NCBI RefSeq assembly: GCF_013407925.2
Contig: NZ_CP060201.1
Coordinates: forward strand, 3,348,001 to 3,412,000
DNA: 64,000 nucleotides
DNA from: Pseudomonas protegens
GTDB taxonomy: Bacteria > Pseudomonadota > Gammaproteobacteria > Pseudomonadales > Pseudomonadaceae
Direction: 5' to 3'
The notes beneath the pieces are model-generated. The model made no database searches. It was not told the DNA's origin and worked only from the letters and a program-made list of their open reading frames with translations. The position numbers and the translations under genes are program-made. Of this stretch, positions 1 to 64,000 are shown one piece after another. Every line of letters begins with the position of its first letter. Position 1 is the stretch's first letter.

Positions 1-1712
1 TGTCGGCGACCAGGGTCAGCAGGCTTTCGCCCACGGGCTGGTTATTGCAGACGGCACGGCCGTAGCTCAGGTTGAGGTTGGCGCCGGCCGCTATCAACTG
101 CTTCATGGCCACGTAGTTGTTGCCCGAGAAGGCCCGGTACAGTGCGGTTTCGCCGTCATTCTTGTTGCGCAGGTCGAGGTTTTGCGGGTACTGCAGCAGC
201 CAGCTGAAGCCTTGCAGGCTGCGCTTGTTCTCGGCCATCTGCATCAGTGGTGTCACGCCCTGGCTGTCGGGTTCGTCGATGGCCACGCCAGCCTCGATGA
301 GGAACTTCAGGCGCCCGCCCTGGCTCAGGTCGGGGCTGTCGCCCAGGTCGCGGCGCATGGCCAGGGTCGCCAGGGTGGTCCAGTTGTACAGGCCGCGGGT
401 GTGGGCGCCGTGCTCCAGCAGCAGCCGGGCGATGTCCAGGTGCGGTGCGTCCAGGGCGTGCAACAGCGCGCTGCGGCCATCGTCGGCCATGACCTCGCCG
501 CTGATGCCACTGGCCAGCAGCCGCTGCACTTCGCCCAGGTCGCCGGCATCCGCGGCGGCCACCAGCGGCCAGAAGGCTTGGCACGCCTGGGGGTTGGCGG
601 CGCTCAAGCCCAAGCGCTGCAGCACTCGGGGCGGGATGCTCATTTGGCGCTTCAGGCGCAGGCCGCAATACACCCGATAGCCCTCGATGGCCCGGCCCTG
701 ATGGGCGTTGTCCAGCGGCCGCTGTTCGAATAGCGCCCAGTCCAGGTCCGCCAGGTTGAGGTAGGTCGGCATGCGCCCCGGGTCGCGGCGCAGCACTTCC
801 TGGAGCCAGGGGCGAGCCGTTTGTAGCTGCCCGGCCTGGCTGGCCCAGAAGGCGATGTCATTGAGCAGGCCAGCGTATTCGCGGCGCTCGGTGGCGATGC
901 TGCGAAAGTCATGGGTGACGAAAAAGTCTTCCACTTTGCGGATGCCCGGCAGTTTGTCCTTGGCCGTGCGCAGTTGTTCGTGCAGCGCGCGGAACTCTTT
1001 CCAGAGGCTGTCCGGGGTCGAGGCTGGCGCAGGCACAAAGGCATTGACGGTGATCGGCCCGCTGCCTTGGGTGAAGGGGCGGAACCACGGCGGGAATGTC
1101 TCCAGGGCCTGCAACCACTGCCGCCCGGTTTCCTCGCTGATGGGTTGCAACGGGGTGAATTCCATCTGGCTAAGGTCCTGGCGGTGACTGATGGCCAGCA
1201 GCGGGTGCTGCGGATCGCGCTGGTCGATCAGCAGGTAGAGCCCGCTAAGTTGCCACTCGGATGGCTCCTTGCACTGAAAGCCCAGGGGCGTCAGGGTGAT
1301 GCCGGGGGCCAGGCTGTTGCTCGTGGGCCAGATATCGCTGACCTGGATGTCATCGCCCGGGGTCACACAGGCCCGCAGCTCTTCAGGGCTGAACAGGACC
1401 ATCGGCGGCGACTTGTAGACCCGCTGCCGGTACTGCAGGTCCTGATAGCCATTGAAGTAGAACAGCCCGCGGTACTGGCTCAGGACAATCCGCAGCGGCA
1501 TCCGCGCCAGGCCCGGCAGGGGGAAAGGCTTGAGCTCCAGGGTGGCGGTTTCCGGGGAGTCGAGGACGAAGTTGCGGCGCATTCCCGACCATTTGAACCA
1601 GGCCAGGTCCACGTCGAAGGCCTGGGCCGCGGGGGCGGCAACCAGCAGTGCCAGCGCCAGGCCAAGCCCGCGAATGCCGTTGCGCCGGGCGATGGCGGTC
1701 AATAGGTTCACG
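1..1712 (-). CDS. Secreted ankyrin-repeat protein, copy 1 (3' end cut by window)
   Basis: The reading frame is open from a GTG at 1712 to the window edge, so the C-terminus is missing. The translation begins NLLTAIARRNGIRG and has a hydrophobic signal peptide ending near AQAF. A unique region follows, including PPFPLPGL-like and SPPMVLF segments shared with the next gene. The second half carries ankyrin repeats (DDGRSALLHALDAPH, NDGETALYRAFSGNN, AAGANLNLSYG). It is a clear paralogue of the protein at 1812-3734; the two also share the upstream segment CGGCAAGGGACTGCA, so this is a tandem duplication. The GTG start is chosen because it aligns with the TTG start of copy 2. Known: ankyrin repeats mediate protein binding. 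The partner and function are unknown; periplasmic location is inferred from the signal peptide. Confidence 0.8.
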
Positions 1713-1811
1713 TGTGCAGTCCCTTGCCGGTAGAAAGCCCGGCAATGTAATGCAATCGGCGCCGTTGTGCCGGGCTTTGTTGCAGGGGCGCAGCGGGTTC
1801 GGCGCCACGCC

Positions 1812-3734
1812 TCAAAGACGAAACGCCGTCGCCGGCGGTGGCGGCGCAAAGCCTTGCAGCACCTTGAGCATGTCGTCGCGCTTGCGCCGGGCCATGATCT
1901 CCAGCAGCCAGGTGTAGCCGTTGTTCTTGCAGTAGCGGCCGACGTTGGGATCGGCGCCTTTTTCCAGCAGCAGGGTGAACATGTCCAGGCTCTGTTGCTG
2001 GCTGACCCAGGGATTGATGACCTCGGGCGAGCCCTGTTCGGCGACGATCATCAGCAGGCTTTGGCGAACCGGCTGCTGTGCGCAGAAACCGCGGCCGTAG
2101 CTCAGGTTGAGGTTGGCACCGGCCTCTATCAGTTTTCTGGCAGCGGCGTAGTTGCCGCCCCTGAGCGCCAGAAACAGCGCGGTTTCGCCGTCTGGCCCGC
2201 TGCGCTTGTCGAGGTCTTGCGGGTGTTGCAGCAACCAGTTGAAGCGCTCGATGTCGTCGCGTTCCTTGGCCATGGCCTGCAGCACGGTGCCGCCCTGGAC
2301 ATCCTGTTCATCGATGGCGGCGCCGGCCTGGAGGAGGAAGTTCAAGCGCTTGGCCTGGCTCAGGTCCGGGTTGTCCTTGAGGTCGCGGCGCATGGCCAGG
2401 AACACCTGGGTGCGGCCGTTGTACTGGCCCTGGGGGCGGGCGCCATGGGCCAGCAACAGCCGGGCTATCTCCAGGTCGGGCTTATCCAGGGCGTGCAACA
2501 GCGCCGGGCGCCCATCGGCGGCGATCACGTCGCCGCGCAGGCCGTTCTCCAGCAGGCGCCGGACTTCGCCCGCGTCACCCTGGTCCACCGCCGTCACCAG
2601 CGGCCAGGCGCTTTGGCAGGCTAGTTCGCTGGGTGCCTCAAGGCCCAGGCGCTGGGTGACCCTGGCGGGGACCCCGAGCTGGCGTTGCAGGCGCAGCCCG
2701 CAATACAGCCGATAGTTCTCCATGGCCCGGCCCAGGTGCCTGGAGTCTCCCGGCTGCTGCTCGTACAGGCGCCAATCCAGGTCCGCCAGATTGAGGTAGG
2801 TCGGCATGCGTCCCGGGTCGCGGCGCAGTACATAGGCCAGCCAGGGCCGGGCGCTCTGCAACTGGCCGGCCTCGGTGGCCCAATAGGCGATGTCGTTGAG
2901 CAGGCCGGGGTAGGTACTGCGCTCGGGGGCGATCGCGCGAAAGTCATGGCGGGTGAAGAAGGCTTGCACCCGGACGATGCCCGGGGCCTTGTCCTTGGCG
3001 TCGCGCAGTTGCGCGTGCAACTGGCGAAACTGCGCCCAGACCTGCTCCGCGCCGAGCTCCGGCGCATAGGGCTTGACGCTCAGCTGGCCGCTGCTGGCGT
3101 CAAAGGGTGCCAGCAGCTTCGGGTACTTCTGCAGGGCTTGCAGCCATTGCTGCTGGACCTCGGCGCTGATCGGTTGCTGCGGGGTGAAGTCGATCCGTGC
3201 CTCGCCCTGGCGCTGACCGATGGCCAGCAACGGCCGCTGGGGATCGCGGCTGTCCACCAGCAGGTAGCGATTGCTCAACTCCCAGCCCGGGCTCTGGCAG
3301 TCGAAACTCAGTTTGGTCAGGCTCAGGGCGGCTTCCAGCTGCTTGCTCGGTGGCCAGTTGTCGGTGGCCGTAACGGGGCGCTGCTCGGGCACGCAGGCCT
3401 GTAGTTCCTGGGCATCGAACAGCGGCATGGGCGGCGACTTGTAGACCCGCTGCCGGTACTGCCCATCCGCATAGCCATTGAGATAGAACAGGCCGTGGTA
3501 TTGGCTGAGGATCACCCGTGCCGGCGCCTGGGCCAGCCCGGGCAGGGGAAAGGGTTCGAGTTGCAGGGTGGCGGTTTCCGGATCGTCCAGCAGGATGCTG
3601 CTCTGCAACTCCCACCAGCGGATTTTCGACAGCTCGAAGGCCTGGGCGACGGGGCCGCCGGTCAGCAGCGTCAGTGCCAGACACAGCCCGCGAATACCGA
3701 TGCGCCGGGCGATGGCGCCTGTGATTGGGTTCAA
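1812..3734 (-). CDS. Secreted ankyrin-repeat protein, copy 2
   Basis: A 640-residue protein starting at TTG (MNPITGAIARRIGIRG). The signal peptide ends around residue 32 (GGPVAQA/FE). Residues about 35-330 form a domain I do not recognise, with a short helical-repeat-like part (YLNLADLDWRLYEQQ). Residues about 360-620 hold ankyrin repeats: ADGRPALLHALDKPDLEIARL, PDGETALFLALRGGNYAAARK, EAGANLNLSYG, LLEKGADPNVG. It follows copy 1 in tandem on the same strand, with a 99-bp gap. AAGGGA about 10 nt upstream could be the ribosome binding site. Function is unknown. Ankyrin proteins with signal peptides occur in Pseudomonas envelopes and sometimes in stress or toxin contexts, but nothing here decides the role. 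Confidence 0.85.
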   Translation of the reverse strand: MNPITGAIARRIGIRGLCLALTLLTGGPVAQAFELSKIRWWELQSSILLDDPETATLQLEPFPLPGLAQAPARVILSQYHGLFYLNGYADGQYRQRVYKSPPMPLFDAQELQACVPEQRPVTATDNWPPSKQLEAALSLTKLSFDCQSPGWELSNRYLLVDSRDPQRPLLAIGQRQGEARIDFTPQQPISAEVQQQWLQALQKYPKLLAPFDASSGQLSVKPYAPELGAEQVWAQFRQLHAQLRDAKDKAPGIVRVQAFFTRHDFRAIAPERSTYPGLLNDIAYWATEAGQLQSARPWLAYVLRRDPGRMPTYLNLADLDWRLYEQQPGDSRHLGRAMENYRLYCGLRLQRQLGVPARVTQRLGLEAPSELACQSAWPLVTAVDQGDAGEVRRLLENGLRGDVIAADGRPALLHALDKPDLEIARLLLAHGARPQGQYNGRTQVFLAMRRDLKDNPDLSQAKRLNFLLQAGAAIDEQDVQGGTVLQAMAKERDDIERFNWLLQHPQDLDKRSGPDGETALFLALRGGNYAAARKLIEAGANLNLSYGRGFCAQQPVRQSLLMIVAEQGSPEVINPWVSQQQSLDMFTLLLEKGADPNVGRYCKNNGYTWLLEIMARRKRDDMLKVLQGFAPPPPATAFRL

Positions 3735-3805
3735 GCTTGCAGTCCCTTGCCGGTGTCAAAGGTCGGCAATGTAATGCAATCCGCAGCTTTATGCCGGGGT
3801 TTGTC

Positions 3806-4798
3806 TCAGGGCCGGAACTGGCTCGGCGCCACGCCGCTCCAGCGGATGAAGGCATGGCGAAAGCTCGCGGTTTCGCTGAAGCCCAGGGCCTCGGCGATGC
3901 GGTAGATGGGCATCTGGTCTTCGCAGAGCATCTGCTTGGCCCGCTCGAAGCGCAGCTCGTCCAGCAGTTCCTGATAGCTGCAGCCCAGGTCGCGCAGATG
4001 GCGGCGCAGGGTCCGGGCCGAGCAGTTCATCTGTTCCGCCAGCCCCTCCAGCCCCGGCGCGGCGTCCAGCTGCGCCGCCAGCAGCTGGCGGATGCGCCCC
4101 AGCCAGGCCTGGCGCCCGGTGAACTCGGTGTTCTGCTTGCGGCAGCGTTCGGCCATGGCCTGGTGGGTGATGGCGTCCGCCAGGGGCAGGGGGTGTTCGA
4201 GCCATTGCTGGTCGAAGGCGAAGGCGTTGCTGCTGGCGTTGAATTGCAGCGGACAGTCGAAGGCTTCGCGGTAGCGCTGTTGATAGTCCGGTGCCGGGTA
4301 GTCGAAGCGCGCCCCCAGCAGCGGCAACGGGTGGCCCAGCAAGTCGTCGCAGATGACCTTCAGCGACACCAGGCAGAACTCGGTATTGAACGCCGCCAGG
4401 GCCGGGTTTTCGCGGTAGCCGGCGGCGGTGAACCAGATGCGCGGGCCGTCGGCTTCCAGGCTCAGTTCGAAAAGTGTTCCCAACAGCGCCGGATAGCGCA
4501 TGGCCAGGCGCAAAGCGTCACCTAAGGTGGCACTGGTGAGCAGGGCATAGCCGAGCATGCCGTAGGAGGAAACGTGCATGCGCCGGCCCAGTTCCAGGCC
4601 GATGTCCCGTTGCAGGGCCACGGCATTGGCACAGACCAGCATTTCCTGGTTGGTGGTGATGCGAGTGTCGGCGCGGCTCAGGTCGGCGGGGTTGATGCCG
4701 CTGCCGGCCAGCAGGGCTTCACTGTCCTGGCCCTGTTCCTTGAAGGTGTTGAGCACCAGGGAAACGGCGTTGAGGGTGGTGAGGTGCGAGTGCAGCAT
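3806..4798 (-). CDS. AraC-family transcriptional regulator
   Basis: A 330-residue protein. The N-terminal two thirds match the arabinose-binding-like domain of the OruR/ArgR-type AraC subgroup (ITTNQEMLVCANAVALQRDIGLELG, SSYGMLGYALLTSATLGDALR). The last 100 residues are a two-helix-turn-helix DNA-binding domain (LEGLAEQMNCSARTLRRHLR, then IAEALGFSETASFRHAFIRWSG). It reads toward the ankyrin genes on the same strand, with a 71-bp gap. It may control those genes or act elsewhere; the effector ligand cannot be inferred. Confidence 0.88.
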   Translation of the reverse strand: MLHSHLTTLNAVSLVLNTFKEQGQDSEALLAGSGINPADLSRADTRITTNQEMLVCANAVALQRDIGLELGRRMHVSSYGMLGYALLTSATLGDALRLAMRYPALLGTLFELSLEADGPRIWFTAAGYRENPALAAFNTEFCLVSLKVICDDLLGHPLPLLGARFDYPAPDYQQRYREAFDCPLQFNASSNAFAFDQQWLEHPLPLADAITHQAMAERCRKQNTEFTGRQAWLGRIRQLLAAQLDAAPGLEGLAEQMNCSARTLRRHLRDLGCSYQELLDELRFERAKQMLCEDQMPIYRIAEALGFSETASFRHAFIRWSGVAPSQFRP

Positions 4799-4884
4799 GC
4801 GCAGATTCCAGCCAGGGAAAGACCCTTAACCGGAGCAAGTTGCATGCCGCCCTGCATCTGCAGGTGCTGGAGCTGGTTGCAGGC

Positions 4885-4942
4885 GCTGGCTTGCCAGCGA
4901 AGAGGCCCTCAAGACCGCCTTCGCCGGCAAGCCGGCTCCTAC
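4885..4942. repeat. REP element, type A (single inverted pair)
   Basis: The segment begins GCTGGCTTGCCAGCGAAGAG and ends GCCGGCAAGCCGGCTCCTAC, the typical Pseudomonas intergenic palindrome pair. Further copies lie at 7843, 21483, 21591, 29076, 36269 and 38297. It fills the gap between the AraC gene and the asparaginase gene. Confidence 0.75.
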
Positions 4943-4949
4943 GGATGGA

Positions 4950-5951
4950 TCAGGCCAGTTCGCCGCACAGGTCCAGTTCCACCAGGCGCCGCACTTCGCT
5001 GTTGGCCAGCCCGGCGCCGAGCAGGGCGTTGAGCTTGCCGAACGCCGCTTCGCGAGTCATGCCGCCACCGGACAGCACGCCCACGCCGCGCAGGCGGCTG
5101 CCGGCTTCGTAGATGTCCAGCTCCACCCCGCCTTCATGGCACTGGGTTACCGCCACCACGACGATGCCTTGCTCCTGCGCGCGCTTGAGACTGGCGAGGA
5201 ACGCCGGGTTGTCGCTGGGCCCGGTGCCGCTGCCGAAGCATTCCAGGACCAGGGCCTGGATGCCGCTGTCGAGCACGCCGTCCAGCAGCTCGGCGCCGAT
5301 GCCGGGGAACAGCGGCAGCACGCCGACCTTGGCCAGCTGCCTGGCCTGGCGGTAGTCCAGCGCAGCAGGAAGCGCTTCGGCCTTTGCGCCGCCGCCATTG
5401 CGTTGCAGGGCGGCGAAGGGGTGACGGCCGAAGCTGCGGATTTTTGCGCAGCGGGTCGGTGCCAGCAGTTCGCCGTGGAAGTACAGGTGCACCCCCGGTG
5501 CCAGGCCCTGGCCCAGGGCCAACAGGGCGCCACTGAGGTTTTCCCAGGCGTCGCTGTCGGGCACGCCGGCCGGCAGCATCGAGCCGGTGAACAGCACCGG
5601 CGCCGGCAGGCCCAGCAACTGGAAGCTCATGGCGGCGGCGCTGTAGGCCAGGGTGTCGGTGCCGTGGAGGATCAGCACGCTGTCGCAGCCCTGGTCCACG
5701 GCTTCGACCACCGCTGCACGCAGGCGCTGCCAGTAGTCGGGGGTCATGTTGGCGCTGTCGATCAGCGGCGCCATCTCGCGAAAGCGCCAGGCCGGCACCA
5801 CCAGTTCGGGCTGGCTGTCGAGGTAGGCGCGCATGCGTACGTCGAAACCCGAAGCCGGGGCCAGGCCGTCGGCGCTGGCCTGCATGCCGATGGTGCCACC
5901 GGTGTAGAGCACCATGACGTGCTGGGCGGCAGGGTAGGTCGAAGGGTTCAT
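4950..5951 (-). CDS. ansA: L-asparaginase, type I-like (cytoplasmic)
   Basis: A 333-residue asparaginase/glutaminase-family enzyme that hydrolyses L-asparagine to aspartate and ammonia. It has the N-terminal nucleophile motif YTGGTIGMQ, the second threonine motif ILHGTDTLAYSA, and FTGSMLPAGVPDSDAWENL. No signal peptide is visible, so it is probably cytoplasmic. An in-frame ATG lies 18 codons upstream, but CGGAGAATCCC sits directly before the ATG at 5951, so that start is preferred. The gene upstream on the same strand is an amino-acid symporter, which would suit uptake and catabolism of an amino acid. The type I assignment is by length and motif only. Confidence 0.88.
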   Translation of the reverse strand: MNPSTYPAAQHVMVLYTGGTIGMQASADGLAPASGFDVRMRAYLDSQPELVVPAWRFREMAPLIDSANMTPDYWQRLRAAVVEAVDQGCDSVLILHGTDTLAYSAAAMSFQLLGLPAPVLFTGSMLPAGVPDSDAWENLSGALLALGQGLAPGVHLYFHGELLAPTRCAKIRSFGRHPFAALQRNGGGAKAEALPAALDYRQARQLAKVGVLPLFPGIGAELLDGVLDSGIQALVLECFGSGTGPSDNPAFLASLKRAQEQGIVVVAVTQCHEGGVELDIYEAGSRLRGVGVLSGGGMTREAAFGKLNALLGAGLANSEVRRLVELDLCGELA

Positions 5952-5976
5952 GGGATTCTCCGAAACGGTGAGTACC

Positions 5977-6004
5977 TGTGGCCGCGGGCAAGCCCGCGGC
6001 CACA
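5977..6004. repeat. 13-bp perfect palindrome between symporter and asparaginase genes
   Basis: TGTGGCCGCGGGC and its exact reverse complement are separated by AA. There is no T-tract on either side, so it resembles a REP-type palindrome more than an intrinsic terminator. It could still stabilise the 3' end of the symporter transcript. Confidence 0.6.
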
Positions 6005-6055
6005 TTTATCGCACTGTAACCGACGGGCGCAGAGGACGCGCCCGTCGTTCACCCG

Positions 6056-7495
6056 TCAGCGTTGCGCTGCGGGCACGCCTTGCGGCTCGGCCTGGGTGGC
6101 GGCCGAAGGTTCGGCAGGCCAGGCCTTCAGGTCCAGGTCCAGATCGGCGAATTTGCGCGAGTCGAACACCGGCTGGTCGACCCCGGCGCGGCGCTGTTCG
6201 TCGTAGTCGCGCATCACCCGCAGGCCGACCTTGAACAGCATGGCCAGGGCCACCAGGTTGACGAAGGCCAGGCAGGTCATGGTGATGTCGGCGAAGGCGA
6301 ACACGGTCGAGAGGTCTTGCATCGAACCCCAGACCACCAGCGCCAGCACCAGGCCGCGGAACAGCATCAGCACCGCGCGGTTGCGGGTGAGGAACTGCAG
6401 GCTGTTCTCGCCCAGGTAGTAGTTGTAGAGGATGCAGGTGAAGACGAATAACGACAGCGCGACGCTGACGAACAGGCGGCCCCAGTCACCGACCACGGCG
6501 GCCAGCGAGTTCTGGGTCAGGACGATGCCGTCGCCTTCGAAGCCCGGGGTGTAGAAGCCCGACAGCAGGATCAGCAGCGCGGTGCAGGTGCAGATCACGA
6601 AGGTGTCGAGGAACACGCTGAACGCCTGGACCACGCCCTGGGCGCCCGGGTGCTTCACCGCGGCCACCGCGGCGACGTTAGGCGCGCTGCCCAGGCCCGC
6701 TTCGTTGGCGAATACTCCACGCTTCACGCCCATGACGATGGCGCTGCCGAGCAGGCCGCCGAAGGCCGGGTCGAGGCCGAAGGCGCTCTTGATGATGGTT
6801 TCCAGCATGGCCGGTACGTGTTCGATCTGGGTGCCGATTACGTACAGGGTCACGGCGATGTAGGCCAGGGTCTTGACCGGCACCAGCAGGTCGGACACCG
6901 CGGCGATGCGCTTGATGCCGCCGATGAAGGTGATGGCCAGCAGCACCGCCAGGACGATGCCGGTGTGGCTTGGGGCGAAGGCAAAGGCGTCCTGCAGCGA
7001 GTGGGTCACGGTGTAGGACTGCAGGCCGATGAAGGCGAAGCCGTAGGTGACCAGCAGCAGGATCGAGAACACCACCGCCATGCCTTTGAGCTTCAGGCCG
7101 TGCTGGATGTAGTAGGCCGGGCCACCACGGTACAGGCCGTCGCCGTCGGCGCGCTTGTAGACCTGGGCCAGGGTGCATTCGAAGAAGCTGCTGGACATGC
7201 CGACCAGCGCGGTCACCCACATCCAGAACACCGCGCCCGGGCCACCCAGGGTCACGGCGATGCCGACGCCGGCGATGTTGCCCGCGCCCACTCGGCCGGC
7301 GAGGCTGAGCATCAGCGCCTGGAACGAGCTGAGCTGGCCGCCGCTGCTTTTCAGGCTGTCGCGGAACACCGCGAACATATGGAGGAAATGGCGCAATTGA
7401 ACGAAACGCGAGCGGATCGTGAAGTAGCTGCCGAGCCCGACAATGAGCACGATCAGTACTTTCCCTGAGAGGAAGTCGTTGATGACTTCGAGCAT
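6056..7495 (-). CDS. Alanine/glycine:cation symporter (AGCS family)
   Basis: A 479-residue inner-membrane protein with about ten hydrophobic segments. Family signatures include SSFQALMLSLAGRVGAGNIAGVG, GGPGAVFWMWVTALVGM, GGPAYYIQHGL, and GVKRGVFANEAGLGSAPNVAA. AGCS proteins import small neutral amino acids (alanine, glycine, sometimes glutamine or asparagine) with sodium or protons. GAGGAATAATCC before the ATG is a good ribosome binding site. The gene is followed by a type I asparaginase, hinting at an asparagine or alanine use unit, but substrate specificity cannot be read from the sequence. Confidence 0.9.
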   Translation of the reverse strand: MLEVINDFLSGKVLIVLIVGLGSYFTIRSRFVQLRHFLHMFAVFRDSLKSSGGQLSSFQALMLSLAGRVGAGNIAGVGIAVTLGGPGAVFWMWVTALVGMSSSFFECTLAQVYKRADGDGLYRGGPAYYIQHGLKLKGMAVVFSILLLVTYGFAFIGLQSYTVTHSLQDAFAFAPSHTGIVLAVLLAITFIGGIKRIAAVSDLLVPVKTLAYIAVTLYVIGTQIEHVPAMLETIIKSAFGLDPAFGGLLGSAIVMGVKRGVFANEAGLGSAPNVAAVAAVKHPGAQGVVQAFSVFLDTFVICTCTALLILLSGFYTPGFEGDGIVLTQNSLAAVVGDWGRLFVSVALSLFVFTCILYNYYLGENSLQFLTRNRAVLMLFRGLVLALVVWGSMQDLSTVFAFADITMTCLAFVNLVALAMLFKVGLRVMRDYDEQRRAGVDQPVFDSRKFADLDLDLKAWPAEPSAATQAEPQGVPAAQR

Positions 7496-7842
7496 GGATT
7501 ATTCCTCGCTGTTTTTTGTGTAGGCAAAAGCAGAGCGGACGGAAACATTCTGTTACACCGCTGATTGCACGCACGGCAAGGCGGTGGGGCGAGCGTTCGT
7601 CCCGGTTCTATATTTCGCGGGTTGTTATTAGTTCGGGTTTCCCGTGGGGTTGAGCCTCGTTACCGACGGCTGTCCACGTGAAGAGGGGGCGCACTATACC
7701 GGTGCGCGGGCTCGCCGTCTGCATGTTGCGCGTCGAGCCGAGGAACGGCAGGTCGGGCGGGAGGCTGAAACGGTTCTTGTCATGGCCCGCAAAGCCCCGC
7801 GAGCAGAGGCCCGCATCATCCCCTCGAAATCGCCGCCAAGTC
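7496..7842. other. Gene-free stretch upstream of the symporter gene
   Basis: No convincing gene. On the minus strand a GGTATAGT element (7693-7700) could be an extended -10 for the symporter gene, about 195 nt before its start. It sits in a GCGCAC/GTGCGC inverted repeat (7689-7707). I see no good -35, so the promoter is tentative. Confidence 0.3.
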
Positions 7843-7924
7843 GTAGGAGTTGGCTTGCCAGCGAAGGGGCCCGTTTGAGGGGTGGCCGTCTTGAGGGCTT
7901 GTTCGCCGGCAAGCCGGCTACGGG
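7843..7924. repeat. REP element, type A pair
   Basis: GTAGGAGTTGGCTTGCCAGC at the left is paired with TTCGCCGGCAAGCCGGCTAC at the right. It lies directly after the stop codon of the Rieske gene, at the 3' end of the seven-gene operon, where it may protect or terminate the transcript. Confidence 0.75.
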
Positions 7925-7925
7925 A

Positions 7926-8942
7926 TTACAGCCAGAATTGCTCTCGGCGCTCTTGGAAGTCCTTCAGTTCCCCCTGCTCCAGCAACTGCCGGATCCACGG
8001 CCCCAGCAGATCCAGCGAGCTGTCCAGAGGGGTGGGCCGCTGCCAGCGCAGCGGCACCCGGGCAAAGCGCTGCTGGTTGGCGCTGACCTGTTCGAGGATC
8101 TGCCGGTCCTGCTTGAGGATCACCTTGAACAAAGGCTGCAGCACGCCGCGCTTGAGCCAGCCCGGGGTGCGGCCGCGGGCCGTGGCGATGCGCGCGAACA
8201 GCCGCAGTTGGCCCTCGGCGGCCGGGCTCAGCCAGGCGCTGACCAGCAGGTTGAGCCGGCCCTGGCGGTCGCGGTATTCGATTTCCGCCAGCCCCGGCAG
8301 GCGAAAGCGCCCCATGCTGAGGCCGCGTTCGCCTTCGAACAGCCGCGATATCAGCCCGGACTGGGTGCCTTCTTCGCTGTACTGCGCTTCGATCCCGTCT
8401 TCCAGCTGATGCACCCAGGCGTGAATCCGCTGGCGTTGGCGGTCGTGGCGAATCCAGCCGGCGTGCACGAAATGGGTGTGGAAGCCGTCGAGGAAGTTCT
8501 CCGCGGCGTCCTGCAAGCTGCACTGCACCCGGTCGCTGATCCAGAACACATCCAGCGCCTGGGCCTGCTCGGCGGCGGCTACCGGCGGGGCATTCGGCCG
8601 TTCGCTGGCGAGGCTGGCCCACACCAGCCCCTGGGCTTCGCAGCTGTGCACAGGTTGCAGCAAGGGTTGGCTGCACCGCTGCTGCTCCTGGCCGGGCAGC
8701 TGAGTGCAACGGCCCTGGGGATCGAAGCGCCAGCCGTGGTAGGGGCACTGGATCTGCCCGTCGCGCACCCGCCCGGCGCTCAGCGGCGCAAAGCGATGGG
8801 GGCAGCGGTCCGGCAGCACCGCGGCGGCGCCGTCGGCGTCGCGAAACAGCACCAGCGGCACGCCGTGCAGGGTGCAGGCCAGGGGCTGCTTGTGCAGCTG
8901 CCGGCTCAGGGCGACGGGCCACCAGCCCGAGTGACTGTTCAC
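7926..8942 (-). CDS. Rieske [2Fe-2S] ring-hydroxylating-type oxygenase
   Basis: A 338-residue oxygenase alpha-subunit-like protein. The Rieske cluster ligands are in DRCPHRFAPLS and IQCPYHGWRF (C-x-H, 16 residues, C-x2-H). The mononuclear iron site is visible as NFLDGFHTHFVH (D-x2-H-x4-H). The nearest families are single-component-alpha enzymes such as vanillate demethylase or carnitine/choline oxygenases. They need a separate reductase, which is not encoded nearby. The start is the GTG at 8942: it overlaps the stop of the previous gene as GTGA, a translational coupling signal. The 21 codons upstream lie inside that gene. It is the last gene of the operon and likely performs a late oxidation of its product (inference). 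Confidence 0.85.
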   Translation of the reverse strand: MNSHSGWWPVALSRQLHKQPLACTLHGVPLVLFRDADGAAAVLPDRCPHRFAPLSAGRVRDGQIQCPYHGWRFDPQGRCTQLPGQEQQRCSQPLLQPVHSCEAQGLVWASLASERPNAPPVAAAEQAQALDVFWISDRVQCSLQDAAENFLDGFHTHFVHAGWIRHDRQRQRIHAWVHQLEDGIEAQYSEEGTQSGLISRLFEGERGLSMGRFRLPGLAEIEYRDRQGRLNLLVSAWLSPAAEGQLRLFARIATARGRTPGWLKRGVLQPLFKVILKQDRQILEQVSANQQRFARVPLRWQRPTPLDSSLDLLGPWIRQLLEQGELKDFQERREQFWL

Positions 8943-10078
8943 AGTTTGAGCTTCCTCATCAGCGGTACGCCGATCCGTTGCAGCAGCAGGCCCATCAGTT
9001 GCCACACCAGGCGCCGCGACCAGGGCAGGTGGGCGATGTGGATCAGGCTGTATTCGATCTGCGGCTCACCGCCGCGCAGGCGCTTGAAGGCGGCGGCGCC
9101 GGAGCTGAAGTTGAGCACCTGACGGCGGTTCACCGCTTCTTGCAGGCACAGCCGGGTCAGTTGCCGGTACAGGCCGGCGCGCTGGGGCAGGGCGGTGTCG
9201 TAGCCGACGATGGGGGTGCTGATCAGGGCGCTGTTGGCGAACCAGCCCAGGGCACCGTCGATGCGTCCTTCGGCGTTGCGCAGGGCGCGCACCTCCAGCC
9301 AGCCTTCGGCCTGCCCGCGTTGCAGCCATTGGGCGCTGTAGTGGGGGTTGAGGCGGCTGTATTTGTCCAGGTACAGCAGGTTGTACAGCTGCTCGATGCG
9401 CTGGAAGTCGGCCTCGTTAAGCTCGCTGCCGGGCACCACCGTATACGGACTGCGGCGCAGCAGGGTGGCGTCCAGGCGGGTGTTGTGGTGACGCAGGAAG
9501 GCGGAATTCTCGCCCTCGCGGCCGTCGAACAGGTACACCTGGCGGCTGGGAATCGCCAGGTAGCCCAGGGCTTGCAGGCGCTTGCGCAGTGCGCGGTTGC
9601 TGAAGTCGTTGAGCGAGCGAAAGCCAAAGCCGTGGTCGGGGAACTGCCGGCGCAGCAGTTCGGTGATCGCCGGCAAATCCGAACCATCCCAATCGGCGGG
9701 GTACAGGTTGGTCGACAATAGCCAGTTATTGACCTGCACCAAACGGTCGACCTTGGCCGCGCTCAGCAGCCGGTCCACGCCCTGGGTCAGCAGCTTCAAG
9801 GGCCAGGCCAGCCAGGGCCGTTGCAGGCGCTGCAGTTCTTCCCGGGCATAACCGCTGTAGGCGGTCTGCGGCGACACCACGTAGCAGTTATCCACAGGGT
9901 CGTGGCCGTGGTTGATGCTCACCGGGAACTGATGATGGCCGGTGTCCAGCAGGGCCAGGGCGGTGCTGACGTTGCCGATCAGCGCGCCGCCGGCGCAGGT
10001 GCGCACGTACTGCCGGGCGTGGCTGTCGCCAGCGCTCGGGGGCTCCAGGGCCAGTTGCTCGGGCAGCAGCAGCTTCAT
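8939..10078 (-). CDS. GNAT-like acyltransferase of an orphan biosynthetic operon
   Basis: A 379-residue protein starting MKLLLPEQLALEPP. Its second half resembles a GNAT/FemX-type fold (RNAEGRIDGALGWFANSALISTPIVGYDTALPQRAGLYRQ followed by QVLNFSSGAAAFKRLRG), as in BioF2-like acetyltransferases. The first half, with HHQFPVSINHGHDPVDNCYV, is unfamiliar and may hold another substrate-binding part. The ATG overlaps the previous stop as ATGA, so it is translationally coupled to the ATP-grasp gene. The substrate is unknown. The call rests on weak fold resemblance; a BtrH-like or other acyltransferase assignment is possible. Confidence 0.55.
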   Translation of the reverse strand: MKLLLPEQLALEPPSAGDSHARQYVRTCAGGALIGNVSTALALLDTGHHQFPVSINHGHDPVDNCYVVSPQTAYSGYAREELQRLQRPWLAWPLKLLTQGVDRLLSAAKVDRLVQVNNWLLSTNLYPADWDGSDLPAITELLRRQFPDHGFGFRSLNDFSNRALRKRLQALGYLAIPSRQVYLFDGREGENSAFLRHHNTRLDATLLRRSPYTVVPGSELNEADFQRIEQLYNLLYLDKYSRLNPHYSAQWLQRGQAEGWLEVRALRNAEGRIDGALGWFANSALISTPIVGYDTALPQRAGLYRQLTRLCLQEAVNRRQVLNFSSGAAAFKRLRGGEPQIEYSLIHIAHLPWSRRLVWQLMGLLLQRIGVPLMRKLKL

Positions 10079-11229
10079 GGGCGCGGTGCTCCCAGGGGCT
10101 GGCCGTTCCATTCGATATCGGCGGTGGAGGCGGCCAGCAGCCCGCAGCGGCGGGTCAGGGCGCGGCCGATGATCTCGCTCAGGCTCAGCAGTTGGGCGGT
10201 CAGCGGGCCGCGATCGCCGTCCTGCACGATCACGTCCCGGGCTTGTTGGTAGTCGTGCCAGAACGTGCGGCTCAAGGCCCGTTGCGGCGCCGCCAGAAGC
10301 AGCATGGCCAGGGCGATCATCCGCGGTTCCAGGGTCGCCTCCAGCGCTGCGTCGGTTTCGCTGCCCAGCGCTGCCACCAGTTGCACCCGCTGATCGTCGA
10401 ACAGGTGCACGCCGCTGGTGGCCCTGGGGTTGCACTCCAGGACATGGAAGCGGCCCTGCTGGTCTTCGATGAAGTCGAAACCCACCTGCCCGGTGTAGCC
10501 GGTGGCCTGGCCGAACTGCTCCAGAAAGGCGCGAATCGGCGCTGGGGCACAGCTGTGGAAGTAGATCCCCGAGCCGCGCCCGACCCGGTAGCGCGGCTGG
10601 TAGCTGCTGTGGGCGCGCAACTGGCCGTCCACCAGCACGCTGAAGCTGCAATATTCCTGGCCGGGGACGAACTGCTGGGCCACCCAGGGCGCATCGCTAC
10701 TGGGGCGGATCTTGGCCAGTTGCGCCGGGCTCGGGCGGATCAGGGTCTGGGAGGCGAAGCGCGAATAGGCCGGCTTGAACACCAGGGCGTCGTGCTCCGC
10801 CGCCAGCGCTTGCACCGCAGCCGGGTCATGCAGCACTTGGGTTGGCGGCGCGGCCACGGCCCAGCCTTGGGTCATGGCAGCAAAATCGCCCTTGTGATGC
10901 AGGCGGTGCAGCAACTCGAAATCGCTGGTGAACACCCGGCACAAAGGCCGCAAGCGCTCCAGGCCGTGGGCCAGGTAGAACACCTCTTCGCAGGTGGGCA
11001 GCAGCAGGTCGATGGCCTGTTGGCGGATGACCCCGGCCAGGGCTTCGATCCAGGCCTCCGGGTCGTGGCGCGGCTCCGGCAGGCGCACGAAGTGCTCGGC
11101 GGCGCGGCTGAAACGGCTCAGGGGCTGGGCCAGGGAATCGGCCACGGTCACCGTCCAGCCGGCTTGGCCAAAGGCCCGGGCCCACTCCAGGCAGGCCGGG
11201 GCCCGGGCGCCGAGAATCAATACACGCAT
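10075..11229 (-). CDS. ATP-grasp ligase of an orphan biosynthetic operon
   Basis: A 384-residue ATP-grasp enzyme. It has an N-terminal Rossmann-like pre-ATP-grasp domain (MRVLILGARAPACLEWARAF). The ATP-grasp core follows, with VFKPAYSRFASQTL, VAQQFVPGQEYCSFSVLVDG and the metal-binding segment FDFIEDQQGRFHVLECNPRATSG. Such enzymes activate a carboxylate as acyl phosphate and join it to an amine or thiol. The chosen ATG overlaps the upstream gene by 13 bp, and its stop overlaps the next ATG, so it is embedded in the operon. The acyl and amine partners are unknown. Confidence 0.8.
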   Translation of the reverse strand: MRVLILGARAPACLEWARAFGQAGWTVTVADSLAQPLSRFSRAAEHFVRLPEPRHDPEAWIEALAGVIRQQAIDLLLPTCEEVFYLAHGLERLRPLCRVFTSDFELLHRLHHKGDFAAMTQGWAVAAPPTQVLHDPAAVQALAAEHDALVFKPAYSRFASQTLIRPSPAQLAKIRPSSDAPWVAQQFVPGQEYCSFSVLVDGQLRAHSSYQPRYRVGRGSGIYFHSCAPAPIRAFLEQFGQATGYTGQVGFDFIEDQQGRFHVLECNPRATSGVHLFDDQRVQLVAALGSETDAALEATLEPRMIALAMLLLAAPQRALSRTFWHDYQQARDVIVQDGDRGPLTAQLLSLSEIIGRALTRRCGLLAASTADIEWNGQPLGAPRP

Positions 11230-12575
11230 GGCAGTCCCTCGGGTGGTTGCAGCATCAGCAGGCGGCGTCTTTTCGTCTGTGGCGGCGGTGCCTGCCAGTG
11301 GCCGAAGCTCAGATCCGGCGTCTGCAGCCCTTGTTGCGCGCAGAGTTCGGCCAGGGCTTCGCGCAAGCGCTGACACAGCCCGTGGTAGTCGCCCGAGGCA
11401 CGCAGGTTGACCTGCCAGAGCAGCCCGCGCTGCTGGATCTGGTATTCCTCCAGTTCCGCCCCGAGCATCAGCAGGGCCCTGCGCAGTACATCCGGGTAGA
11501 GCGGCGCCAGCTGCTGGCCGTCGAGCCGCGGCAGCCAGAGGATCTCGTCGGCGCGGCCTTCCACGGCGGCGATGGCCCGCTCCGCACGGCCACAGGGGCA
11601 GGGCGCGCTGGCGACCCGCAGAATGTCGTTGAGGCGATAACGCACGATCAACTGCGTGCGCCGGGAAAAGTCGGTGATGATCGGCTGGAAGCGCGTGCGC
11701 TCAGGGTCCAGCCATTGCGGCTCGATGTGCAGGTGGCTTTCATTCAGGTGCAGGGTGCCAGCCTCGCAGGTGTAGCCGAGAAAGCCTTCGCTGGCCTGAT
11801 AGATCTGCTGCGGCTTGCGCCCGAAGGCTTGCTGCACCAGCTCGGCGTCGGTGCTTTCCAGCACTTCGGCCACCGACAGGATGTGCCGTGGGCGGATCGT
11901 CAGCTGCCCGGCCAGGGCCGCCTGGGCCAGCCCGCGCAGCACCGTGGCCGGGGCCACCAGCACGTCCGGGTTCTGCTGGTTGAGGCGTTTCAGGGAGGCG
12001 GTCAGGCCCAGGGTCAGGTCATGAAAGGCGAAGTCGATGCGGCGGCTGGCCAGGGTGGTGTACAGGCGGCTATTGGCCCGCAGGAAGAAGGCGATGCGCA
12101 GCGGCGCCAGCCAGGGGCACAGCAGCCGGGGCAACAGCGCCCGGGGCAGGGTGCGCGCCAGCAGGATGCCGGCCCAGCGCTGGCGTTCCACGCTGCTGAC
12201 CAGGAACACCCCCTGAGCCCCCGAGGTGCCGCTGGACAGGCCCACGGTGATGTCCCCCAGGGTCGGGCTGAAGTCCCGGGAACGCTCGGCCTGCAGGGCC
12301 ACCGGCAACACCTGTTCCAGGCTCAGGGCGCGGGTGTTGAAGGCGGCGAAGTCGCTCATCAGGGTGGCTTTGTCCATGAGCGGCAAGCTGTGCAGGCCGT
12401 CGTGGGTCAGCCCGTTGAAGCGCTGGCCACGGGGCAGGACTTTGGCCATGAAGTGCCGCAGGCGCCGGGCCTGCCAGGCTTCCAGCCGCTCGCGGCGGCG
12501 AAAGCGCAGGGCGTAGCGGCTGAACACGAAGGCGCCGATGCTGCGCAGGGTGCCCAGCAGGCGTTCACTGTTCAT
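11217..12575 (-). CDS. PaaK/F390-synthetase-like adenylate-forming enzyme
   Basis: A 452-residue protein resembling the clade annotated as putative adenylate-forming enzymes or coenzyme F390 synthetase-related proteins. The ATP-binding motif is GLSSGTSGAQGVF (residues about 112-124). YQASEGFLGYTCE is the middle motif. RYRLNDILRVASAPCPCGR and VEGRADEILWLP are the typical PaaK-like C-terminal signatures. Such enzymes adenylate a carboxylic acid and often transfer it to CoA or another acceptor. GGAGG lies about 10 nt before the ATG, and the gene overlaps the hydrolase gene by 11 bp. The acid substrate is unknown. Confidence 0.8.
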   Translation of the reverse strand: MNSERLLGTLRSIGAFVFSRYALRFRRRERLEAWQARRLRHFMAKVLPRGQRFNGLTHDGLHSLPLMDKATLMSDFAAFNTRALSLEQVLPVALQAERSRDFSPTLGDITVGLSSGTSGAQGVFLVSSVERQRWAGILLARTLPRALLPRLLCPWLAPLRIAFFLRANSRLYTTLASRRIDFAFHDLTLGLTASLKRLNQQNPDVLVAPATVLRGLAQAALAGQLTIRPRHILSVAEVLESTDAELVQQAFGRKPQQIYQASEGFLGYTCEAGTLHLNESHLHIEPQWLDPERTRFQPIITDFSRRTQLIVRYRLNDILRVASAPCPCGRAERAIAAVEGRADEILWLPRLDGQQLAPLYPDVLRRALLMLGAELEEYQIQQRGLLWQVNLRASGDYHGLCQRLREALAELCAQQGLQTPDLSFGHWQAPPPQTKRRRLLMLQPPEGLPCVY

Positions 12576-13419
12576 TGGCGAAGGCCTCCCAGGCCTGGGT
12601 GCAATGGGACGGCAGCACCGCCACCGCCGGTTCGCGGCGGATCAGCTGGCCCAGGCCGCTGTAGGTGCGCACATATTGCTGACGGTCGGCGCTGGCAAAC
12701 CACAGTGCCGGTGCAGCGGGCAGGCGCTCGGCGCGGCAGGCCGGCACCGACCAGCAGGCGTCGGCCACCAGGAACACCGGCCGGCCCTGGGCATCGGGGA
12801 TGAACAGGCCCAACTGGCCTTTGCTGTGCCCTGGCAGCGGCACGCCGATCAGGCTGCCATCGCCGAACAGGTCCAGGCCTTGCTCGAAGGGCGCCATCCA
12901 GCTTGGCAGCGCACAGCTGGGGCTGGCTTCGGCCAGGCGCAGGCGGGCGCTGAAATCGTCCGGCAGCAGGCCCGGCAGATGGCCGCCCAAGGTGGCGCGC
13001 CAACGCTGGCCGCGCAGGCTGTCGATATGCCGGTAGTCGGCTTCCAGGGCGATAAAGCGCGCATTGGCAAAATCCCGCAGCCCGGCGATATGGTCGGCGT
13101 GGAAGTGGGAAATGATCACATGGCGGATATCCCCCGGGCCGATGCCCAGCTCATGCAGCTGCGCCCCCAACTGCTCGACCACCGGCAACTGCACCGGCAC
13201 TGCGCTGCGGTACAGGCGCTCGGGCAGGGCGCGGGTGGCCTGGAAGAAGTGCTCGGCGTAGCCGGTGTCGTACAAAATCCAGCCGTGCTCCGGGTGCTGG
13301 ATCAGCCCGCACAGCGCCGGAAACTGCACCGGCGCCAGGCGCCCGCCACGGTCGGCCATGCATTCCAGGTGCTGGCACCAGCCGGCCCGCAGGATCTTCA
13401 AGCTCACGCTGCGGCTCAT
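12565..13419 (-). CDS. Metallo-beta-lactamase-fold hydrolase of the orphan operon
   Basis: A 284-residue MBL-fold protein. The metal-binding motif HFHADH is at residues 105-110 (VIISHFHADHIAGL), with later ligands in PGHSKGQLGLF, VADACWS and LPSHCTQAW. The layout is that of the AHL-lactonase/PqsE-like thioesterase branch, so a thioesterase or lactonase role is plausible. The ATG at 13419 forms ATGA with the stop of the epimerase gene. A large in-frame extension upstream of this ATG lies inside the epimerase gene and is rejected. Confidence 0.85.
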   Translation of the reverse strand: MSRSVSLKILRAGWCQHLECMADRGGRLAPVQFPALCGLIQHPEHGWILYDTGYAEHFFQATRALPERLYRSAVPVQLPVVEQLGAQLHELGIGPGDIRHVIISHFHADHIAGLRDFANARFIALEADYRHIDSLRGQRWRATLGGHLPGLLPDDFSARLRLAEASPSCALPSWMAPFEQGLDLFGDGSLIGVPLPGHSKGQLGLFIPDAQGRPVFLVADACWSVPACRAERLPAAPALWFASADRQQYVRTYSGLGQLIRREPAVAVLPSHCTQAWEAFANEQ

Positions 13420-14423
13420 GGTTTTTGTCTCTGTTGGGCCAGCCACCATTGGGCGTGCTGGGCGATGCCCTGGTCCTGGTTGATCACCGGGCGATAGCCC
13501 AGCTCGCGCTGGATGGCGCTGATGTCCAGGGTCTGGCTGAAGGCCAGGACGCCTGCGCCGTAGCGGGTGATCAAGGGTTCGGCGCCGTTGCCCAGCCGTG
13601 CCTTGAGCTCCAGCAGGCGCGCCACGCCATGCACCAGAGGCCAGGGCAGGCGGCGGGTGCGCAGCGGCAGGCGGAAGTGCTCGGCCATCTGTTGCAGCAG
13701 GTCCTTGAAGGCCAGGGGTGTGCCGTTGCTCAGGTTGTAGACGCACAGCGGGCGCGGCAGGGGCCGGGTCAGGGCCAGCCACACCGCGTGCACCAGATTG
13801 TCGACGCAGGTCAGGTCCAGCTGTGCCTGGCCGCCGCGCATTAGCGGAATCGCCCCGCGTTGCATCACCCGCAGCAGGCGCGGCATCAGGGTTGCGTCCC
13901 AGGGGCCGAACACCGCCCGGGGCCGCAGGATCACGCATTCGGGCAGCTTGGCGTCTGCCAGCAGGGTTTCGGCCTGGGCCTTGCTGCGGGCGTAGTCATT
14001 CACCGGTGGTGGCAGCGGCTGGTCTTCGCGGATGCCCAGGCGGTCGCTGAAATTGAAGTACAGGCTCGGGGTGGAGATATGCACCAGCCGCGGGATGCGG
14101 TTCTTGCCGCAGGCGTGGATCACCTCGGCGGTGGAGTCGAGGTTGGCCCGGGCAAACGCCTGGGGCGAACCCCAGGGTGACGACAAGGCGGCGCAATGCA
14201 CGATGGCGTCATGCTCGCGGCTGGCATCGGCCAGCAGGCGTTTGGCCAACGGGCTGCCGTGCTCCAGGGGCAGCCAGCGCACCGGCGCCGGGCTGTGGGC
14301 CATCACCTCGGCCGCCGCCTCGGGGTTGCGCCCGCTGAACTGCACCTCGCAGCCTTCGGCGGCCAGCTTCCAGACCAGATGCCGTCCGATAAAACCGGTG
14401 CCGCCGGTGACCAGGATCTTCAT
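13416..14423 (-). CDS. NAD(P)-dependent epimerase/reductase (SDR, OleD-like)
   Basis: A 335-residue extended short-chain dehydrogenase. The Rossmann motif is GGTGFIG (residues 7-13), HISTPSLYFNFSDR holds the catalytic serine region, and NDYARSKAQAE holds the Y-x3-K pair. It is close in style to 3-beta-hydroxysteroid dehydrogenases and to OleD, which reduces 2-alkyl-3-ketoacids made by OleA. It starts by TGATG overlap with the ketosynthase stop. Placed directly after a ketosynthase III, a role in reducing a beta-keto product is a reasonable inference, not shown. Confidence 0.82.
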   Translation of the reverse strand: MKILVTGGTGFIGRHLVWKLAAEGCEVQFSGRNPEAAAEVMAHSPAPVRWLPLEHGSPLAKRLLADASREHDAIVHCAALSSPWGSPQAFARANLDSTAEVIHACGKNRIPRLVHISTPSLYFNFSDRLGIREDQPLPPPVNDYARSKAQAETLLADAKLPECVILRPRAVFGPWDATLMPRLLRVMQRGAIPLMRGGQAQLDLTCVDNLVHAVWLALTRPLPRPLCVYNLSNGTPLAFKDLLQQMAEHFRLPLRTRRLPWPLVHGVARLLELKARLGNGAEPLITRYGAGVLAFSQTLDISAIQRELGYRPVINQDQGIAQHAQWWLAQQRQKP

Positions 14424-15442
14424 CAAAACTCCAGGATCAGGCCGCCGAGGGACAGGCCCGCGCCGGTGCCGATCAGCATCAGGGTCTGCCCGCGTTGAAT
14501 GCGCCCGTCGCGCACCGCGATATCCAGAGCGGTGGGCAGGGACGCCGCTACCTGATTGCCATGCTGGGCAAAGATATCGATGACTTTCTCCGGCCCCAGG
14601 CTCAGGCGTTTGGCCGCATGCTGCATGGCCTGCTGGCTGGCTTGATGGGGGATGATCCAGTCGATCTGCGCAAGGGAGACCCCGGCTTGCAGTAACAGAT
14701 CGTCCATCAGGTCCGGCAGGTGTTTGGCGGCGAGGCGGAACACGCCTTTGCCCTGCATCGCGAAGCTGGTCAGGGGCTCGAAGGGCACCTGGATGCGCCG
14801 CGGATGAAAGCGCGAACCGCCGGCGGGGATCTGGCACAGCGCGGCGCCTTCGGCGTAGGTCTTGAGGCGCGAGGCGAGGATCTTCGGGCCGCCGTCGCCC
14901 GCCTCCAGCACCACCGCTGCCGCGCCGTCGCCGAAGATGCCGCAGACTTCCACCTGCTGCCAGTCCAGGCCGCAGGAGGCGATGTCGGCGCACACCAGCA
15001 GCACGCGCCGGTAATGCCCGGCCTGGATCGGCCAGGACAGGGTGTCCAGGGCGGCAATAAAGCCCAGGCAGCTGGCGTTGATGTCCATGGCCGGGATGCC
15101 CGACTGCCCCAGGCCCAACTCCCGTTGCAGCAGCGCGGCGTTGCAGGGCATGCCTTGGTCCTGGGTGCCGCTGGCGCAGACGATCAGGTCCAACTGATCC
15201 AGCGCCAGGCCCGCCGCGTGCAGGGCCTGGCGCGCGGCACTGGCACCGAGGCTGGCGGCGGTGTCCGCAGGATCGGCGACGTGGCGCTGCTGCACCCCGC
15301 TGATGCGCGCCACGCTGCCGGCTTCCAGGCCGAGCTGGCGGTCCAGCTCGGCACTGGTGACCACCCGCTGCGGCAGGGCGTGGCCGGTGCCGAGGATGGC
15401 CAGCGCACGGGCCGGGCGGGGGGAGGACGCTGATGTGTGCAT
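14423..15442 (-). CDS. Beta-ketoacyl synthase III (FabH/OleA-like), first gene of the orphan operon
   Basis: A 339-residue thiolase-fold condensing enzyme. The triad is complete: Cys125 in DINASCLGF, His266 in IPHQAS, Asn296 in HGNQVAAS. The CGIFGDGAAAVVLE motif is typical of FabH. It does not look like the housekeeping FabH: it is alone with unusual partners and no fatty-acid synthesis genes. No acyl carrier protein is encoded in the operon, so it may use acyl-CoA or a cellular ACP. It is the first of seven genes reading left. The ATG at 15442 is the furthest upstream good start, with GGAA about 8 nt before it. Confidence 0.85.
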   Translation of the reverse strand: MHTSASSPRPARALAILGTGHALPQRVVTSAELDRQLGLEAGSVARISGVQQRHVADPADTAASLGASAARQALHAAGLALDQLDLIVCASGTQDQGMPCNAALLQRELGLGQSGIPAMDINASCLGFIAALDTLSWPIQAGHYRRVLLVCADIASCGLDWQQVEVCGIFGDGAAAVVLEAGDGGPKILASRLKTYAEGAALCQIPAGGSRFHPRRIQVPFEPLTSFAMQGKGVFRLAAKHLPDLMDDLLLQAGVSLAQIDWIIPHQASQQAMQHAAKRLSLGPEKVIDIFAQHGNQVAASLPTALDIAVRDGRIQRGQTLMLIGTGAGLSLGGLILEF

Positions 15443-15477
15443 GCAAATTCCGTTTGTGACGCGTTGGGGGAGCTTGA

Positions 15478-16137
15478 TCAGGTGGCGGACGGCGCGACCG
15501 GGCAGTGGCTCAGAAAGGCTTGCAGCCCTTGCTGATATGCCTCGTCGTCCATCAGTTCACTGTGTTTGGCGATGCGGCAGGCCTGGCCCTTGCGCTGCAT
15601 CTCGGCGCTGGCCACGTCATAGAAGTGGGCCGCTTCACGCAGGTACACGACCTGCTCCCAGGTCAGGCTGCTCTTGGCGCGTGGGAGTTTGCTCAGGGTG
15701 AAACCCTGGTCGTCGAATGTCAGGGTGTAAGTGCCTTCGGTGGCCTTCAATGGCGCCCGCAGGCGGGCTTCGATCAGGCGCTGGTTCAGGCCGCGCAGCG
15801 GCGCTTGGGGTTTGATCGGGGTGGCGGCAATCCGGGCTTGCAGGTGCTTGATCCAGCGTCCGGAAAAGCGCCACCACAGTGGGATGAAGATCAAGGCGAA
15901 CGCCACCATGGCGATGACCTTCTCCGGGGTGAAGGTCCGCTCGGGGAAGTAGATCGACAGGCAGCCGCCGATCAGGCACAGGGTGAACATCACGGGACCG
16001 ATCAAGCGGCTTTGCCACCGGGCAAATGTGCTCATGACCCGGACATGCTGTTGATCATCCTTGAGCAATTCCTGCTTCAGCGGTTCGGCAATCCAGGCTT
16101 CGGTGTGGGCGGGGGTGATGCGGTAGTGCAATTCCAT
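15478..16137 (-). CDS. YcxB-like membrane protein
   Basis: A 219-residue protein (MELHYRITPAHTEAW) with two adjacent transmembrane segments, VMFTLCLIGGCLSIYF and VIAMVAFALIFIPLWW. The C-terminal soluble domain (YTLTFDDQGFTLSKLPRAKSSLTWEQVVYLRE) matches the YcxB-like pattern. A longer reading frame adds 45 residues, but the chosen ATG fits the start of the conserved part. It lies 35 bp upstream of the ketosynthase and could be its operon leader gene, but it also looks self-contained. Function unknown. Confidence 0.65.
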   Translation of the reverse strand: MELHYRITPAHTEAWIAEPLKQELLKDDQQHVRVMSTFARWQSRLIGPVMFTLCLIGGCLSIYFPERTFTPEKVIAMVAFALIFIPLWWRFSGRWIKHLQARIAATPIKPQAPLRGLNQRLIEARLRAPLKATEGTYTLTFDDQGFTLSKLPRAKSSLTWEQVVYLREAAHFYDVASAEMQRKGQACRIAKHSELMDDEAYQQGLQAFLSHCPVAPSAT

Positions 16138-16235
16138 GGGGGCTGAATCCGAGGTCCGTGTTCGGTGAGGGCGGCAGTCTACCGGCTTCTGGGGTGTGGT
16201 GAGCAGCGGCGTGTGCGCCAACGCCAAGCGGCTGT

Positions 16236-16967
16236 TCAGGCTGGAAACTGTTTCAGATGCTGCTCCACCCACTGGTACAGGCGCTCGTCCAGTTGCGGCC
16301 GCTGCTGGTTGAAGTGGTCCTGGCAGCGGTTGAAGAGCGGGTCCTGGTTGATGCGCAGGGCTAGCTCGATGGGGCCTTCGCTCCCAGCGTGGGCGGCTCG
16401 TAGCTGCTGCTGGCGCTGATCGGCCTGTTCCAGGGTGTCCGCCAGGGTATCGAGTTGCAGGTGGCGCAATTGGGCGATGGCCTGGGGTAGATGAAAGTGC
16501 AGGGCGCTGTCGAAGCCTTCCCAGCCCTCATAGGCCAACCATTCGTGCAGGACCATGAAGCAGCGCAGTGCCGGGGGCAGTTGCTCCAGCGCTGCGAAAT
16601 CCAGCCAGTACTGACGCGGCAGTTGCTCGGCGGTTTCGATGGCCTGGGCGATCAGGTCCAGGGCCTGGCCCTTGTCCCGGTGATGCTTGCGCAGGATGCG
16701 CTGGGTCAGGGTGAAACGCGCTTCTTCTATAGCGTGCAGGGCGCGGTTCAGGTCGTAACCGGCGTTGAGCAAGTGTTCCCGGGCTTGCTCGGCGGGCAGG
16801 CCGGATTTGTCTACCAGCACCTGCAACAGCTCGGCTTTGTAGAGCTCGGCGGCTTGCTGCGGATTATTGGCGCAACGGGCGAGCAGGGCCTGGGCATGGC
16901 GCAGGCCGATTGGGATCAGCTTGCGTAGCTGTTGCAGGGCCTGGGTGTGCGTCGGGTCCATCGACAT
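16236..16967 (-). CDS. Unknown protein with two UBA-like helical segments
   Basis: A 243-residue protein starting MSMDPTHTQALQQL. Residues about 15-90 hold two similar three-helix segments (IGLRHAQALLARCANNPQQAAELY and SGLPAEQAREHLLNAGYDLNRALHAIEE). They look like the UBA/TS-N fold found at the start of elongation factor Ts. The rest is helical and unfamiliar. No signal peptide or membrane segment is seen. Neighbours do not suggest a function. Confidence 0.6.
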   Translation of the reverse strand: MSMDPTHTQALQQLRKLIPIGLRHAQALLARCANNPQQAAELYKAELLQVLVDKSGLPAEQAREHLLNAGYDLNRALHAIEEARFTLTQRILRKHHRDKGQALDLIAQAIETAEQLPRQYWLDFAALEQLPPALRCFMVLHEWLAYEGWEGFDSALHFHLPQAIAQLRHLQLDTLADTLEQADQRQQQLRAAHAGSEGPIELALRINQDPLFNRCQDHFNQQRPQLDERLYQWVEQHLKQFPA

Positions 16968-17031
16968 GGTGCCTTGATAGTCATTGCCGGCTGCGGCGGG
17001 AGGCTGATTATCCACCGCGCCGGGCAAAACC

Positions 17032-17140
17032 TGTAGCCGCTGCCGCAGGCTGCGAACGGCCCGAAGGGCCGCGGGGTTCTCAAGGTCGCTGAAGGTCCTG
17101 CGGACCTTTTCGCAGCCTCGCGGGCTCGGCAGCGGCTACA
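17032..17140. repeat. REP element, type B, copy 1
   Basis: TGTAGCCGCTGCCGCAGGCT at the left and CTCGGCAGCGGCTACA at the right form a long imperfect palindrome, with an internal GGTCCTGCGGACC hairpin. An almost identical copy lies at 18017-18125 as part of the duplication that also copied the adjacent gene. Related copies are at 27803 and, shorter, 42455. Confidence 0.75.
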
Positions 17141-17145
17141 GGGCG

Positions 17146-17499
17146 TCAGGGGCCGGGGCGGGCGCCGTCGAGCAGGGCGTCCACCACGGCGCGGGCCATT
17201 TCCACGGAATGCACCATGGACCAGATCAGCCCGCGTTCGATGCCGCTGGCCCGTTCGGTGATTTCATCGGACACCTCTTCGGCGCATTTGAGCAGCAGGG
17301 AAACGTGCATCAGCGCGTCTTCGGCATTTACCTGGGGTTGCACGGCGAACAGCGGGTGGCCTTGAGCGTCGCGCAGGCCGAAGGGGCGATGGCGGGTGCC
17401 GTGCAAGGCGGCCAGCAGGTTGGCGTTGGCGCGGTCCAGCTCCGGGTCCCGGCGCGGACGATCGGTGGGCAAGGGTGGATCGGGGACGAGCTTTTTCAT
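17146..17499 (-). CDS. DUF6124-like small protein, copy 1
   Basis: A 117-residue acidic, helical protein (MKKLVPDPPLPTDRPRRDPE) of the kind annotated DUF6124/DUF3077 in Pseudomonas. A PLFAVQPQVNAEDALMHVS segment is followed by two helices. There is no signal peptide. An alternative GTG three codons upstream (17508) exists; the ATG is chosen because it aligns with copy 2. The protein is identical to the one at 18131-18484; the genes differ by a few silent bases, so duplication or gene conversion is recent. It is preceded by a structured leader with a small upstream ORF. Function unknown. Confidence 0.75.
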   Translation of the reverse strand: MKKLVPDPPLPTDRPRRDPELDRANANLLAALHGTRHRPFGLRDAQGHPLFAVQPQVNAEDALMHVSLLLKCAEEVSDEITERASGIERGLIWSMVHSVEMARAVVDALLDGARPGP

Positions 17500-17632
17500 G
17501 ACGGTCACTCACTCAGTAGTTAACGGACTGCCGAGCTCACTTCCACATGAGGGGTGGCAGTTGTGCGAGGGTGTGGAAGACCGGGACTGAGTAACCCAGC
17601 ACACCCGAAGGTGTCCCGCGCACAACCGCCAT
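17500..17632 (-). promoter_or_regulatory. Structured 5' leader of DUF6124-like copy 1
   Basis: On the mRNA, TTACTCAGT (17586-17594) can pair with ACTGAGTGA (17509-17517), just before the start codon. CTTCCACA and TGTGGAAG form a second hairpin inside it, and CACCTTCGGGTG is a third. In copy 2 the same outer stem is present with different bases, which is covariation between paralogous leaders. The stem would hide the translation initiation region. Whether it is a switch is inference. Confidence 0.55.
17537..17632 (-). CDS. 31-codon upstream ORF in the leader, copy 1
   Basis: ATG at 17632 to TGA at 17537. The peptide starts MAVVRGTPSG and ends PLMWK. The uORF in the second leader has exactly the same length, the same TPSG/APSG start and the same PLMWK end, despite compensating small shifts in the middle. 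This may be a leader peptide, or the frame may simply follow conserved RNA structure. Translation is not demonstrated. Confidence 0.35.
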   Translation of the reverse strand: MAVVRGTPSGVLGYSVPVFHTLAQLPPLMWK

Positions 17633-18016
17633 AAAGCGATGCCAACGAAAATACGTCGAGCCATGCTCATGAGCGCTCATGCTTACCCAGGTCCGAACTT
17701 CCACATCCGGGCCGCTGATTTGGCAGCGGCACCGGGAGACTGCCTGATCATTCGAAGGGGTACAAGGCGCTCAAAGGCGTGGGGGATTCTCTCGGATTTG
17801 CCCTACAAAACAAAGCGAAACGGCTCTGGCACTGGGCGGTATTCCCTGACAAATCGGGTGCTGGGCAGGGGGGATAGGGGCTTTGTTGAATGTGCGAGTG
17901 GGGTAGGGCAGTCAGCGTGTGCTGGCAGGTTTTGCGGCCCCTGCGGTGCCGTTCGCAGCCTCGCGGGCTCGGCAGCGGCTACAAATGAGGTCGCGGGTGC
18001 AGTTCAGGTTGGGTGG

Positions 18017-18125
18017 TGTAGCCGCTGCCGCAGGCTGCGAACGGCCCGAAGGGACGCAGGGTTCTCAAGGTCGTTGAAGGTCCTGCGGACCTTTTCGCAG
18101 CCTCGCGAGCTCGGCAGCGGCTACA
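18017..18125. repeat. REP element, type B, copy 2
   Basis: Near-identical to 17032-17140, about 985 bp away, with the same GGTCCTGCGGACC internal hairpin. It was duplicated together with the adjacent DUF6124-like gene. A half-copy (CTCGGCAGCGGCTACA) also lies at 17968-17983. Confidence 0.75.
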
Positions 18126-18130
18126 GGGCG

Positions 18131-18484
18131 TCAGGGGCCGGGGCGGGCGCCGTCGAGCAGGGCGTCCACCACGGCGCGGGCCATTTCCACGGAATGCACC
18201 ATGGACCAGATCAGTCCGCGTTCGATGCCGCTGGCCCGTTCGGTGATTTCATCGGACACCTCTTCGGCGCATTTGAGCAGCAAGGAAACGTGCATCAGCG
18301 CGTCTTCGGCATTTACCTGGGGTTGCACGGCGAACAGCGGGTGGCCTTGAGCGTCGCGCAGGCCGAAGGGGCGATGGCGGGTGCCGTGCAAGGCGGCCAG
18401 CAGGTTGGCGTTGGCGCGGTCCAGCTCCGGGTCGCGGCGCGGACGATCGGTGGGCAAGGGTGGATCGGGGACGAGCTTTTTCAT
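18131..18484 (-). CDS. DUF6124-like small protein, copy 2
   Basis: Its 117 residues are identical in sequence to the protein at 17146-17499. The start codon is preceded by CTAAAGGAACCAGTCTC, in which AAAGGA is the probable ribosome binding site. That site is fully base-paired to an upstream segment in the leader. Keeping two identical proteins under leaders that differ in primary sequence suggests recent gene conversion of the coding part or selection for dosage. Function unknown. Confidence 0.75.
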   Translation of the reverse strand: MKKLVPDPPLPTDRPRRDPELDRANANLLAALHGTRHRPFGLRDAQGHPLFAVQPQVNAEDALMHVSLLLKCAEEVSDEITERASGIERGLIWSMVHSVEMARAVVDALLDGARPGP

Positions 18485-18619
18485 GAGACTGGTTCCTTTA
18501 GCAATTTAAGAAACCGCCGGATCTCACTTCCACATGAGAGGGTGGCAGCCGTGCGCAGGTGTGGAAGACCGGGCTAAAGGAACCGGCGCACCCGAAGGTG
18601 CCCTACGCACAGCCGCCAT
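18485..18619 (-). promoter_or_regulatory. Structured 5' leader of DUF6124-like copy 2, sequestering the ribosome binding site
   Basis: On the plus strand GGTTCCTTTAGC (18491-18502) is an exact 12-base inverted complement of GCTAAAGGAACC (18573-18584). In the mRNA this pairs the AAAGGA ribosome binding site with an upstream anti-site. The CTTCCACA/TGTGGAAG inner hairpin and CACCTTCGGGTG hairpin are also present. Copy 1 has an equivalent stem made of different bases. Confidence 0.6.
18524..18619 (-). CDS. 31-codon upstream ORF in the leader, copy 2
   Basis: ATG at 18619 to TGA at 18524. The peptide starts MAAVRRAPSG and ends HPLMWK. It has the same length and ends as the uORF of copy 1. The anti-ribosome-binding-site segment lies inside it, so a translating ribosome would open the stem; this is a possible coupling mechanism (inference). 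Confidence 0.35.
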   Translation of the reverse strand: MAAVRRAPSGAPVPLARSSTPAHGCHPLMWK

Positions 18620-18863
18620 AAATCGAGTTCACCCAAGCCGCATCGGCAAGGGTGTTCGAATGAGACGACTGCACGTCCTTTATCCCAGACTTCCACATCC
18701 GGGCCGCTGATTTGGCAGCGGCACCGGGAGACTGCCTGATCGTTCGAAGGGGTACAAGGCGCTCAAAGGCGTTGGGGATTCTCTCGGATTTGCCCTACAA
18801 AACAAAGAGATTCTGCTTCGTTGCGGGGCGGCATCGCCTGACAATCTCTGCTTTTCTCCAGGC

Positions 18864-18897
18864 AAAAAAAAGGGCCTGGAGACGTATCTCCAAGCCC
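18864..18897 (-). terminator. Intrinsic terminator of aspA
   Basis: On the minus strand GGGCTTGGAGA and TCTCCAGGCCC form an 11-bp stem around a TACG loop, followed by eight T residues. It lies about 70 bp after the aspA stop codon. Confidence 0.88.
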
Positions 18898-18965
18898 TCA
18901 AAAGGTGAGAGGTGTCTAGTCCCTCAACCTGGTGAGCGGTGTTGCATGTTTCGGGGTCGCGGCGG

Positions 18966-20390
18966 TCAGGCTTTCAGCGGAACCAGACGCGGGGCAATCA
19001 TGTTTTCCGGACGCAGGATGTCGTCGAGCATGGCGTCGTCCAGCAGGCCTTCTTCGCGCACCAGTTCCAGTACGCCACGGCCGCTTTCGAGGGCGATGCG
19101 GGCGATACGGGTGGCGTTTTCATAGCCGATGTACGGGTTCAGCGCGGTGACCAGGCCGATGGAGTGCTCCACCAGTTCGCGGCAACGGGCTTCGTTGGCG
19201 GTGATGCCGGTGATGCAGTGCTCGCGCAGCATGTCCATGGCGCGTTGCAGCAGGCGGATCGAGTCGAAGATCTTGAAGGCGATCAGCGGCTCCATCACGT
19301 TCAGTTGCAGCTGGCCGCCTTCGGCCGCGATGGTCAGGGCCAGGTCGTTGCCGATGATCTGGAACGCCACTTGGTTGACCGCTTCCGGAATCACCGGGTT
19401 GACCTTGCCAGGCATGATCGAGCTGCCGGGCTGACGCGCTGGCAGGTTGATTTCGTTGATGCCGGTGCGTGGGCCGCTGGACAGCAGGCGCAGGTCGTTG
19501 CAGATCTTCGACAGCTTGACCGCGGTGCGCTTGAGCATGCCGGAGAACAGCACGAAGGCGCCCATGTCGGAGGTGGCTTCGATCAGGTCGGCGGCCGGTA
19601 CCAGCGGCTGGCCGCTGATGGTGGCCAGGCGTTGTACGGCCAGGGCCTGGTAGCGCGGGTCGGCGTTGATGCCGGTGCCGATGGCGGTGCCGCCCAGGTT
19701 GACTTCGGTCAGCACTTCCGGCGCCAGGGTCTTCAGGCGAGCCAGGTCTTCGCTCAGGGTGGTGGCGAAGGCCTTGAATTCCTGGCCCAGGGTCATCGGC
19801 ACGGCGTCTTGCAGCTGGGTACGACCCATTTTCAGGACGTGGCTGAATTCTTCACCTTTGGCGGCGAACGACTGGATCAGGCTGTCGAGGCTGGCCAGCA
19901 GGGCGTCGTGACCCAGCAGCAGACCCAGGCGGATCGCGGTCGGGTAGGCGTCGTTGGTGGACTGCGCCATGTTCACGTCGTTGTTCGGGTGCAGGTACTG
20001 GTATTCGCCCTTGCTGTGGCCCATGGCCTCCAGCGCGATGTTGGCGATGACTTCGTTGGCATTCATGTTGGTCGAAGTGCCAGCGCCGCCTTGAATCATG
20101 TCCACCACGAACTCTTCGTGGAAGTCGCCACGGATCAGACGGGCACAGGCCTCGCTGATGGCCGCATGCTTGGCTTCGCTCAGATGACCCAGTTCGCGGT
20201 TGGCGTCAGCAGCTGCCTGCTTGACCATTGCCAGGGCCACGACCAGTTTTGGGTAGTGCGAAATCGGAACGCCGGAGAGACGGAAGTTGTTCACCGCTCG
20301 CAGGGTCTGGATGCCGTAATACGCTTGAGCCGGTACTTCGAGTACGCCAAGCAGGTCTTTTTCTGTGCGGAAAGATGCAGCGGAGGACAT
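18966..20390 (-). CDS. aspA: Aspartate ammonia-lyase
   Basis: A 474-residue fumarase/aspartase-superfamily enzyme that converts aspartate to fumarate and ammonia. Signatures: RTEKDLLGVLEVPAQAYYG at the start, MIQGGAGTSTNMNANEV, MAQSTNDAYPTAIRLG, MGRTQLQDAVPMTLGQEF, and the superfamily signature SSIMPGKVNPVIPE. An ATG four codons upstream is possible; MSSAASFR is preferred by similarity to known aspartases. It is divergent from a LysR regulator, as in other pseudomonads. An efficient terminator follows. Confidence 0.95.
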   Translation of the reverse strand: MSSAASFRTEKDLLGVLEVPAQAYYGIQTLRAVNNFRLSGVPISHYPKLVVALAMVKQAAADANRELGHLSEAKHAAISEACARLIRGDFHEEFVVDMIQGGAGTSTNMNANEVIANIALEAMGHSKGEYQYLHPNNDVNMAQSTNDAYPTAIRLGLLLGHDALLASLDSLIQSFAAKGEEFSHVLKMGRTQLQDAVPMTLGQEFKAFATTLSEDLARLKTLAPEVLTEVNLGGTAIGTGINADPRYQALAVQRLATISGQPLVPAADLIEATSDMGAFVLFSGMLKRTAVKLSKICNDLRLLSSGPRTGINEINLPARQPGSSIMPGKVNPVIPEAVNQVAFQIIGNDLALTIAAEGGQLQLNVMEPLIAFKIFDSIRLLQRAMDMLREHCITGITANEARCRELVEHSIGLVTALNPYIGYENATRIARIALESGRGVLELVREEGLLDDAMLDDILRPENMIAPRLVPLKA

Positions 20391-20497
20391 GACGGAGATC
20401 ATCTCGGTAGGGACCCGGTCTGTGCCGGGAACGCTGCGAATCCTAGGCCGAAGGGAATTTTTGGGCCAATGCTGTTAAACACTGGGCTATGCATATT

Positions 20498-20510
20498 CGG
20501 CATAATGCCG
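20498..20510. promoter_or_regulatory. Palindrome in the aspA/LysR intergenic region
   Basis: CGGCAT and its complement surround an A, giving CGGCATaATGCCG in the 181-bp divergent region. LysR regulators often bind such dyads near their own promoter. Binding is only inferred. Confidence 0.35.
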
Positions 20511-20571
20511 GTGTGACGCCGCTTTGCCGGCGAGCGTGTGACCTAAAATGGTGCGTGTCCGGGAGGACGTG

Positions 20572-21486
20572 ATGAATCTGGAAAGCAAATGGCTCGAGGA
20601 CTTCAGTGCCCTGGCCGCCACCCGCAGCTTTTCCCAGGCTGCCGAGCGACGTTTCGTGACCCAGCCGGCCTTCAGTCGGCGCATCCGCAGCCTGGAAGCG
20701 GCCCTGGGCCTGACCCTGGTCAACCGCTCGCACACGCCGGTGGAACTGACGGCGGCGGGGCAGTTGTTCCTGGTTACCGCGCGCACCGTGGTCGAACAGC
20801 TTGGCGAGGTGGTGCGGCACCTGCACCACCTGGAAGGCGGGCAGGGCGAGGTGATGCAGGTGGCGGCGGCCCACTCCCTGGCGCTGGGTTTCTTCCCGCG
20901 CTGGATCGCGCAACTGCGCAATGAGGGACTGAACATTGCCACGCGGCTGGTGGCCACCAACGTCGGTGATGCGGTGCACGCCCTGCGCGAAGGCGGTTGC
21001 GACCTGATGCTGGCCTTCTACGACCCGGACGCGGCCTTGCAGATGGACTCGGAAATCTTCCCCTCGCTGCACCTGGGGCACACCGAGATGCTGCCGGTGT
21101 GCGCCGCCGATCCTCAGGGCAAGCCGCTGTTCGATCTGGAAGGCGAATCCAGCGTGCCGCTGCTGGCCTACAGCGCCGGGGCCTTTCTCGGGCGTTCGGT
21201 GAACCTGCTGCTGCGCCAGCGCAATCTGCGTTTCACCACCGTCTATGAAACTGCCATGGCCGACAGCCTCAAGAGCATGGCCCTGGAAGGATTGGGGATT
21301 GCCTGGGTGCCGCAACTGAGCGTGCGCGCCGAACTGGCCCGGGGTGAACTGGTGGTGTGCGGCGGCGCGCAATGGCATGTGCCGCTGGAGATCCGCCTGT
21401 ACCGCTGCGCCCTGGTGCGCAAGGCCAACGTGCGCTTGCTCTGGCGCAAGCTGGAAGGCGCCGCTGCACAAGCCGCGGCCACGTAG
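20572..21486 (+). CDS. LysR-family transcriptional regulator
   Basis: A 304-residue LysR protein. The winged helix-turn-helix is at residues 4-62 (WLEDFSALAATRSFSQAAERRFVTQPAFSRRIRSLE). The effector-binding domain follows (GDAVHALREGGCDLMLAF, LEGLGIAWVPQL). GGGAGGACGTG directly before the ATG at 20572 decides the start over an upstream ATG. It is divergent from aspA, a gene pair also found in P. aeruginosa, so regulation of aspA is likely but inferred. The stop codon overlaps the first bases of a REP element. Confidence 0.9.
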   Translation: MNLESKWLEDFSALAATRSFSQAAERRFVTQPAFSRRIRSLEAALGLTLVNRSHTPVELTAAGQLFLVTARTVVEQLGEVVRHLHHLEGGQGEVMQVAAAHSLALGFFPRWIAQLRNEGLNIATRLVATNVGDAVHALREGGCDLMLAFYDPDAALQMDSEIFPSLHLGHTEMLPVCAADPQGKPLFDLEGESSVPLLAYSAGAFLGRSVNLLLRQRNLRFTTVYETAMADSLKSMALEGLGIAWVPQLSVRAELARGELVVCGGAQWHVPLEIRLYRCALVRKANVRLLWRKLEGAAAQAAAT

Positions 21487-21567
21487 GAGCCGGCTTGCCG
21501 GCGAAAGCGTCGGTCGGGAGGGTGGTGATCGCAGGGCTGGCCTCTTCGCTGGCAAGCCAGCTCCTAC
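21483..21567. repeat. REP element, type A pair
   Basis: GTAGGAGCCGGCTTGCCGGC at the left pairs with GCTGGCAAGCCAGCTCCTAC at the right. It begins within the stop codon of the LysR gene. Confidence 0.75.
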
Positions 21568-21590
21568 GGGAGATAGGGGCTGGGTTTTTT

Positions 21591-21676
21591 GTCGGAGCCG
21601 GCTTGCCGGCGAAAACGTCGGCCGGGTGGGGGTGATTGCAGGGTGGGCCTGTTCGCTAGCAAGCCAGCTTCTACGA
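21591..21676. repeat. REP element, type A pair (adjacent second unit)
   Basis: GTCGGAGCCGGCTTGCCGGC at the left and AGCAAGCCAGCTTCTAC at the right. It is a diverged copy of the unit 24 bp upstream, so the two form a small cluster between the LysR gene and purE. Confidence 0.7.
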
Positions 21677-21756
21677 GGGGTACGGGATTGACCTGGGAGT
21701 CAATAAAACCGGGGTTTTGCGCCGGAAATACTTTGTTCGACAGATGGTCGGCGAAA

Positions 21757-21786
21757 GTGCGTTTAACGCACCTTTTTCGGTATACT
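21757..21786 (+). promoter_or_regulatory. Possible purE promoter region with inverted repeat
   Basis: GTGCG-TTTAA-CGCAC (21757-21771) is a perfect inverted repeat followed by CTTTTTC, then TATACT (21781-21786), a strong -10 match. No good -35 is seen at the right spacing. The repeat could be an operator or the hairpin of a weak terminator. Confidence 0.4.
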
Positions 21787-21829
21787 GCGCGGCCTTCGGC
21801 CGGTTCGTCCGGCCATCATTCGTACAGTC

Positions 21830-21861
21830 AAGCCACGCATTTTCGCGTGGCTTGTTGTTTT
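21830..21861 (+). terminator. Terminator-like hairpin in the purE leader
   Basis: AAGCCACGC and GCGTGGCTT form a 9-bp stem around ATTTTC, followed by GTTGTTTTTG. It lies between the likely promoter and purE, 40 bp before the start codon, so it could attenuate purE-purK. It could alternatively end a short RNA. Confidence 0.6.
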
Positions 21862-21900
21862 TGACGCGCCCGCGGGCGCCCAGAGAGAAGAGGCACGACG

Positions 21901-22392
21901 ATGAGTGCACTGGTTGGCGTGATCATGGGCTCCAAGTCCGATTGGTCCACCCTTAGCCACACCGCCGATATGCTGGAAAAGCTCGGCATCCCTTACGAGG
22001 TGAAGGTGGTGTCCGCACACCGCACCCCGGACCTGCTGTTCCAGTACGCCGAAGAGGCTGAGGCGCGTGGCATCGAGGTGATCATCGCCGGTGCCGGTGG
22101 CGCGGCGCACTTGCCGGGCATGTGCGCGGCCAAGACCCACCTGCCGGTGCTGGGCGTGCCGGTGCAGTCGTCGATGCTCTCGGGCGTGGATTCGCTGCTG
22201 TCCATCGTGCAGATGCCCGCCGGCATCCCCGTGGCCACCCTGGCCATCGGCAAGGCGGGCGCGATCAACGCGGCCCTGCTCTCGGCGAGCATCCTGGGCG
22301 CCAAGCACCCGCAGTTTCATGCGGTGCTGAAAAAATTCCGTGCTGAACAGACAGACAGCGTCCTGGACAATCCAGACCCGCGCGTCGCCTGA
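21901..22392 (+). CDS. purE: N5-carboxyaminoimidazole ribonucleotide mutase
   Basis: A 163-residue class I PurE, which converts N5-CAIR to CAIR in purine synthesis. Signatures: [13 protein letters not shown] at the start, [32 protein letters not shown], and [30 protein letters not shown] precedes the ATG. It is followed after 11 bp by purK, the enzyme that makes its substrate. Confidence 0.97.
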
Positions 22393-22403
22393 GGTTGTTG
22401 ACG

Positions 22404-23486
22404 ATGAAGATCGGTGTAATCGGTGGCGGCCAGTTGGGCCGCATGTTGGCCCTGGCGGGGACTCCGCTGGGAATGAACTTCGCTTTCCTCGACCCGGCGC
22501 CGGACGCCTGTGCCGCCGCCCTCGGTGAACACCTGCGGGCCGACTACGGCGACCAGGACCACCTGCGCCAGCTGGCCGATGAAGTGGACCTGGTGACCTT
22601 CGAATTCGAGAGCGTGCCGGCGGAAACCGTGGCCTTCCTCTCGCAGTTCGTGCCGGTCTACCCGAGTGCCGAAGCCCTGCGCATCGCCCGCGATCGCTGG
22701 TTCGAGAAGAGCATGTTCAAGGACCTGGGGATTCCTACTCCGGAGTTTGCCGACATCCAGTCCCAGGCGGATCTCGACGCCGCCGTGGCGCGCATCGGCC
22801 TGCCGGCCGTGCTCAAGACCCGCACCCTGGGTTACGACGGCAAGGGCCAGAAGGTCCTGCGCAGCGCCGCCGATGTCGAAGGCACCTTCGCCGAACTGGG
22901 CAGCGTGCCCTGCCTGCTGGAAGGCTTCGTGCCCTTCACCGGCGAAGTCTCGCTGATCGCCGTGCGTGCCCGCGACGGGGAAACCCGTTTCTACCCGCTG
23001 GTGCACAACACCCACGACAGCGGCATCCTGCGCCTGTCGGTGGCCAGCAGCGACCACCCGTTGCAGGCCCTGGCCGAGGACTACTCCAGCCGCGTGCTCA
23101 AGCAACTGGATTACGTCGGCGTCATGGCCTTCGAATTCTTCGAAGTGGACGGTGGCCTCAAGGCCAACGAGATCGCTCCGCGGGTGCACAACTCCGGGCA
23201 CTGGACCACCGAAGGCGCCGAGTGCAGCCAGTTCGAAAACCACCTGCGGGCGGTGGCCGGGCTGCCCCTGGGCTCCACCGCCAAGGTGGGTGAGAGCGCG
23301 ATGATCAACTTCATCGGCGAAGTGCCGCCGGTGGACCACGTCATCGCCATCGACGACTGCCACCTGCATCACTACGGCAAGGCCTTCAAGGCCGGGCGCA
23401 AGGTCGGCCACGCCAACCTGCGTTGCGCCGATCAGGCGACCCTGCAAGCGCAGATCCTCAAGGTGCAGGCGCTGATCGCCGAGTAA
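22404..23486 (+). CDS. purK: N5-carboxyaminoimidazole ribonucleotide synthase
   Basis: A 360-residue ATP-grasp enzyme that carboxylates AIR with ATP and bicarbonate. Signatures: KIGVIGGGQLGRMLALAG, FEFESVPAETVAFL, PAVLKTRTLGYDGKGQKVL, APRVHNSGHWTTEGAECSQF. The ATG at 22404 is chosen because the conserved N-terminus starts there; TTG codons lie just upstream. It forms an operon with purE. Confidence 0.97.
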   Translation: MKIGVIGGGQLGRMLALAGTPLGMNFAFLDPAPDACAAALGEHLRADYGDQDHLRQLADEVDLVTFEFESVPAETVAFLSQFVPVYPSAEALRIARDRWFEKSMFKDLGIPTPEFADIQSQADLDAAVARIGLPAVLKTRTLGYDGKGQKVLRSAADVEGTFAELGSVPCLLEGFVPFTGEVSLIAVRARDGETRFYPLVHNTHDSGILRLSVASSDHPLQALAEDYSSRVLKQLDYVGVMAFEFFEVDGGLKANEIAPRVHNSGHWTTEGAECSQFENHLRAVAGLPLGSTAKVGESAMINFIGEVPPVDHVIAIDDCHLHHYGKAFKAGRKVGHANLRCADQATLQAQILKVQALIAE

Positions 23487-23594
23487 CAAATCCACCGGCT
23501 GGCGGGAACCTTCGTTTCCCGCCGATCTCTGATAGCGGGAGGCCAGAGCGCTGACTAGGCTTTGGCTTGATCCCCCCCTTACAGAGGAACAGCC

Positions 23595-23840
23595 ATGGGC
23601 ATTATCGGAACCATTTTCATCGGCTTGATCGTTGGTCTGCTGGCGCGTTTCCTCAAGCCGGGAGACGACAGCATGGGCTGGATCATGACCATCCTGCTGG
23701 GTATCGCCGGCTCCTTCGCCGCCACTTATGGCGGTCAGGCGCTGGGTATCTACCACGCGGGCCAGGGCGCCGGTTTCATCGGTGCACTGGTGGGCGCGAT
23801 CGTCCTGCTGGTGATCTACGGCTTCGTCAAGAAAAGCTGA
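23595..23840 (+). CDS. GlsB/YeaQ/YmgE-family small membrane protein
   Basis: 81 residues with three hydrophobic segments and the family pattern IGTIFIGLIVGLLARFLKPGDD and GWIMTILLGIAGSFAATYGG. The family is called transglycosylase-associated by early annotation, but the molecular role is not established; some members respond to stress. AGAGGAAC precedes the ATG. It stands alone after purK with its own gap. Confidence 0.85.
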   Translation: MGIIGTIFIGLIVGLLARFLKPGDDSMGWIMTILLGIAGSFAATYGGQALGIYHAGQGAGFIGALVGAIVLLVIYGFVKKS

Positions 23841-23980
23841 TTCCCCCCCTGCAAACCCCCTCTGCCGCTCGGGCGGAGGGGAGCCCCTTTGTTCATCTGA
23901 AACTTCAACGCAGCCGACGTGTTGCGCACTAGAATGCGCGGGTTTTTTCCGTCCTTTCTTTTTGACCGAGCCACCCTCTC

Positions 23981-24517
23981 ATGCGCCGTCTTCTATTGAC
24001 CTTTGTTCTGCTGGGCTGCGGCCTGGCCCACGCTGGCGAACTGCCGGAAACCGACTGGCTGGAGCTGATGCCCAAGTCGGACCAGAAGGCCCTGGAGCAG
24101 ATGCCGGAAATCGACCACAACTCCCCCGAAGCCAATGGCACCTTCACCGAAAAGGGCGGCCTGAAGCAGAGCAAGGGCTTGCCGGCGGTGATGTATTCCA
24201 CCAAGACCGTACCGGCGATGAACGACAAGCAGATTCGCCTGGGCGGCTATCCGGTGCCGCTGGAAGCCGATGCCAAGGGGCGCAGCACGCTGTTCTTCCT
24301 GGTGCCGTACCCGGGGGCCTGCATCCACGTGCCGCCACCGCCGCCCAACCAGCTGGTGCTGGTGCGCTTTCCCAAGGGCGTGAAGCTGGATGACATCTAC
24401 ACCCCGCTGTGGGTGACCGGCACCCTGAAGATCGAGAAGGTCAGCAATGACCTGGCCGACGCGGCCTACGCCCTGGATGCGGCGAAGGTGCGGGTGGTGC
24501 AGGAGTCGGACCTGTAA
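23981..24517 (+). CDS. DUF3299 secreted protein
   Basis: A 178-residue protein with a signal peptide (MRRLLLTFVLLGCGLAHAGE). The body fits DUF3299: IRLGGYPVPLEADAKGRSTLFFLVPYPGACIHVPPPPPNQ. The C-I-H-x-P-P-P motif is conserved in the family. The cysteine of LGCGLAHA could make it a lipoprotein, but the AHA/GE cut is more likely. Probably periplasmic; function unknown. No clear Shine-Dalgarno site is seen. Confidence 0.75.
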   Translation: MRRLLLTFVLLGCGLAHAGELPETDWLELMPKSDQKALEQMPEIDHNSPEANGTFTEKGGLKQSKGLPAVMYSTKTVPAMNDKQIRLGGYPVPLEADAKGRSTLFFLVPYPGACIHVPPPPPNQLVLVRFPKGVKLDDIYTPLWVTGTLKIEKVSNDLADAAYALDAAKVRVVQESDL

Positions 24518-24561
24518 TCGGGACAGGTGATCAGTCAGGAATTTGCGGCCAGGAGGGCTGT

Positions 24562-24694
24562 TGTGGCGAGGGAGCTTGCTCCCGCTCGGGCGCGTAGCGG
24601 CCGCAAGAGCCGAGTACGCGATCTGCCTGACAGACCGCAGATTCAGGCCTTGGGAAGGCTGCGCCTTGCAGCGGGAGCAAGCTCCCTCGCCACA
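24562..24694. repeat. REP element, type C (long perfect inverted ends)
   Basis: TGTGGCGAGGGAGCTTGCTC at the left and its exact reverse complement at the right (24 bp in total) enclose about 85 bp. Such pairs are widespread intergenic elements in Pseudomonas. It sits between two convergent genes. Confidence 0.8.
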
Positions 24695-24732
24695 TCCGGC
24701 TTAAACACAGGGCCCATCGCCGCAAGCATGGG

Positions 24733-25632
24733 TCAGAGCGGGGCGGCGCTGATGCTCACGCTCAGGGTGTGGCGGGCGCCGGGGGCCAGGGTGACGATGT
24801 CGTCCATCACGTTGGCGGTTTCGATGCACAGCATGCGCTGCCAGCCGTCGTCGGCCATGTCGCCAAATTGCGCGGCGCGGTCGATCCAGGGGTTCCAGAT
24901 CACTGCGGTGCGCGAGCCTGCGCTGTTCAGGCGAATCCGCCGCTGCCACTCGGGGTCGACGATCTCCAGCTGCGCCGGTACGTTCAGGTAGATGCGATCA
25001 GTCTCGCCGCTAAAGTGCAGGGCGCCGCTTTGGACCTTGGTGGTCCAGTCTTCCAGGGTCTCGATGTAGTTCAGCCCATCCACGCCCTCCACCTGCACGT
25101 TGCGTACATCGCTGACCGCGAAGTAGCTGTGCAGCGCCTGGCTGATGCTCACGCTTTCAGTGCCCAGGTTGTGGCTGCTGAGGCTGATGTGCAGTTGCTG
25201 GTCGAGGCGGATGCTCAGGCGCGGTTCCACTGTATGGGGCCAGCCGGGAAAGCCGTCAGCTGGGCAGGGCAGGCGCAGTTCCACCAGCAGGCTGTCGCCG
25301 TCGCTTTCGATACCCAGCAGTTCCCAGTCGGTGGCGCGTACCAGGCCGTGGGCCGGTGCCGGTTCAGCACTTTGGCGCATGGCCTGCACGCTTTGCGGGT
25401 TGCGCGCCAGGTTGCCGAACCAGGGCCAGCACACCGGCACTCCGGCGCGGATGCTCTTGCCGCTTTTGAACACGGCCTCGTCGTTGAGCCAGATCAGCGG
25501 CGGTTGCCCGGCCACTTGATAACTGAGGATGTGCGCGCCTTGCTGGGCCAGCAGCAGTTCGGCGTCACCGTGGCGGATGCGCCAGCAGTTCAGTTCATCC
25601 AGTTTGACCGTTTCGACCTGGGGCGTAGGCAT
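24733..25632 (-). CDS. D-hexose-6-phosphate mutarotase (YeaD-like)
   Basis: A 299-residue aldose-1-epimerase-fold protein. Signatures: LLLAQQGAHILSYQVAGQPPLIWLN, GVPVCWPWFGN, QALHSYFAVSDV, and a C-terminal VIWNPWIDRAAQFGDM. The YeaD group interconverts alpha and beta hexose-6-phosphates. The adjacent thioesterase gene on the same strand is 58 bp upstream and may be co-transcribed. Confidence 0.88.
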   Translation of the reverse strand: MPTPQVETVKLDELNCWRIRHGDAELLLAQQGAHILSYQVAGQPPLIWLNDEAVFKSGKSIRAGVPVCWPWFGNLARNPQSVQAMRQSAEPAPAHGLVRATDWELLGIESDGDSLLVELRLPCPADGFPGWPHTVEPRLSIRLDQQLHISLSSHNLGTESVSISQALHSYFAVSDVRNVQVEGVDGLNYIETLEDWTTKVQSGALHFSGETDRIYLNVPAQLEIVDPEWQRRIRLNSAGSRTAVIWNPWIDRAAQFGDMADDGWQRMLCIETANVMDDIVTLAPGARHTLSVSISAAPL

Positions 25633-25690
25633 GCTGCTGTTCTCGTTCGCAAGGTTTGGGCGGTCATGGCGCGCATGACCGCCTCCAGGT

Positions 25691-26095
25691 TTAACGTGCG
25701 CGGGGTGGAACCGAGCGGGTGCGGCCGCTGCCGTCGATGGCGACGAACACGAACACCGCCTCGGTGACCTTGCGCCATTCGCTGGACAGCGGGTCGTCGC
25801 TCCACACTTCGACCATCATCTGGATCGAGCTGCGGCCGATTTCCAGGGTCTGGGTATAGAAGGACAGCTGCGCGCCCACTGCTACCGGCACCAGGAACGC
25901 CATGCGGTCGATGGCCACCGTGGCCACCCGGCCACCGGCGACGCGGCTGGCCATGGCGGTGCCCGCCAGGTCCATCTGCGCCACCAGCCAGCCGCCGAAA
26001 ATATCGCCAAAACCGTTGGTTTCACGGGGCAAGGCGGTGATTTGCAGGGCCAGGTCGCCTTGCGGGATTGGATCTTCTTGTTCGAGCTCTATCAT
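25691..26095 (-). CDS. Acyl-CoA thioesterase (YciA-like hotdog fold)
   Basis: A 134-residue hotdog protein. GDIFGGWLVAQMDLAGTAMASR is the helix and active-site aspartate segment, and VATVAIDRMAFLVPVAVGAQLSF follows. It hydrolyses acyl-CoA by family assignment; chain preference is unknown. Confidence 0.85.
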   Translation of the reverse strand: MIELEQEDPIPQGDLALQITALPRETNGFGDIFGGWLVAQMDLAGTAMASRVAGGRVATVAIDRMAFLVPVAVGAQLSFYTQTLEIGRSSIQMMVEVWSDDPLSSEWRKVTEAVFVFVAIDGSGRTRSVPPRAR

Positions 26096-26489
26096 GCCGA
26101 GGGGCCTCTGACCCGTGACGCTTCTTAGGTACTTCAGGTGAATAGCCGTCTTCAGGAAAAACGATTCAGCCCGAACACACTGCGTTCGTCACGTTCTTTC
26201 TAAGGCGTGCTAAAGGGAAACTCTGCGAAATCGACTGGCACTGTCCAGGGACTGGGGCGCGCAGCAGCGTTTTCGCACAGCAACCCTTGCCAGGAGCGGC
26301 TTTGCGCTCCGAGGTTTGCGAGTATATCGGTCGATAGACTCCGCGACGACCCACTCGGTTCGCAAATTTGTGAGTCATTTGTGCGCTGCTGTGTACGCAT
26401 TCGAACAATTTGCTATCGTGCCGAACCTGCCAGGCCCCAACCAGCGCTGTTGCGGCTTCCAGAACCGACTAATAAGAGAAGCCCTTGCC
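26096..26489. other. Gene-free stretch between divergent thioesterase and MFS genes
   Basis: No convincing coding sequence. A short AT-rich part around 26318-26345 (GAGTATATCGGTCGATAGACTC) contains an imperfect dyad. Promoters for both flanking genes are expected here, but I cannot place boxes with confidence. Confidence 0.3.
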
Positions 26490-27788
26490 ATGACCACTGT
26501 GCCTGCGAGCGCCGCGCAATCTGCGCAACCCGCCCGTCCGCTGACCCGTAGTGACTACAAGACCTTGTCCCTGTCCGCCCTGGGCGGGGCGCTGGAGTTC
26601 TACGACTTCATCATCTTCGTGTTCTTCGCCACCGTGGTCGGCAAGCTGTTCTTCCCGGCGGACATGCCCGAGTGGCTGCGCCTGATGCAGACCTTCGGCA
26701 TCTTCGCCGCCGGTTACCTGGCCCGCCCCCTGGGCGGGATCGTCATGGCCCACTTCGGCGACCTGCTGGGGCGCAAGAAGATGTTCACCCTGAGCATCTT
26801 CATGATGGCGGTGCCGACCCTGATCATGGGCCTCTTGCCGACCTACGCGCAGATCGGCCTGTGGGCGCCGATCCTGCTGTTGCTGATGCGGGTGATCCAG
26901 GGCGCGGCCATCGGCGGTGAAGTGCCCGGCGCCTGGGTCTTCGTTTCCGAGCACGTGCCGCAGCGGCATATCGGCTATGCCTGCGGCACCCTGACCTCGG
27001 GCCTGACCGCCGGGATTCTCCTGGGCTCGCTGGTGGCCACCGCCATCAACAGCATCTATACCCCGGTGGAAGTGGCCGACTACGCCTGGCGGATCCCGTT
27101 CCTGCTGGGTGGGGTGTTCGGTCTGTTCTCGGTGTACCTGCGCCGCCTGCTGCACGAAACCCCGGTGTTCGCCGAACTGCAGCAGCGCAAGGCCCTGGCC
27201 GAAGAGCTGCCGCTGCGCGCGGTGCTGCGCGATCATCGCGGCGCCATCGTGATTTCCATGCTGCTGACCTGGCTGCTGTCCGCCGGGATCATCGTGGTGA
27301 TCCTGATGACCCCGACCGTGCTGCAGACGGCCTATAAATTCCCCGCCATCACCGTCCTGGAAGCCAACAGCGTGGCGATTGTGTTCCTCAGCCTGGGCTG
27401 CGTGATCTCCGGGGTTCTGGCGGATCGTTTCGGCGCCGGCAAGGTGTTCGTGTTCGGCAGCGCCTTGCTGCTGGCCACCTCCTGGACCTTCTATCACGGC
27501 CTGCTGGACAACCCGCAGTGGCTGTTCCCGATGTATGCCCTGACTGGCCTGTTTGTCGGCACCATCGGCGCGGTGCCCTACGTGATGGTCAAGGCGTTCC
27601 CGGCGGTGGTGCGCTTCAGCGGCCTGTCGTTTTCCTACAACCTGGCCTACGCGATCTTCGGTGGCCTGACGCCGATGGTGGTGACCTGGCTGCTCAAGGA
27701 AAGCCCGATGGGCCCGGCCTACTATGTGGCAATCATTTGCGGCATCGGCCTGCTGGTGGGGCTGTACCTGTGGGTCAAGGGCCGCTGA
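26490..27788 (+). CDS. MFS transporter (metabolite:H+ symporter type)
   Basis: A 432-residue, twelve-segment transporter starting MTTVPASAAQ. GALEFYDFIIFVFFATVVG and YLARPLGGIVMAHFGDLLGRKKMF are the metabolite:H+ symporter (ProP/ShiA-like) signatures. VIQGAAIGGEVPGAWVFVSEH follows. A longer frame upstream is rejected because the hydrophobic part and start consensus begin here. Substrate is unknown; candidates are organic acids or betaines. Confidence 0.85.
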   Translation: MTTVPASAAQSAQPARPLTRSDYKTLSLSALGGALEFYDFIIFVFFATVVGKLFFPADMPEWLRLMQTFGIFAAGYLARPLGGIVMAHFGDLLGRKKMFTLSIFMMAVPTLIMGLLPTYAQIGLWAPILLLLMRVIQGAAIGGEVPGAWVFVSEHVPQRHIGYACGTLTSGLTAGILLGSLVATAINSIYTPVEVADYAWRIPFLLGGVFGLFSVYLRRLLHETPVFAELQQRKALAEELPLRAVLRDHRGAIVISMLLTWLLSAGIIVVILMTPTVLQTAYKFPAITVLEANSVAIVFLSLGCVISGVLADRFGAGKVFVFGSALLLATSWTFYHGLLDNPQWLFPMYALTGLFVGTIGAVPYVMVKAFPAVVRFSGLSFSYNLAYAIFGGLTPMVVTWLLKESPMGPAYYVAIICGIGLLVGLYLWVKGR

Positions 27789-27802
27789 GCCTAGCCATCT
27801 TC

Positions 27803-27899
27803 TAGCCGCTGCCGCAGGCGGCGACAGGGCGCAGGCCCTGCTGTGCGCCGAAGTGCGTCGCGACCCTGCGGGTCGATCGCAGCCTGCGGCAGCGGCTAC
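27803..27899. repeat. REP element, type B
   Basis: TAGCCGCTGCCGCAGGC at the left pairs with GCCTGCGGCAGCGGCTA at the right, with an internal ACCCTGCGGGT hairpin. It lies between the MFS gene and pstS. Confidence 0.75.
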
Positions 27900-27922
27900 A
27901 GAGGTTTTTAGCGCCCTATAAA

Positions 27923-27958
27923 GAAAGGCCAGCTTGCGTTCAGGAGTGCTGGCCTTTC
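27923..27958 (+). terminator. Hairpin before pstS, probable terminator of the MFS gene
   Basis: GAAAGGCCAGC and GCTGGCCTTTC form a perfect 11-bp stem with a 14-base loop. The T-tract is short because it lies in the stem end. It isolates pstS from upstream transcription. Confidence 0.55.
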
Positions 27959-27964
27959 ATCTAA

Positions 27965-27982
27965 TTGTCATATTCCGGACAT
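27965..27982 (+). promoter_or_regulatory. Pho box upstream of pstS
   Basis: TTGTCAT, ATTC spacer, CGGACAT. This matches the PhoB consensus of two CTGTCAT heptamers with a 4-base spacer, the second repeat weakly. It is 67 bp before the pstS ATG. PhoB binding under phosphate starvation is inferred. Confidence 0.7.
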
Positions 27983-28049
27983 AGAGTGTTCACACGGCCT
28001 ACAGATACTTGGCCCCGACTTAACACACCCTATCTGCTAGGAGTAAGGC

Positions 28050-29033
28050 ATGAAACTGAAGCGTTTGATGGCGGCAATGACCTTTGTCGCCGCTGGCGTT
28101 GCGACTGCCCACGCGGTTGCCGCTGTTGACCCTGCTATCCCGAGCTACACCAAGACCACTGGTGTGTCGGGCAACCTGTCCAGCGTCGGTTCCGATACCT
28201 TGGCGAACCTGATGACCCTGTGGGCCGAGAACTACAAAAAAGAATACCCGAACGTCAACATTCAGATTCAGGCCGCCGGCTCCGCCACCGCGCCACCCGC
28301 GCTGACCGAAGGCACCTCCAACCTCGGCCCGATGAGCCGCAAGATGAAGGACACCGAATTGGCGGCCTTCGAGCAGAAGTACGGCTACAAGCCAACCGCT
28401 ATCCCGGTGGCCGTGGACGCCCTGGCGGTGTTCGTGCACAAGGACAACCCGATCCAGCACCTGACCATGGAACAGGTCGATGCGATCTTCTCCTCGACTC
28501 GTCTGTGTGGCGCTAAAGAAGAAGTGAAGACCTGGGGCGACCTGGGCGTGAAGGGCGACCTGGCCAACAAGCCGGTTCAGCTGTTCGGCCGCAACTCGGT
28601 ATCCGGCACCTACGGCTACTTCAAGGAAGAAGCCCTGTGCAAAGGCGACTACAAGCCTAACGTCAACGAACAACCTGGTTCGGCGTCGGTGGTGCAGTCC
28701 ATCAGCTCCTCGCTGAACGGCATCGGCTACTCGGGCATCGGCTACAAGACCGCCAGCGTGAAGACCGTGGCCCTGGCCAAGAAAGGCAGCAGCGACTTCA
28801 TCGAAGACACCGAAGAAAACGCCCTGAACGGCAAGTACCCGCTGTCGCGCTTCCTCTACGTTTACGTCAACAAGGCCCCGAACAAGCCTCTGGCCCCGCT
28901 GGAAGCCGAGTTCGTGAAACTGGTCCTGTCCAAGCAGGGTCAGGAAGTAGTGGTCAAAGACGGCTACATCCCACTGCCAGCCAAGGTAGCCGCCAAGGCC
29001 CTGGCTGACCTGGGCCTGAAAGAAGGCGCATAA
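28050..29033 (+). CDS. pstS: Periplasmic phosphate-binding protein
   Basis: A 327-residue solute-binding protein of the PstSCAB phosphate importer. The signal peptide ends near [17 protein letters not shown] and [23 protein letters not shown] form the phosphate-binding region, and [19 protein letters not shown] is the next ligand loop. A Pho box precedes it and a strong hairpin follows, so it is probably made in excess of the rest of the operon. pstC, pstA, pstB and phoU follow. Confidence 0.95.
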
Positions 29034-29042
29034 GTCGCCGCC

Positions 29043-29074
29043 GAAGGTCCGGGCTCCCCGGACCTTCTCGTTTT
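29043..29074 (+). terminator. Terminator after pstS
   Basis: GAAGGTCCGGG and CCCGGACCTTC form a perfect 11-bp stem with a CTC loop, followed by TCGTTTTC. It separates pstS from pstC, which has its own Pho box. Confidence 0.78.
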
Positions 29075-29075
29075 C

Positions 29076-29155
29076 GTAGGAGTTGGCCGGGCGGCGAAAG
29101 CGCCCGAAAGGGCGACCCAGGCTCAAGGTCGGTGCGCCGGCCAGCCGGCTCCTGC
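29076..29155. repeat. REP element, type A (diverged)
   Basis: GTAGGAGTTGGCCGGGCGGC at the left and GCCGGCCAGCCGGCTCCTGC at the right. The palindromes are imperfect compared with other copies. Confidence 0.6.
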
Positions 29156-29215
29156 AACCTCATTTTTCTGTCCGCTGCCAGCCCTGCTATGCGGCGGATT
29201 TGTTGCGTCACTGCA

Positions 29216-29233
29216 TTGTCATCTTTCTGTCAT
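29216..29233 (+). promoter_or_regulatory. Pho box upstream of pstC
   Basis: TTGTCAT, CTTT spacer, CTGTCAT: 13 of 14 conserved positions match the PhoB consensus. TAGGGT, 10 bases further on, could be the -10, though it overlaps the probable ribosome binding site of pstC. This gives pstCAB-phoU a promoter separate from pstS. Confidence 0.82.
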
Positions 29234-29255
29234 ACAGGATCGCTAGGGTGTGCGC

Positions 29256-31541
29256 ATGAATGATCTGGCCAACTCCACCATGACTACGACTTCTCCCCCC
29301 AAGCGCATTGACTTCAATACGCCTGAGCTGCAACGCAAGCGCCGCATCCGCGCGCTCAAAGACCGTCTGACCCGCTGGTACGTCCTTGTTGGCGGCCTGG
29401 CCGTACTGGGCGCGATCACCCTGATCTTCTTCTTCCTCGCTTACGTCGTTGCGCCGCTGTTCCAGGGCGCCGAGCTGACCGCCAAGGACCCGCTGACGCC
29501 CGCCTGGATGCAGGACGCCGGCAAGCCGCTGATGTTCTCCCTGGAAGAGCAGAATCAGGTGGCCATGCGCGTCTCCGACAAGGGCCAGGCACTGTTCTTC
29601 GACATCGACAGCGGCGCCGAGCTGCGCAAGGTCGACCTGCCGATCCCTGCAGGCGCCAGCGTCACCGCCATCGGCAAGGACCAGCCCGGCAACCCGCTGG
29701 TGGTGGTCGGTCTGTCCAACGGCCAGGCCCTGGTGTTCCGTCACACCTACAAGGTCAGCTACCCGGACGGCAAGAAGACCATCTCGCCGGCCATCGAGTA
29801 CCCCTACGGCGACACCCCGATCACCCTCAACGAGCAGGGTGGCGCGCTGGAGCACGTCAATCTCAACGCCACCGATTCGTCGCTGATCATCGCCGGTTCC
29901 ACCGGTGCGCAGTTGCATGTGCTGAAGCTGACCCGCGAAGAGAACATGATGACCGGCGAGGTCACCAGCGAGCAGAACCGCATCGAGCTGCCGCAGATGA
30001 CCGAGGCGGTCAAGGCCATGTACATCGATCCGCGCCAGCAATGGCTGTATGTGATCAATGGCCGGGCCCAGGCCGACGTGTTCAGCCTGCGCGACAAGAG
30101 CCTCAACGGTCGCTACAAACTGCTGGAAGACGCCAGCGCTGAAGTCACCGCCAGCACCCAGCTGGTGGGCGGCATCTCGCTGATCATCGGTACTTCCAAG
30201 GGCGGCCTGGCCCAATGGTTCATGGCCCGCGACCCGGACGGCGAGCTGCGCCTGAAGCAGATCCGCACCTTCCAGATGGGCACCGCGCCGATCGTGGAAA
30301 TCACCGCCGAAGAGCGCCGCAAGGGCTTCGTCGCCCTGGACGCCGCCGGCAAGCTCGGGGTGTTCCACAGCACCGCCCATCGCACCCTGCTGGTGGACCA
30401 GGTGGTGGACGGCCAGGGCCTGTTCGGCCTGTCGCCACGGGCCAACCGGGTGATCGTCGAGGCCGGCGGCAAGTTGCAACCGCTGCTGCTCGACAACCCG
30501 CACCCGGAAGTGTCCTGGAGCGCGCTGTGGAGCAAGGTCTGGTACGAGAACTACGACGAGCCTAAGTACGTCTGGCAATCCACCGCGGCCAACACCGATT
30601 TCGAACCCAAGCTGAGCCTCTCGCCGCTGACCTTCGGCACCCTGAAGGCGGCGTTCTACGCCATGCTGCTGGCGGCGCCATTGGCGGTGGCGGCGGCGAT
30701 CTACACCGCCTACTTCATGGCCCCGGGCATGCGCCGCAAGGTCAAGCCGGTGATCGAGCTGATGGAAGCGATGCCGACGGTGATCCTCGGCTTCTTCGCC
30801 GGGCTGTTCCTCGCGCCTTATGTCGAGGGCCACTTACCGGGCATCTTCAGCCTGCTGCTCCTGCTGCCGATCGGCATCCTGGTGGCCGGTTTCGCCTGGA
30901 GCCGCCTGCCGGAGTCGCTGCGCCTGAAAGTGCCGGACGGCTGGGAAAGCGCGATCCTGATCCCGGTGATCATCTTCGTCGGCTTCCTCTCGCTGTACAT
31001 GAGCCCGTTCATGGAGAACTGGTTCTTCGGCGGCGACATGCGCATGTGGATCTCCCATGACTTAGGCATCACCTACGACCAGCGCAACGCCCTGGTGGTC
31101 GGCCTGGCCATGGGTTTTGCGGTAATCCCGAACATCTACTCCATCGCCGAAGACGCCGTGTTCAGCGTGCCGCGCGGCCTGACCCTGGGCTCCCTGGCCC
31201 TGGGCGCCACGCCGTGGCAGACCATGACGCGGGTGGTGATCCTCACCGCCAGCCCGGGCATCTTCTCGGCACTGATGATCGGCATGGGCCGCGCCGTGGG
31301 CGAAACCATGATTGTGCTGATGGCCACCGGCAACACCCCGGTCATGGAAATGAACCTGTTCGAAGGCCTGCGCACCCTGGCCGCCAACGTCGCGGTGGAA
31401 ATGCCCGAATCGGAAGTCGGCGGCAGCCACTACCGCGTGCTGTTCCTCTCGGCGCTGGTGCTGCTGCTGTTCACCTTCGTCATGAACACCCTCGCCGAGC
31501 TGATCCGTCAGCGTCTGCGCAAGAAATACTCGTCGCTTTAA
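29256..31541 (+). CDS. pstC: Phosphate ABC transporter permease PstC with large N-terminal domain
   Basis: A 761-residue protein, more than twice the usual PstC length (about 320). Residues about 35-65 form a first membrane helix (YVLVGGLAVLGAITLIFFFLAYV). Residues about 70-440 form a soluble, probably periplasmic beta-rich domain (repeated VVVGLSNGQALVF, LIIAGSTGAQLHVLKL). The permease core follows (TPWQTMTRVVILTASPGIFSALMIGMGRAVGE is the EAA-like loop). The long form is usual in pseudomonads. Start: the ATG after TAGGGTGTGCGC is preferred; MTTTSPPKR 8 codons later is possible. Confidence 0.9.
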   Translation: MNDLANSTMTTTSPPKRIDFNTPELQRKRRIRALKDRLTRWYVLVGGLAVLGAITLIFFFLAYVVAPLFQGAELTAKDPLTPAWMQDAGKPLMFSLEEQNQVAMRVSDKGQALFFDIDSGAELRKVDLPIPAGASVTAIGKDQPGNPLVVVGLSNGQALVFRHTYKVSYPDGKKTISPAIEYPYGDTPITLNEQGGALEHVNLNATDSSLIIAGSTGAQLHVLKLTREENMMTGEVTSEQNRIELPQMTEAVKAMYIDPRQQWLYVINGRAQADVFSLRDKSLNGRYKLLEDASAEVTASTQLVGGISLIIGTSKGGLAQWFMARDPDGELRLKQIRTFQMGTAPIVEITAEERRKGFVALDAAGKLGVFHSTAHRTLLVDQVVDGQGLFGLSPRANRVIVEAGGKLQPLLLDNPHPEVSWSALWSKVWYENYDEPKYVWQSTAANTDFEPKLSLSPLTFGTLKAAFYAMLLAAPLAVAAAIYTAYFMAPGMRRKVKPVIELMEAMPTVILGFFAGLFLAPYVEGHLPGIFSLLLLLPIGILVAGFAWSRLPESLRLKVPDGWESAILIPVIIFVGFLSLYMSPFMENWFFGGDMRMWISHDLGITYDQRNALVVGLAMGFAVIPNIYSIAEDAVFSVPRGLTLGSLALGATPWQTMTRVVILTASPGIFSALMIGMGRAVGETMIVLMATGNTPVMEMNLFEGLRTLAANVAVEMPESEVGGSHYRVLFLSALVLLLFTFVMNTLAELIRQRLRKKYSSL

Positions 31542-31556
31542 GAAAGGTAGAAGTCT

Positions 31557-33227
31557 GTGAAACAGAACTCCCTAAAAGACTGGTTCAAGAGCGGCGCCCC
31601 GGGCGTCTGGATCAGCGGTGGCGCGGTGTCCATCGCGGTCATCATGACCATCGGTTTGCTGGCGGTGATCGCCGTGCGCGGCCTCGGCCACTTCTGGCCG
31701 GCCGACCTGGTGCACGCCAGCTATGACGTGCCGGGCCAGGCCAACCACCTGGTCATCGGTGAAGTGGTGCAGAAGGAAGAAGTGCCCCGGGCGCGCCTGA
31801 AGAGTGCCGGCCTGCCGGTGCCCGACCAGGGCCCGGAGTTCATGACCCGCGAGCTGATCAAGGTCGGCAACCGTGACCTGAACGGCAACGACTTCACCTG
31901 GATCGTCGGCGAGTGGCTGACCAACCAGAGCTACCCCAAGGAGCTGATGGCCATCGAGCGCCGTGAGTGGGGCAACTTCTACGGCTACCTGGTCAACGTC
32001 AAGGAAAGCGGCAAGGTGATCGCCGAAGGCGAAGCCGCCTGGCCCGAGCTGCAAGCGCGGATCAACCGCGTGAACCAGCTGGCGGCCCAGCTCAAGACCC
32101 TGGAAAAATCCGACATCGGTGCCATCAACGCCGGTCTGGAACGTATCCGCCTGCACGGTCGCAAGCTGGAACTGGACGGCAAGATGAGCCCCGCCGCCCA
32201 GGCCGACATGGACGCCGAGCGCGCCGAGCTCAATGCCCGTTACCAGGAGATCGAGGCACGCCTGAGCGACCTGCACGCCCAGTTCAACCGCGACAGCCTG
32301 ACCGCTCGCGATGCCAACGGTAAGGAAATCGAGATCGGCCTGGGCAAGGTGGTGCACGCCTACCAGCCGAACGCCATGGGCACGTTCACCAAGATCGGCT
32401 TCTACTTCAGCAAGGTCTGGGAATTCCTCAGCGACGACCCCCGTGAAGCCAACACTGAAGGCGGCATCTTCCCGGCGATTTTCGGCACCGTGATGATGAC
32501 CCTGATCATGGCCATGATCGTCACCCCGTTCGGCGTGCTGGCGGCGGTCTACCTGCGCGAATACGCCAAGCAGAACGCCCTGACCCGGGTGATCCGCATC
32601 GCGGTGAACAACCTGGCGGGGGTTCCGGCCATCGTCTACGGGGTGTTCGGCCTGGGCTTCTTCGTCTACGTGCTGGGCGGTTCCGTGGACCGCCTGTTCT
32701 TCCCCGAAGCCCTGCCGGCGCCGACCTTCGGCACCCCGGGCCTGCTCTGGGCCTCGCTGACCCTGGCGCTGCTGGCGGTGCCGGTGGTGATCGTGGCCAC
32801 CGAGGAAGGCCTGGCGCGGATTCCCCGCACCGTGCGTGAAGGCTCCCTGGCCCTGGGCGCGACCAAGGCCGAGACGCTGTGGAAGATCGTCCTGCCGATG
32901 GCCAGCCCGGCGATGATGACCGGCATGATCCTCGCGGTGGCCCGCGCCGCCGGTGAAGTGGCGCCGCTGATGCTGGTGGGCGTGGTGAAACTGGCACCGT
33001 CGCTGCCGCTGGACGGCAACTACCCGTACCTGCACCTGGACCAGAAGATCATGCACCTGGGCTTCCACATCTACGACGTCGGCTTCCAGAGCCCCAACGT
33101 CGAGGCCGCGCGGCCGCTGGTGTACGCCACCGCGCTGCTGCTGGTGCTGGTGATCGCCACCCTGAACCTGTCGGCGGTGTGGATCCGTAACCACCTGCGC
33201 GAGAAGTACAAGGCGCTGGACAGCTAA
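31557..33227 (+). CDS. pstA: Phosphate ABC transporter permease PstA with DUF3333-like N-terminal domain
   Basis: A 556-residue protein starting at GTG; PstA is usually about 300 residues. After one membrane helix there is a 230-residue soluble insert with a helical coiled-coil-like part (INRVNQLAAQLKTLEKSDIG, AQADMDAERAELNARYQEIE). Permease segments follow. The EAA-like loop is REGSLALGATKAETLWKIVLPMASPAMM. It follows pstC after 15 bp and pairs with it to form the channel. The insert matches the DUF3333-type extension known in some PstA proteins. Confidence 0.92.
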   Translation: MKQNSLKDWFKSGAPGVWISGGAVSIAVIMTIGLLAVIAVRGLGHFWPADLVHASYDVPGQANHLVIGEVVQKEEVPRARLKSAGLPVPDQGPEFMTRELIKVGNRDLNGNDFTWIVGEWLTNQSYPKELMAIERREWGNFYGYLVNVKESGKVIAEGEAAWPELQARINRVNQLAAQLKTLEKSDIGAINAGLERIRLHGRKLELDGKMSPAAQADMDAERAELNARYQEIEARLSDLHAQFNRDSLTARDANGKEIEIGLGKVVHAYQPNAMGTFTKIGFYFSKVWEFLSDDPREANTEGGIFPAIFGTVMMTLIMAMIVTPFGVLAAVYLREYAKQNALTRVIRIAVNNLAGVPAIVYGVFGLGFFVYVLGGSVDRLFFPEALPAPTFGTPGLLWASLTLALLAVPVVIVATEEGLARIPRTVREGSLALGATKAETLWKIVLPMASPAMMTGMILAVARAAGEVAPLMLVGVVKLAPSLPLDGNYPYLHLDQKIMHLGFHIYDVGFQSPNVEAARPLVYATALLLVLVIATLNLSAVWIRNHLREKYKALDS

Positions 33228-33237
33228 GAAGAACAGT

Positions 33238-33396
33238 GGCAAGCGGCAAGCCTCTAGCGGCAAACCGCTTGCGTGTAACTTGAAGCTCGTAGCCTGCAAC
33301 TTGCGGCTACCAGCGTAGCGAGCCCAAAGCGGCAAGCCGCGATCAGCAGCTTGCGCACAACTTGAAGCTTGTAGCTTGCAACTTGCAGCTACGAAC
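33238..33396. repeat. Type D intergenic repeat (GCTTGCAACTTGAAGCTTG family)
   Basis: Several interleaved runs of CTTGAAGCT, GTAGCTTGCAACTTG and GCGGCAAGC. The same words recur at 34245-34341, 41145-41217 and 59327-59375. It is a low-complexity repeat made of short direct and inverted units, inside the pstA-pstB gap. Confidence 0.65.
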
Positions 33397-33407
33397 GGAG
33401 TGAGCCC

Positions 33408-34241
33408 ATGCAACACGAAACTCATACCCATGGCATCAACATGTCCGCCCTGGGCCGCGACAAGCAGAGCCTGAGCCTGGAACAGGAAACCGTGGCCATC
33501 GAAGTGCCCGGCCTGAGCCTGTTCTACGGCGAGAAACAAGCGCTGTTCGACGTCAGCATGAACATCCCCAAGCAGCGCGTGACCGCCTTCATCGGCCCGT
33601 CCGGTTGCGGCAAGTCGACCCTGCTGCGCACCTTCAACCGCATGAACGACCTGGTGGACGGCTGCCGCGTAGAGGGTGCCATCAACCTCTACGGCAACAA
33701 CATCTACCGCAAGGGCGAAGACGTGGCCGAGCTGCGTCGTCGGGTCGGCATGGTGTTCCAGAAGCCCAACCCGTTCCCCAAGACCATCTACGAAAACGTG
33801 GTCTACGGCCTGCGTATCCAGGGCATCAATAAGAAGCGCGTGCTCGACGAAGCCGTGGAGTGGGCGCTCAAGGGTGCGGCGCTGTGGGATGAGGTCAAGG
33901 ACCGCCTGCACGACTCGGCTCTGGGCCTGTCCGGCGGTCAGCAACAGCGTCTGGTGATTGCCCGGACCATCGCCGTGGAACCGGAAGTGCTGCTGCTGGA
34001 CGAACCCTGCTCGGCCCTGGACCCGATCTCGACCCTGAAAGTCGAAGAGCTGATCTACGAGCTGAAATCCAAGTTCACCATCGTCATCGTGACCCACAAC
34101 ATGCAGCAGGCGGCGCGGGTGTCCGACTACACCGCGTTCATGTACATGGGCAAGCTGGTGGAATTCGGCGATACCGACACCCTGTTCACCAACCCGGCGA
34201 AGAAGCAGACCGAAGACTACATCACCGGGCGTTACGGCTAG
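33408..34241 (+). CDS. pstB: Phosphate ABC transporter ATP-binding protein
   Basis: A 277-residue ABC ATPase. Walker [11 protein letters not shown]-loop [17 protein letters not shown] (typical of PstB), signature LSGGQQQR, Walker [14 protein letters not shown]-loop [25 protein letters not shown] precedes the ATG. It powers import through PstC/PstA. Confidence 0.96.
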
Positions 34242-34244
34242 AAA

Positions 34245-34341
34245 GCAGCTGCAAGCCGCAGGCTTCAAGCGGCAAGACAGCGGCGGTATCCGGATCAATA
34301 TTTAACTGCTTGAAGCTTGCGGCTTGAAGCTTGCAACTTTC
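34245..34341. repeat. Type D intergenic repeat between pstB and phoU
   Basis: Contains GCAGCTGCAAGCCGCAGGCT, CTTGAAGCTTGCGGCTTGAA and GCTTGCAACTT. It belongs to the same family as 33238-33396, so the pst operon carries two copies. Confidence 0.65.
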
Positions 34342-34355
34342 GCGGAGCGAACACG

Positions 34356-35117
34356 ATGATTTCGAAGGAAGGCCTTACTCACCATATCTCCCAGCAGTTC
34401 AATGCCGAGCTGGAAGAGGTGCGCAGCCACCTGCTGGCCATGGGCGGGCTGGTGGAGAAACAAGTCAATGACGCGGTCACCGCGCTGATCGAAGCCGACT
34501 CCGGGTTGGCCCAGCAGGTGCGCGAGATCGACGATCAGATCAACCAGATGGAACGCAATATCGACGAGGAATGCCTGCGCATTCTCGCCCGTCGCCAGCC
34601 GGCGGCTTCCGACTTGCGGTTGATCATCAGCATCTCCAAGTCGGTGATCGACCTGGAGCGCATCGGCGACGAAGCCACCAAGATCGCCCGCCGGGCCATC
34701 CAGCTGTGCGAAGAGGGCGAGGCCCCGCGCGGCTACGTGGAAGTGCGGCACATCGGCGACCAGGTGCGCAACATGGTGCGCGACGCCCTCGACGCGTTTG
34801 CCCGCTTCGATGCCGACCTGGCACTTTCCGTGGCCCAGTACGACAAGATCATCGATCGCGAGTACAAGACCGCGTTGCGCGAGCTGGCCACCTACATGAT
34901 GGAAGACCCGCGCTCTATCTCGCGGGTTCTGAGCATTATCTGGGTGCTGCGCTCGCTGGAGCGGATCGGCGATCACGCGCGCAACATTTCCGAGCTGGTG
35001 ATTTACCTGGTGCGCGGCACCGATGTGCGCCATCTGGGACTCAAGCGCATGAAGGAAGAAGTTGAAGGCACAAGTGGCGAATCCGCTAATGTTCCGGATC
35101 AAGCTGACGATAAGTAA
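34356..35117 (+). CDS. phoU: Phosphate signalling protein PhoU
   Basis: A 253-residue all-helical protein with two PhoU three-helix repeats. Metal-binding-type motifs occur in each: DLERIGDEATKIAR and SLERIGDHARNISE. It links the Pst transporter to PhoR so that PhoB is off when phosphate is ample. CGGAGCG precedes the ATG at 34356; an upstream frame extension is rejected because MISKEGLTHHIS is the conserved start. Confidence 0.95.
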   Translation: MISKEGLTHHISQQFNAELEEVRSHLLAMGGLVEKQVNDAVTALIEADSGLAQQVREIDDQINQMERNIDEECLRILARRQPAASDLRLIISISKSVIDLERIGDEATKIARRAIQLCEEGEAPRGYVEVRHIGDQVRNMVRDALDAFARFDADLALSVAQYDKIIDREYKTALRELATYMMEDPRSISRVLSIIWVLRSLERIGDHARNISELVIYLVRGTDVRHLGLKRMKEEVEGTSGESANVPDQADDK

Positions 35118-35133
35118 GAGTGCCCTAGAAGAG

Positions 35134-35160
35134 CGCCCGGCCCTTTGGCCGGGCGTTTTT
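35134..35160 (+). terminator. Terminator of the pst-phoU operon
   Basis: CGCCCGGCC and GGCCGGGCG form a 9-bp GC stem with a CTTT loop, followed by five T residues, 17 bp after the phoU stop. Confidence 0.93.
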
Positions 35161-35283
35161 GTTTGGGCGCCTCAAAATTGAAAAGCAGCACCCGCGAACG
35201 AAAAGTCCCGGCGTGACTGAAGAGTTTTGGCAAAGTGCCATCAGCCAGCGTTATGCTTGCCGGGATTTTTAAAGGGGTGGTCG

Positions 35284-36234
35284 ATGAGTAAGGTAAGTGT
35301 GTTGGTGGTGGATGACGCTTCGTTCATTCGTGACCTGGTGAAGAAGTGCCTGCGCAACTACTTCCCTGGCATCAAGATCGAAGACGCGATCAACGGCAAG
35401 AAGGCCCAGGCGATGCTCGCCCGCGAAGCCTTCGACCTGGTCCTGTGCGATTGGGAAATGCCGGAAATGTCCGGCCTTGAGCTGCTGACCTGGTGCCGTG
35501 AGCAAGAGTCCATGAAGTCCATGCCGTTCGTCATGGTCACCAGCCGGGGCGACAAGGAAAACGTGGTGCAGGCGATCCAGGCCGGGGTTTCCGGTTATGT
35601 GAGCAAGCCTTTCACCAACGAACAGCTGCTGACCAAGGTCAAGCAGGCGCTGAACAAGGTCGGCAAGCTCGACACCTTGATGAACAGCGCGCCGACCAAG
35701 ATGAACTCGGCCTTCGGCAATGACTCCCTGAGCGCCCTGACCGGTGGCAAGCCGGCGGCGGTGGGGGCGGCTTCCGCTCCGGTCAATCCGTTCGCCAAAC
35801 CAGCGGCCGCAGCGCCGGCCACCGCCGCGGCACCGGCACGCGGCTTGCTCAATAGCCCTCCGGTCAAGGCCCCGACGCCCGCGGCAGCGGCCAGTGGCGG
35901 TCGTGGCCAGGGTCAACTGCGGTTGTCCAGCGGCAACCAGCCGTGCGTGATCAAGGCCCTGAGCATCAAGGAAGCGTTGCTGGTGGTGAAGCGCACCGAC
36001 AGCCTGCCGCAGGTGCTGGAAAGCGCGGTGCTGGACCTGGAGCAGGGCGACAACGCCGAAGTGGCGCGGCTCAATGGCTACCTGCATGCGGTGGTGGCGT
36101 TGGAGCCCAAGCCGGACAGCGAGTGGCTGCAGCTGACCTTCCGTTTCGTCGACCAGGACGCACAAAAGCTCGACTACATCTCGCGCCTGATCGCCCGCGG
36201 CACCGCGCAGAAGCATTTCGTTCCCGGCGCCTGA
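35284..36234 (+). CDS. CheY-like response regulator with a C-terminal PilZ-like or unknown domain
   Basis: A 316-residue protein. Residues 1-125 are a receiver: VLVVDDASFIRDLV, the phosphoacceptor aspartate in LVLCDWEMPEMSG, the VTSRG threonine/serine site and VSGYVSKPF with the lysine. A low-complexity Ala/Pro linker (residues about 160-210) follows. The C-terminal 100 residues (IKEALLVVKRTDSLPQVLESAV) are not a DNA-binding domain I know. AAAGGGGTGGTCG precedes the ATG. No partner kinase is adjacent. The output role is unknown. Confidence 0.8.
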   Translation: MSKVSVLVVDDASFIRDLVKKCLRNYFPGIKIEDAINGKKAQAMLAREAFDLVLCDWEMPEMSGLELLTWCREQESMKSMPFVMVTSRGDKENVVQAIQAGVSGYVSKPFTNEQLLTKVKQALNKVGKLDTLMNSAPTKMNSAFGNDSLSALTGGKPAAVGAASAPVNPFAKPAAAAPATAAAPARGLLNSPPVKAPTPAAAASGGRGQGQLRLSSGNQPCVIKALSIKEALLVVKRTDSLPQVLESAVLDLEQGDNAEVARLNGYLHAVVALEPKPDSEWLQLTFRFVDQDAQKLDYISRLIARGTAQKHFVPGA

Positions 36235-36268
36235 TCCTCCCAGTCCGCTTTGTCGGAGCTGGCTTGCT

Positions 36269-36354
36269 GTAGGAGCTGGCTTGCCAGCGAAAGCGTCCGC
36301 AAGAGCAACACAAGGCTTGTGGGCCTCTTCGCCGGCAAGCCGGCTCCTCCGAGG
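36269..36354. repeat. REP element, type A pair
   Basis: GTAGGAGCTGGCTTGCCAGC at the left and GCCGGCAAGCCGGCTCCTCC at the right; a truncated extra half (TCGGAGCTGGCTTGC) lies just upstream at 36253. Confidence 0.75.
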
Positions 36355-36686
36355 ATCGAGGCTGCGGAAACCTGCGGAAAACACTTTTCCCGTTGCGGAT
36401 TTTTGCCTTGCGCTGAGGCGGCCTGCCGCGCCATCCCGCTATCGAGCGAACCACTCGCAACCTAGGCCGTAACCCTCAAGCCACAAGGCCCTCGCCGTAC
36501 CCCTCGGTACTTTCTGCCGTACGTCCGATTGATCTTTTTGCTCTTGATTTATATCTGTTTGGATATAGATTGCACAGAGCGCTCCGTGTCTTTCAGCGCT
36601 TGCGGCCATGCCTTGAAACAACCCGGCGCGGCCGGTCCTGGCCATGTTGATTAGCCTTGTTCCTGGTCATTAACAGGAGAGGTTCG
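36355..36686. other. Gene-free, unusually AT-rich stretch before the toxin-antitoxin pair
   Basis: No gene seen. Base composition drops in GC around 36525-36575, unlike the surroundings. The only clear structure is the palindrome at 36550-36567. This fits an acquired toxin-antitoxin module with its own promoter. Confidence 0.4.
36550..36567. promoter_or_regulatory. AT-rich palindrome, possible toxin-antitoxin operator
   Basis: TATATC and GATATA are separated by 6 bases. It lies 120 bp before the toxin ATG. HigA-type antitoxins bind short dyads near their promoter, so it could be the autoregulatory site; the distance is long for that. Confidence 0.4.
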
Positions 36687-37022
36687 ATGCCCAGGCACAA
36701 GGATGTGGTGTTTGTCGGGAGCGCGCTGCGGGATCTCAGGGCGTTCCCTGAAGATGCCCGGCGGGCCGCCGGTTTCCAGCTGGATCTGCTGCAGCAGGGT
36801 GAACAGCCCTACGATTGCAGGTCGGTGAAAACCATTGGCCCGGGCGTTTTCGAGATCAGGATCCATGAGGATTCAGGGGCGTTTCGGGTGTTCTATGTGG
36901 TCAGGCGGCCCGCGGCCATCTATGTGCTGCACGCGGTGCGCAAGACCACCCGCAAGACCGAAGCGCGGGATATCGAACTGGCTCGCGCCAGATATCAGGA
37001 AGCAGGTTCACGCCATGACTGA
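36687..37022 (+). CDS. RelE/HigB-like (Gp49-like) toxin
   Basis: A 111-residue basic protein of the phage-derived Gp49-like/HigB type. KDVVFVGSALRDLRAFPEDAR and GVFEIRIHEDSGAFRVFYVV are followed by IYVLHAVRKTTRKTEARDIELAR, the typical end of this RelE-fold group. Known members cleave mRNA at the ribosome. AACAGGAGAGG before the ATG at 36687 decides the start. The antitoxin gene overlaps it by 8 bp, in the toxin-first order used by higBA. Confidence 0.85.
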   Translation: MPRHKDVVFVGSALRDLRAFPEDARRAAGFQLDLLQQGEQPYDCRSVKTIGPGVFEIRIHEDSGAFRVFYVVRRPAAIYVLHAVRKTTRKTEARDIELARARYQEAGSRHD

Positions 37023-37329
37023 TTCACCGGTTACTCAGCGGTTCACCAGTGTCTGGGATGCCCTTGAGGCCACTCCCCAGGAAGCCGCCAACATGCGCCT
37101 GCGGGCCAAGCTGATGCTCGAACTGGGCAAGACCGTGCAAGCCTGGGGCCTCTCGCAGAAGGAGGCCGCCAAGCGTCTCAATATCACCCAGCCACGGCTC
37201 AACGACGTGCTCAGCGGCAAGATCAACAAGTTCTCCCTCGATGCCCTGGTCAACCTCTCGGAGGCGGCCCATCTGGGGGTGGATCTGCGCTTCGATGGGC
37301 CAGGCCTGGAACCCCTGGTGCCGGCCTGA
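37015..37329 (+). CDS. XRE-type antitoxin (HigA-like)
   Basis: A 104-residue protein with a helix-turn-helix (WGLSQKEAAKRLNITQPRLNDVLSGKINKFSLDALVNL at residues about 45-82). It is the expected antitoxin and repressor of the overlapping toxin gene. The ATG lies inside the toxin's last codons, giving coupled translation. A longer frame through the toxin gene is rejected. Confidence 0.87.
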   Translation: MTDSPVTQRFTSVWDALEATPQEAANMRLRAKLMLELGKTVQAWGLSQKEAAKRLNITQPRLNDVLSGKINKFSLDALVNLSEAAHLGVDLRFDGPGLEPLVPA

Positions 37330-37390
37330 TTCACACAAGCTGCATATCCGGCTGTTAGCGTGGCTGCATCACCTGCCAAGAAGCTGCCCA

Positions 37391-38287
37391 ATGTTTGTGC
37401 GCCTGCTGCTGTTGTGCGGACTGTCCCTGCTGGCCACGTCGCTGGCGGCGATGACCGTCTACAAATCCGTCGACGCCGATGGCGTGGTGTCCTACAGCGA
37501 CCGGCCTTCGCCGGGAGCCCAGGCGTTCGTGTTTCACGACCGTATGGAAGAGCACCTGGAGCGTCAGGTGCGCCTGGATATCCACAAGCAAAAGGGCGTG
37601 GATGCGCTGTATGTACGCAATGACCTGTATGCGCCGGTGGAGATCGAGCTGGGCTTTGCCGCCCTGCGCAACGTCAAGGGTGCACCCGGGCGCCCCATCC
37701 GTCAGGTGCTGCCGGCCCGCAGCAGGCAGCGTCTGGCGCTGCTCACGGCGATTAACGCCGATCAGCCCCTGAGTTATGTGCCCCGGTTCCGTTACTCCCT
37801 GGGCGACCCGGCAGAGGCCACCCAGGCCTACCGCTACCCGTTGCCCTGGCGTGGCGGGCCGTTTCGCCTGACCCAGGGGGCCAATGGCCAATACAGCCAT
37901 TTCGGGCCCAGGAGCCGCTACGCGATGGACATCGCCATGCCGGTGGGTACACCGATCATTGCCGCCCGTGGCGGGGTGGTGGTCAAGACCGAGAATGCCC
38001 AGAACGGGCGGGGCGACAACCCGGCGGGCAACTTCGTCCGGGTACTGCACGATGACGGCACCATGGGCGTGTACCTGCACCTCAAGCAAGGTTCGGTCAG
38101 CGTGCGGGAAGGGCAGCGGGTGGCGGTGGGCAGCCCGCTGGGGTTGTCGGGCAACACCGGCAACAGCAGCGGGCCGCACCTGCATTTCGTGGTGCAGCGC
38201 AATACCGGGCTGGGGCTGGTGTCGATTCCCTATCAGTTCAACCAGCCGCTGGGGGATCTGCCGAATTTTGCCCTGGGCAAAAAATGA
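37391..38287 (+). CDS. M23-family peptidase with DUF4124 N-terminal domain
   Basis: A 298-residue protein with a signal peptide (MFVRLLLLCGLSLLATSLAA). A DUF4124-like segment (VYKSVDADGVVSYSDRPSPG) and a LytM/M23 domain at residues about 170-280 follow. The zinc ligands appear in YSHFGPRSRYAMDIAMP (H and D) and GPHLHFVV (H-x-H). Such enzymes cut peptidoglycan cross-links or activate amidases; here the metal site looks complete, so catalysis is likely. Envelope location. Confidence 0.88.
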   Translation: MFVRLLLLCGLSLLATSLAAMTVYKSVDADGVVSYSDRPSPGAQAFVFHDRMEEHLERQVRLDIHKQKGVDALYVRNDLYAPVEIELGFAALRNVKGAPGRPIRQVLPARSRQRLALLTAINADQPLSYVPRFRYSLGDPAEATQAYRYPLPWRGGPFRLTQGANGQYSHFGPRSRYAMDIAMPVGTPIIAARGGVVVKTENAQNGRGDNPAGNFVRVLHDDGTMGVYLHLKQGSVSVREGQRVAVGSPLGLSGNTGNSSGPHLHFVVQRNTGLGLVSIPYQFNQPLGDLPNFALGKK

Positions 38288-38296
38288 TCTTTGCCT

Positions 38297-38318
38297 GCAG
38301 GAGCCGGCTTGCCGGCGA
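38297..38318. repeat. REP element, type A (half unit)
   Basis: A single palindrome, GCAGGAGCCGGCTTGCCGGC, without its partner, just after the peptidase gene and before the convergent CorC-type gene. Confidence 0.55.
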
Positions 38319-38335
38319 ACGGCCCGAACGGCCCG

Positions 38336-39676
38336 TCAATCCAGCATCAGCACCTTGGCCAGGATGATCTTCGGTCCTTTCATCTTCTTGATGATGATGC
38401 GCAGGCCTTCGACTTCCAGCACTTCTTCCTCTTCCGGCACCCGTTTCAGGGTTTCGTAGACCAGGCCGGCGAGGGTTTCGGCTTCGATATGGTCCAGGTC
38501 GATGCCCAGCAGGCGCTCGACCTTGAACAGCGGCGTGTCACCGCGCACCAGCAGCTTGCCCGGCTGGTAGGCGAGGATGCCGCGCTCGGTCTTGCGGTGT
38601 TCGTCCTGGATGTCGCCCACCAGCACTTCCAGCACGTCTTCCATGGTCAGGTAGCCAATGACCTTGCCGTCGGCTTCTTCCACCAGGGCGAAGTGCGAGC
38701 CGCCCTTGCGGAACTGTTCCAGCAGTTGCGACAGCGGCATGTGCCGCGACACGCGCTCCAGCGGGCGGGTCAGCTCGGCCAGGTTGAACGACTCGGGAAT
38801 GTGGTCCAGGGCCGCCAGTTCCAGCAGCAGGTCCTTGATGTGCAGCAGGCCGACGAACTCGTTGCGCTCGCTGTCGTAGACCGGGTAGCGGCTGAACTTG
38901 TGACGACGGAACAGGGCGAGGATTTCCTTGAGCGGCGCGTTGAACTCGACGCTGATCAGGTCTTCCCGGGAGTTGGCCCAGTCCACCACTTCCAGTTCGC
39001 CCATTTCCACCGCCGAGGCCAGTACGCGCATGCCCTGGTCGCTGGGGTCCTGGCCGCGGCTGGAGTGCAGGATCAGCTTGAGCTCTTCACGGCTGTAGTG
39101 GTGCTCGTGGTGCGGGCCGGGCTCGCCCTGGCCGGCGATGCGCAGGATGGTGTTGGCGCTGGCGTTGAGCAGGTAGATGGCCGGGTACATCAGCCAGTAG
39201 AACAGGTACAGCGGCACCGCGGTCCACAGCGACAGCAGCTCCGGCTTGCGGATCGCCCAGGATTTGGGCGCCAGCTCGCCGACCACGATGTGCAGGTAGG
39301 AAATGATGAAGAACGCGGTGAAGAACGACACGCCGCGGATCACTTCCGGGGAGTTCACGCCCACCGCGCCCAGCAGCGGCTCCAGCAGGTGGGCGAACGC
39401 CGGCTCACCAACCCAGCCCAGGCCCAGGGAGGCCAGGGTGATGCCCAGCTGGCAGGCCGAGAGGTAGGCATCGAGCTGGCTGTGCACGGTACGCAGGATC
39501 TGTCCGCGCCAGCCGTTCTTGTGGGCGATGGCTTCGACCCGGGTCGAGCGCAGCTTGACCATGGCGAACTCCGCCGCAACGAAAAAACCGTTGAGCAGGA
39601 CCAGGATCAGAGCAAAAAGAATCATGCCGAAGTCGGCGAACAGAGACGCGAGGGTAAAACCAGGGGACGGGTCCAT
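38336..39676 (-). CDS. CorC/HlyC-family (CNNM-CBS) membrane protein
   Basis: A 446-residue protein. Residues about 1-200 are a CNNM/DUF21 membrane domain (LALILVLLNGFFVAAEFAMVKLR, ACQLGITLASLGLGWVGEPA). Then a CBS pair (KFSRYPVYDSERNEFVGLLHIKDLL) and a C-terminal transporter-associated domain (GDTPLFKVERLLGIDLDH) follow. Members are annotated hemolysin or magnesium/cobalt efflux proteins; magnesium transport is the best-supported role. Signatures are clear, substrate is not. Confidence 0.88.
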   Translation of the reverse strand: MDPSPGFTLASLFADFGMILFALILVLLNGFFVAAEFAMVKLRSTRVEAIAHKNGWRGQILRTVHSQLDAYLSACQLGITLASLGLGWVGEPAFAHLLEPLLGAVGVNSPEVIRGVSFFTAFFIISYLHIVVGELAPKSWAIRKPELLSLWTAVPLYLFYWLMYPAIYLLNASANTILRIAGQGEPGPHHEHHYSREELKLILHSSRGQDPSDQGMRVLASAVEMGELEVVDWANSREDLISVEFNAPLKEILALFRRHKFSRYPVYDSERNEFVGLLHIKDLLLELAALDHIPESFNLAELTRPLERVSRHMPLSQLLEQFRKGGSHFALVEEADGKVIGYLTMEDVLEVLVGDIQDEHRKTERGILAYQPGKLLVRGDTPLFKVERLLGIDLDHIEAETLAGLVYETLKRVPEEEEVLEVEGLRIIIKKMKGPKIILAKVLMLD

Positions 39677-39793
39677 GATGGAGTTTTGCGGGTTCCGTGT
39701 ATTCGAAAAAGAAGGAAAGGCGGTGCCTGAAAGGCAGGCACAAGTGACGCAATGTAGCGGCTGACAGGGCGATTGCCTAGGGGCACGCCACGG

Positions 39794-41140
39794 TCAGCGC
39801 TGTTCGGTCAGGCCGGCGGCGGTGGTTTTTTTCACCTGGGCCGGGGCGAAATGGCAGGTAAAGGTGCTGCCGTGGCCCAGCACGCTGCTGATTTCCAGGC
39901 GCGCGCGGTGGCGCAGCAGCACGTGCTTGACGATGGCCAGGCCCAGGCCGGTGCCGCCGGTGTTGGAGTTGCGGCTTGAATCCACCCGGTAGAAACGCTC
40001 GGTGAGGCGCGGCAGGTGCTTGTTGTCGATGCCGATCCCCGAATCCTGCACGCTCAGGTGCGCGCCCTGGTCGTCGCCCCACCAGCGGATGCGGATGTTG
40101 CCTTCGGCCGGGGTGTATTTCACCGCGTTGAACACCAGGTTGGAGAAGGCGCTGCGCAGTTCCGCCTCGCTACCCTTGAGTTGCACCGAGGCATCGGCTT
40201 CCAGGCTGATGCGCTGGTTGCGCTCCCCGGACAGCGCCTGGGCGTCGCTCTTGATCGATTGCAGCAGCACGTCGATGGGCACCGGCTGGTTGTCCGACGG
40301 GTAGTCGGTGGCCTCCAGCTTGGCCAGCAACAGCAGGTCGTTGAGCAGGGTCTGCATGCGCCCGCCTTGCTGCTGCATCTGCTGCAGGGCGCGGTTCCAG
40401 CGCGGGTTCACTTCCTCGACGTTGTCCAGCAGGGTTTCCAGGTAGCCGCAGATCACCGTCAACGGCGTGCGCAGCTCATGGGAGACGTTGGCGATGAAGT
40501 CCTTGCGCATCTGTTCCAGCTGGTGGATGCGGGTCACGTCGCGCACCAGCATCAGGTGCTCGTTGTTGCCGTAGCGGGTGATGTACAGCTGGATGCGCAC
40601 CCGGTCGTTGGCCGGGGAAGGGATCTCCAGCGGCTCGGCGTAGTTGTCCTGCTCGAAGTACTCCTTGAAGCGCGGATGACGCACCAGGTTGGTCACCGGC
40701 TGGCCGCTGTCCTGGGGTGTCTTGAGCCCCAGCAGGGTTTCGGCGGCGCGGTTCCACCACTCCAGGTTGCCGTCGCTGTCGAGCATGATCACCGCGTCTT
40801 TCAGGGCCGCGGTGGACTCCTGGACCCGGTCGATCACCGCTTGCAGGCGCCCGCGTACCCGCTGATCGCGGCGTTGCAGGTGATAGATGCTGTCGAACAC
40901 TTCGCCCCACAGGCCATAGCCATCGGGCGGCGCTTCGTCGGGTTGATGCAGGCGCAGCCATTCATGCAGGCGCAGCAGCTGCTTGAGGGTCCAGGCCAGG
41001 TAGAGGCCCAGGCCGGCGGCCAGGCTCCAGCCGTAGTAGCCGCTGATCAGGCCCACCAGCAAACAGCCGGTGATCAACAGCAACAAGTGGCGAATCAGGG
41101 TGCCATGCCAGTTTTGATTCACTTTGGGGAGCAGCTCCAT
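39794..41140 (-). CDS. phoR: Phosphate regulon sensor kinase PhoR
   Basis: A 448-residue histidine kinase. Two membrane helices near the start (LIRHLLLLITGCLLVGLIS), a PAS domain (ALKDAVIMLDSDGNLEWWNRAA), the phosphoacceptor histidine in FIANVSHELRTPLTVI, and ATPase boxes N (SNLVFNAVKYTP), G1 (VQDSGIGID) and G2 (GGTGLGLAIVKHVL). It phosphorylates PhoB. The start is uncertain: ATG at 41140 (MELLPKVNQNW) or GTG at 41122 (VNQNWHGT), the latter closer to known PhoR N-termini. Confidence 0.93.
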   Translation of the reverse strand: MELLPKVNQNWHGTLIRHLLLLITGCLLVGLISGYYGWSLAAGLGLYLAWTLKQLLRLHEWLRLHQPDEAPPDGYGLWGEVFDSIYHLQRRDQRVRGRLQAVIDRVQESTAALKDAVIMLDSDGNLEWWNRAAETLLGLKTPQDSGQPVTNLVRHPRFKEYFEQDNYAEPLEIPSPANDRVRIQLYITRYGNNEHLMLVRDVTRIHQLEQMRKDFIANVSHELRTPLTVICGYLETLLDNVEEVNPRWNRALQQMQQQGGRMQTLLNDLLLLAKLEATDYPSDNQPVPIDVLLQSIKSDAQALSGERNQRISLEADASVQLKGSEAELRSAFSNLVFNAVKYTPAEGNIRIRWWGDDQGAHLSVQDSGIGIDNKHLPRLTERFYRVDSSRNSNTGGTGLGLAIVKHVLLRHRARLEISSVLGHGSTFTCHFAPAQVKKTTAAGLTEQR

Positions 41141-41144
41141 GCTG

Positions 41145-41217
41145 TACGCCGCAAGCTGCAAGTTCAGAGGCCGTCGGTGATCAACGTGCCGCTTGTGGCT
41201 TGGAGCTTGCCGCTGTG
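41145..41217. repeat. Type D intergenic repeat between phoB and phoR
   Basis: Contains GCCGCAAGCTGCAAGTT and GTGGCTTGGAGCTTGCCGC, the same words as in the pst operon repeats. It separates phoB from phoR by about 80 bp. Confidence 0.55.
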
Positions 41218-41218
41218 G

Positions 41219-41908
41219 TTAGGCCTTGGTGGAAAAACGATAGCCGGTGCCGCGCACGGTTTGTACCAGATTCTCGTAGGCGTCACCCAGGGCTTTGCGC
41301 AGCCGGCGGATGTGCACGTCCACGGTGCGTTCTTCGACGTACACGTTGCCGCCCCAGACCTGATCCAGCAGCTGGCCGCGGGTGTAGGCGCGCTCCTGGT
41401 GGGTCATGAAGAACTGCAGCAGGCGGTATTCGGTGGGGCCCATCTCCGCCGGTTTGCCGTCGATGGTCACCCGGTGGCTGATGGGGTCCAGCAGCAGGCC
41501 GCCGACTTCGATCGGCGCCTCGCCATCGGTGGGGCCGGCGCGGCGCAGCACGGCCTTGAGGCGGGCCACCAGCTCGCGGGGGGAGAACGGCTTGGTGATG
41601 TAGTCGTCGGCGCCGACTTCCAGGCCCTGGATCTTGTTGTCCTCTTCGCCCTTGGCGGTGAGCATGATGATCGGGATGTCCCCGGTCAGTTCGTCGCGCT
41701 TGAGGCGCCGCGCCAGCTCGATGCCGGAGGTGCCGGGGAGCATCCAGTCCAGCAGGATCAGGTCCGGCTTGCGGTCGACGATGATGGCATGGGCTTGCTG
41801 GGAGTTCTCTGCCTCCATGCAGTCATAGCCGGCCATTTCCAACGCGACGGCGATCATTTCGCGAATCGGCGCTTCGTCGTCAACGATCAGAATGCTTCTG
41901 CCAACCAT
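41219..41908 (-). CDS. phoB: Phosphate regulon response regulator PhoB
   Basis: A 229-residue OmpR-family regulator. Receiver: [14 protein letters not shown], the phosphoacceptor aspartate in [13 protein letters not shown], and [22 protein letters not shown]. Winged-helix domain: [20 protein letters not shown] and [15 protein letters not shown]. It activates promoters with Pho boxes, four of which are seen in the window. AGAGGTTCC precedes the ATG at 41908. It is followed by phoR. Confidence 0.97.
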
Positions 41909-41919
41909 GCTGGAACCTC

Positions 41920-41937
41920 TTGTCATTTAACTGTCTT
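41920..41937 (+). promoter_or_regulatory. Pho-box-like site facing the divergent gene at 42060
   Basis: TTGTCAT, TTAA spacer, CTGTCTT on the plus strand: 12 of 14 conserved positions match the Pho box. TTAGAT lies 8 bases further on as a possible -10. It lies inside the phoB leader and points to the gene at 42060, about 120 bp away. It could drive that gene or modulate phoB. Confidence 0.5.
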
Positions 41938-41960
41938 GCGCCGCATTAGATAACGGAATT

Positions 41961-41978
41961 ATTGCAGTCGTGTGACAG
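41961..41978 (-). promoter_or_regulatory. Pho box upstream of phoB
   Basis: On the minus strand CTGTCAC, ACGA spacer, CTGCAAT. TATCTA follows about 10 bases on as a -10. It explains autoactivation of phoB-phoR. The second heptamer is weak. Confidence 0.7.
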
Positions 41979-42059
41979 TATTTCAGGTGGCGCAACGCAC
42001 TTCAGCTTCCTCGACTAAGCTTTGAGTCCGATTCCTGACAACCACAAAAGAAGGTTTCC

Positions 42060-42443
42060 ATGACTCTGTTCAAGCAATCGTTGAAAGTCCTGCTGGTGGG
42101 CGCGGTCCTGGCCCTGCCGACATTCGCCCTGGCCGCCGACCCGGCGATGAGCAAGGACGGCGTGCTGGTGGATCACAAGGGCATGACCCTCTACACCTTT
42201 GCCAAGGATGCCGGTGGCAAGTCCATGTGCAACGACAAATGCGCCGCCAACTGGCCGCCGCTGATGGCCGAGGGCAGTGACAAGGCCATGGGCAAGTGGA
42301 CGGTGATCAAGCGCGACGACGGCAAGATGCAATGGGCCTATGACGGCAAGCCGCTGTATGGCTTCGTGATGGACAAGAAGGCCGGTGACATGACCGGCGA
42401 AGGCAAGATGGACGGCGCCTGGAAGGTCGCCAAGTCCGACTGA
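42060..42443 (+). CDS. Secreted protein of the COG4315/Lipoprotein_15 family
   Basis: A 127-residue protein with a signal peptide (LVGAVLALPTFALAADPA). Two copies of the family repeat follow: DGVLVDHKGMTLYTFAKDAG with CNDKCAANWPPLMA, and QWAYDGKPLYGFVMDKKAGD. The function of this repeat family is not known. AGAAGG precedes the ATG. It is divergent from phoB and has a Pho-box-like site upstream, so it may respond to phosphate. Confidence 0.85.
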   Translation: MTLFKQSLKVLLVGAVLALPTFALAADPAMSKDGVLVDHKGMTLYTFAKDAGGKSMCNDKCAANWPPLMAEGSDKAMGKWTVIKRDDGKMQWAYDGKPLYGFVMDKKAGDMTGEGKMDGAWKVAKSD

Positions 42444-42454
42444 CCCTGCCTGAC

Positions 42455-42476
42455 AGCGGCTACACCTGTAGCCGCT
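42455..42476. repeat. Short type B palindrome between convergent genes
   Basis: AGCGGCTACA and its complement TGTAGCCGCT are separated by CC. It lies between the convergent gene at 42060 and ubiA. There is no T-tract. Confidence 0.55.
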
Positions 42477-42525
42477 GCTGAGCCTGCGAAGCTGCGAAAA
42501 GGCCCGCAGGGCCTTGCTTGACGCT

Positions 42526-43416
42526 CTAGCGCAACGCGTAATCCAGCACCACGCCGATAAAGATCGCCATGCCCGCCCAGTGGTTGTGCAGGAAGGCCTT
42601 GAAGCATTTCATCCGGTCGCGATCCCGGGTGTACCAGAACTCCCAGGCAAAACATCCCGCCGCCACCGCCAGCCCCAGATGGAACCAGCCCCCCAGGTTA
42701 AAGCGTGCCCCGGCCAGCAGCAGGCAGCCCAGGGACAGGCCCTGCAGGGTGAGAATGATCACCCGGTCGGCATCGCCGAACAGGATCGCCGTGGACTTGA
42801 CCCCGATCTTCAGGTCGTCGTCGCGGTCGGTCATGGCGTAGTAGGTGTCGTAGCCCACGGTCCACAGCAGGTTGGCGATGTACAGCAGCCAGGCAGTGGC
42901 CGGCAATTCGCCGTTCTGCGCGGTGAAGGTCATCAGGATGCCCCAGGAATACGCCGCGCCCAGCACCACCTGCGGGTAATAGGTGTAGCGCTTCATGAAG
43001 GGGTAGCAGGCGGCCAGGGCCAGGGCACCGAACGACAGCCAGACCGTGGTGGCGTTGGTGCACAGCACCAGCAGGAAGGCCGCGCCCATGAGGATGGCGA
43101 ACAGCGCCAGGGCTTCCTTGGCGCTGACCTTGCCGGTGGCCAGGGGCCGCTGGTCGGTGCGCTTGACCTGGCCGTCGACCTTGCGGTCGGCGAAATCGTT
43201 GATGGCGCAGCCGCCGGCGCGGGTCAGCACCACGCCGAAGGTGAAGATCAGCACATGGCTCAGGGACGGCTGGCCCTCGGCGGCGATCCACAGCGCCACC
43301 AGGGTCGGCCACAGCAGCAGGTAGATGCCGATGGGCTTGTCCATGCGCGCCAGTTGCAGGAAGTCCCAGGCCCGCGGGTGCAGGCGATTGAGGGATTTGA
43401 GCAGGCTCAGGTACAT
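42526..43416 (-). CDS. ubiA: 4-hydroxybenzoate octaprenyltransferase
   Basis: A 296-residue membrane prenyltransferase of ubiquinone synthesis. The aspartate-rich motifs are [16 protein letters not shown] and [36 protein letters not shown] is typical of the N-terminus. About eight hydrophobic segments are visible. The ATG overlaps the ubiC stop as TGATG, so the two are coupled. The longer frame upstream lies in ubiC. Confidence 0.96.
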
Positions 43417-43979
43417 CAGCAGGCCTCCGGTCGGGCGTCTATGGCGGTCCACAGGCTGGGCAGGAAGACTTCCGCCACCAGCAGGCTCAGGGGCCCGCGA
43501 TCGAAGCGTGAGCGCCGGCCCCACAGGCCGCTGTTGGCAACGGCGGCGGGCAGCCAGTCTTGAGGATAGCGGCAGACTTCAATCGGCTGGCGGGTGAAGG
43601 CCTGGTCGCAGAACAGCAACTCGCCCAGCGAGCGGCTGCCCAGTTCGTCGATATTCAGGCCGCCTTCGAGCAGGGCACTGCGGGCGGCCACGCTGCGGGC
43701 GAAGACCCAGGCTTCGCCGTGGCCCCGCAGGTACACCTCGCGGACCCAGCCTTCGCTCTGTGCGGGCAGGCCCAGGGCCGCGCATTCGTCGTGGCGCAGG
43801 GTCTGCCACTCTTCCACCAGCGGCGTGACGCTGAAGCCGTTTTGCGAAAGTCGGGTCAGGCGCCGGGTCAGCGATCCTTCGTCGAACAGCCAGTTCGCAA
43901 CAGGTGCGCCAGGGAACGGGGACAAACGGCTTTGCACCAGCCAGGTCGGGGCCGGAGCGGGGGGCATTGAGTGCGGCAC
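43416..43979 (-). CDS. ubiC: Chorismate lyase
   Basis: A 187-residue enzyme that splits chorismate into 4-hydroxybenzoate and pyruvate, the first committed step of ubiquinone synthesis. [20 protein letters not shown] and the C-terminal [22 protein letters not shown] fit UbiC. An ATG four codons later (MPPAPAP) is an alternative start. It supplies UbiA, encoded next. Confidence 0.93.
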
Positions 43980-44181
43980 AGTGGGTCAGTATTGGCAGCA
44001 AATGAGGCGGCGAGCTTAGCATGACGACCGGCGATTTTGATTGATCCAGGACGTCCGGCGACACGAACCTGCTTGCATCTGCCGGTAGTGATCAGTAAAA
44101 AACCCCAGTGCCGAACGCTGATCAGCGTGGCCTTTAGAGTCGATTCATCGACCGAGCCTGAACTCCCGAGGAAATGCAGCA

Positions 44182-44349
44182 ATGAAAAAGTGGCAATGTG
44201 TGGTCTGCGGCCTGATTTATAACGAAGCGGAAGGTTGGCCGGATGACGGCATTTTGCCGGGGACCCGTTGGGAAGATGTGCCCGAAGACTGGCTCTGCCC
44301 GGATTGCGGCGTGGGCAAGGCGGATTTCGAAATGATCGAGATCGCTTGA
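44182..44349 (+). CDS. rubA: Rubredoxin
   Basis: 55 residues beginning [18 protein letters not shown] and ending [21 protein letters not shown]. The two C-x2-C motifs bind one iron. GAGGAAATGCAGCA precedes the ATG. The rubredoxin reductase gene follows after 43 bp. In pseudomonads the pair passes electrons to alkane hydroxylases or other oxidases; no hydroxylase is nearby here. Confidence 0.95.
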
Positions 44350-44392
44350 TCGACTCTTTTTAGCCTGAACAACCCATAACAAGGATTAGGAC

Positions 44393-45541
44393 ATGAGCGC
44401 ACCGGTGGTGATCGTGGGTACGGGCCTGGCGGGTTACAACCTGGCCCGGGAATTTCGCAAGCTCGACGGTGAAACGCCGTTGCTGCTGATCACCGCCGAT
44501 GACGGCCGTTCCTATTCCAAGCCGATGCTTTCGACCGGCTTCGGCAAGAACAAGGATGCCGACGGCCTGAGCATGGCCGAGCCCGGCGCCATGGCCGAGC
44601 AGCTCAAGGCCGAGGTTCGCACCCACACGCGCATCAGCGGCATCGACCCGGGCCACAAACGCTTGTGGATCGGTGAAGAGGCGGTGGCCTATCGCGACCT
44701 GATCCTGGCCTGGGGCGCGGAAACCGTGCGCGTGCCGGTGCAGGGCGACGCCTCTGAGCTGATTTTTCCCATCAACGACCTGGAAGACTACGCCCGCTTT
44801 CGCGCTGCGGCGGCCGGCAAGCGCCGGGTGCTATTGCTGGGCGCCGGGCTGATCGGCTGCGAATTCGCCAACGACCTGATCCTCGGCGGCTACAGCGTGG
44901 ACCTGGTGGCGCCTTGCGAGCAGGTGATGCCGACCCTGCTGCACCCGGCCGCCGCGGCGGCGGTGCAGGCCGGGCTGGAAAGCCTGGGCGCGCGCTTCCA
45001 CCTGGGCCCTGTACTCAACCGCCTGCAACGCGGCGATGACGGCCTGGAGGCCCATCTGTCCGATGGCCAGGTGATCGCCTGCGACCTGGTGGTTTCGGCC
45101 ATTGGCCTGCGCCCGCGCATCGATCTGGCCGCGGCGGCCGGGCTGGTGGTCAATCGCGGCGTGGTGGTGGACCGCGAGCTGAAAACCTCCCACGCCAACA
45201 TCTACGCCCTGGGCGATTGCGCCGAGGTCGATGGCCTCAACCTGCTATACGTGATGCCGCTGATGAGCTGCGCCCGGGCCCTGGCGCAGACCCTGGCCGG
45301 CAAGCCGACGGCAGTCAGCTACGGGCCGATGCCGATCACCGTGAAGACCCCGGTCTGCCCGCTGGTGGTGTCGCCGCCGCCACGGGGCGCCGAAGGTGTC
45401 TGGAGCGTCGAAGGGCAGGGCGCCGACATCAAGGTCCTGTGCCGTGACGCCAGCGGCCGCTTGCTGGGCTACGCCCTGACCGGGGCGGCGGTGATGGAAA
45501 AACTGGCCCTGAACAAGGAACTCCCGGCCCTGCTGGCTTAA
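44393..45541 (+). CDS. rubB: Rubredoxin-NAD(+) reductase
   Basis: A 382-residue FAD/NAD protein. FAD motif [20 protein letters not shown] motif [17 protein letters not shown], and second FAD site [12 protein letters not shown]. It reduces rubredoxin from NADH. It follows rubA directly on the same strand. Confidence 0.94.
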
Positions 45542-45671
45542 ATACCGGTCGTTCTGTCGGAATAACCGGGATTTTGCCCCTACAAAGGTCGCGCCAAGAC
45601 TGGCGCCACTTTCAAGCGCGTGCCATCCTCACACCCGTCTGCCGCAGCGTAGAGCCTGCGGCGCCTTGGGC

Positions 45672-45689
45672 GCTGTTCCCGTGAACAGC
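45672..45689 (+). other. Hairpin in the hupA leader
   Basis: GCTGTTC and GAACAGC around CCGT form a perfect 7-bp stem, about 40 bp before the hupA ATG. GCGCC-TTG-GGCGC lies next to it. No T-tract follows; the role is unknown. Confidence 0.35.
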
Positions 45690-45730
45690 ACGGACATAAC
45701 AACAAAAAACCGTCAAAGAGGCTTCACACT

Positions 45731-46006
45731 ATGCGTAAACCAGAACTCGCCGCAGCCATTGCCGAGAAAGCGGACCTGACCAAAGAGCAGGCCAATCGCG
45801 TGCTCAACGCCATCCTTGAGGAAATCACCGGGGCTCTGCACCGTAAAGACAGCGTCACCCTGGTCGGTTTTGGTACGTTCCTGCAACGCCACCGTGGCGC
45901 CCGTACCGGCAAGAACCCGCAAACCGGCGAGCCGGTAAAGATCAAGGCCAGCAACACCGTGGCATTCAAGCCGGGCAAGTCGCTGAAAGACAGCGTCAAC
46001 CCATAA
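45731..46006 (+). CDS. hupA: HU family DNA-binding protein
   Basis: A 91-residue histone-like protein: MRKPELAAAIAEKADLTKEQ, VGFGTFLQRHRGARTGKNPQ and the conserved VAFKPGKSLKDSVN end. It compacts and bends DNA. The neighbours rubA-rubB match the pseudomonad hupA locus, which supports the symbol. Confidence 0.93.
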   Translation: MRKPELAAAIAEKADLTKEQANRVLNAILEEITGALHRKDSVTLVGFGTFLQRHRGARTGKNPQTGEPVKIKASNTVAFKPGKSLKDSVNP

Positions 46007-46043
46007 GCATTGCGCGGGCTCCCACAGCGGGAGCGCGCAGGGG

Positions 46044-46083
46044 AAAATAGGCACGCCGAGCGCATCGGGTGCCTATTTTTTTT
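46044..46083 (+). terminator. Terminator of hupA
   Basis: AAAATAGGCAC and GTGCCTATTTT form the outer stem, CCGA and TCGG the inner, and eight T residues follow the AT step. Confidence 0.9.
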
Positions 46084-46171
46084 GCCTGTCGATTGCCCGT
46101 GCATCCGCTTGCGAAGCGGCAATGGCGTGGCTAGGATGCGCGCTTGTTTGAATTGTGATCTAAGGCCAAGG

Positions 46172-46696
46172 ATGACCCGCCCCACTGACAGATCCGTTTC
46201 ATGGACAGTGTTGTTGCGCTGCCTGGGAAGCCCCGGTCCAGCGACCCTGATACTGGGCTGCCTGCTCGCCCTTGGCCTGTCATCGGCCTCTGCCGGTAAC
46301 GGCTCGCAACTGGGGCAGATCGGTTATCGCGAAGCGCTCAGCTGGTTCCACAGCCAGCAATACGACAGCTCCGGCGCCTGGCTGTGCGGCTATTCCCTGG
46401 CCCGCGAGGACTACAGCGTGGCGCCCAAGGCTCCGCGTCTGCTGGTGGAAGTGGACCAGCGTTTTCTCTACCTCAAGTCCGCCGGCCAACTGGTGGAACT
46501 GACCGGCGCCGCCCAGGGCCCCGAGCGCAGCGAGTACCAGAACGCCAGCGCCCACATCCGCGTCACCCTGAACATCCTCAAGCGCAACAACTTCAGCGAG
46601 TACCAGGAGTCGCACGACCGCCAGGTACTGGCGCGCATCGAGATCAACGACCAGGTCGAAACCCTCACCCTCAAGGGGCAATCATGCGGTACTTGA
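46172..46696 (+). CDS. Unknown secreted protein upstream of the T6SS toxin module
   Basis: A 174-residue protein starting MTRPTDRSVS. It has a long hydrophobic segment ending near SSASAGNGSQ, probably a signal peptide or anchor. The mature part (YREALSWFHSQQYDSSGAWLCGYSLARED) is unfamiliar. The next gene overlaps its end by 13 bp, so the two are likely co-expressed. A longer frame starting at 46010 is rejected because it runs through the hupA terminator. Confidence 0.65.
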   Translation: MTRPTDRSVSWTVLLRCLGSPGPATLILGCLLALGLSSASAGNGSQLGQIGYREALSWFHSQQYDSSGAWLCGYSLAREDYSVAPKAPRLLVEVDQRFLYLKSAGQLVELTGAAQGPERSEYQNASAHIRVTLNILKRNNFSEYQESHDRQVLARIEINDQVETLTLKGQSCGT

Positions 46697-47055
46697 ACTC
46701 CCTGGGCCTGAGCCTGCTGCTCGCAGGCGTCAGCCTGCCGGCCCTGGCCGATGAGGCCAACCCGGGCCAGGGCTGCTATGGCCACCTCACCGAACTGGTG
46801 CGCAGCAGCGATTTTCCCTACCGCGACTTCACCACCCCGGAGCACCTCAAGCTGTTGATCGACCGTGATGATGGTGACCAGTTGAGCCTGCAGTTGTTCT
46901 ACGAAACCTCCGGCAGCGGAATCATCGGCTGGGTCCGTTACGACGTGCCGCAGCAGGCACTGTGGAATGTCAGCATCGACCCGCAAGAGCCCCAGGCGCT
47001 CAAGTTCGACCCGCGTTTTGCCCGGGCCTATGCGTCCTGCCTGGAGTCGCGCTAG
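46684..47055 (+). CDS. Unknown small secreted protein, overlapping partner
   Basis: A 123-residue protein with a clear signal peptide (MRYLNSLGLSLLLAGVSLPALADE). The mature part has two cysteines (GQGCYGHL near the start, ARAYASCLESR at the end), possibly forming a disulphide. Its start lies inside the preceding gene. No family recognised. Confidence 0.65.
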   Translation: MRYLNSLGLSLLLAGVSLPALADEANPGQGCYGHLTELVRSSDFPYRDFTTPEHLKLLIDRDDGDQLSLQLFYETSGSGIIGWVRYDVPQQALWNVSIDPQEPQALKFDPRFARAYASCLESR

Positions 47056-47176
47056 GCCTTGGCCAGCCGCCACTGGCGCAGTGCAGAGTTGCCGAGTGGT
47101 TCCTTGATTGTTGCCAGTCATTGCTTGAAAATTCGCCGTCATCCGAATCACCCTTTCAGCATGGAACGCGAATCTC

Positions 47177-47611
47177 TTGTCCTCCTACCGCATTCAAGAA
47201 GCCGATCTCGATATTCCTGACGCCTGGCAGGACCAGAGCATCAACATCTTCAAGCTGCCGGCCGTGGGCGGCGCCCAGGAAGCCAGCTTCGTCATCAGCC
47301 GCGACCCGAGCCAGGGCGAGGCCTCATTCGCCGATTACGTGGCCCAGCAACTGAGCAGCGCCGAGCAGCAACTGCCGGGTTTCACCCTGATCAAGCGCTG
47401 GGACTTCGACATGCACGGCCACGCCTCGGTCCTGCTGGACTACAGCTGGCAACGCGAAGGCCGCGAGCTGATGCTGCGCCAGGTGTTCATCGAGCGTAAG
47501 CCGGCAGTGCTGATCACCACCCTGACCACCACGCGGCAAGACTTGGTGCACCACGAGCCGGCCTGGAAACAGGCCATGCAGAGCCTCAAGCCTCAGCCTT
47601 CGCGGGCCTGA
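47177..47611 (+). CDS. eagT6: T6SS effector chaperone, EagT6-like (DUF1795/DcrB fold)
   Basis: A 144-residue DUF1795 protein. The start pattern YRIQEADLDIPDAWQDQSINIFKLP is shared with the second chaperone at 56929-57354 (YRLNELQFQLPASELQDASINILKFP). Eag chaperones bind and shield the transmembrane segments of PAAR effectors before export. It starts at TTG after GGAACGCGAATCTC. The cognate effector is the next gene, as in P. aeruginosa eagT6-tse6-tsi6. Confidence 0.85.
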   Translation: MSSYRIQEADLDIPDAWQDQSINIFKLPAVGGAQEASFVISRDPSQGEASFADYVAQQLSSAEQQLPGFTLIKRWDFDMHGHASVLLDYSWQREGRELMLRQVFIERKPAVLITTLTTTRQDLVHHEPAWKQAMQSLKPQPSRA

Positions 47612-47633
47612 TCCCTTCGCTGAGTAGCGCACC

Positions 47634-48926
47634 ATGGATATGTTGGCAGCAGCGCGCCTGGGCGATGAAATCGCCCACGGTTTTGGCGTGGCGGCGATGG
47701 TGGCGGGAGCCGTTGTCGGCGCCCTGATCGGCGCCGCGGTGGTGGCGGCGACCGTGGCCACCGGTGGTGTGGCGATCGCCATCATCGCCGGTTCGGTCGC
47801 CGCCGGCGGCCTGTCGATGTTCCAGATCGCCAAGGGCCTGAGCACGATCTTCAACCTGCCCGAACCCGGCACGGGGGTGCTGGTGGAGGGCAGCTTCAAT
47901 GTCCGCATCAACCTGCGCAACGCCATGCGCGCGGGCCAGGATCACTCGTCCTCGTGCAGCGGCCTGCCGCTGAACCACCCGATCTGGCCGTTCCCGGTAC
48001 TGATCGCCGAGGGCAGCGCCAAGGTCACCATCAACGGCAAGCCGGCGGCGCGCCTGCAAAGCAAGATGGTCTGCGGCGCCCACATCAAGACCGGCAGCGA
48101 AAACACCTTCATTGGCGGGCCCACGGTGCAGGTGGCGTTCGTCCTGGATATCGAAGGCTGGATGCACACCGGGTTGGAGGCGCTGGGGCTGGCGGCGCTC
48201 GGCGCCGGGCTGGTAGTGGCGGCCATGGCGGGCGTAGCGGCATTGGCCGGTGCCCTGGCAGTGGGCGCCGCGGTGTATGGCGGCATGGCCCTGCTGGGGG
48301 ACCTGGGCGACCGCCTGGGGCCGGGTTATCGCGATCTGCTGCAAGGGGTGGCCGGCATGGCCCTGCTGGGCCTGGGGCCGAAGCTGGCGGCGCGCAAACC
48401 GGCGACCGCGGTGCCCGAGCTGACCTCGCGGCGTGCCTACCTGAATCAGAAGTTCGGCCGCTCCGGCGACATGCACGGCGACATCAACTACCGTGGCAAC
48501 CGTGAAGTGGCGGCGAACTTCTTCGAGTCCCAGGGCTATTCCAAGGTCGATGCACAGTCCTACATGAACGGCCTGGATTTCAATCATCCGGTGCGCGTGG
48601 AGACCCTGGCCCCCGGCAAGAACCTGTGGCAATACCAGTCCCCCGGAGCGCCCCAGGGCAACTGGTATACTCTCAGCCCGCGGGTACAGCCGACCGAGCT
48701 GGGGATCAACCCCATGGGCACCAACCGCGCCGCCAACACCATTGAACCCAAGGTTCTCAACTCCTATGGAACAACGCGCAAGGTGCAGGTCCTGCGCAGC
48801 ACGGCTGCGCCGACCAACGACTTCTGGTCGGTCAAGGGGCAGTCCTATCCCGCCAAGGGCGGGGCGCAGCAGTTGTTCTCCAATGACAAAGGCGCCTTCG
48901 GCGCGCTTCCTTCCGGTGGACCATGA
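47634..48926 (+). CDS. tse6: Tse6-like T6SS PAAR effector, probable NAD(P)+ glycohydrolase
   Basis: A 430-residue effector. The prePAAR motif AARLGDEIAH is at residues 6-15. The first membrane segments follow (VAGAVVGALIGAAVVAATVA), then a PAAR domain at residues about 75-180 (VLIAEGSAKVTINGKPAARL, CGAHIKTGSENTFIGGP) and a second hydrophobic block (LGLAALGAGLVVAAMAGVAALAG). The C-terminal toxin at about 262-430 (RAYLNQKFGRSGDMHGDINY) resembles the polymorphic toxin type 46/Tse6 group, whose P. aeruginosa member destroys NAD(P)+. The adjacent Tsi6-like gene supports this. The stop overlaps the immunity start as ATGA. Catalysis is inferred from family. Confidence 0.85.
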   Translation: MDMLAAARLGDEIAHGFGVAAMVAGAVVGALIGAAVVAATVATGGVAIAIIAGSVAAGGLSMFQIAKGLSTIFNLPEPGTGVLVEGSFNVRINLRNAMRAGQDHSSSCSGLPLNHPIWPFPVLIAEGSAKVTINGKPAARLQSKMVCGAHIKTGSENTFIGGPTVQVAFVLDIEGWMHTGLEALGLAALGAGLVVAAMAGVAALAGALAVGAAVYGGMALLGDLGDRLGPGYRDLLQGVAGMALLGLGPKLAARKPATAVPELTSRRAYLNQKFGRSGDMHGDINYRGNREVAANFFESQGYSKVDAQSYMNGLDFNHPVRVETLAPGKNLWQYQSPGAPQGNWYTLSPRVQPTELGINPMGTNRAANTIEPKVLNSYGTTRKVQVLRSTAAPTNDFWSVKGQSYPAKGGAQQLFSNDKGAFGALPSGGP

Positions 48927-49207
48927 AACCAATCGACTACATTGATCACGCACTGGCGCTGGTGGCCAAGCGGGCCCTGGTCCTGCCGGGTTACGAAGTC
49001 TTCGACAGCCTGCAAAAACAGCTGCAGTACGTTCGCGCGGTGCTGCTGGACCGCAGCCTGGACCGCTCCGGGCTACACCAGATCAGCATTGGCGCCATTG
49101 CCGTGAAGGAGTTCGACGAAACCGACCCGGAGCTGGCCCGGGCGTTGAAAGACGCATATTACGTGGCGGTACAGACCGGGCGTGGCTTGAAGGTCGACCT
49201 GCCCTGA
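48923..49207 (+). CDS. tsi6: Tsi6-like immunity protein
   Basis: A 94-residue helical protein (MKPIDYIDHALALVAKRALV; then LQYVRAVLLDRSLDRSGLH; AIAVKEFDETDPELARALKD; end TGRGLKVDLP). Length and these segments match what I know of P. aeruginosa Tsi6, which blocks Tse6. It protects against the toxin encoded directly upstream, whose stop codon it overlaps. Confidence 0.87.
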   Translation: MKPIDYIDHALALVAKRALVLPGYEVFDSLQKQLQYVRAVLLDRSLDRSGLHQISIGAIAVKEFDETDPELARALKDAYYVAVQTGRGLKVDLP

Positions 49208-49247
49208 GGCACGTCTTTGGTTATCCGTGATGCCGCCGGAGGGCGCC

Positions 49248-49511
49248 ATGCTGTTCAAGGATCTGTCGGTCAATCGCGAGGAGATGTTCTCGATGGGCAT
49301 CGAAGCACTCAGCGGCCAGTACTACGTTTCCTTCCCGGTCAGCCTCGGCGTGGTCGACTACGAGGAGTTCTACGCCATCGATCGCGCGACCTTCGAGCGG
49401 TTCGAACAGGACCTGCAAGCCGCGCTGGCATTTGTCACCCGCGCCAGACGGCGCGAGCTGGATCAGCTGCTGATCATCCAGCCGGGCAAGAATCGCGGCT
49501 CGGCGATCTGA
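49248..49511 (+). CDS. Small paralogous protein A, possible orphan immunity protein
   Basis: An 87-residue acidic protein (MLFKDLSVNREEMFSMGIEA). It is about 90 percent identical to the protein at 50073-50321 over their shared length. A third, decayed copy lies at 51725-51795. GGAGG before the ATG at 49248 fixes the start. It has no signal peptide. Position behind a toxin-immunity pair suggests immunity, but no family was recognised. Confidence 0.65.
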   Translation: MLFKDLSVNREEMFSMGIEALSGQYYVSFPVSLGVVDYEEFYAIDRATFERFEQDLQAALAFVTRARRRELDQLLIIQPGKNRGSAI

Positions 49512-49685
49512 TCCATCCTCTGGGAGTCCTCAAGAAGCCTGATCTCGTTGAGATCGAGCCGCTGGTCGCTGGGGCGCCAGACCATCCCACATCAGAGAAA
49601 TTGCCCCGGTAGCCACATGCAACGTTATGCCAGGCCCCGCGCCAGTATCTGAGTGAGGTCAAAACCTTAACTGAGGTGTTTGTAA

Positions 49686-50018
49686 GTGACTGAGCAAGAA
49701 TTGCAGGCCTATGTGGAAAAGGCGGATGCCGACACAGTACGTGTTCGGGTCATGGACGCCTCGCTGGACGCGGCCCTGGTGGCCCTGGGGTTTGGCGCAA
49801 CGATCGAACCGGGGGTGTATGCCCTGGACGTAGCGGACGACGGGCGCAAGGCGCAGCTCTTCGATGCCCTGCGCACGCTCGGCGTGGCCTTCGCCGATGG
49901 CAAGGAGTGGTGCCCGGCCGAGGTTTTTGAATACCTGCGCGACATGAACCTGCTCAGCGGCACCTTCACCCGGGTTTCCTGGCGCGAGCCCGGACGCTAT
50001 CACCTGGTCGAGGTCTGA
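49686..50018 (+). CDS. Unknown small protein in the immunity array
   Basis: 110 residues starting at GTG (MTEQELQAYVEKADADTVRV). An alpha/beta protein with no signal peptide and no recognised family. It sits between paralogues A and B. AGGTG before the GTG is the likely ribosome binding site. Confidence 0.6.
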   Translation: MTEQELQAYVEKADADTVRVRVMDASLDAALVALGFGATIEPGVYALDVADDGRKAQLFDALRTLGVAFADGKEWCPAEVFEYLRDMNLLSGTFTRVSWREPGRYHLVEV

Positions 50019-50072
50019 TCGTCCGCCTCGAAGGACCACCCTTGTTCAGTGGCGGTCTTACACGGGACCGAG

Positions 50073-50321
50073 ATGAAATTCATCGATCTGTCGGTCAATC
50101 GCGAGGAGATGTTCTCCATGGGCATCGAAGCACTCAGCGGCCAGCACTACGTCTCCTTCCCGGTCAGCCTCGGCGTGGTCGACTACGAGGAGTTCTACGC
50201 CATCGATCGCGCGACCTTCGAGCGGTTCGAACAGGACCTGCCCGCCGCGCTGGCATTGGTCACCCGCGCCAGACGGTTGCTGATCATCCAGCCGGGCAGT
50301 CATCGCGGCTCGGCGATCTGA
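50073..50321 (+). CDS. Small paralogous protein B, possible orphan immunity protein
   Basis: 82 residues (MKFIDLSVNREEMFSMGIEA). Compared with paralogue A it lacks the short ELDQ segment near the end (ARRLLIIQPGSHRGSAI) and carries a handful of changes. ACGGGACCGAG precedes the ATG. The two copies flank the gene at 49686. Confidence 0.65.
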   Translation: MKFIDLSVNREEMFSMGIEALSGQHYVSFPVSLGVVDYEEFYAIDRATFERFEQDLPAALALVTRARRLLIIQPGSHRGSAI

Positions 50322-50339
50322 TCCAGCCTCCTTCAGGCC

Positions 50340-50954
50340 TCAGGCATTGTTCCGATAAGGCACGAAACGCCGTTCGGCGCTGTACAGCCCCAGTCCCTTG
50401 TCACCCTTGAAGCCAGTGTCGATCAAGCGGTCGGCCAGGGTTGCGCTGATCAACAAGTCGCCGGACTCCGGCTCCCGGGCGATCTGGCCCATGCCCGGGG
50501 CGCTTTCGAGAAACCAGGTCTTGTTGAAGTAGAGCAGGGTGCCGTCTTCGTCGCGCTCCGCTTCGGAACGCGCGTGGTCGATGGCCTTCACGGCCTGGAT
50601 GGCGTTGACGATGTAGTACGGCTGGCTGATCTCCTGATGCTCGGCCACCAGGCGCAAGGGCTGGATCAGCTCGACATCGGCCGGCGCCTGCTGGCGGAGA
50701 AAGTCCGCCAGGCGCGCCGACACCAGGGGAATGCCCCCCAGCAGCCACAGGCAATCATGCTCCAGCAGCTTTTTCGCCTTGCACTGGAAAAACACCGGCG
50801 GCGTATCCATCGCTTTTGGATACGGCTGCCCGGCGAGCAGGGCCAGGTAGTCGAAACTGGAGCCCGGGGTTTGATAGGCACCGCTCTCGACGTCGTAGGA
50901 GCCGATCAGCTTCGGGTTGTATTGGATCGGAGGTTTCCAGCTCAAGATCATCAT
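50340..50954 (-). CDS. Imm11/DUF1629-like immunity protein (probable)
   Basis: 204 residues. VFFQCKAKKLLEHDCLWLLGGIPLVSARLADFLRQQ and YYIVNAIQAVKAIDHARS recall the DUF1629/Imm11 group of polymorphic-toxin immunity proteins. A decayed piece of a second such gene lies at 51658-51712. It is the last gene of the minus-strand Rhs module and may protect against a toxin no longer encoded here. Confidence 0.55.
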   Translation of the reverse strand: MMILSWKPPIQYNPKLIGSYDVESGAYQTPGSSFDYLALLAGQPYPKAMDTPPVFFQCKAKKLLEHDCLWLLGGIPLVSARLADFLRQQAPADVELIQPLRLVAEHQEISQPYYIVNAIQAVKAIDHARSEAERDEDGTLLYFNKTWFLESAPGMGQIAREPESGDLLISATLADRLIDTGFKGDKGLGLYSAERRFVPYRNNA

Positions 50955-50997
50955 CTGTTCCTACTGGTAATAGACTCCCGGCCAGCCTTGAACCCTG

Positions 50998-51642
50998 TCA
51001 GCTGCCGCGCTGCCAATGCAGGTGCTCACCGATCATGACCGTCGACAGGCTCTGATCCGGGTCATAGCCGAGGTCATAGTCGAGCTGCTTGAACCAACTG
51101 GTGGCGAAGGTCGAGGCCCTGGCGACACGCCCGGCTTGCAACTGGTCGACGCGGACGTACCAGTTGTTGGGTGGCGTGACGGACAGGTAGTGGTTCAGGT
51201 TGTCGGCGCTAAAGGTCCAGCACAGGGACAGCAGGCGCGACTCCGCCGGTCGTGCTTCATAAATGTGCGCGTTGACGATCAGGGCCTTGCCATCGAACAG
51301 ATGGCGATAGCGGACGTTTTCACCGTAGGTGGTCACGTCCTTGTCAAAGCGGCTGATGCTCAGGATCAGTTGTCCGTCGGCATCGAAACCATAGGCCTGC
51401 AGATTCTTCGATTCACGGCTGGCCTTGCTCAGCGACGCCAGGGGTTGTCCCTCCCTGCTGACGCTGGGTATCAAGCGTTCAAAGGGGATGAGCTCCAGGG
51501 TCGGGCCTAGGGAATACTCCCAGCGGATCACGGCTTGCCTGATCGCCTGATAGTGCTGGTGAACTTGCGGCTCATAACGCTTGAACAGCTTGCCGAGGGT
51601 GTTGCGCCGGCTTTCAAGCTCCGGGTTGTGCATGACATTCAT
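50998..51642 (-). CDS. Unknown protein of the Rhs immunity region
   Basis: 214 residues starting MNVMHNPELESRRN. No signal peptide or membrane segment; it has many aromatic residues in the second half (NWYVRVDQLQAGRVARASTF). No family recognised. GAGGGAAATAACCC precedes the ATG at 51642. The upstream DNA consists of gene remnants. Immunity is only suggested by position. Confidence 0.6.
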   Translation of the reverse strand: MNVMHNPELESRRNTLGKLFKRYEPQVHQHYQAIRQAVIRWEYSLGPTLELIPFERLIPSVSREGQPLASLSKASRESKNLQAYGFDADGQLILSISRFDKDVTTYGENVRYRHLFDGKALIVNAHIYEARPAESRLLSLCWTFSADNLNHYLSVTPPNNWYVRVDQLQAGRVARASTFATSWFKQLDYDLGYDPDQSLSTVMIGEHLHWQRGS

Positions 51643-51657
51643 TGGGTTATTTCCCTC

Positions 51658-51712
51658 AGCTGCCACAGGCAATCGTGCTCCAGCAGCTCTTTCGCCGTGC
51701 ACTGAAAAAACC
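51658..51712 (-). pseudogene. Remnant of an Imm11-like immunity gene
   Basis: Read on the minus strand it gives FFQCTAKELLEHDCLWQL, nearly the same as FFQCKAKKLLEHDCLWLL of the intact gene at 50340-50954 (DNA match at 50739-50795 with few mismatches). It has no start or end and is only about 55 bp long. Confidence 0.65.
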
Positions 51713-51724
51713 GCGACTTTGGCG

Positions 51725-51795
51725 CGGTTCTATAAGGGGCTGCAGGCCGTGCTGGCGCTCGTCAGCCGCGCCAGAAAGCGCGGTCCGGCGATCTG
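51725..51795 (+). pseudogene. Remnant of a third paralogue A/B gene
   Basis: Read on the plus strand it gives FYKGLQAVLALVSRARKR, matching FEQDLQAALAFVTRARRR of the gene at 49248, and the DNA ends in the same GGCGATCTG. The rest of the gene is missing. It abuts the Imm11-like remnant. Confidence 0.6.
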
Positions 51796-51816
51796 CCCCG
51801 GCACTCCGGCAATTGC

Positions 51817-52443
51817 TCAGTTCAGCGCCGTCAGGAGTTGCTTGTTGAACGACTCTTTCAGTTCCTGGTTGTTGGTGTAGCCCAGGGTCTGCTCGCTCAG
51901 AATCTTCGCCAGCGTTGCGTCGTCCGGTTGGATTGCGTTGGTTTTCAAGGCGATAACAATCAGCGGGACCGGATAGGCGTAATACTTTGGCCTCTCGATG
52001 ACATCGCTCACCAGTGCGGGGCTGACATTGAGGAGGTTGTACAGGATAGGCAGGTGAACATCCTGGAGCCGGCGCAGCATCACCTGGCAGGTATTTTCAA
52101 TGCCTTGTTCGGTCACGGGCAGCAGTGGACAGCCGTCTTTTTCGCTGACCGTCGACATGCAGTAGACCAGTTTCGGATTGGCCAGGTTGGATGGGTAGGG
52201 CGGGCTTATCCGCTCGATCTCCGCCTGCAGGGCCGGGTGTTCGACGAAGATGATGATTTCGTAGGCGCGGGTGTTGGCCAGGTACTCGAAATGCAAGGTC
52301 GCCACGGCGCCCGACTCTTTATGGGCAATCACCACTTTGTTCCGGGTGACTTTGACTCCGGGATAAGCCGAGAGCTCGCTCTTCAAGAAAAGCTGGAGTG
52401 CCTTTTCGAAGTTGCTGCGCAATTCCTTGGTGTCTGCTTTCAT
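51817..52443 (-). CDS. Candidate immunity protein for the Rhs toxin
   Basis: 208 residues (MKADTKELRSNFEKALQLFL). An alpha/beta start (KVTRNKVVIAHKESGAVATLHFEYL) and helical end are visible; no family recognised. It follows the rhs gene after 15 bp on the same strand, the usual place of the cognate immunity gene. No signal peptide is seen, consistent with protection against a cytoplasmic nuclease. Confidence 0.65.
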   Translation of the reverse strand: MKADTKELRSNFEKALQLFLKSELSAYPGVKVTRNKVVIAHKESGAVATLHFEYLANTRAYEIIIFVEHPALQAEIERISPPYPSNLANPKLVYCMSTVSEKDGCPLLPVTEQGIENTCQVMLRRLQDVHLPILYNLLNVSPALVSDVIERPKYYAYPVPLIVIALKTNAIQPDDATLAKILSEQTLGYTNNQELKESFNKQLLTALN

Positions 52444-52458
52444 TTCTCGATTACTCGT

Positions 52459-55400
52459 TCAATAGCGAAGAAGCCAGAAGTTGGCCGTATGCTGTGCGCC
52501 ATTTCCACCGAACGGTGTGCCTTTGCCGCTTTTGGTCGCAACTTCGAACTGGCCTTGGGTGGCGCCCGACGGTTTGATCAGGCCGCCACCCAGGCCACCG
52601 TTGGTATTGGCCGTATTGCTCATGTCGAACATCCCCGATCCCTGTTGGTTCTTGGTCAGTTTGCCGCTGCCATTTTTGACTTCGAACACGTGGTAGTTGC
52701 CGGCTTTGTCCTGGGCGATGATATCTGCCCTGATGCGGTAGGACTTCTGAGTGACAGGATGCTTGACCTTCATGGTCAGTTCTTCAGCTACCACAGTGAA
52801 ACCGTTCCTCTCGAGGTCGGCCTTGGCCTTTGTAGTGCCCCTTCTGCCGCTGTAGGCCGATTTGCAGATCCAGCCCAGCGGGTCGATCCAGCCGATCGGG
52901 TTGGGAGCATAGTGATAGAGGTTCAAGCCTCCGGCCAGGCCGATGGGGTCCGGCGTGGTGAAGCGCCCGATATCCGGGTCGTAAAAACGGAACGTGTTGA
53001 AGTGCAGCCCGGTCTCGCGGTCCAGGTACTGGCCCTGGAACCTGAGATTCTGCTCCTCGATGTAGTAGGGCTCGCGTATTTCTTCGATGGTGTTGCCCCA
53101 GACCTGATAGCGGGCCTGCCAGACGCTGTGGCCGTCAGGCTCGCAAAGCTGGTGGGGCAGGCCATTCAGGTCGTTGTGGTAGTAGCGGATCTTCTGCTGC
53201 GCGCCGAGGCCATCGACCCGCGCCAGGGGCGCGTGGCCCAGGTCTTCATAGACATAGAGGCTGGTCTGTTGATTACGCTGTTCCTGCAGCAGCCGCAGGC
53301 CATCCCAGATGAATCGGGTTTCACCCAGAAGGTTGCCCTGGCTGTCGTACTCACGCTTGCTGATGCGTCGACCCAGGACGTCGTAACTCATCCTGACCAG
53401 GGTTTCGCCGCTGGCGGTCTGATTGCGCACTTCGATCAAGCGGTGTTCGGCATCGTAGGCAAACCGTTGCACGCCTCGCCGACCACTGCGTTTTTCAATC
53501 ATTCGGCCAAAGGCATCGTAGCGGTAGCGCTTGTCCTGGTAGGTCAGCAACTTGTTGTGCACCACCAGCCCGGCGCCCGCTTTCGGGCCGTCAAGCAAAT
53601 TGGCGGCGGCGTCGTAGGCGAAGGTTTCCTTCTGGCCCTGCAGGCCGTCCTGGCTGGCGATGATTCGCCCGGTCGCGTCGTAATGGAACAGTTGCCGATA
53701 TTGGCCGTTGACATGCCGCTCGGCCAGGCCCACCAGGTTATCGCTGTCGTCGTACTCGAGGTGCCGTTCCGGGGCTGTCGGCAAGGTGTTTGCCAGCAGG
53801 CTGGAATGCCGCAGGCGTGCGCGCAGGCGGCCACAACGGTCGTATTCGCTGCGGGTGCTGATCTGACCCTGGGTGCGCAGCACTTCACGGTGCAGGCGAT
53901 CACGTTGAAAATCGCTGATTACCTGGCCATCGAGATTGATCTGGTGCAGATGGCCGCTGCCGTAATAGAGCCGATTGAGCCAGCGCGTGTCCGGTAGCTG
54001 GGTCTGAATCAGATTGCCCAGTTCGTCGTATCGGTGTTTCAGGCTGCCGGCCGCTGTGTGTTCTTCGAGTAATTGGCCCAGGGCGTCGTAGCTGAAACTC
54101 ACTGCCTGCTGGTTGCCGAGGTTGTCGGTAAAGCTGGCTGCGATCAGTTGGTTCAAGGGATCGTAGGTGTATTGACTGCGCCCATCGTCCGTGGTCTTGG
54201 CCAGCAGCCGCCCCACGGCATCGCGCTCGAACTTGTGGATGATTGGTGCGATTGGTTGCGCGGGCACGGCGCTCAATCCGGAGCCATAAGGCGCGGCATG
54301 GGCCTGGAGTTCGACGACGTTGTTCAGTGGGTCATAGCCATAGCGCTTGGCACTGCCGTCGAGGTCCTGCTGTTCGCTCAGACGGTTGCCGGCATCCCAG
54401 GCAAAGCGATAGCTTTCGCCGTTTTCGTTGGTGAGCGCCAGCAGCCGTCCGAACGCGTCATAGTCGAATCGGACCTGCCGGCCATGGGCGTCGGTGCGCT
54501 GGCTTATCTGCCCGCGCCGGTTGTACTGGTAGAGCGTGGTGTAGCCGGACGGGTCGGTGTAGCCCTGCAGCTGGCCGTTGCCGCCGCGTTGAAAATGCTC
54601 GGCGCGGCCATCGGCCAGTTGGCTGCTGAGCAACCGTCCCTGGCCGTCGTAATGGAACCGGGTGTGCTCGCCAAGGGCATCGATGATGGCTTTCACGTTG
54701 CCACGTCGATCGTATTCGAAGCGGGTCGGATAGCCCGAGCAATCCAGGTGTTCAAGCAATTGCCCGGACGAGTTCCAGCGCATCTTCCGGCTTCTTCCCG
54801 TGGCATCGATGATCTCCACCACCTGCCCGTGTGCGTCGTGGCGGTACTGAGTCACTTGGCCTAGCGGGTCTGTTTCGGCGATGCAATTGCCTCGGGGGTC
54901 ATAGCGCAAGTGCCAGCTTTTGCCGGCAGGATCGGTCAGGGTCTGTGGCAGCGACCAGTGCTCCAGCCACAAGGTCGAGTGGCTGTGCCCCAGAGGATCG
55001 GTCTCGGCGATCAGGTTGCCGGTTTCGTCGTAGCTATAGGCATAGCGCCCTCCCAAGGGGTCAGTGGCGCTGAGCAGTTGGCGTTCGTCGTTCCACTCGA
55101 AGGCCCATGTCTGGTTGAGGTTGTCGGTGTACTCGACGATCTGCAACTGGCTGTTCCAGCGACGGCGGCTGATGCGTTGCAGGCTGTCGGTGACCTGGGT
55201 GATTCCGGCCTCCAGATCATAGTCGTACTGATAGCTATCGCCTTCGTCGGTCCAGTGACGCGTCACTCGCCACTGCTGGTCGGCGAACAGTGTCCACTGG
55301 TAGAAGCAGCGCAGCCCGGTGGCCAACTGGTGCTCGGTCATCCGGTGGCCGGCGTCATAGGCGAAGCGCCGCTGTACCTGCCTTTCGCCATCGCGGACCT

Positions 55401-56919
55401 GTGCCAGGTTCCCTGCGGCATCGTAGTCATAGCTGACCAGCACTTCCCGTTGCTGGTCAGGGTACAGCCGTTCGACCTGGGCAATCCGACCGGGCCAGCG
55501 CGTGCTGTAGCCCAGTTCGAGCTGCGCCTGTTCAAAAGTATCGCGCAGCAGCCAGAGCCGCCCGGACGAGTCGTATTCCAGGTGCAGGCGATTGTCGTTG
55601 CGGTCCCCCAGCTGGCTCAGGCGCAACCGCGAAGGATCGCTCGCCAGCGGCTCGAACAGACGGTAGAGGCCGTCGCTGCTTTCGATCAGCAACTGCCCGT
55701 TGTCGTTGCGTCGCACGCTCAAGCCTTCACCGGGGCTGAAGGCTCCACCGCCCAGGGCAATGGCACCCATGTCGATGCGGCGTCCCTGCTCATCAATGTA
55801 GAGCAGGCGTTCGCCGCCCTCGGGATGGGGCTCGATCTGGATGCTGACCTCGTAAGGCAGGCTCCAGCCGGCCCCGAGCAGGCCGTCACGGCGTTCGTCG
55901 CGGCTGTTGTAGAAGCGTTGCCATTCGATGGGCACCAGCCCTGGCAGGGTGAAGTCCAGATCGTCGTCGGCCCCGAGCACCTTGGCCCCGGTTGCTGCAT
56001 GCACCGGATGGGTCGAGGCGACGACGGCCTGGGTCAGCGCATTGGTCGCCTGGCTGACGACAAAGGAATTGACCCCGGCCATCAGCATGCACGGCAGGTT
56101 GCTGAGGAACTTGCCCTTGCCGCCCTTGAGCATCATCAGCACGGTCACCGCCAGGCCCACGCCCGGGGTCTTGCCGCTGCGGATCTCGCGCACCACCACC
56201 GAGCCGCCGCCGATGGTCACGTCGGGGGAGATCGGTCCGGCGGACACCACCTTGGCGTCGCAGGTGCTGCGGTCGCCGCTGCGCACCGCCGGCTGGCCGT
56301 CGATGCTGACCTTTTCCGAGCCTTCGGCCAGGTACTGCACGGGCATCGGCGGGTGCTTGGTGCAGGTCACCAGGTCCAGTTCCTTGGTCTGCGAGCCAGG
56401 GGCCGGGGAGGCCACGGTGGGCCGCCACATCTGCGAGAAGAATTCCTTGGCCATGTCGAGAAAGCCCGGGCCTTCCTCCGGGGTGGCCGAAGGGGTGTCG
56501 GTGGCTTCGCCTTCCTCGGCGCCGTCGCCGCTGATCTGCGACGGCGGGGCGATACCGGCCGCGCGGGCCGCCGGTTTGTTGTTGGTCAGGACCTTTTTCG
56601 AGCCGCTGGCGATGGTGGCCTGGATCGAGGGCGGGAACAGGGCATTGGCGAAGCCCTCGCATAAATTGCTCAGGCCCTTGTCGGCCCCGGTCTTGCTCAT
56701 GACCACGCCGACCACCACGCCCACCACCAGCCCCAGCACGCAGGCGCCGAGGCCGCCGGTGGCCACGGTGATGCCCGCCGCCGCGGCCACCGCCATGGTC
56801 GCCAGGGCGCCGATGGCGACGTTGGCCGCTACCTCCAGCACGCCGCCGAGGATGTCGGCCATCACCGAGGTGTGTTCCAGCCCGTCGCCCAGTCGGGCGG
56901 CCCACAGCGCGTCAGACAT
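52459..56919 (-). CDS. T6SS Rhs-family PAAR effector with C-terminal PD-(D/E)xK nuclease-like toxin
   Basis: A 1486-residue effector. prePAAR AARLGDGLEH is near residue 7; membrane segments follow (VAVAAAAGITVATGGLGACVLGLVVGVVVG), then a PAAR domain at about 195-265 and a second hydrophobic part. The Rhs shell spans about 310-1350 with many YD repeats (YDAFGRLLALTNENGESYRF, GYDPLNNVVEL). FTTPDPIGLAGGLNLYHYAP then WIDPLGW is the self-cleavage and core signature. The last 136 residues are the toxin: Asp1399 in RIRADII, Glu1413 and Lys1415 in YHVFEVKNG fit the PD-(D/E)xK nuclease pattern. The Eag chaperone, VgrG and a candidate immunity gene flank it. Confidence 0.92.
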   Translation of the reverse strand: MSDALWAARLGDGLEHTSVMADILGGVLEVAANVAIGALATMAVAAAAGITVATGGLGACVLGLVVGVVVGVVMSKTGADKGLSNLCEGFANALFPPSIQATIASGSKKVLTNNKPAARAAGIAPPSQISGDGAEEGEATDTPSATPEEGPGFLDMAKEFFSQMWRPTVASPAPGSQTKELDLVTCTKHPPMPVQYLAEGSEKVSIDGQPAVRSGDRSTCDAKVVSAGPISPDVTIGGGSVVVREIRSGKTPGVGLAVTVLMMLKGGKGKFLSNLPCMLMAGVNSFVVSQATNALTQAVVASTHPVHAATGAKVLGADDDLDFTLPGLVPIEWQRFYNSRDERRDGLLGAGWSLPYEVSIQIEPHPEGGERLLYIDEQGRRIDMGAIALGGGAFSPGEGLSVRRNDNGQLLIESSDGLYRLFEPLASDPSRLRLSQLGDRNDNRLHLEYDSSGRLWLLRDTFEQAQLELGYSTRWPGRIAQVERLYPDQQREVLVSYDYDAAGNLAQVRDGERQVQRRFAYDAGHRMTEHQLATGLRCFYQWTLFADQQWRVTRHWTDEGDSYQYDYDLEAGITQVTDSLQRISRRRWNSQLQIVEYTDNLNQTWAFEWNDERQLLSATDPLGGRYAYSYDETGNLIAETDPLGHSHSTLWLEHWSLPQTLTDPAGKSWHLRYDPRGNCIAETDPLGQVTQYRHDAHGQVVEIIDATGRSRKMRWNSSGQLLEHLDCSGYPTRFEYDRRGNVKAIIDALGEHTRFHYDGQGRLLSSQLADGRAEHFQRGGNGQLQGYTDPSGYTTLYQYNRRGQISQRTDAHGRQVRFDYDAFGRLLALTNENGESYRFAWDAGNRLSEQQDLDGSAKRYGYDPLNNVVELQAHAAPYGSGLSAVPAQPIAPIIHKFERDAVGRLLAKTTDDGRSQYTYDPLNQLIAASFTDNLGNQQAVSFSYDALGQLLEEHTAAGSLKHRYDELGNLIQTQLPDTRWLNRLYYGSGHLHQINLDGQVISDFQRDRLHREVLRTQGQISTRSEYDRCGRLRARLRHSSLLANTLPTAPERHLEYDDSDNLVGLAERHVNGQYRQLFHYDATGRIIASQDGLQGQKETFAYDAAANLLDGPKAGAGLVVHNKLLTYQDKRYRYDAFGRMIEKRSGRRGVQRFAYDAEHRLIEVRNQTASGETLVRMSYDVLGRRISKREYDSQGNLLGETRFIWDGLRLLQEQRNQQTSLYVYEDLGHAPLARVDGLGAQQKIRYYHNDLNGLPHQLCEPDGHSVWQARYQVWGNTIEEIREPYYIEEQNLRFQGQYLDRETGLHFNTFRFYDPDIGRFTTPDPIGLAGGLNLYHYAPNPIGWIDPLGWICKSAYSGRRGTTKAKADLERNGFTVVAEELTMKVKHPVTQKSYRIRADIIAQDKAGNYHVFEVKNGSGKLTKNQQGSGMFDMSNTANTNGGLGGGLIKPSGATQGQFEVATKSGKGTPFGGNGAQHTANFWLLRY

Positions 56920-56928
56920 GGGCCCGCC

Positions 56929-57354
56929 TCAGCCCAGCACCAGGGTGTTCTTGATCTGCGCCCAATGGGCGGCTTCGACGTCGCCGAGCTTCTGTGCCTT
57001 GACGTAGCTCATGGCGAGCATCTGCCGGGTGCCGGGCAGCACCAGGGCCAGCTGGTACTGGAACACCTGCTCGCTGCCCTTGCTGAACTGGCTGCGCAGC
57101 TCCAGGCCCGGAATGTCCTGGGCCGGGCCCAGCAGCACCGGCTGCGGACCCTTGACCCGCAGTTCCTGCACTTGCTGTTCCAGCCGCTGCAACTGGCTGG
57201 CCAGGCTGCTCTCCAAGGTTTCGCCGTCGCCCAGCAGGCTGCGGCTGACGATCAGCGAAGTGCCCAGGGCCGGGAACTTGAGGATGTTGATCGAGGCGTC
57301 CTGCAATTCGCTGGCAGGCAGCTGGAACTGCAATTCATTGAGGCGATAGGTCAT
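56929..57354 (-). CDS. T6SS Eag chaperone (DUF1795) for the Rhs effector
   Basis: 141 residues (MTYRLNELQFQLPASELQDA). A DcrB-like fold with a helical LESSLASQLQRLEQQVQEL part. Such EagR proteins bind the prePAAR and membrane segments of their Rhs partner. It lies between vgrG and rhs, 9 bp before the latter. Confidence 0.87.
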   Translation of the reverse strand: MTYRLNELQFQLPASELQDASINILKFPALGTSLIVSRSLLGDGETLESSLASQLQRLEQQVQELRVKGPQPVLLGPAQDIPGLELRSQFSKGSEQVFQYQLALVLPGTRQMLAMSYVKAQKLGDVEAAHWAQIKNTLVLG

Positions 57355-57372
57355 GGCATGGGCATCCGTTCA

Positions 57373-59310
57373 TTAGCCTTTGGGGGCGGAAAAGGGGGCT
57401 TTGGCCTTGGCGCTGATGGCACCCTGCACACCCTGGCCCTCGGTGGTGGTGCCCGGGCCGCCGCCGTTGTTCAGGTGCAGCACGCCACCGGTATTGATCT
57501 CGGCATCGGCCGAGGCATGCACGCTGATGTTGACCCCGCACAGGTTGATCTGGCCGCTGGCATTGAGCTCCAGGATGCTGGCCCCGCACACCAGGCGCAG
57601 GCGTTCGCCGACCTCGATCACGTAGCTCTGGCCGATGCTGTCGAGCTTCTTCTCGCCCACCGTCAGCTCATCCACGTGCTGGACGATGCGCGTGCGCTTG
57701 TTGCCGATGGTCACGTACTCGTCGTGGCCGATGCTCTTGTTGCGGTTGTTGCCCACCGAGTGGCTTTCATTGACCTCGACCACGATGTCCTGGTTGCGCT
57801 CGGCGTGGATGTACAGCTGCTCGGCGCCTTTTTTGTCTTCCATGCGGATTTCGTTGAAGTTGGCCGGGCTGCCGCCCTTGCTCGAACGACTCTTCATGCC
57901 GCTCTGGGTGGCGTTGGCCGGCAGGTCGTAGGGCACGGTCTGCTCGGCGTTGTACACCCGGCCGGTGATGATCGGGCGGTCGGGGTCGCCTTCGAGGAAG
58001 CTGACGATCACTTCCTGGCCGATCCGCGGGATCTGCATCGAGCCCCAGTTCTTCCCGGCCCAGGCCTGGGACACGCGAATCCAGCATGAGCTGTTTTCGT
58101 TGGACTGGTCGTGGCGGTCCCAGTGGAAGTGCACCTTGACCCGGCCGTACTGGTCGGTCCAGATCTCTTCCCCGGCCGGGCCCACCACTCGCGCGGTCTG
58201 CGGGCCCTGGACCATCGGCTTGTGGGTGCTGGCCAGGGGCCGGAAGCTCTGCTGGGCATCGATGCAGGTCAGGTGGCTTTCGAACTGCGCCGAGCCGCCG
58301 CCACCGCCGGTTTCCAGGCTCTCCTGGACCAGGTAGTAGCGGATGCCGACGATCAGGTATTCGCGGTTCTGGTCCTGGCGGCTGAAGCCGCTGAGGGTGA
58401 ACAGGTTGCCCACCCCCAGGCCCCGCGCGTTGCCGCTGAGCTCGATGCGCTCGTGCAGGCTTTGCAGGGCTTCGATGCGGGTCTGTGCGTAGTGCTCGCC
58501 GTCGCTGCTTTGTACGTAGGTGCCCGGGTAGTCATACAACGGGTAGTCGCCGGCGGCGTGGGGCCGGGGCATGGCCGAGCGCACGTCGATCCGGGCGCTG
58601 GGGCGCTGGAAATCGTAGTCGTTGAGTTCCAGCGAGCCGGGTTGTACTTCCTGGGCCAGGTGCCAGTCGAACAGGTGGTCGCGCTCGCGCTGCTGCTCGT
58701 CCCGCGGGTAGTAGGGCACCGTGGCATAGCCGGGCACGCTGCTGTGGGCGCCGTAGGCGTCGGCCAGCACCAGCACATGGCGGTCCTTTTCGTGGCGGAA
58801 GAAGTAGTAGATGCCTTCTTGTTCCATGAGCCGGCTGACGAAGTCGAAGCTGGTCTCGCGGTACTGAACGCAGTACTCCCACTCCCGGTAGGGGCGGCTC
58901 AGGGCGTCTTCGAAATCGGAAAAGCCCAGGTCGCGGAACACCTGCTTGATGATCTGCGGGATGCTCAGGTGCTGGAAAATCCGGCAGTCGGAGGTGCGGC
59001 TGAGCAGCCACAGCCAGGGCCGCAGGGTCACCTGATAGCTGGCGAACTGGCCGCTGTCGATGTTCTGGCTGCAGCGCGCGACGATGCCGTGGAAGTGCCG
59101 CTGGCCACCGCCGTCCAGCTGCACGCTGAGGCCCATGGGTTTGCCCAGCAGCTGGTTGAGGTCGATGTTGGCGTCGCTGGAGGTCAGTTGCAGCTGGTAG
59201 TCGAACAGGCGCCCCAGCTCCTCGCCGCCGCCCATGCTCTTGAGCAGCAGGACGTCCGGTCCCAGCGGGCAGTTGACCTGTGCCAGTCGTGTGGATTGCT
59301 GAAATAACAT
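57373..59310 (-). CDS. vgrG: T6SS spike protein VgrG (TssI)
   Basis: A 645-residue spike protein. The gp27-like base (LFDYQLQLTSSDANIDLNQLLGKPMGLSV) and gp5-like OB region (DQYGRVKVHFHWDRHDQSNENSSCWIRVSQAWAG) are clear. SFLEGDPDRPIITGRVYNAEQTVPY and the beta-helix end follow. It ends in a short plain tail without an added effector domain. It should carry the Rhs PAAR effector on its tip. Confidence 0.95.
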   Translation of the reverse strand: MLFQQSTRLAQVNCPLGPDVLLLKSMGGGEELGRLFDYQLQLTSSDANIDLNQLLGKPMGLSVQLDGGGQRHFHGIVARCSQNIDSGQFASYQVTLRPWLWLLSRTSDCRIFQHLSIPQIIKQVFRDLGFSDFEDALSRPYREWEYCVQYRETSFDFVSRLMEQEGIYYFFRHEKDRHVLVLADAYGAHSSVPGYATVPYYPRDEQQRERDHLFDWHLAQEVQPGSLELNDYDFQRPSARIDVRSAMPRPHAAGDYPLYDYPGTYVQSSDGEHYAQTRIEALQSLHERIELSGNARGLGVGNLFTLSGFSRQDQNREYLIVGIRYYLVQESLETGGGGGSAQFESHLTCIDAQQSFRPLASTHKPMVQGPQTARVVGPAGEEIWTDQYGRVKVHFHWDRHDQSNENSSCWIRVSQAWAGKNWGSMQIPRIGQEVIVSFLEGDPDRPIITGRVYNAEQTVPYDLPANATQSGMKSRSSKGGSPANFNEIRMEDKKGAEQLYIHAERNQDIVVEVNESHSVGNNRNKSIGHDEYVTIGNKRTRIVQHVDELTVGEKKLDSIGQSYVIEVGERLRLVCGASILELNASGQINLCGVNISVHASADAEINTGGVLHLNNGGGPGTTTEGQGVQGAISAKAKAPFSAPKG

Positions 59311-59326
59311 CGTCGGTCTCGTTGAA

Positions 59327-59375
59327 TGGTGAAAGCAGCGGCAAGCTGCAAGTGGCTAGCTTGCCGCTGGCTTCT
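59327..59375. repeat. Type D intergenic repeat between vgrG and clpV
   Basis: AGCGGCAAGCTGCAAGTGGC with GCTAGCTTGCCGCTGGCTTC, the same words as in the pst and phoB-phoR gaps. It is a shorter copy. Confidence 0.5.
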
Positions 59376-59380
59376 GGCTC

Positions 59381-62056
59381 TCAGGTCGGCTCGCTGAAGT
59401 CGTAGTGCAGTTCGTTGTCGCGCTGGCGGATGCGCACCCCGGCCAGGGCGCGGCCTTCGAGCAGGCGGGTGAGGAACTCGCGACTCATGTCCGGCAACAG
59501 GCTGTTGGTGAGGATGGCGTCGATCATCCGCCCGCCGCTTTCGGTCTCGGTGCAGCGCGAGACGATCAGGTCGATGACGTCGTCGTCGAAGTCGAAATCC
59601 ACCTTGTGGGTGCTTTCCACGCGCTTCTTGATCCGCCCCAGTTGCAGGCGGGTGATGGCCTTGAGCATCTCGTCGCTGAGCGGGTAGTAGGGGATGGTCA
59701 CCAGGCGCCCGAGCAGCGCCGGCGGGAAGATCTCCAGCAATGGCTGGCGCAGGGCCTTGGCGATTTCCTCGGGCTCGGGCACCGCCTGCGGGTTCTTGCA
59801 GACGTTGGCGATCAGCTCGGTGCCGGCGTTGGTGGTGAGCAGGATCAGGGTGTTCTTGAAGTCGATCATGCGGCCTTCGCCGTCTTCCATGACGCCCTTG
59901 TCGAACACCTGGAAGAAGATCTCGTGCACGTCCGGGTGGGCCTTTTCCACTTCGTCCAGCAGCACCACGCTGTAGGGCTTGCGCCGTACCGCTTCGGTGA
60001 GCACGCCGCCTTCGCCGTAGCCGACGTAGCCCGGCGGGGCGCCCTTGAGGGTGGAGACGGTGTGGGCTTCCTGGAACTCGCTCATGTTGATGGTGATGAC
60101 GTTCTGCTCACCGCCATACATGGCCTCGGCCAGGGCCAGGGCGGTTTCGGTCTTGCCCACCCCGGAGGTGCCGGCCAGCATGAACACGCCAATCGGCTTG
60201 TTGGGGTTGTCGAGGCCGGCGCGGGAGGTCTGGATGCGCTTGGCGATCATCTGCAGGGCGTGGTCCTGGCCGATGATGCGTTTCTTCAGGTGCTGGTCGA
60301 GGTTGAGCACGGTTTCCAGTTCGTTGCGGGCCATGCGCCCCACGGGAATCCCGGTCCAGTCGGCGACCACCGAGGCCACCGCCTGGTAATCCACGGTCGG
60401 CAGGATCAGCGGGCTCTCGCCTTGCAAGGCGCTCAGGCGTTGCTGCAGGTCCACCAGCTTCTCGCGCAGGCCGTGGCTGTCGTCGCCGACGTCGCTGTCC
60501 ACCAGGCCGACGTTCTCCCGCAGTTGGGCACGGGTCGCCAGCAGTTCGTCGACCAGGGTCTTCTCTTGCGCCCAGCGGCTTTCCAGCTCGGCCAGGCGCT
60601 CGCGCTCGGCGGCCAGGAGGTTTTCGCTGTTGACCTGGCGGTTGCCGATGGCCACGCCGATCGCCTGTTCCCGGGCGATGATCTGCAGCTCGGTTTCCAG
60701 GGCCTCGATGCGTCGGCGGCTATCGTCCACCTCGGCCGGCACCGCGTGCAGGCTGATGGCGACGCGGGCGCAGGCGGTGTCCAGCAGGCTCACGGATTTG
60801 TCCGGCAATTGGCGCGCCGGAATGTAGCGATGGGACAGCTTGACCGAGGCTTCCAGGGCTTCATCGAGGATCTGCACCTGATGGTGCTGCTCCATGGTCG
60901 AGGCCACGCCGCGCATCATCAGCAGCGCCTTGTCTTCCGACGGCTCGGCCACTTGCACCACCTGGAAGCGCCGGGTCAGGGCCGGGTCTTTCTCGATGTG
61001 CTTCTTGTACTCGGCCCAGGTGGTGGCGGCCACGGTGCGCAGGGTGCCGCGGGCCAGGGCCGGTTTGAGCAGGTTGGCCGCGTCGCCGGTGCCGGCGGCG
61101 CCACCGGCGCCCACCAGGGTGTGGGCTTCGTCGATGAACAGGATGATCGGCTTGGGCGAGGCCTGGACGTCTTCGATGACCTGGCGCAGGCGCTGTTCGA
61201 ACTCGCCCTTCATGCTGGCGCCGGCCTGCAGCAGGCCGACATCCAGGCTGCGCAGCTCGACATCCTTGAGCGCCGGCGGCACGTCGCCGGCAACGATGCG
61301 CAGGGCGAAACCTTCCACCACCGCAGTCTTGCCGACCCCGGCTTCACCGGTGAGGATCGGGTTGTTCTGGCGGCGGCGCATGAGGATGTCCACCAGTTGG
61401 CGGATCTCTTCGTCACGGCCGACGATCGGGTCGAGCTTGCCGCTGCGGGCCTGCTCGGTGAGGTCGACGGTGAAGCGCTTCAAGGCTTCCTGCTTGCCCA
61501 GGGCGCTGGGGGCCATGGCGCCGCTGGCTTCACCGGGCACCGCGCCGGCATTGAAGCCGTCGCTGGCGCTCAGGGCGTTTTCCGGCGAGTCGCCGATGTA
61601 TTCGTCAAAGCGCTCGCACAGGGTTTCGACCTTGATCTTGTCGAACTCCCGGGACAGCCCCAGCAGCGCGTGGCGCAGGCTCGGGGTCTTGAGGATGCCG
61701 ATCACCAGGTAGCCGGTGCGCACCTGGCTTTCGCCGAACATCAGGCTGCCGTAGACCCAGCCGCGCTCCACCGCCTCCTCGACGTGGGACGACAGGTCGG
61801 TGATCGAGGTCGAGCCGCGAGGCAGGCGGTCCAGGGCTTCGGTCAGGTCCTTGGCCAGGCGTGCCGGCTCCAGGTTGAACTGGCGGATGATGCGGTGCAG
61901 GTCCGAGTCCGTCAGCTGCAGCAGCTGGTGTAGCCAGTGGGCCAGTTCCACATAGGGATTGCCCCGCAGTTTGCAGAAGACCGTGGCGGCTTCGATGGCT
62001 TTGTAGGCAACGCTGTTGAGTTTGCCGAACAGCGCCGCGCGACTGATTTCACCCAT
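59381..62056 (-). CDS. clpV: T6SS ATPase ClpV (TssH)
   Basis: An 891-residue AAA+ ClpB-like ATPase that recycles the contracted sheath. The N-domain (SRAALFGKLNSVAYKAIEAA) is followed by first Walker A GEAGVGKTAVVEG and IDEAHTLVGAGG, a coiled-coil middle domain (EALETELQIIAREQ), and second Walker A GTSGVGKTETALA with LLDEVEKAHPDV. The ATG at 62056 overlaps tssG by 8 bp. The 26-residue extension in frame lies inside tssG and is rejected. Confidence 0.96.
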   Translation of the reverse strand: MGEISRAALFGKLNSVAYKAIEAATVFCKLRGNPYVELAHWLHQLLQLTDSDLHRIIRQFNLEPARLAKDLTEALDRLPRGSTSITDLSSHVEEAVERGWVYGSLMFGESQVRTGYLVIGILKTPSLRHALLGLSREFDKIKVETLCERFDEYIGDSPENALSASDGFNAGAVPGEASGAMAPSALGKQEALKRFTVDLTEQARSGKLDPIVGRDEEIRQLVDILMRRRQNNPILTGEAGVGKTAVVEGFALRIVAGDVPPALKDVELRSLDVGLLQAGASMKGEFEQRLRQVIEDVQASPKPIILFIDEAHTLVGAGGAAGTGDAANLLKPALARGTLRTVAATTWAEYKKHIEKDPALTRRFQVVQVAEPSEDKALLMMRGVASTMEQHHQVQILDEALEASVKLSHRYIPARQLPDKSVSLLDTACARVAISLHAVPAEVDDSRRRIEALETELQIIAREQAIGVAIGNRQVNSENLLAAERERLAELESRWAQEKTLVDELLATRAQLRENVGLVDSDVGDDSHGLREKLVDLQQRLSALQGESPLILPTVDYQAVASVVADWTGIPVGRMARNELETVLNLDQHLKKRIIGQDHALQMIAKRIQTSRAGLDNPNKPIGVFMLAGTSGVGKTETALALAEAMYGGEQNVITINMSEFQEAHTVSTLKGAPPGYVGYGEGGVLTEAVRRKPYSVVLLDEVEKAHPDVHEIFFQVFDKGVMEDGEGRMIDFKNTLILLTTNAGTELIANVCKNPQAVPEPEEIAKALRQPLLEIFPPALLGRLVTIPYYPLSDEMLKAITRLQLGRIKKRVESTHKVDFDFDDDVIDLIVSRCTETESGGRMIDAILTNSLLPDMSREFLTRLLEGRALAGVRIRQRDNELHYDFSEPT

Positions 62057-63101
62057 GCTCTGTGCTCCTTGGTGTACGTGAGGTAGTGGCCTGATCGGCG
62101 TAGTGCCGGGCCAGTATGAGATCCTTGGCATCACTGCCGGGTTGACCGAGCCAGGTGTTGAACCCCAGGCGCTGGCGGCCGTTGAGTTGCAGCTTGGGCA
62201 CTTGGTCCTTCTGCAGGACCAGGTTCAGGTCCCAGTCCAGTTCATGCCCCAGGTATTCGGCGACCCAGGCCACCAGTTCCTTGAACTGCTGGCCGTCGGG
62301 CAGCATCCCCAGGTACTCGTCGAGCTTGAGCGGACCCAGGCGGATGCGGAATTTGTGCTGGCGGTCCCAGACGTGGCTGCCCAGGCAGAAGTCCACGCCC
62401 AGCTGGTGGGACTGCACCCCGAGCCGGCTGCGATCCGGCAGCTCCAGCCACTGGCCGACGTATTCCTCGATTGCCACCGGCAGGCCGAAGTACTCGCCGA
62501 TGATTGCCCGCAGGCCATCCGGGTAGCGGGTCTGGGCCGCCAGGTGGCCGCTGTAGTGCAGCTTGGCGGTGTCGGGGATCAGCCCCTGCTTGAGCAGGCT
62601 GGGCATGCCCCGGCCACTCAGGGCGGCCAGGCGCGCGGACCAGTAGTCGTCGTCCGGGCGGTCGTGGCTCACCGTCGGCCGGGCTTCGGCCCAGGCCCGG
62701 TAGAACAGGCTCAGCAGGCGGTGGTGGAACACATCGAGAAAGCGCTTGCTGGTGCTGTCGGCGTTGTTGCGCTGGCGCTCGCGCACGTACTCGGTGATGT
62801 GCAGCGGCAGCGGGCCGTTGGGCCCGCCCAGGCCGAAGAAGAACTGCTCCAGGCGCGTCGCCGCGCCCTCGCTGCCGGGGGTGACCGAAGCCAGGGTCGA
62901 GGGCGCGAAGGTGCAGTCGGCCTGCTGGCCCAGGCGCAGCGGATCGTCCGCCAGGCGCAGGGAGTGGCCGAAGCGCGGCAGTTGCGGCGACAGGCATTCG
63001 ATACGCCGCAAGGCCTGGAAGAAGTCGTACTCCCAGGGCTCGGCGTGCATCGCCGTCAGCGTATTCAAAGAGTCGGACGCCGTCCGGGCTGGGCTTTCCA
63101 T
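62049..63101 (-). CDS. tssG: T6SS baseplate subunit TssG
   Basis: 350 residues with the TssG pattern: WEYDFFQALRRIECLSPQLPRFGHSL at the start, FFGLGGPNGPLPLHITEYVRER, and FCLGSHVWDRQHKFRIRLGPL. With TssF, TssE and TssK it forms the wedge of the baseplate. Its start overlaps tssF by 37 bp. Confidence 0.95.
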   Translation of the reverse strand: MESPARTASDSLNTLTAMHAEPWEYDFFQALRRIECLSPQLPRFGHSLRLADDPLRLGQQADCTFAPSTLASVTPGSEGAATRLEQFFFGLGGPNGPLPLHITEYVRERQRNNADSTSKRFLDVFHHRLLSLFYRAWAEARPTVSHDRPDDDYWSARLAALSGRGMPSLLKQGLIPDTAKLHYSGHLAAQTRYPDGLRAIIGEYFGLPVAIEEYVGQWLELPDRSRLGVQSHQLGVDFCLGSHVWDRQHKFRIRLGPLKLDEYLGMLPDGQQFKELVAWVAEYLGHELDWDLNLVLQKDQVPKLQLNGRQRLGFNTWLGQPGSDAKDLILARHYADQATTSRTPRSTEHG

Positions 63102-64000
63102 CGCATGATCTCGCCGCGTTCGGTGGTACGGATCACCGTCTCGGTAAAACTGTTGATCGACACGTAACGTGCCAGGAAGCGCTCGAAGACCGCACCGAGG
63201 AGGAACACCCCGGTGCCGCGAAACGCGTTTTCATCGAATTCCAGGGTGATCTCCAGGCCCCGGCCAAAGACGATCGGCCCGGGCATCGGCAGGCGTCTTG
63301 TCACCGCCTTGCTGCTGACGTCCCGCAGGCCCTCGATCTGCAATTGCAGGGCCGCGTCGTTGCTGTCGCCATACAGCCGCAGCAGCTCGCGCAGGGCCGC
63401 CGCGCCTTGGCCCTGTTCGGCCAGAGACAGGTAGTTCAGCGACAGCTGGCTGATCAGGCGCCAGGCCTTGCCGTCGTGGGCATGGCTGGGGCGGGGCCGG
63501 CTCGGGCCGGCCAGGCAGCGGATGGCCTGCACCGGGGCGCTGTCGGCCAGGGTGAAGTCGGTCTTGCCGCTGCCCACGTTCATGAACAGCGGCAGGTCGC
63601 GGTTGGTGCACAGGGCACTGACCCCGAGCTGGCGCAGGTCGTGGCGATAGGGCGCCTGTCGGCTGTCCACCAGGCTGACGAACGACTCGCTGCCGATGTA
63701 GGTCGAGCGGGGACCGTTGCGGCGCTGGTCGCTGGACAGCACCCGCGGCTCGCGGCGCACGATGTAGTAAGCCTGGTCGCGGCCGTAGCGGGACGGGTCG
63801 CGCACCGCGTAGAACGGCAGGAATGGCTGTTCCGGCCCGGTGCCGTGGCCGCTGATGGCGGTCAGCGAGTGCACTTCGAAATCCATCGGCCGGGTGCGGT
63901 CGGCGATCACATGGTGCTCGTTGACCCGATCGGACAGGTGGATGCGGTCCAGGCGCTTGGGAAACAGGTTGATCGCCGGGGTGCAGAAGGGCACGAACTG
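63065..64000 (-). CDS. tssF: T6SS baseplate subunit TssF (5' end outside window)
   Basis: The C-terminal 310 or so residues of TssF (family length about 600). Signatures: VNEHHVIADRTRPMDFEVHS, FYAVRDPSRYGRDQAYYIVRRE, and the end FRGTGVFLLGAVFERFLARYVSINSFTE. The first ATG in the window (63994) is internal, so the gene is partial. The order tssF-tssG-clpV-vgrG matches HSI-I of P. aeruginosa. Confidence 0.94.
   Translation of the reverse strand, partial: QFVPFCTPAINLFPKRLDRIHLSDRVNEHHVIADRTRPMDFEVHSLTAISGHGTGPEQPFLPFYAVRDPSRYGRDQAYYIVRREPRVLSSDQRRNGPRSTYIGSESFVSLVDSRQAPYRHDLRQLGVSALCTNRDLPLFMNVGSGKTDFTLADSAPVQAIRCLAGPSRPRPSHAHDGKAWRLISQLSLNYLSLAEQGQGAAALRELLRLYGDSNDAALQLQIEGLRDVSSKAVTRRLPMPGPIVFGRGLEITLEFDENAFRGTGVFLLGAVFERFLARYVSINSFTETVIRTTERGEIMRWKAQPGRRPTL

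Follow-up and report, generated by a model that had tools for sequence, protein, structure and literature searches.

Among the described systems closest to the operon analysed here is OleABCD, the long-chain olefin pathway of a condensing enzyme, the OleD reductase, an adenylating enzyme and a hydrolase, which is defined by an OleB-type alpha/beta hydrolase and an OleC-type ligase and in which OleA performs a non-decarboxylative head-to-head condensation. The ketosynthases CorB and MxnB act with large PKS assembly lines. In the alkylquinolone pathway pqsABCDE, the PqsE protein has the metallo-beta-lactamase (MBL) fold. As described in passages of one report, this last set combines an acid-activating ligase (PqsA), a FabH-like enzyme that condenses with malonyl-CoA or malonyl-ACP (PqsD), and a thioesterase (PqsE) (PMC4807248).

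Here, we analyse a seven-gene operon in a window of 64,000 nucleotides, the whole stretch of Pseudomonas protegens DNA (contig NZ_CP060201.1) under study. The seven open reading frames lie on the minus strand at 7926-15442, in the position and on the strand first described in an earlier note made from the sequence alone, and overlap at six of six junctions, by 1-13 bases. The first is KS (14423-15442), a FabH/CorB-like ketosynthase III condensing enzyme of 339 aa. It is followed by SDR (13416-14423; an extended, OleD-like short-chain dehydrogenase/reductase of 335 aa, joined by a 1-base TGATG overlap), MBL (12565-13419; an AHL-lactonase-like MBL-fold hydrolase of 284 aa, with a 4-base ATGA overlap) and ADE (11217-12575; a PaaK-like adenylate-forming enzyme of 452 aa, with an 11-base overlap). 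We call these four genes module M1. Module M2 consists of GRASP (10075-11229; an ATP-grasp ligase of 384 aa, with a 13-base overlap), GNAT (8939-10078; a double-GNAT-fold transferase of 379 aa, with a 4-base ATGA overlap) and RIESKE (7926-8942; a Rieske non-haem iron oxygenase of 338 aa, with a GTG start and a 4-base GTGA overlap). The operon is thus real: every frame and junction was located as the note had listed it, and the enzyme families it named agree with Pfam and NCBIfam, save for part of the KS label discussed below.

The seven genes include no carrier protein, exporter, regulator or resistance gene, which bears out the note for the first three, and no regulator or transporter recurs constantly among the flanking genes of the loci. 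An XRE-type regulator lies close to the cluster in 8 loci and adjoins KS in 7 of these. Scans for promoters (1 against 0.6 in shuffles) and terminators (8 against 6.6) stayed near the shuffled level, and a search for a near-identical plasmid copy of the operon found none. Upstream of KS, on the same strand and 35 bases from its start, lies a gene for a YcxB-like membrane protein (15478-16137, minus strand), confined to one Pseudomonas group. The L012 copy of this gene scores 22.8 bits for YcxB, below the cut-off of 23.3, and the window copy has no Pfam match. Given this short gap, and since the gene is kept upstream of KS in 12 Pseudomonas loci (the window's among them), an eight-gene transcript is possible.

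The earlier note regarded the operon as an orphan and proposed looking for the same gene order in other genomes. We found the seven families in the window's order at 28 of 96 other loci; with the window, 29 of 97 loci share one order, and the arrangement is therefore not due to chance. Far from being an orphan, the operon is one form of a large family of two exchangeable modules. Catalytic residues are kept across relatives in the family alignments, and we are nearly certain that this is a real conserved pathway. All 97 had been selected for a match to GRASP or to ADE. Left out were the short stretches L001, L002, L004-L006, L086-L095 and L104-L113, and 12 further rows: L003 (also a short stretch), five repeats of loci already counted (L124, L125, L126, L130 and L133) and six probable, unproven repeats, all with the full order (L123, L127, L128, L129, L131 and L132). 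L142-L149 and L172-L178 are outside the count. A fused frame was scored as a single family in both the order strings and the distance sets; frames are joined or split in L029 and L082, and L099 is counted with a Rieske gene although this spans two frames and is unannotated.

The division into M1 and M2 is well supported. The modules evolve as separate units and have been exchanged independently, including between phyla. GRASP occurs with no M1 gene nearby at 13 loci; nine of these genomes, including seven of seven isolates, have ADE elsewhere, and four draft metagenome genomes have none. Conversely, M1 without M2 forms a second operon type ("type B"), in which PAP2 phosphatase, fatty-acid hydroxylase and desaturase genes stand where the window has GRASP, GNAT and RIESKE. 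Within the window's genus, 7 of 398 genomes have type B; in E. coli, 672 of 5426 do (about 1 in 8 of those searched). Both the E. coli form (L096) and the seven loci of the genus contain the whole of M1 in the same order, with the window proteins 37-43% identical to those of E. coli. The window operon itself is not of this type, as the PAP2, hydroxylase and desaturase genes are absent; the only hydroxylase match in its genome at 1e-10 is one of 31% over residues 65-226 of 374. In Aquitalea (L039) the type B and M2 sets adjoin, in G805-G807 both are present but unlinked, and in Chromobacterium (G808) type B is accompanied by GRASP as the sole M2 gene in the stretch read. M2 depends in part on M1. 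Since GRASP-only genomes often have ADE elsewhere, and since M1 occurs without M2, it is likely that M1 acts upstream, providing a scaffold, and M2 downstream, decorating it; the check for ADE elsewhere in these genomes makes this slightly less likely than before.

KS matches Pfam ACP_syn_III. In an alignment of 78 rows, its Cys125, His266 and Asn296 are each shared by 97% or more of the sequences that have a residue at that position. The description of KS as FabH/OleA-like with an intact triad therefore holds for FabH and the triad but not for OleA: the best structure matches are FabH and CorB-type enzymes (205-218 bits), and none of the 41 matches listed is named OleA. Position 98, the presumed place of the OleA catalytic Glu, is Met, Ile, Leu or Val in 78 of 78 aligned rows. 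On these grounds an OleA-like KS was rejected as the lead reading. CorB and ketosynthase 4v2p (presumably MxnB) align with KS over nearly its whole length (205-211 bits) and share its NASCL stretch and GGSR loop, but their large PKS partners have no counterpart in the window operon. By profile, KS falls just below the cut-off of the PRK07204 ketosynthase III family (398.7 bits against 402) and below that of FabH TIGR00747 (248.4 against 292.1), and exceeds that of the wider subfamily PRK09352 (265.9 against 249). SDR matches Pfam Epimerase and has a conserved Ser117, Tyr144 and Lys148. In 7 loci from planctomycetes, SDR and MBL form a single fused protein; a search of five genomes for this fusion gave no full-length match, the best being L055's own, cut by the contig end, and SDR paralogues blur the search.

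MBL matches Pfam Lactamase_B, with His105/107, Asp109, His110, His198, Asp220 and His272 conserved, and its proposed role is that of a thioesterase or lactonase. ADE passes TIGR02304 ("F390 synthetase-related") with 390.1 bits against a cut-off of 251.9 and conserves the SGTSG motif, Glu263, Asp317, Arg341 and Cys326/328. It seems dispensable, since 11 of 11 genomes having KS-SDR-MBL with no ADE nearby have no ADE at all at 1e-20. In the literature, a "Coenzyme F390 synthetase" is listed for P. aeruginosa ATCC 27853 (PMC5467263), and a Tn5 mutant in a gene so named is among 91 reduced-virulence mutants of P. syringae pv. actinidiae (PMC9823363); neither passage shows an operon, and both are set aside here. 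A third paper concerns another F390-labelled ligase (PMC2649909).

In M2, GRASP passes PRK06849 (ATP-grasp, hypothetical; 453.7 bits against a cut-off of 406), and its AlphaFold2 model (pLDDT 95.8) is closest to CPS-like, GARS, PurK and PylC folds, which are carboxylate ligases. Its conserved Lys152, Glu265 and Asn267 are presumably the Lys and Mg-binding Glu/Asn of ATP-grasp amide ligases, so that GRASP has both the fold and the residues of the GARS/PylC type, and amide ligation is its probable function. Searched directly, the GNAT protein matches nothing in Pfam or NCBIfam at 0.001, but 18 of its 51 aligned relatives match Acetyltransf_6 at 0.01. Its model (pLDDT 95.0) has a double-GNAT fold with Sbb17, FemX and MprF, aminoacyl-tRNA-dependent transferases, as the best fold matches; at the sequence level, the family profiles A2 and A3 found no FemX/MprF-type match. 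Going by the modelled fold, it may use aminoacyl-tRNA as donor, at somewhat less than even odds. RIESKE matches Pfam Rieske and VanA_C, with Cys47, His49, Cys66 and His69 conserved, along with Asp152, His155, His160 and Asp279 (54 rows in all).

In light of this gene set, what might the operon make? Its architecture is well supported: the analysis shows which genes are present and conserved, that they form two units in evolution, that M2 depends partly on M1 and which known folds the proteins resemble. Each chemical step and the product are inferred. KS would lengthen an acyl thioester, SDR would reduce the beta-keto group to a beta-hydroxy group, and MBL would cleave the thioester to release the free acid; whether these three yield a beta-hydroxy acid is an evenly balanced proposal. 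ADE would adenylate a carboxylate, either a starter acid ahead of KS or the released acid, options to which we give about equal weight. GRASP would then join the free acid to an amine or amino acid through an ATP-driven amide bond, the GNAT-fold enzyme would add an aminoacyl group (from aminoacyl-tRNA) or an acyl group, and RIESKE would oxidise the product. We put the probability of this two-module, carrier-free pathway as a whole, leading to a small lipid-like acyl amide or aminoacyl-lipid, at about 0.5. The note's outline (condense, reduce, activate, join, acylate, oxidise) stands as a biosynthetic enzyme set, with "acylate" made uncertain by the fold of the GNAT protein. A narrower and rather doubtful version is an NRPS-free, PKS-free class in which a portable KS-SDR-MBL-ADE acyl cassette, common to unrelated bacteria and the E. 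coli operon, is served by GRASP and a FemX/MprF-like aminoacyl-tRNA-dependent transferase to give a Rieske-oxidised aminoacyl-lipid or lipodipeptide.

A PQS-like order of events is unlikely but deserves consideration. ADE would first activate an unusual (aryl or branched) acid as its CoA or AMP ester, KS would condense it with malonyl-CoA/ACP as PqsD does, SDR would reduce and MBL release the product as PqsE does, and M2 would then receive an acid other than a fatty acid, such as an aryl acid. The operon does bring together, in gene content only, an acid ligase, a FabH-like KS and an MBL-fold hydrolase, the enzyme types of PqsA, PqsD and PqsE. ADE is PaaK-like and its apparent dispensability is possible for a starter enzyme. 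KS does match the structure of a PQS biosynthetic enzyme (3h76) but, at 107 bits, more weakly than it matches FabH and the CorB-type structures; the MBL matches listed are mostly AHL lactonases, with none named PqsE, and the sister operon, with its linked hydroxylase and desaturase, points to a long chain. Moreover, with one KS among its seven genes the window operon lacks the PqsBC-type second KS pair, has SDR and M2 genes in addition, and uses a ligase of another subfamily.

Ole-like logic, in which KS, SDR and ADE would act as OleA, OleD and OleC on the way through an alpha-alkyl beta-hydroxy acid to a beta-lactone that MBL opens or guards, appears less probable still. The operon has the same four kinds of enzyme, the NCBIfam family that SDR matches best is OleD, ADE-type enzymes adenylate acids and MBL is lactonase-like. 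Yet SDR, at 162.5 bits, is far under the OleD cut-off of 580, the hydrolase and ligase come from other families (MBL-fold and PaaK-like TIGR02304 rather than OleB-type alpha/beta hydrolase and OleC-type), KS position 98 is hydrophobic, and M2 has no obvious role. A role in primary metabolism, either in modifying lipids or in catabolism, is suggested by the missing regulator, exporter and resistance gene and by the lipid enzymes of the sister operon, but is very improbable given the sporadic occurrence (within the genus, 20 of 398 genomes; ADE matches in 10 of 398 phylum genomes), the differing flanks in related species and the exchange of modules between phyla.

As far as our searches show, the two-module family is undescribed: in the titles and abstract openings of the papers listed from the open-licence PMC literature, we found no described product for the seven-gene form, as the earlier note had supposed, and no characterisation of the KS-SDR-MBL-ADE-PAP2-hydroxylase-desaturase operon. 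If the reading as a two-module, carrier-free pathway is right, it gives a name to a common but unnoticed biosynthetic cassette, found in Pseudomonas, Snodgrassella, Paenibacillus, planctomycetes and many E. coli. The natural exchange of modules and the unlinked cases offer an experimental handle, with M1 alone expected to give the precursor and M1 with M2 the finished compound. Such a pathway would further mean that acyl chains can be decorated in a tRNA- or ATP-driven manner beyond NRPS and PKS lines.

The seven minus-strand reading frames that the earlier note had placed at window 7926-15442 are present as described, as are the overlaps it reported, the six junctions sharing 1, 4, 11, 13, 4 and 4 bases, the pattern expected under translational coupling. 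Their products were assigned to the ketosynthase III (KS), extended SDR, MBL-fold hydrolase (MBL), TIGR02304 (ADE; named by NCBI only "F390 synthetase-related"), PRK06849 ATP-grasp (GRASP; "hypothetical protein"), GNAT-like and Rieske oxygenase families; here we term the first four genes M1 and the last three M2. ADE and GRASP each match once in the window genome, a single contig of 6.8 Mb. The nearest relatives of the operon proteins are from Pseudomonas, the closest being those of P. protegens 14B2 (96-99% per protein), followed by P. protegens FD6 and Pseudomonas sp. Au-Pse12; the joined GRASP-GNAT frame of 14B2 may reflect a sequencing artefact. A YcxB-like gene (window 15478-16137) stops 35 bases before KS; it keeps this place in 12 Pseudomonas loci, the window's among them, also in L012 and L016, where the other flanks differ. 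Upstream of the operon lie two nearly identical minus-strand copies, about 1 kb apart, of a DUF6124/DUF3077 protein gene (window 17146-17508 and 18131-18484).

A single GRASP-alignment scan of species-representative genomes yielded 79 loci. After plasmid and further genome loci had been added and short stretches and repeats discarded, 97 loci remained, which were typed with profiles built in this analysis. Of these, 42 contain all seven families, and the search for the same gene order elsewhere, called for in the earlier note, recovered it in 29 (both counts including the window). Residues conserved in 97% or more of those aligned rows that have a letter at the position include the Cys-His-Asn triad of KS, Ser-Tyr-Lys of SDR, HxHxDH plus His/Asp/His of MBL, the SGTSG motif of ADE, Lys/Glu/Asn of GRASP and both metal sites of the Rieske protein, all of which we take to have catalytic or metal-site roles. 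Occurrence is sporadic, with GRASP in 20 of 398 genomes of the window's genus. Rieske is absent from 18 loci with KS and GNAT, and GNAT from 8 with KS and GRASP, some of these being contig-edge losses. SDR and MBL form a single protein in 7/7 planctomycete loci having both, GRASP is fused to GNAT in a Cardiobacteriaceae locus, and MBL to ADE in one Paenibacillus.

Individual loci carry further genes. A candidate regulator, an XRE-type helix-turn-helix protein present mostly in non-Pseudomonas clusters, is encoded beside KS in L024, L036, L037, L038, L041, L069 and L083 and about 5 kb off in L048, with a similar gene in L142. Five Paenibacillus loci (L053, L054, L058, L059 and L060) have two GRASP genes, which follow KS and ADE respectively; in L053 and L054, a gene for a protein of 186-189 aa also separates GRASP from GNAT. 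Ketogulonicigenium and Paracoccus plasmids (L097, L098) have KS-SDR-MBL-ADE adjoined by a TetR regulator and a sulfotransferase, and neither plasmid record holds GRASP. In the Paraburkholderia plasmid cluster (L099, about 12501-13500), the Rieske match spans two reading frames with no annotated gene, and looks broken.

The two halves of the operon have partly separate histories. Pairwise-distance correlations were 0.954-0.965 within KS, SDR, MBL and ADE, 0.951-0.973 within GRASP, GNAT and Rieske, and 0.864-0.904 between KS/SDR/MBL and GRASP/GNAT/Rieske; ADE is the exception, at 0.946-0.967 with both sides in a set without the ADE-less lineages. Rank correlations over distant pairs only were 0.69-0.74 within M1, 0.57-0.83 within M2 and 0.29-0.57 between KS/SDR/MBL and M2. 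Since close Pseudomonas loci influence the plain correlations, the trees (each on 34 hand-chosen rows) weigh more. In the GRASP tree, two Verrucomicrobia adjoin Pseudomonas (100/97) and Aquitalea falls inside a wider Pseudomonas-containing clade (100/100), whereas in the KS tree neither groups with Pseudomonas, although the verrucomicrobial KS branch is very long. For the Paraburkholderia plasmid the pattern is inverted: KS falls in the Pseudomonas-Thiothrix clade (98/97) and GRASP with Lysobacteraceae (100/100).

Does M2 depend on M1? ADE is missing from 28 of the 97 stretches, and was sought elsewhere in all 28 sources with one protein query and one limit. GRASP stands without any M1 gene in 13 stretches, and ADE lies elsewhere in nine of their sources: all seven isolates and two of six metagenome genomes, where one of the two matches is a contig-edge fragment. 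The M2-only sources with no ADE elsewhere in the genome (L047, L071, L073, L084) are all metagenome drafts. KS, SDR, MBL and ADE occur together at six of the eight unlinked ADE matches whose surroundings were read; a seventh has MBL-ADE next to a contig end, and in Calothrix ADE stands alone. The match in genome G808 has two stops within the aligned stretch. As background, ADE occurs in 10 of 398 phylum genomes, counted with a different query, the TIGR02304 model. Eleven stretches have KS-SDR-MBL but lack ADE, and none of the 11 genomes has ADE elsewhere, hence ADE seems dispensable in those lineages. In the four remaining cases, Calothrix (L066) encodes ADE at another site, a Chloroflexota genome (L065) has a 32% partial match, and L055 has none elsewhere in its genome; the Deinococcus QL22 plasmid (L102) bears a GRASP-GNAT pair, with ADE absent from the plasmid record, the only sequence searched.

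Snodgrassella (stretches L045-L047 and L145) has GRASP, accompanied by GNAT relatives at two of three loci; the source of L045 (G809) has an unlinked KS-SDR-MBL-ADE set, that of L046 (G825) has ADE, and no ADE was found in the metagenome genome of L047. In G829, the planctomycete draft behind L084 (GRASP-GNAT-Rieske, no ADE), contig C53 has SDR and MBL matches about 1.3 kb apart on opposite strands.

The converse dependence fails, as expected if M1 acts first in the pathway. Four of the nine ADE-bearing phylum genomes besides the window's lack GRASP, all in one gammaproteobacterial family, and in the window's genus all 20 GRASP genomes are among 27 with ADE (apparently the same draw of 398). 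Because ADE and GRASP are mostly linked in the genus, these counts chiefly indicate that M1 can occur on its own.

A second operon, KS-SDR-MBL-ADE-PAP2-hydroxylase-desaturase (type B; Pfam confirms PAP2, FA_hydroxylase and FA_desaturase), is found in all seven genus genomes with ADE and no GRASP, and in three of the four such gammaproteobacterial genomes. In the Escherichia coli KE48 record that we read (L096:7122-14003), it lies between narI and purU. Matches occur in 672 of 5426 E. coli genomes, and all but one of them (671) cover 80% or more of the operon; sources were mostly human among the 12 matches listed. An open-licence literature search found no publication on it, and a nucleotide search of E. 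coli with Providencia M2 (sensitivity about 65-70% identity) found no match. Providencia rettgeri, Pseudomonas sp. H3(2019) and Herbaspirillum autotrophicum combine type B with unlinked GRASP-GNAT-Rieske, Chromobacterium subtsugae has type B and, elsewhere, only GRASP, and in Aquitalea the two sets are adjacent in opposite directions; the window genome has no close hydroxylase relative. On this evidence, M1 would be the single cassette whose product both tailoring sets act on.

What might that product be? As the families suggest, M1 would carry out condensation, then ketoreduction, then release, and the acid freed by MBL would be a natural substrate for the ATP-grasp ligase. ADE could act either before KS or after release; that some lineages lack it tips the balance slightly towards an early and replaceable role. 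The type B hydroxylase, desaturase and PAP2 point to a lipid-like chain. In an excerpt of PMC4807248, a ligase, a FabH-like KS and a thioesterase cooperate as PqsA-PqsD-PqsE, and M1 may parallel that pathway in bringing these enzyme types together.

The open-licence literature search found no description of the seven-gene combination, in agreement with the earlier note, whose author knew of no described product for it, and the system is apparently uncharacterised so far. What appears new is the gene combination, each enzyme family being already known. While we infer its chemistry and product, this is a real and conserved biosynthetic system whose logic is modular and whose proposed order of steps can be tested.
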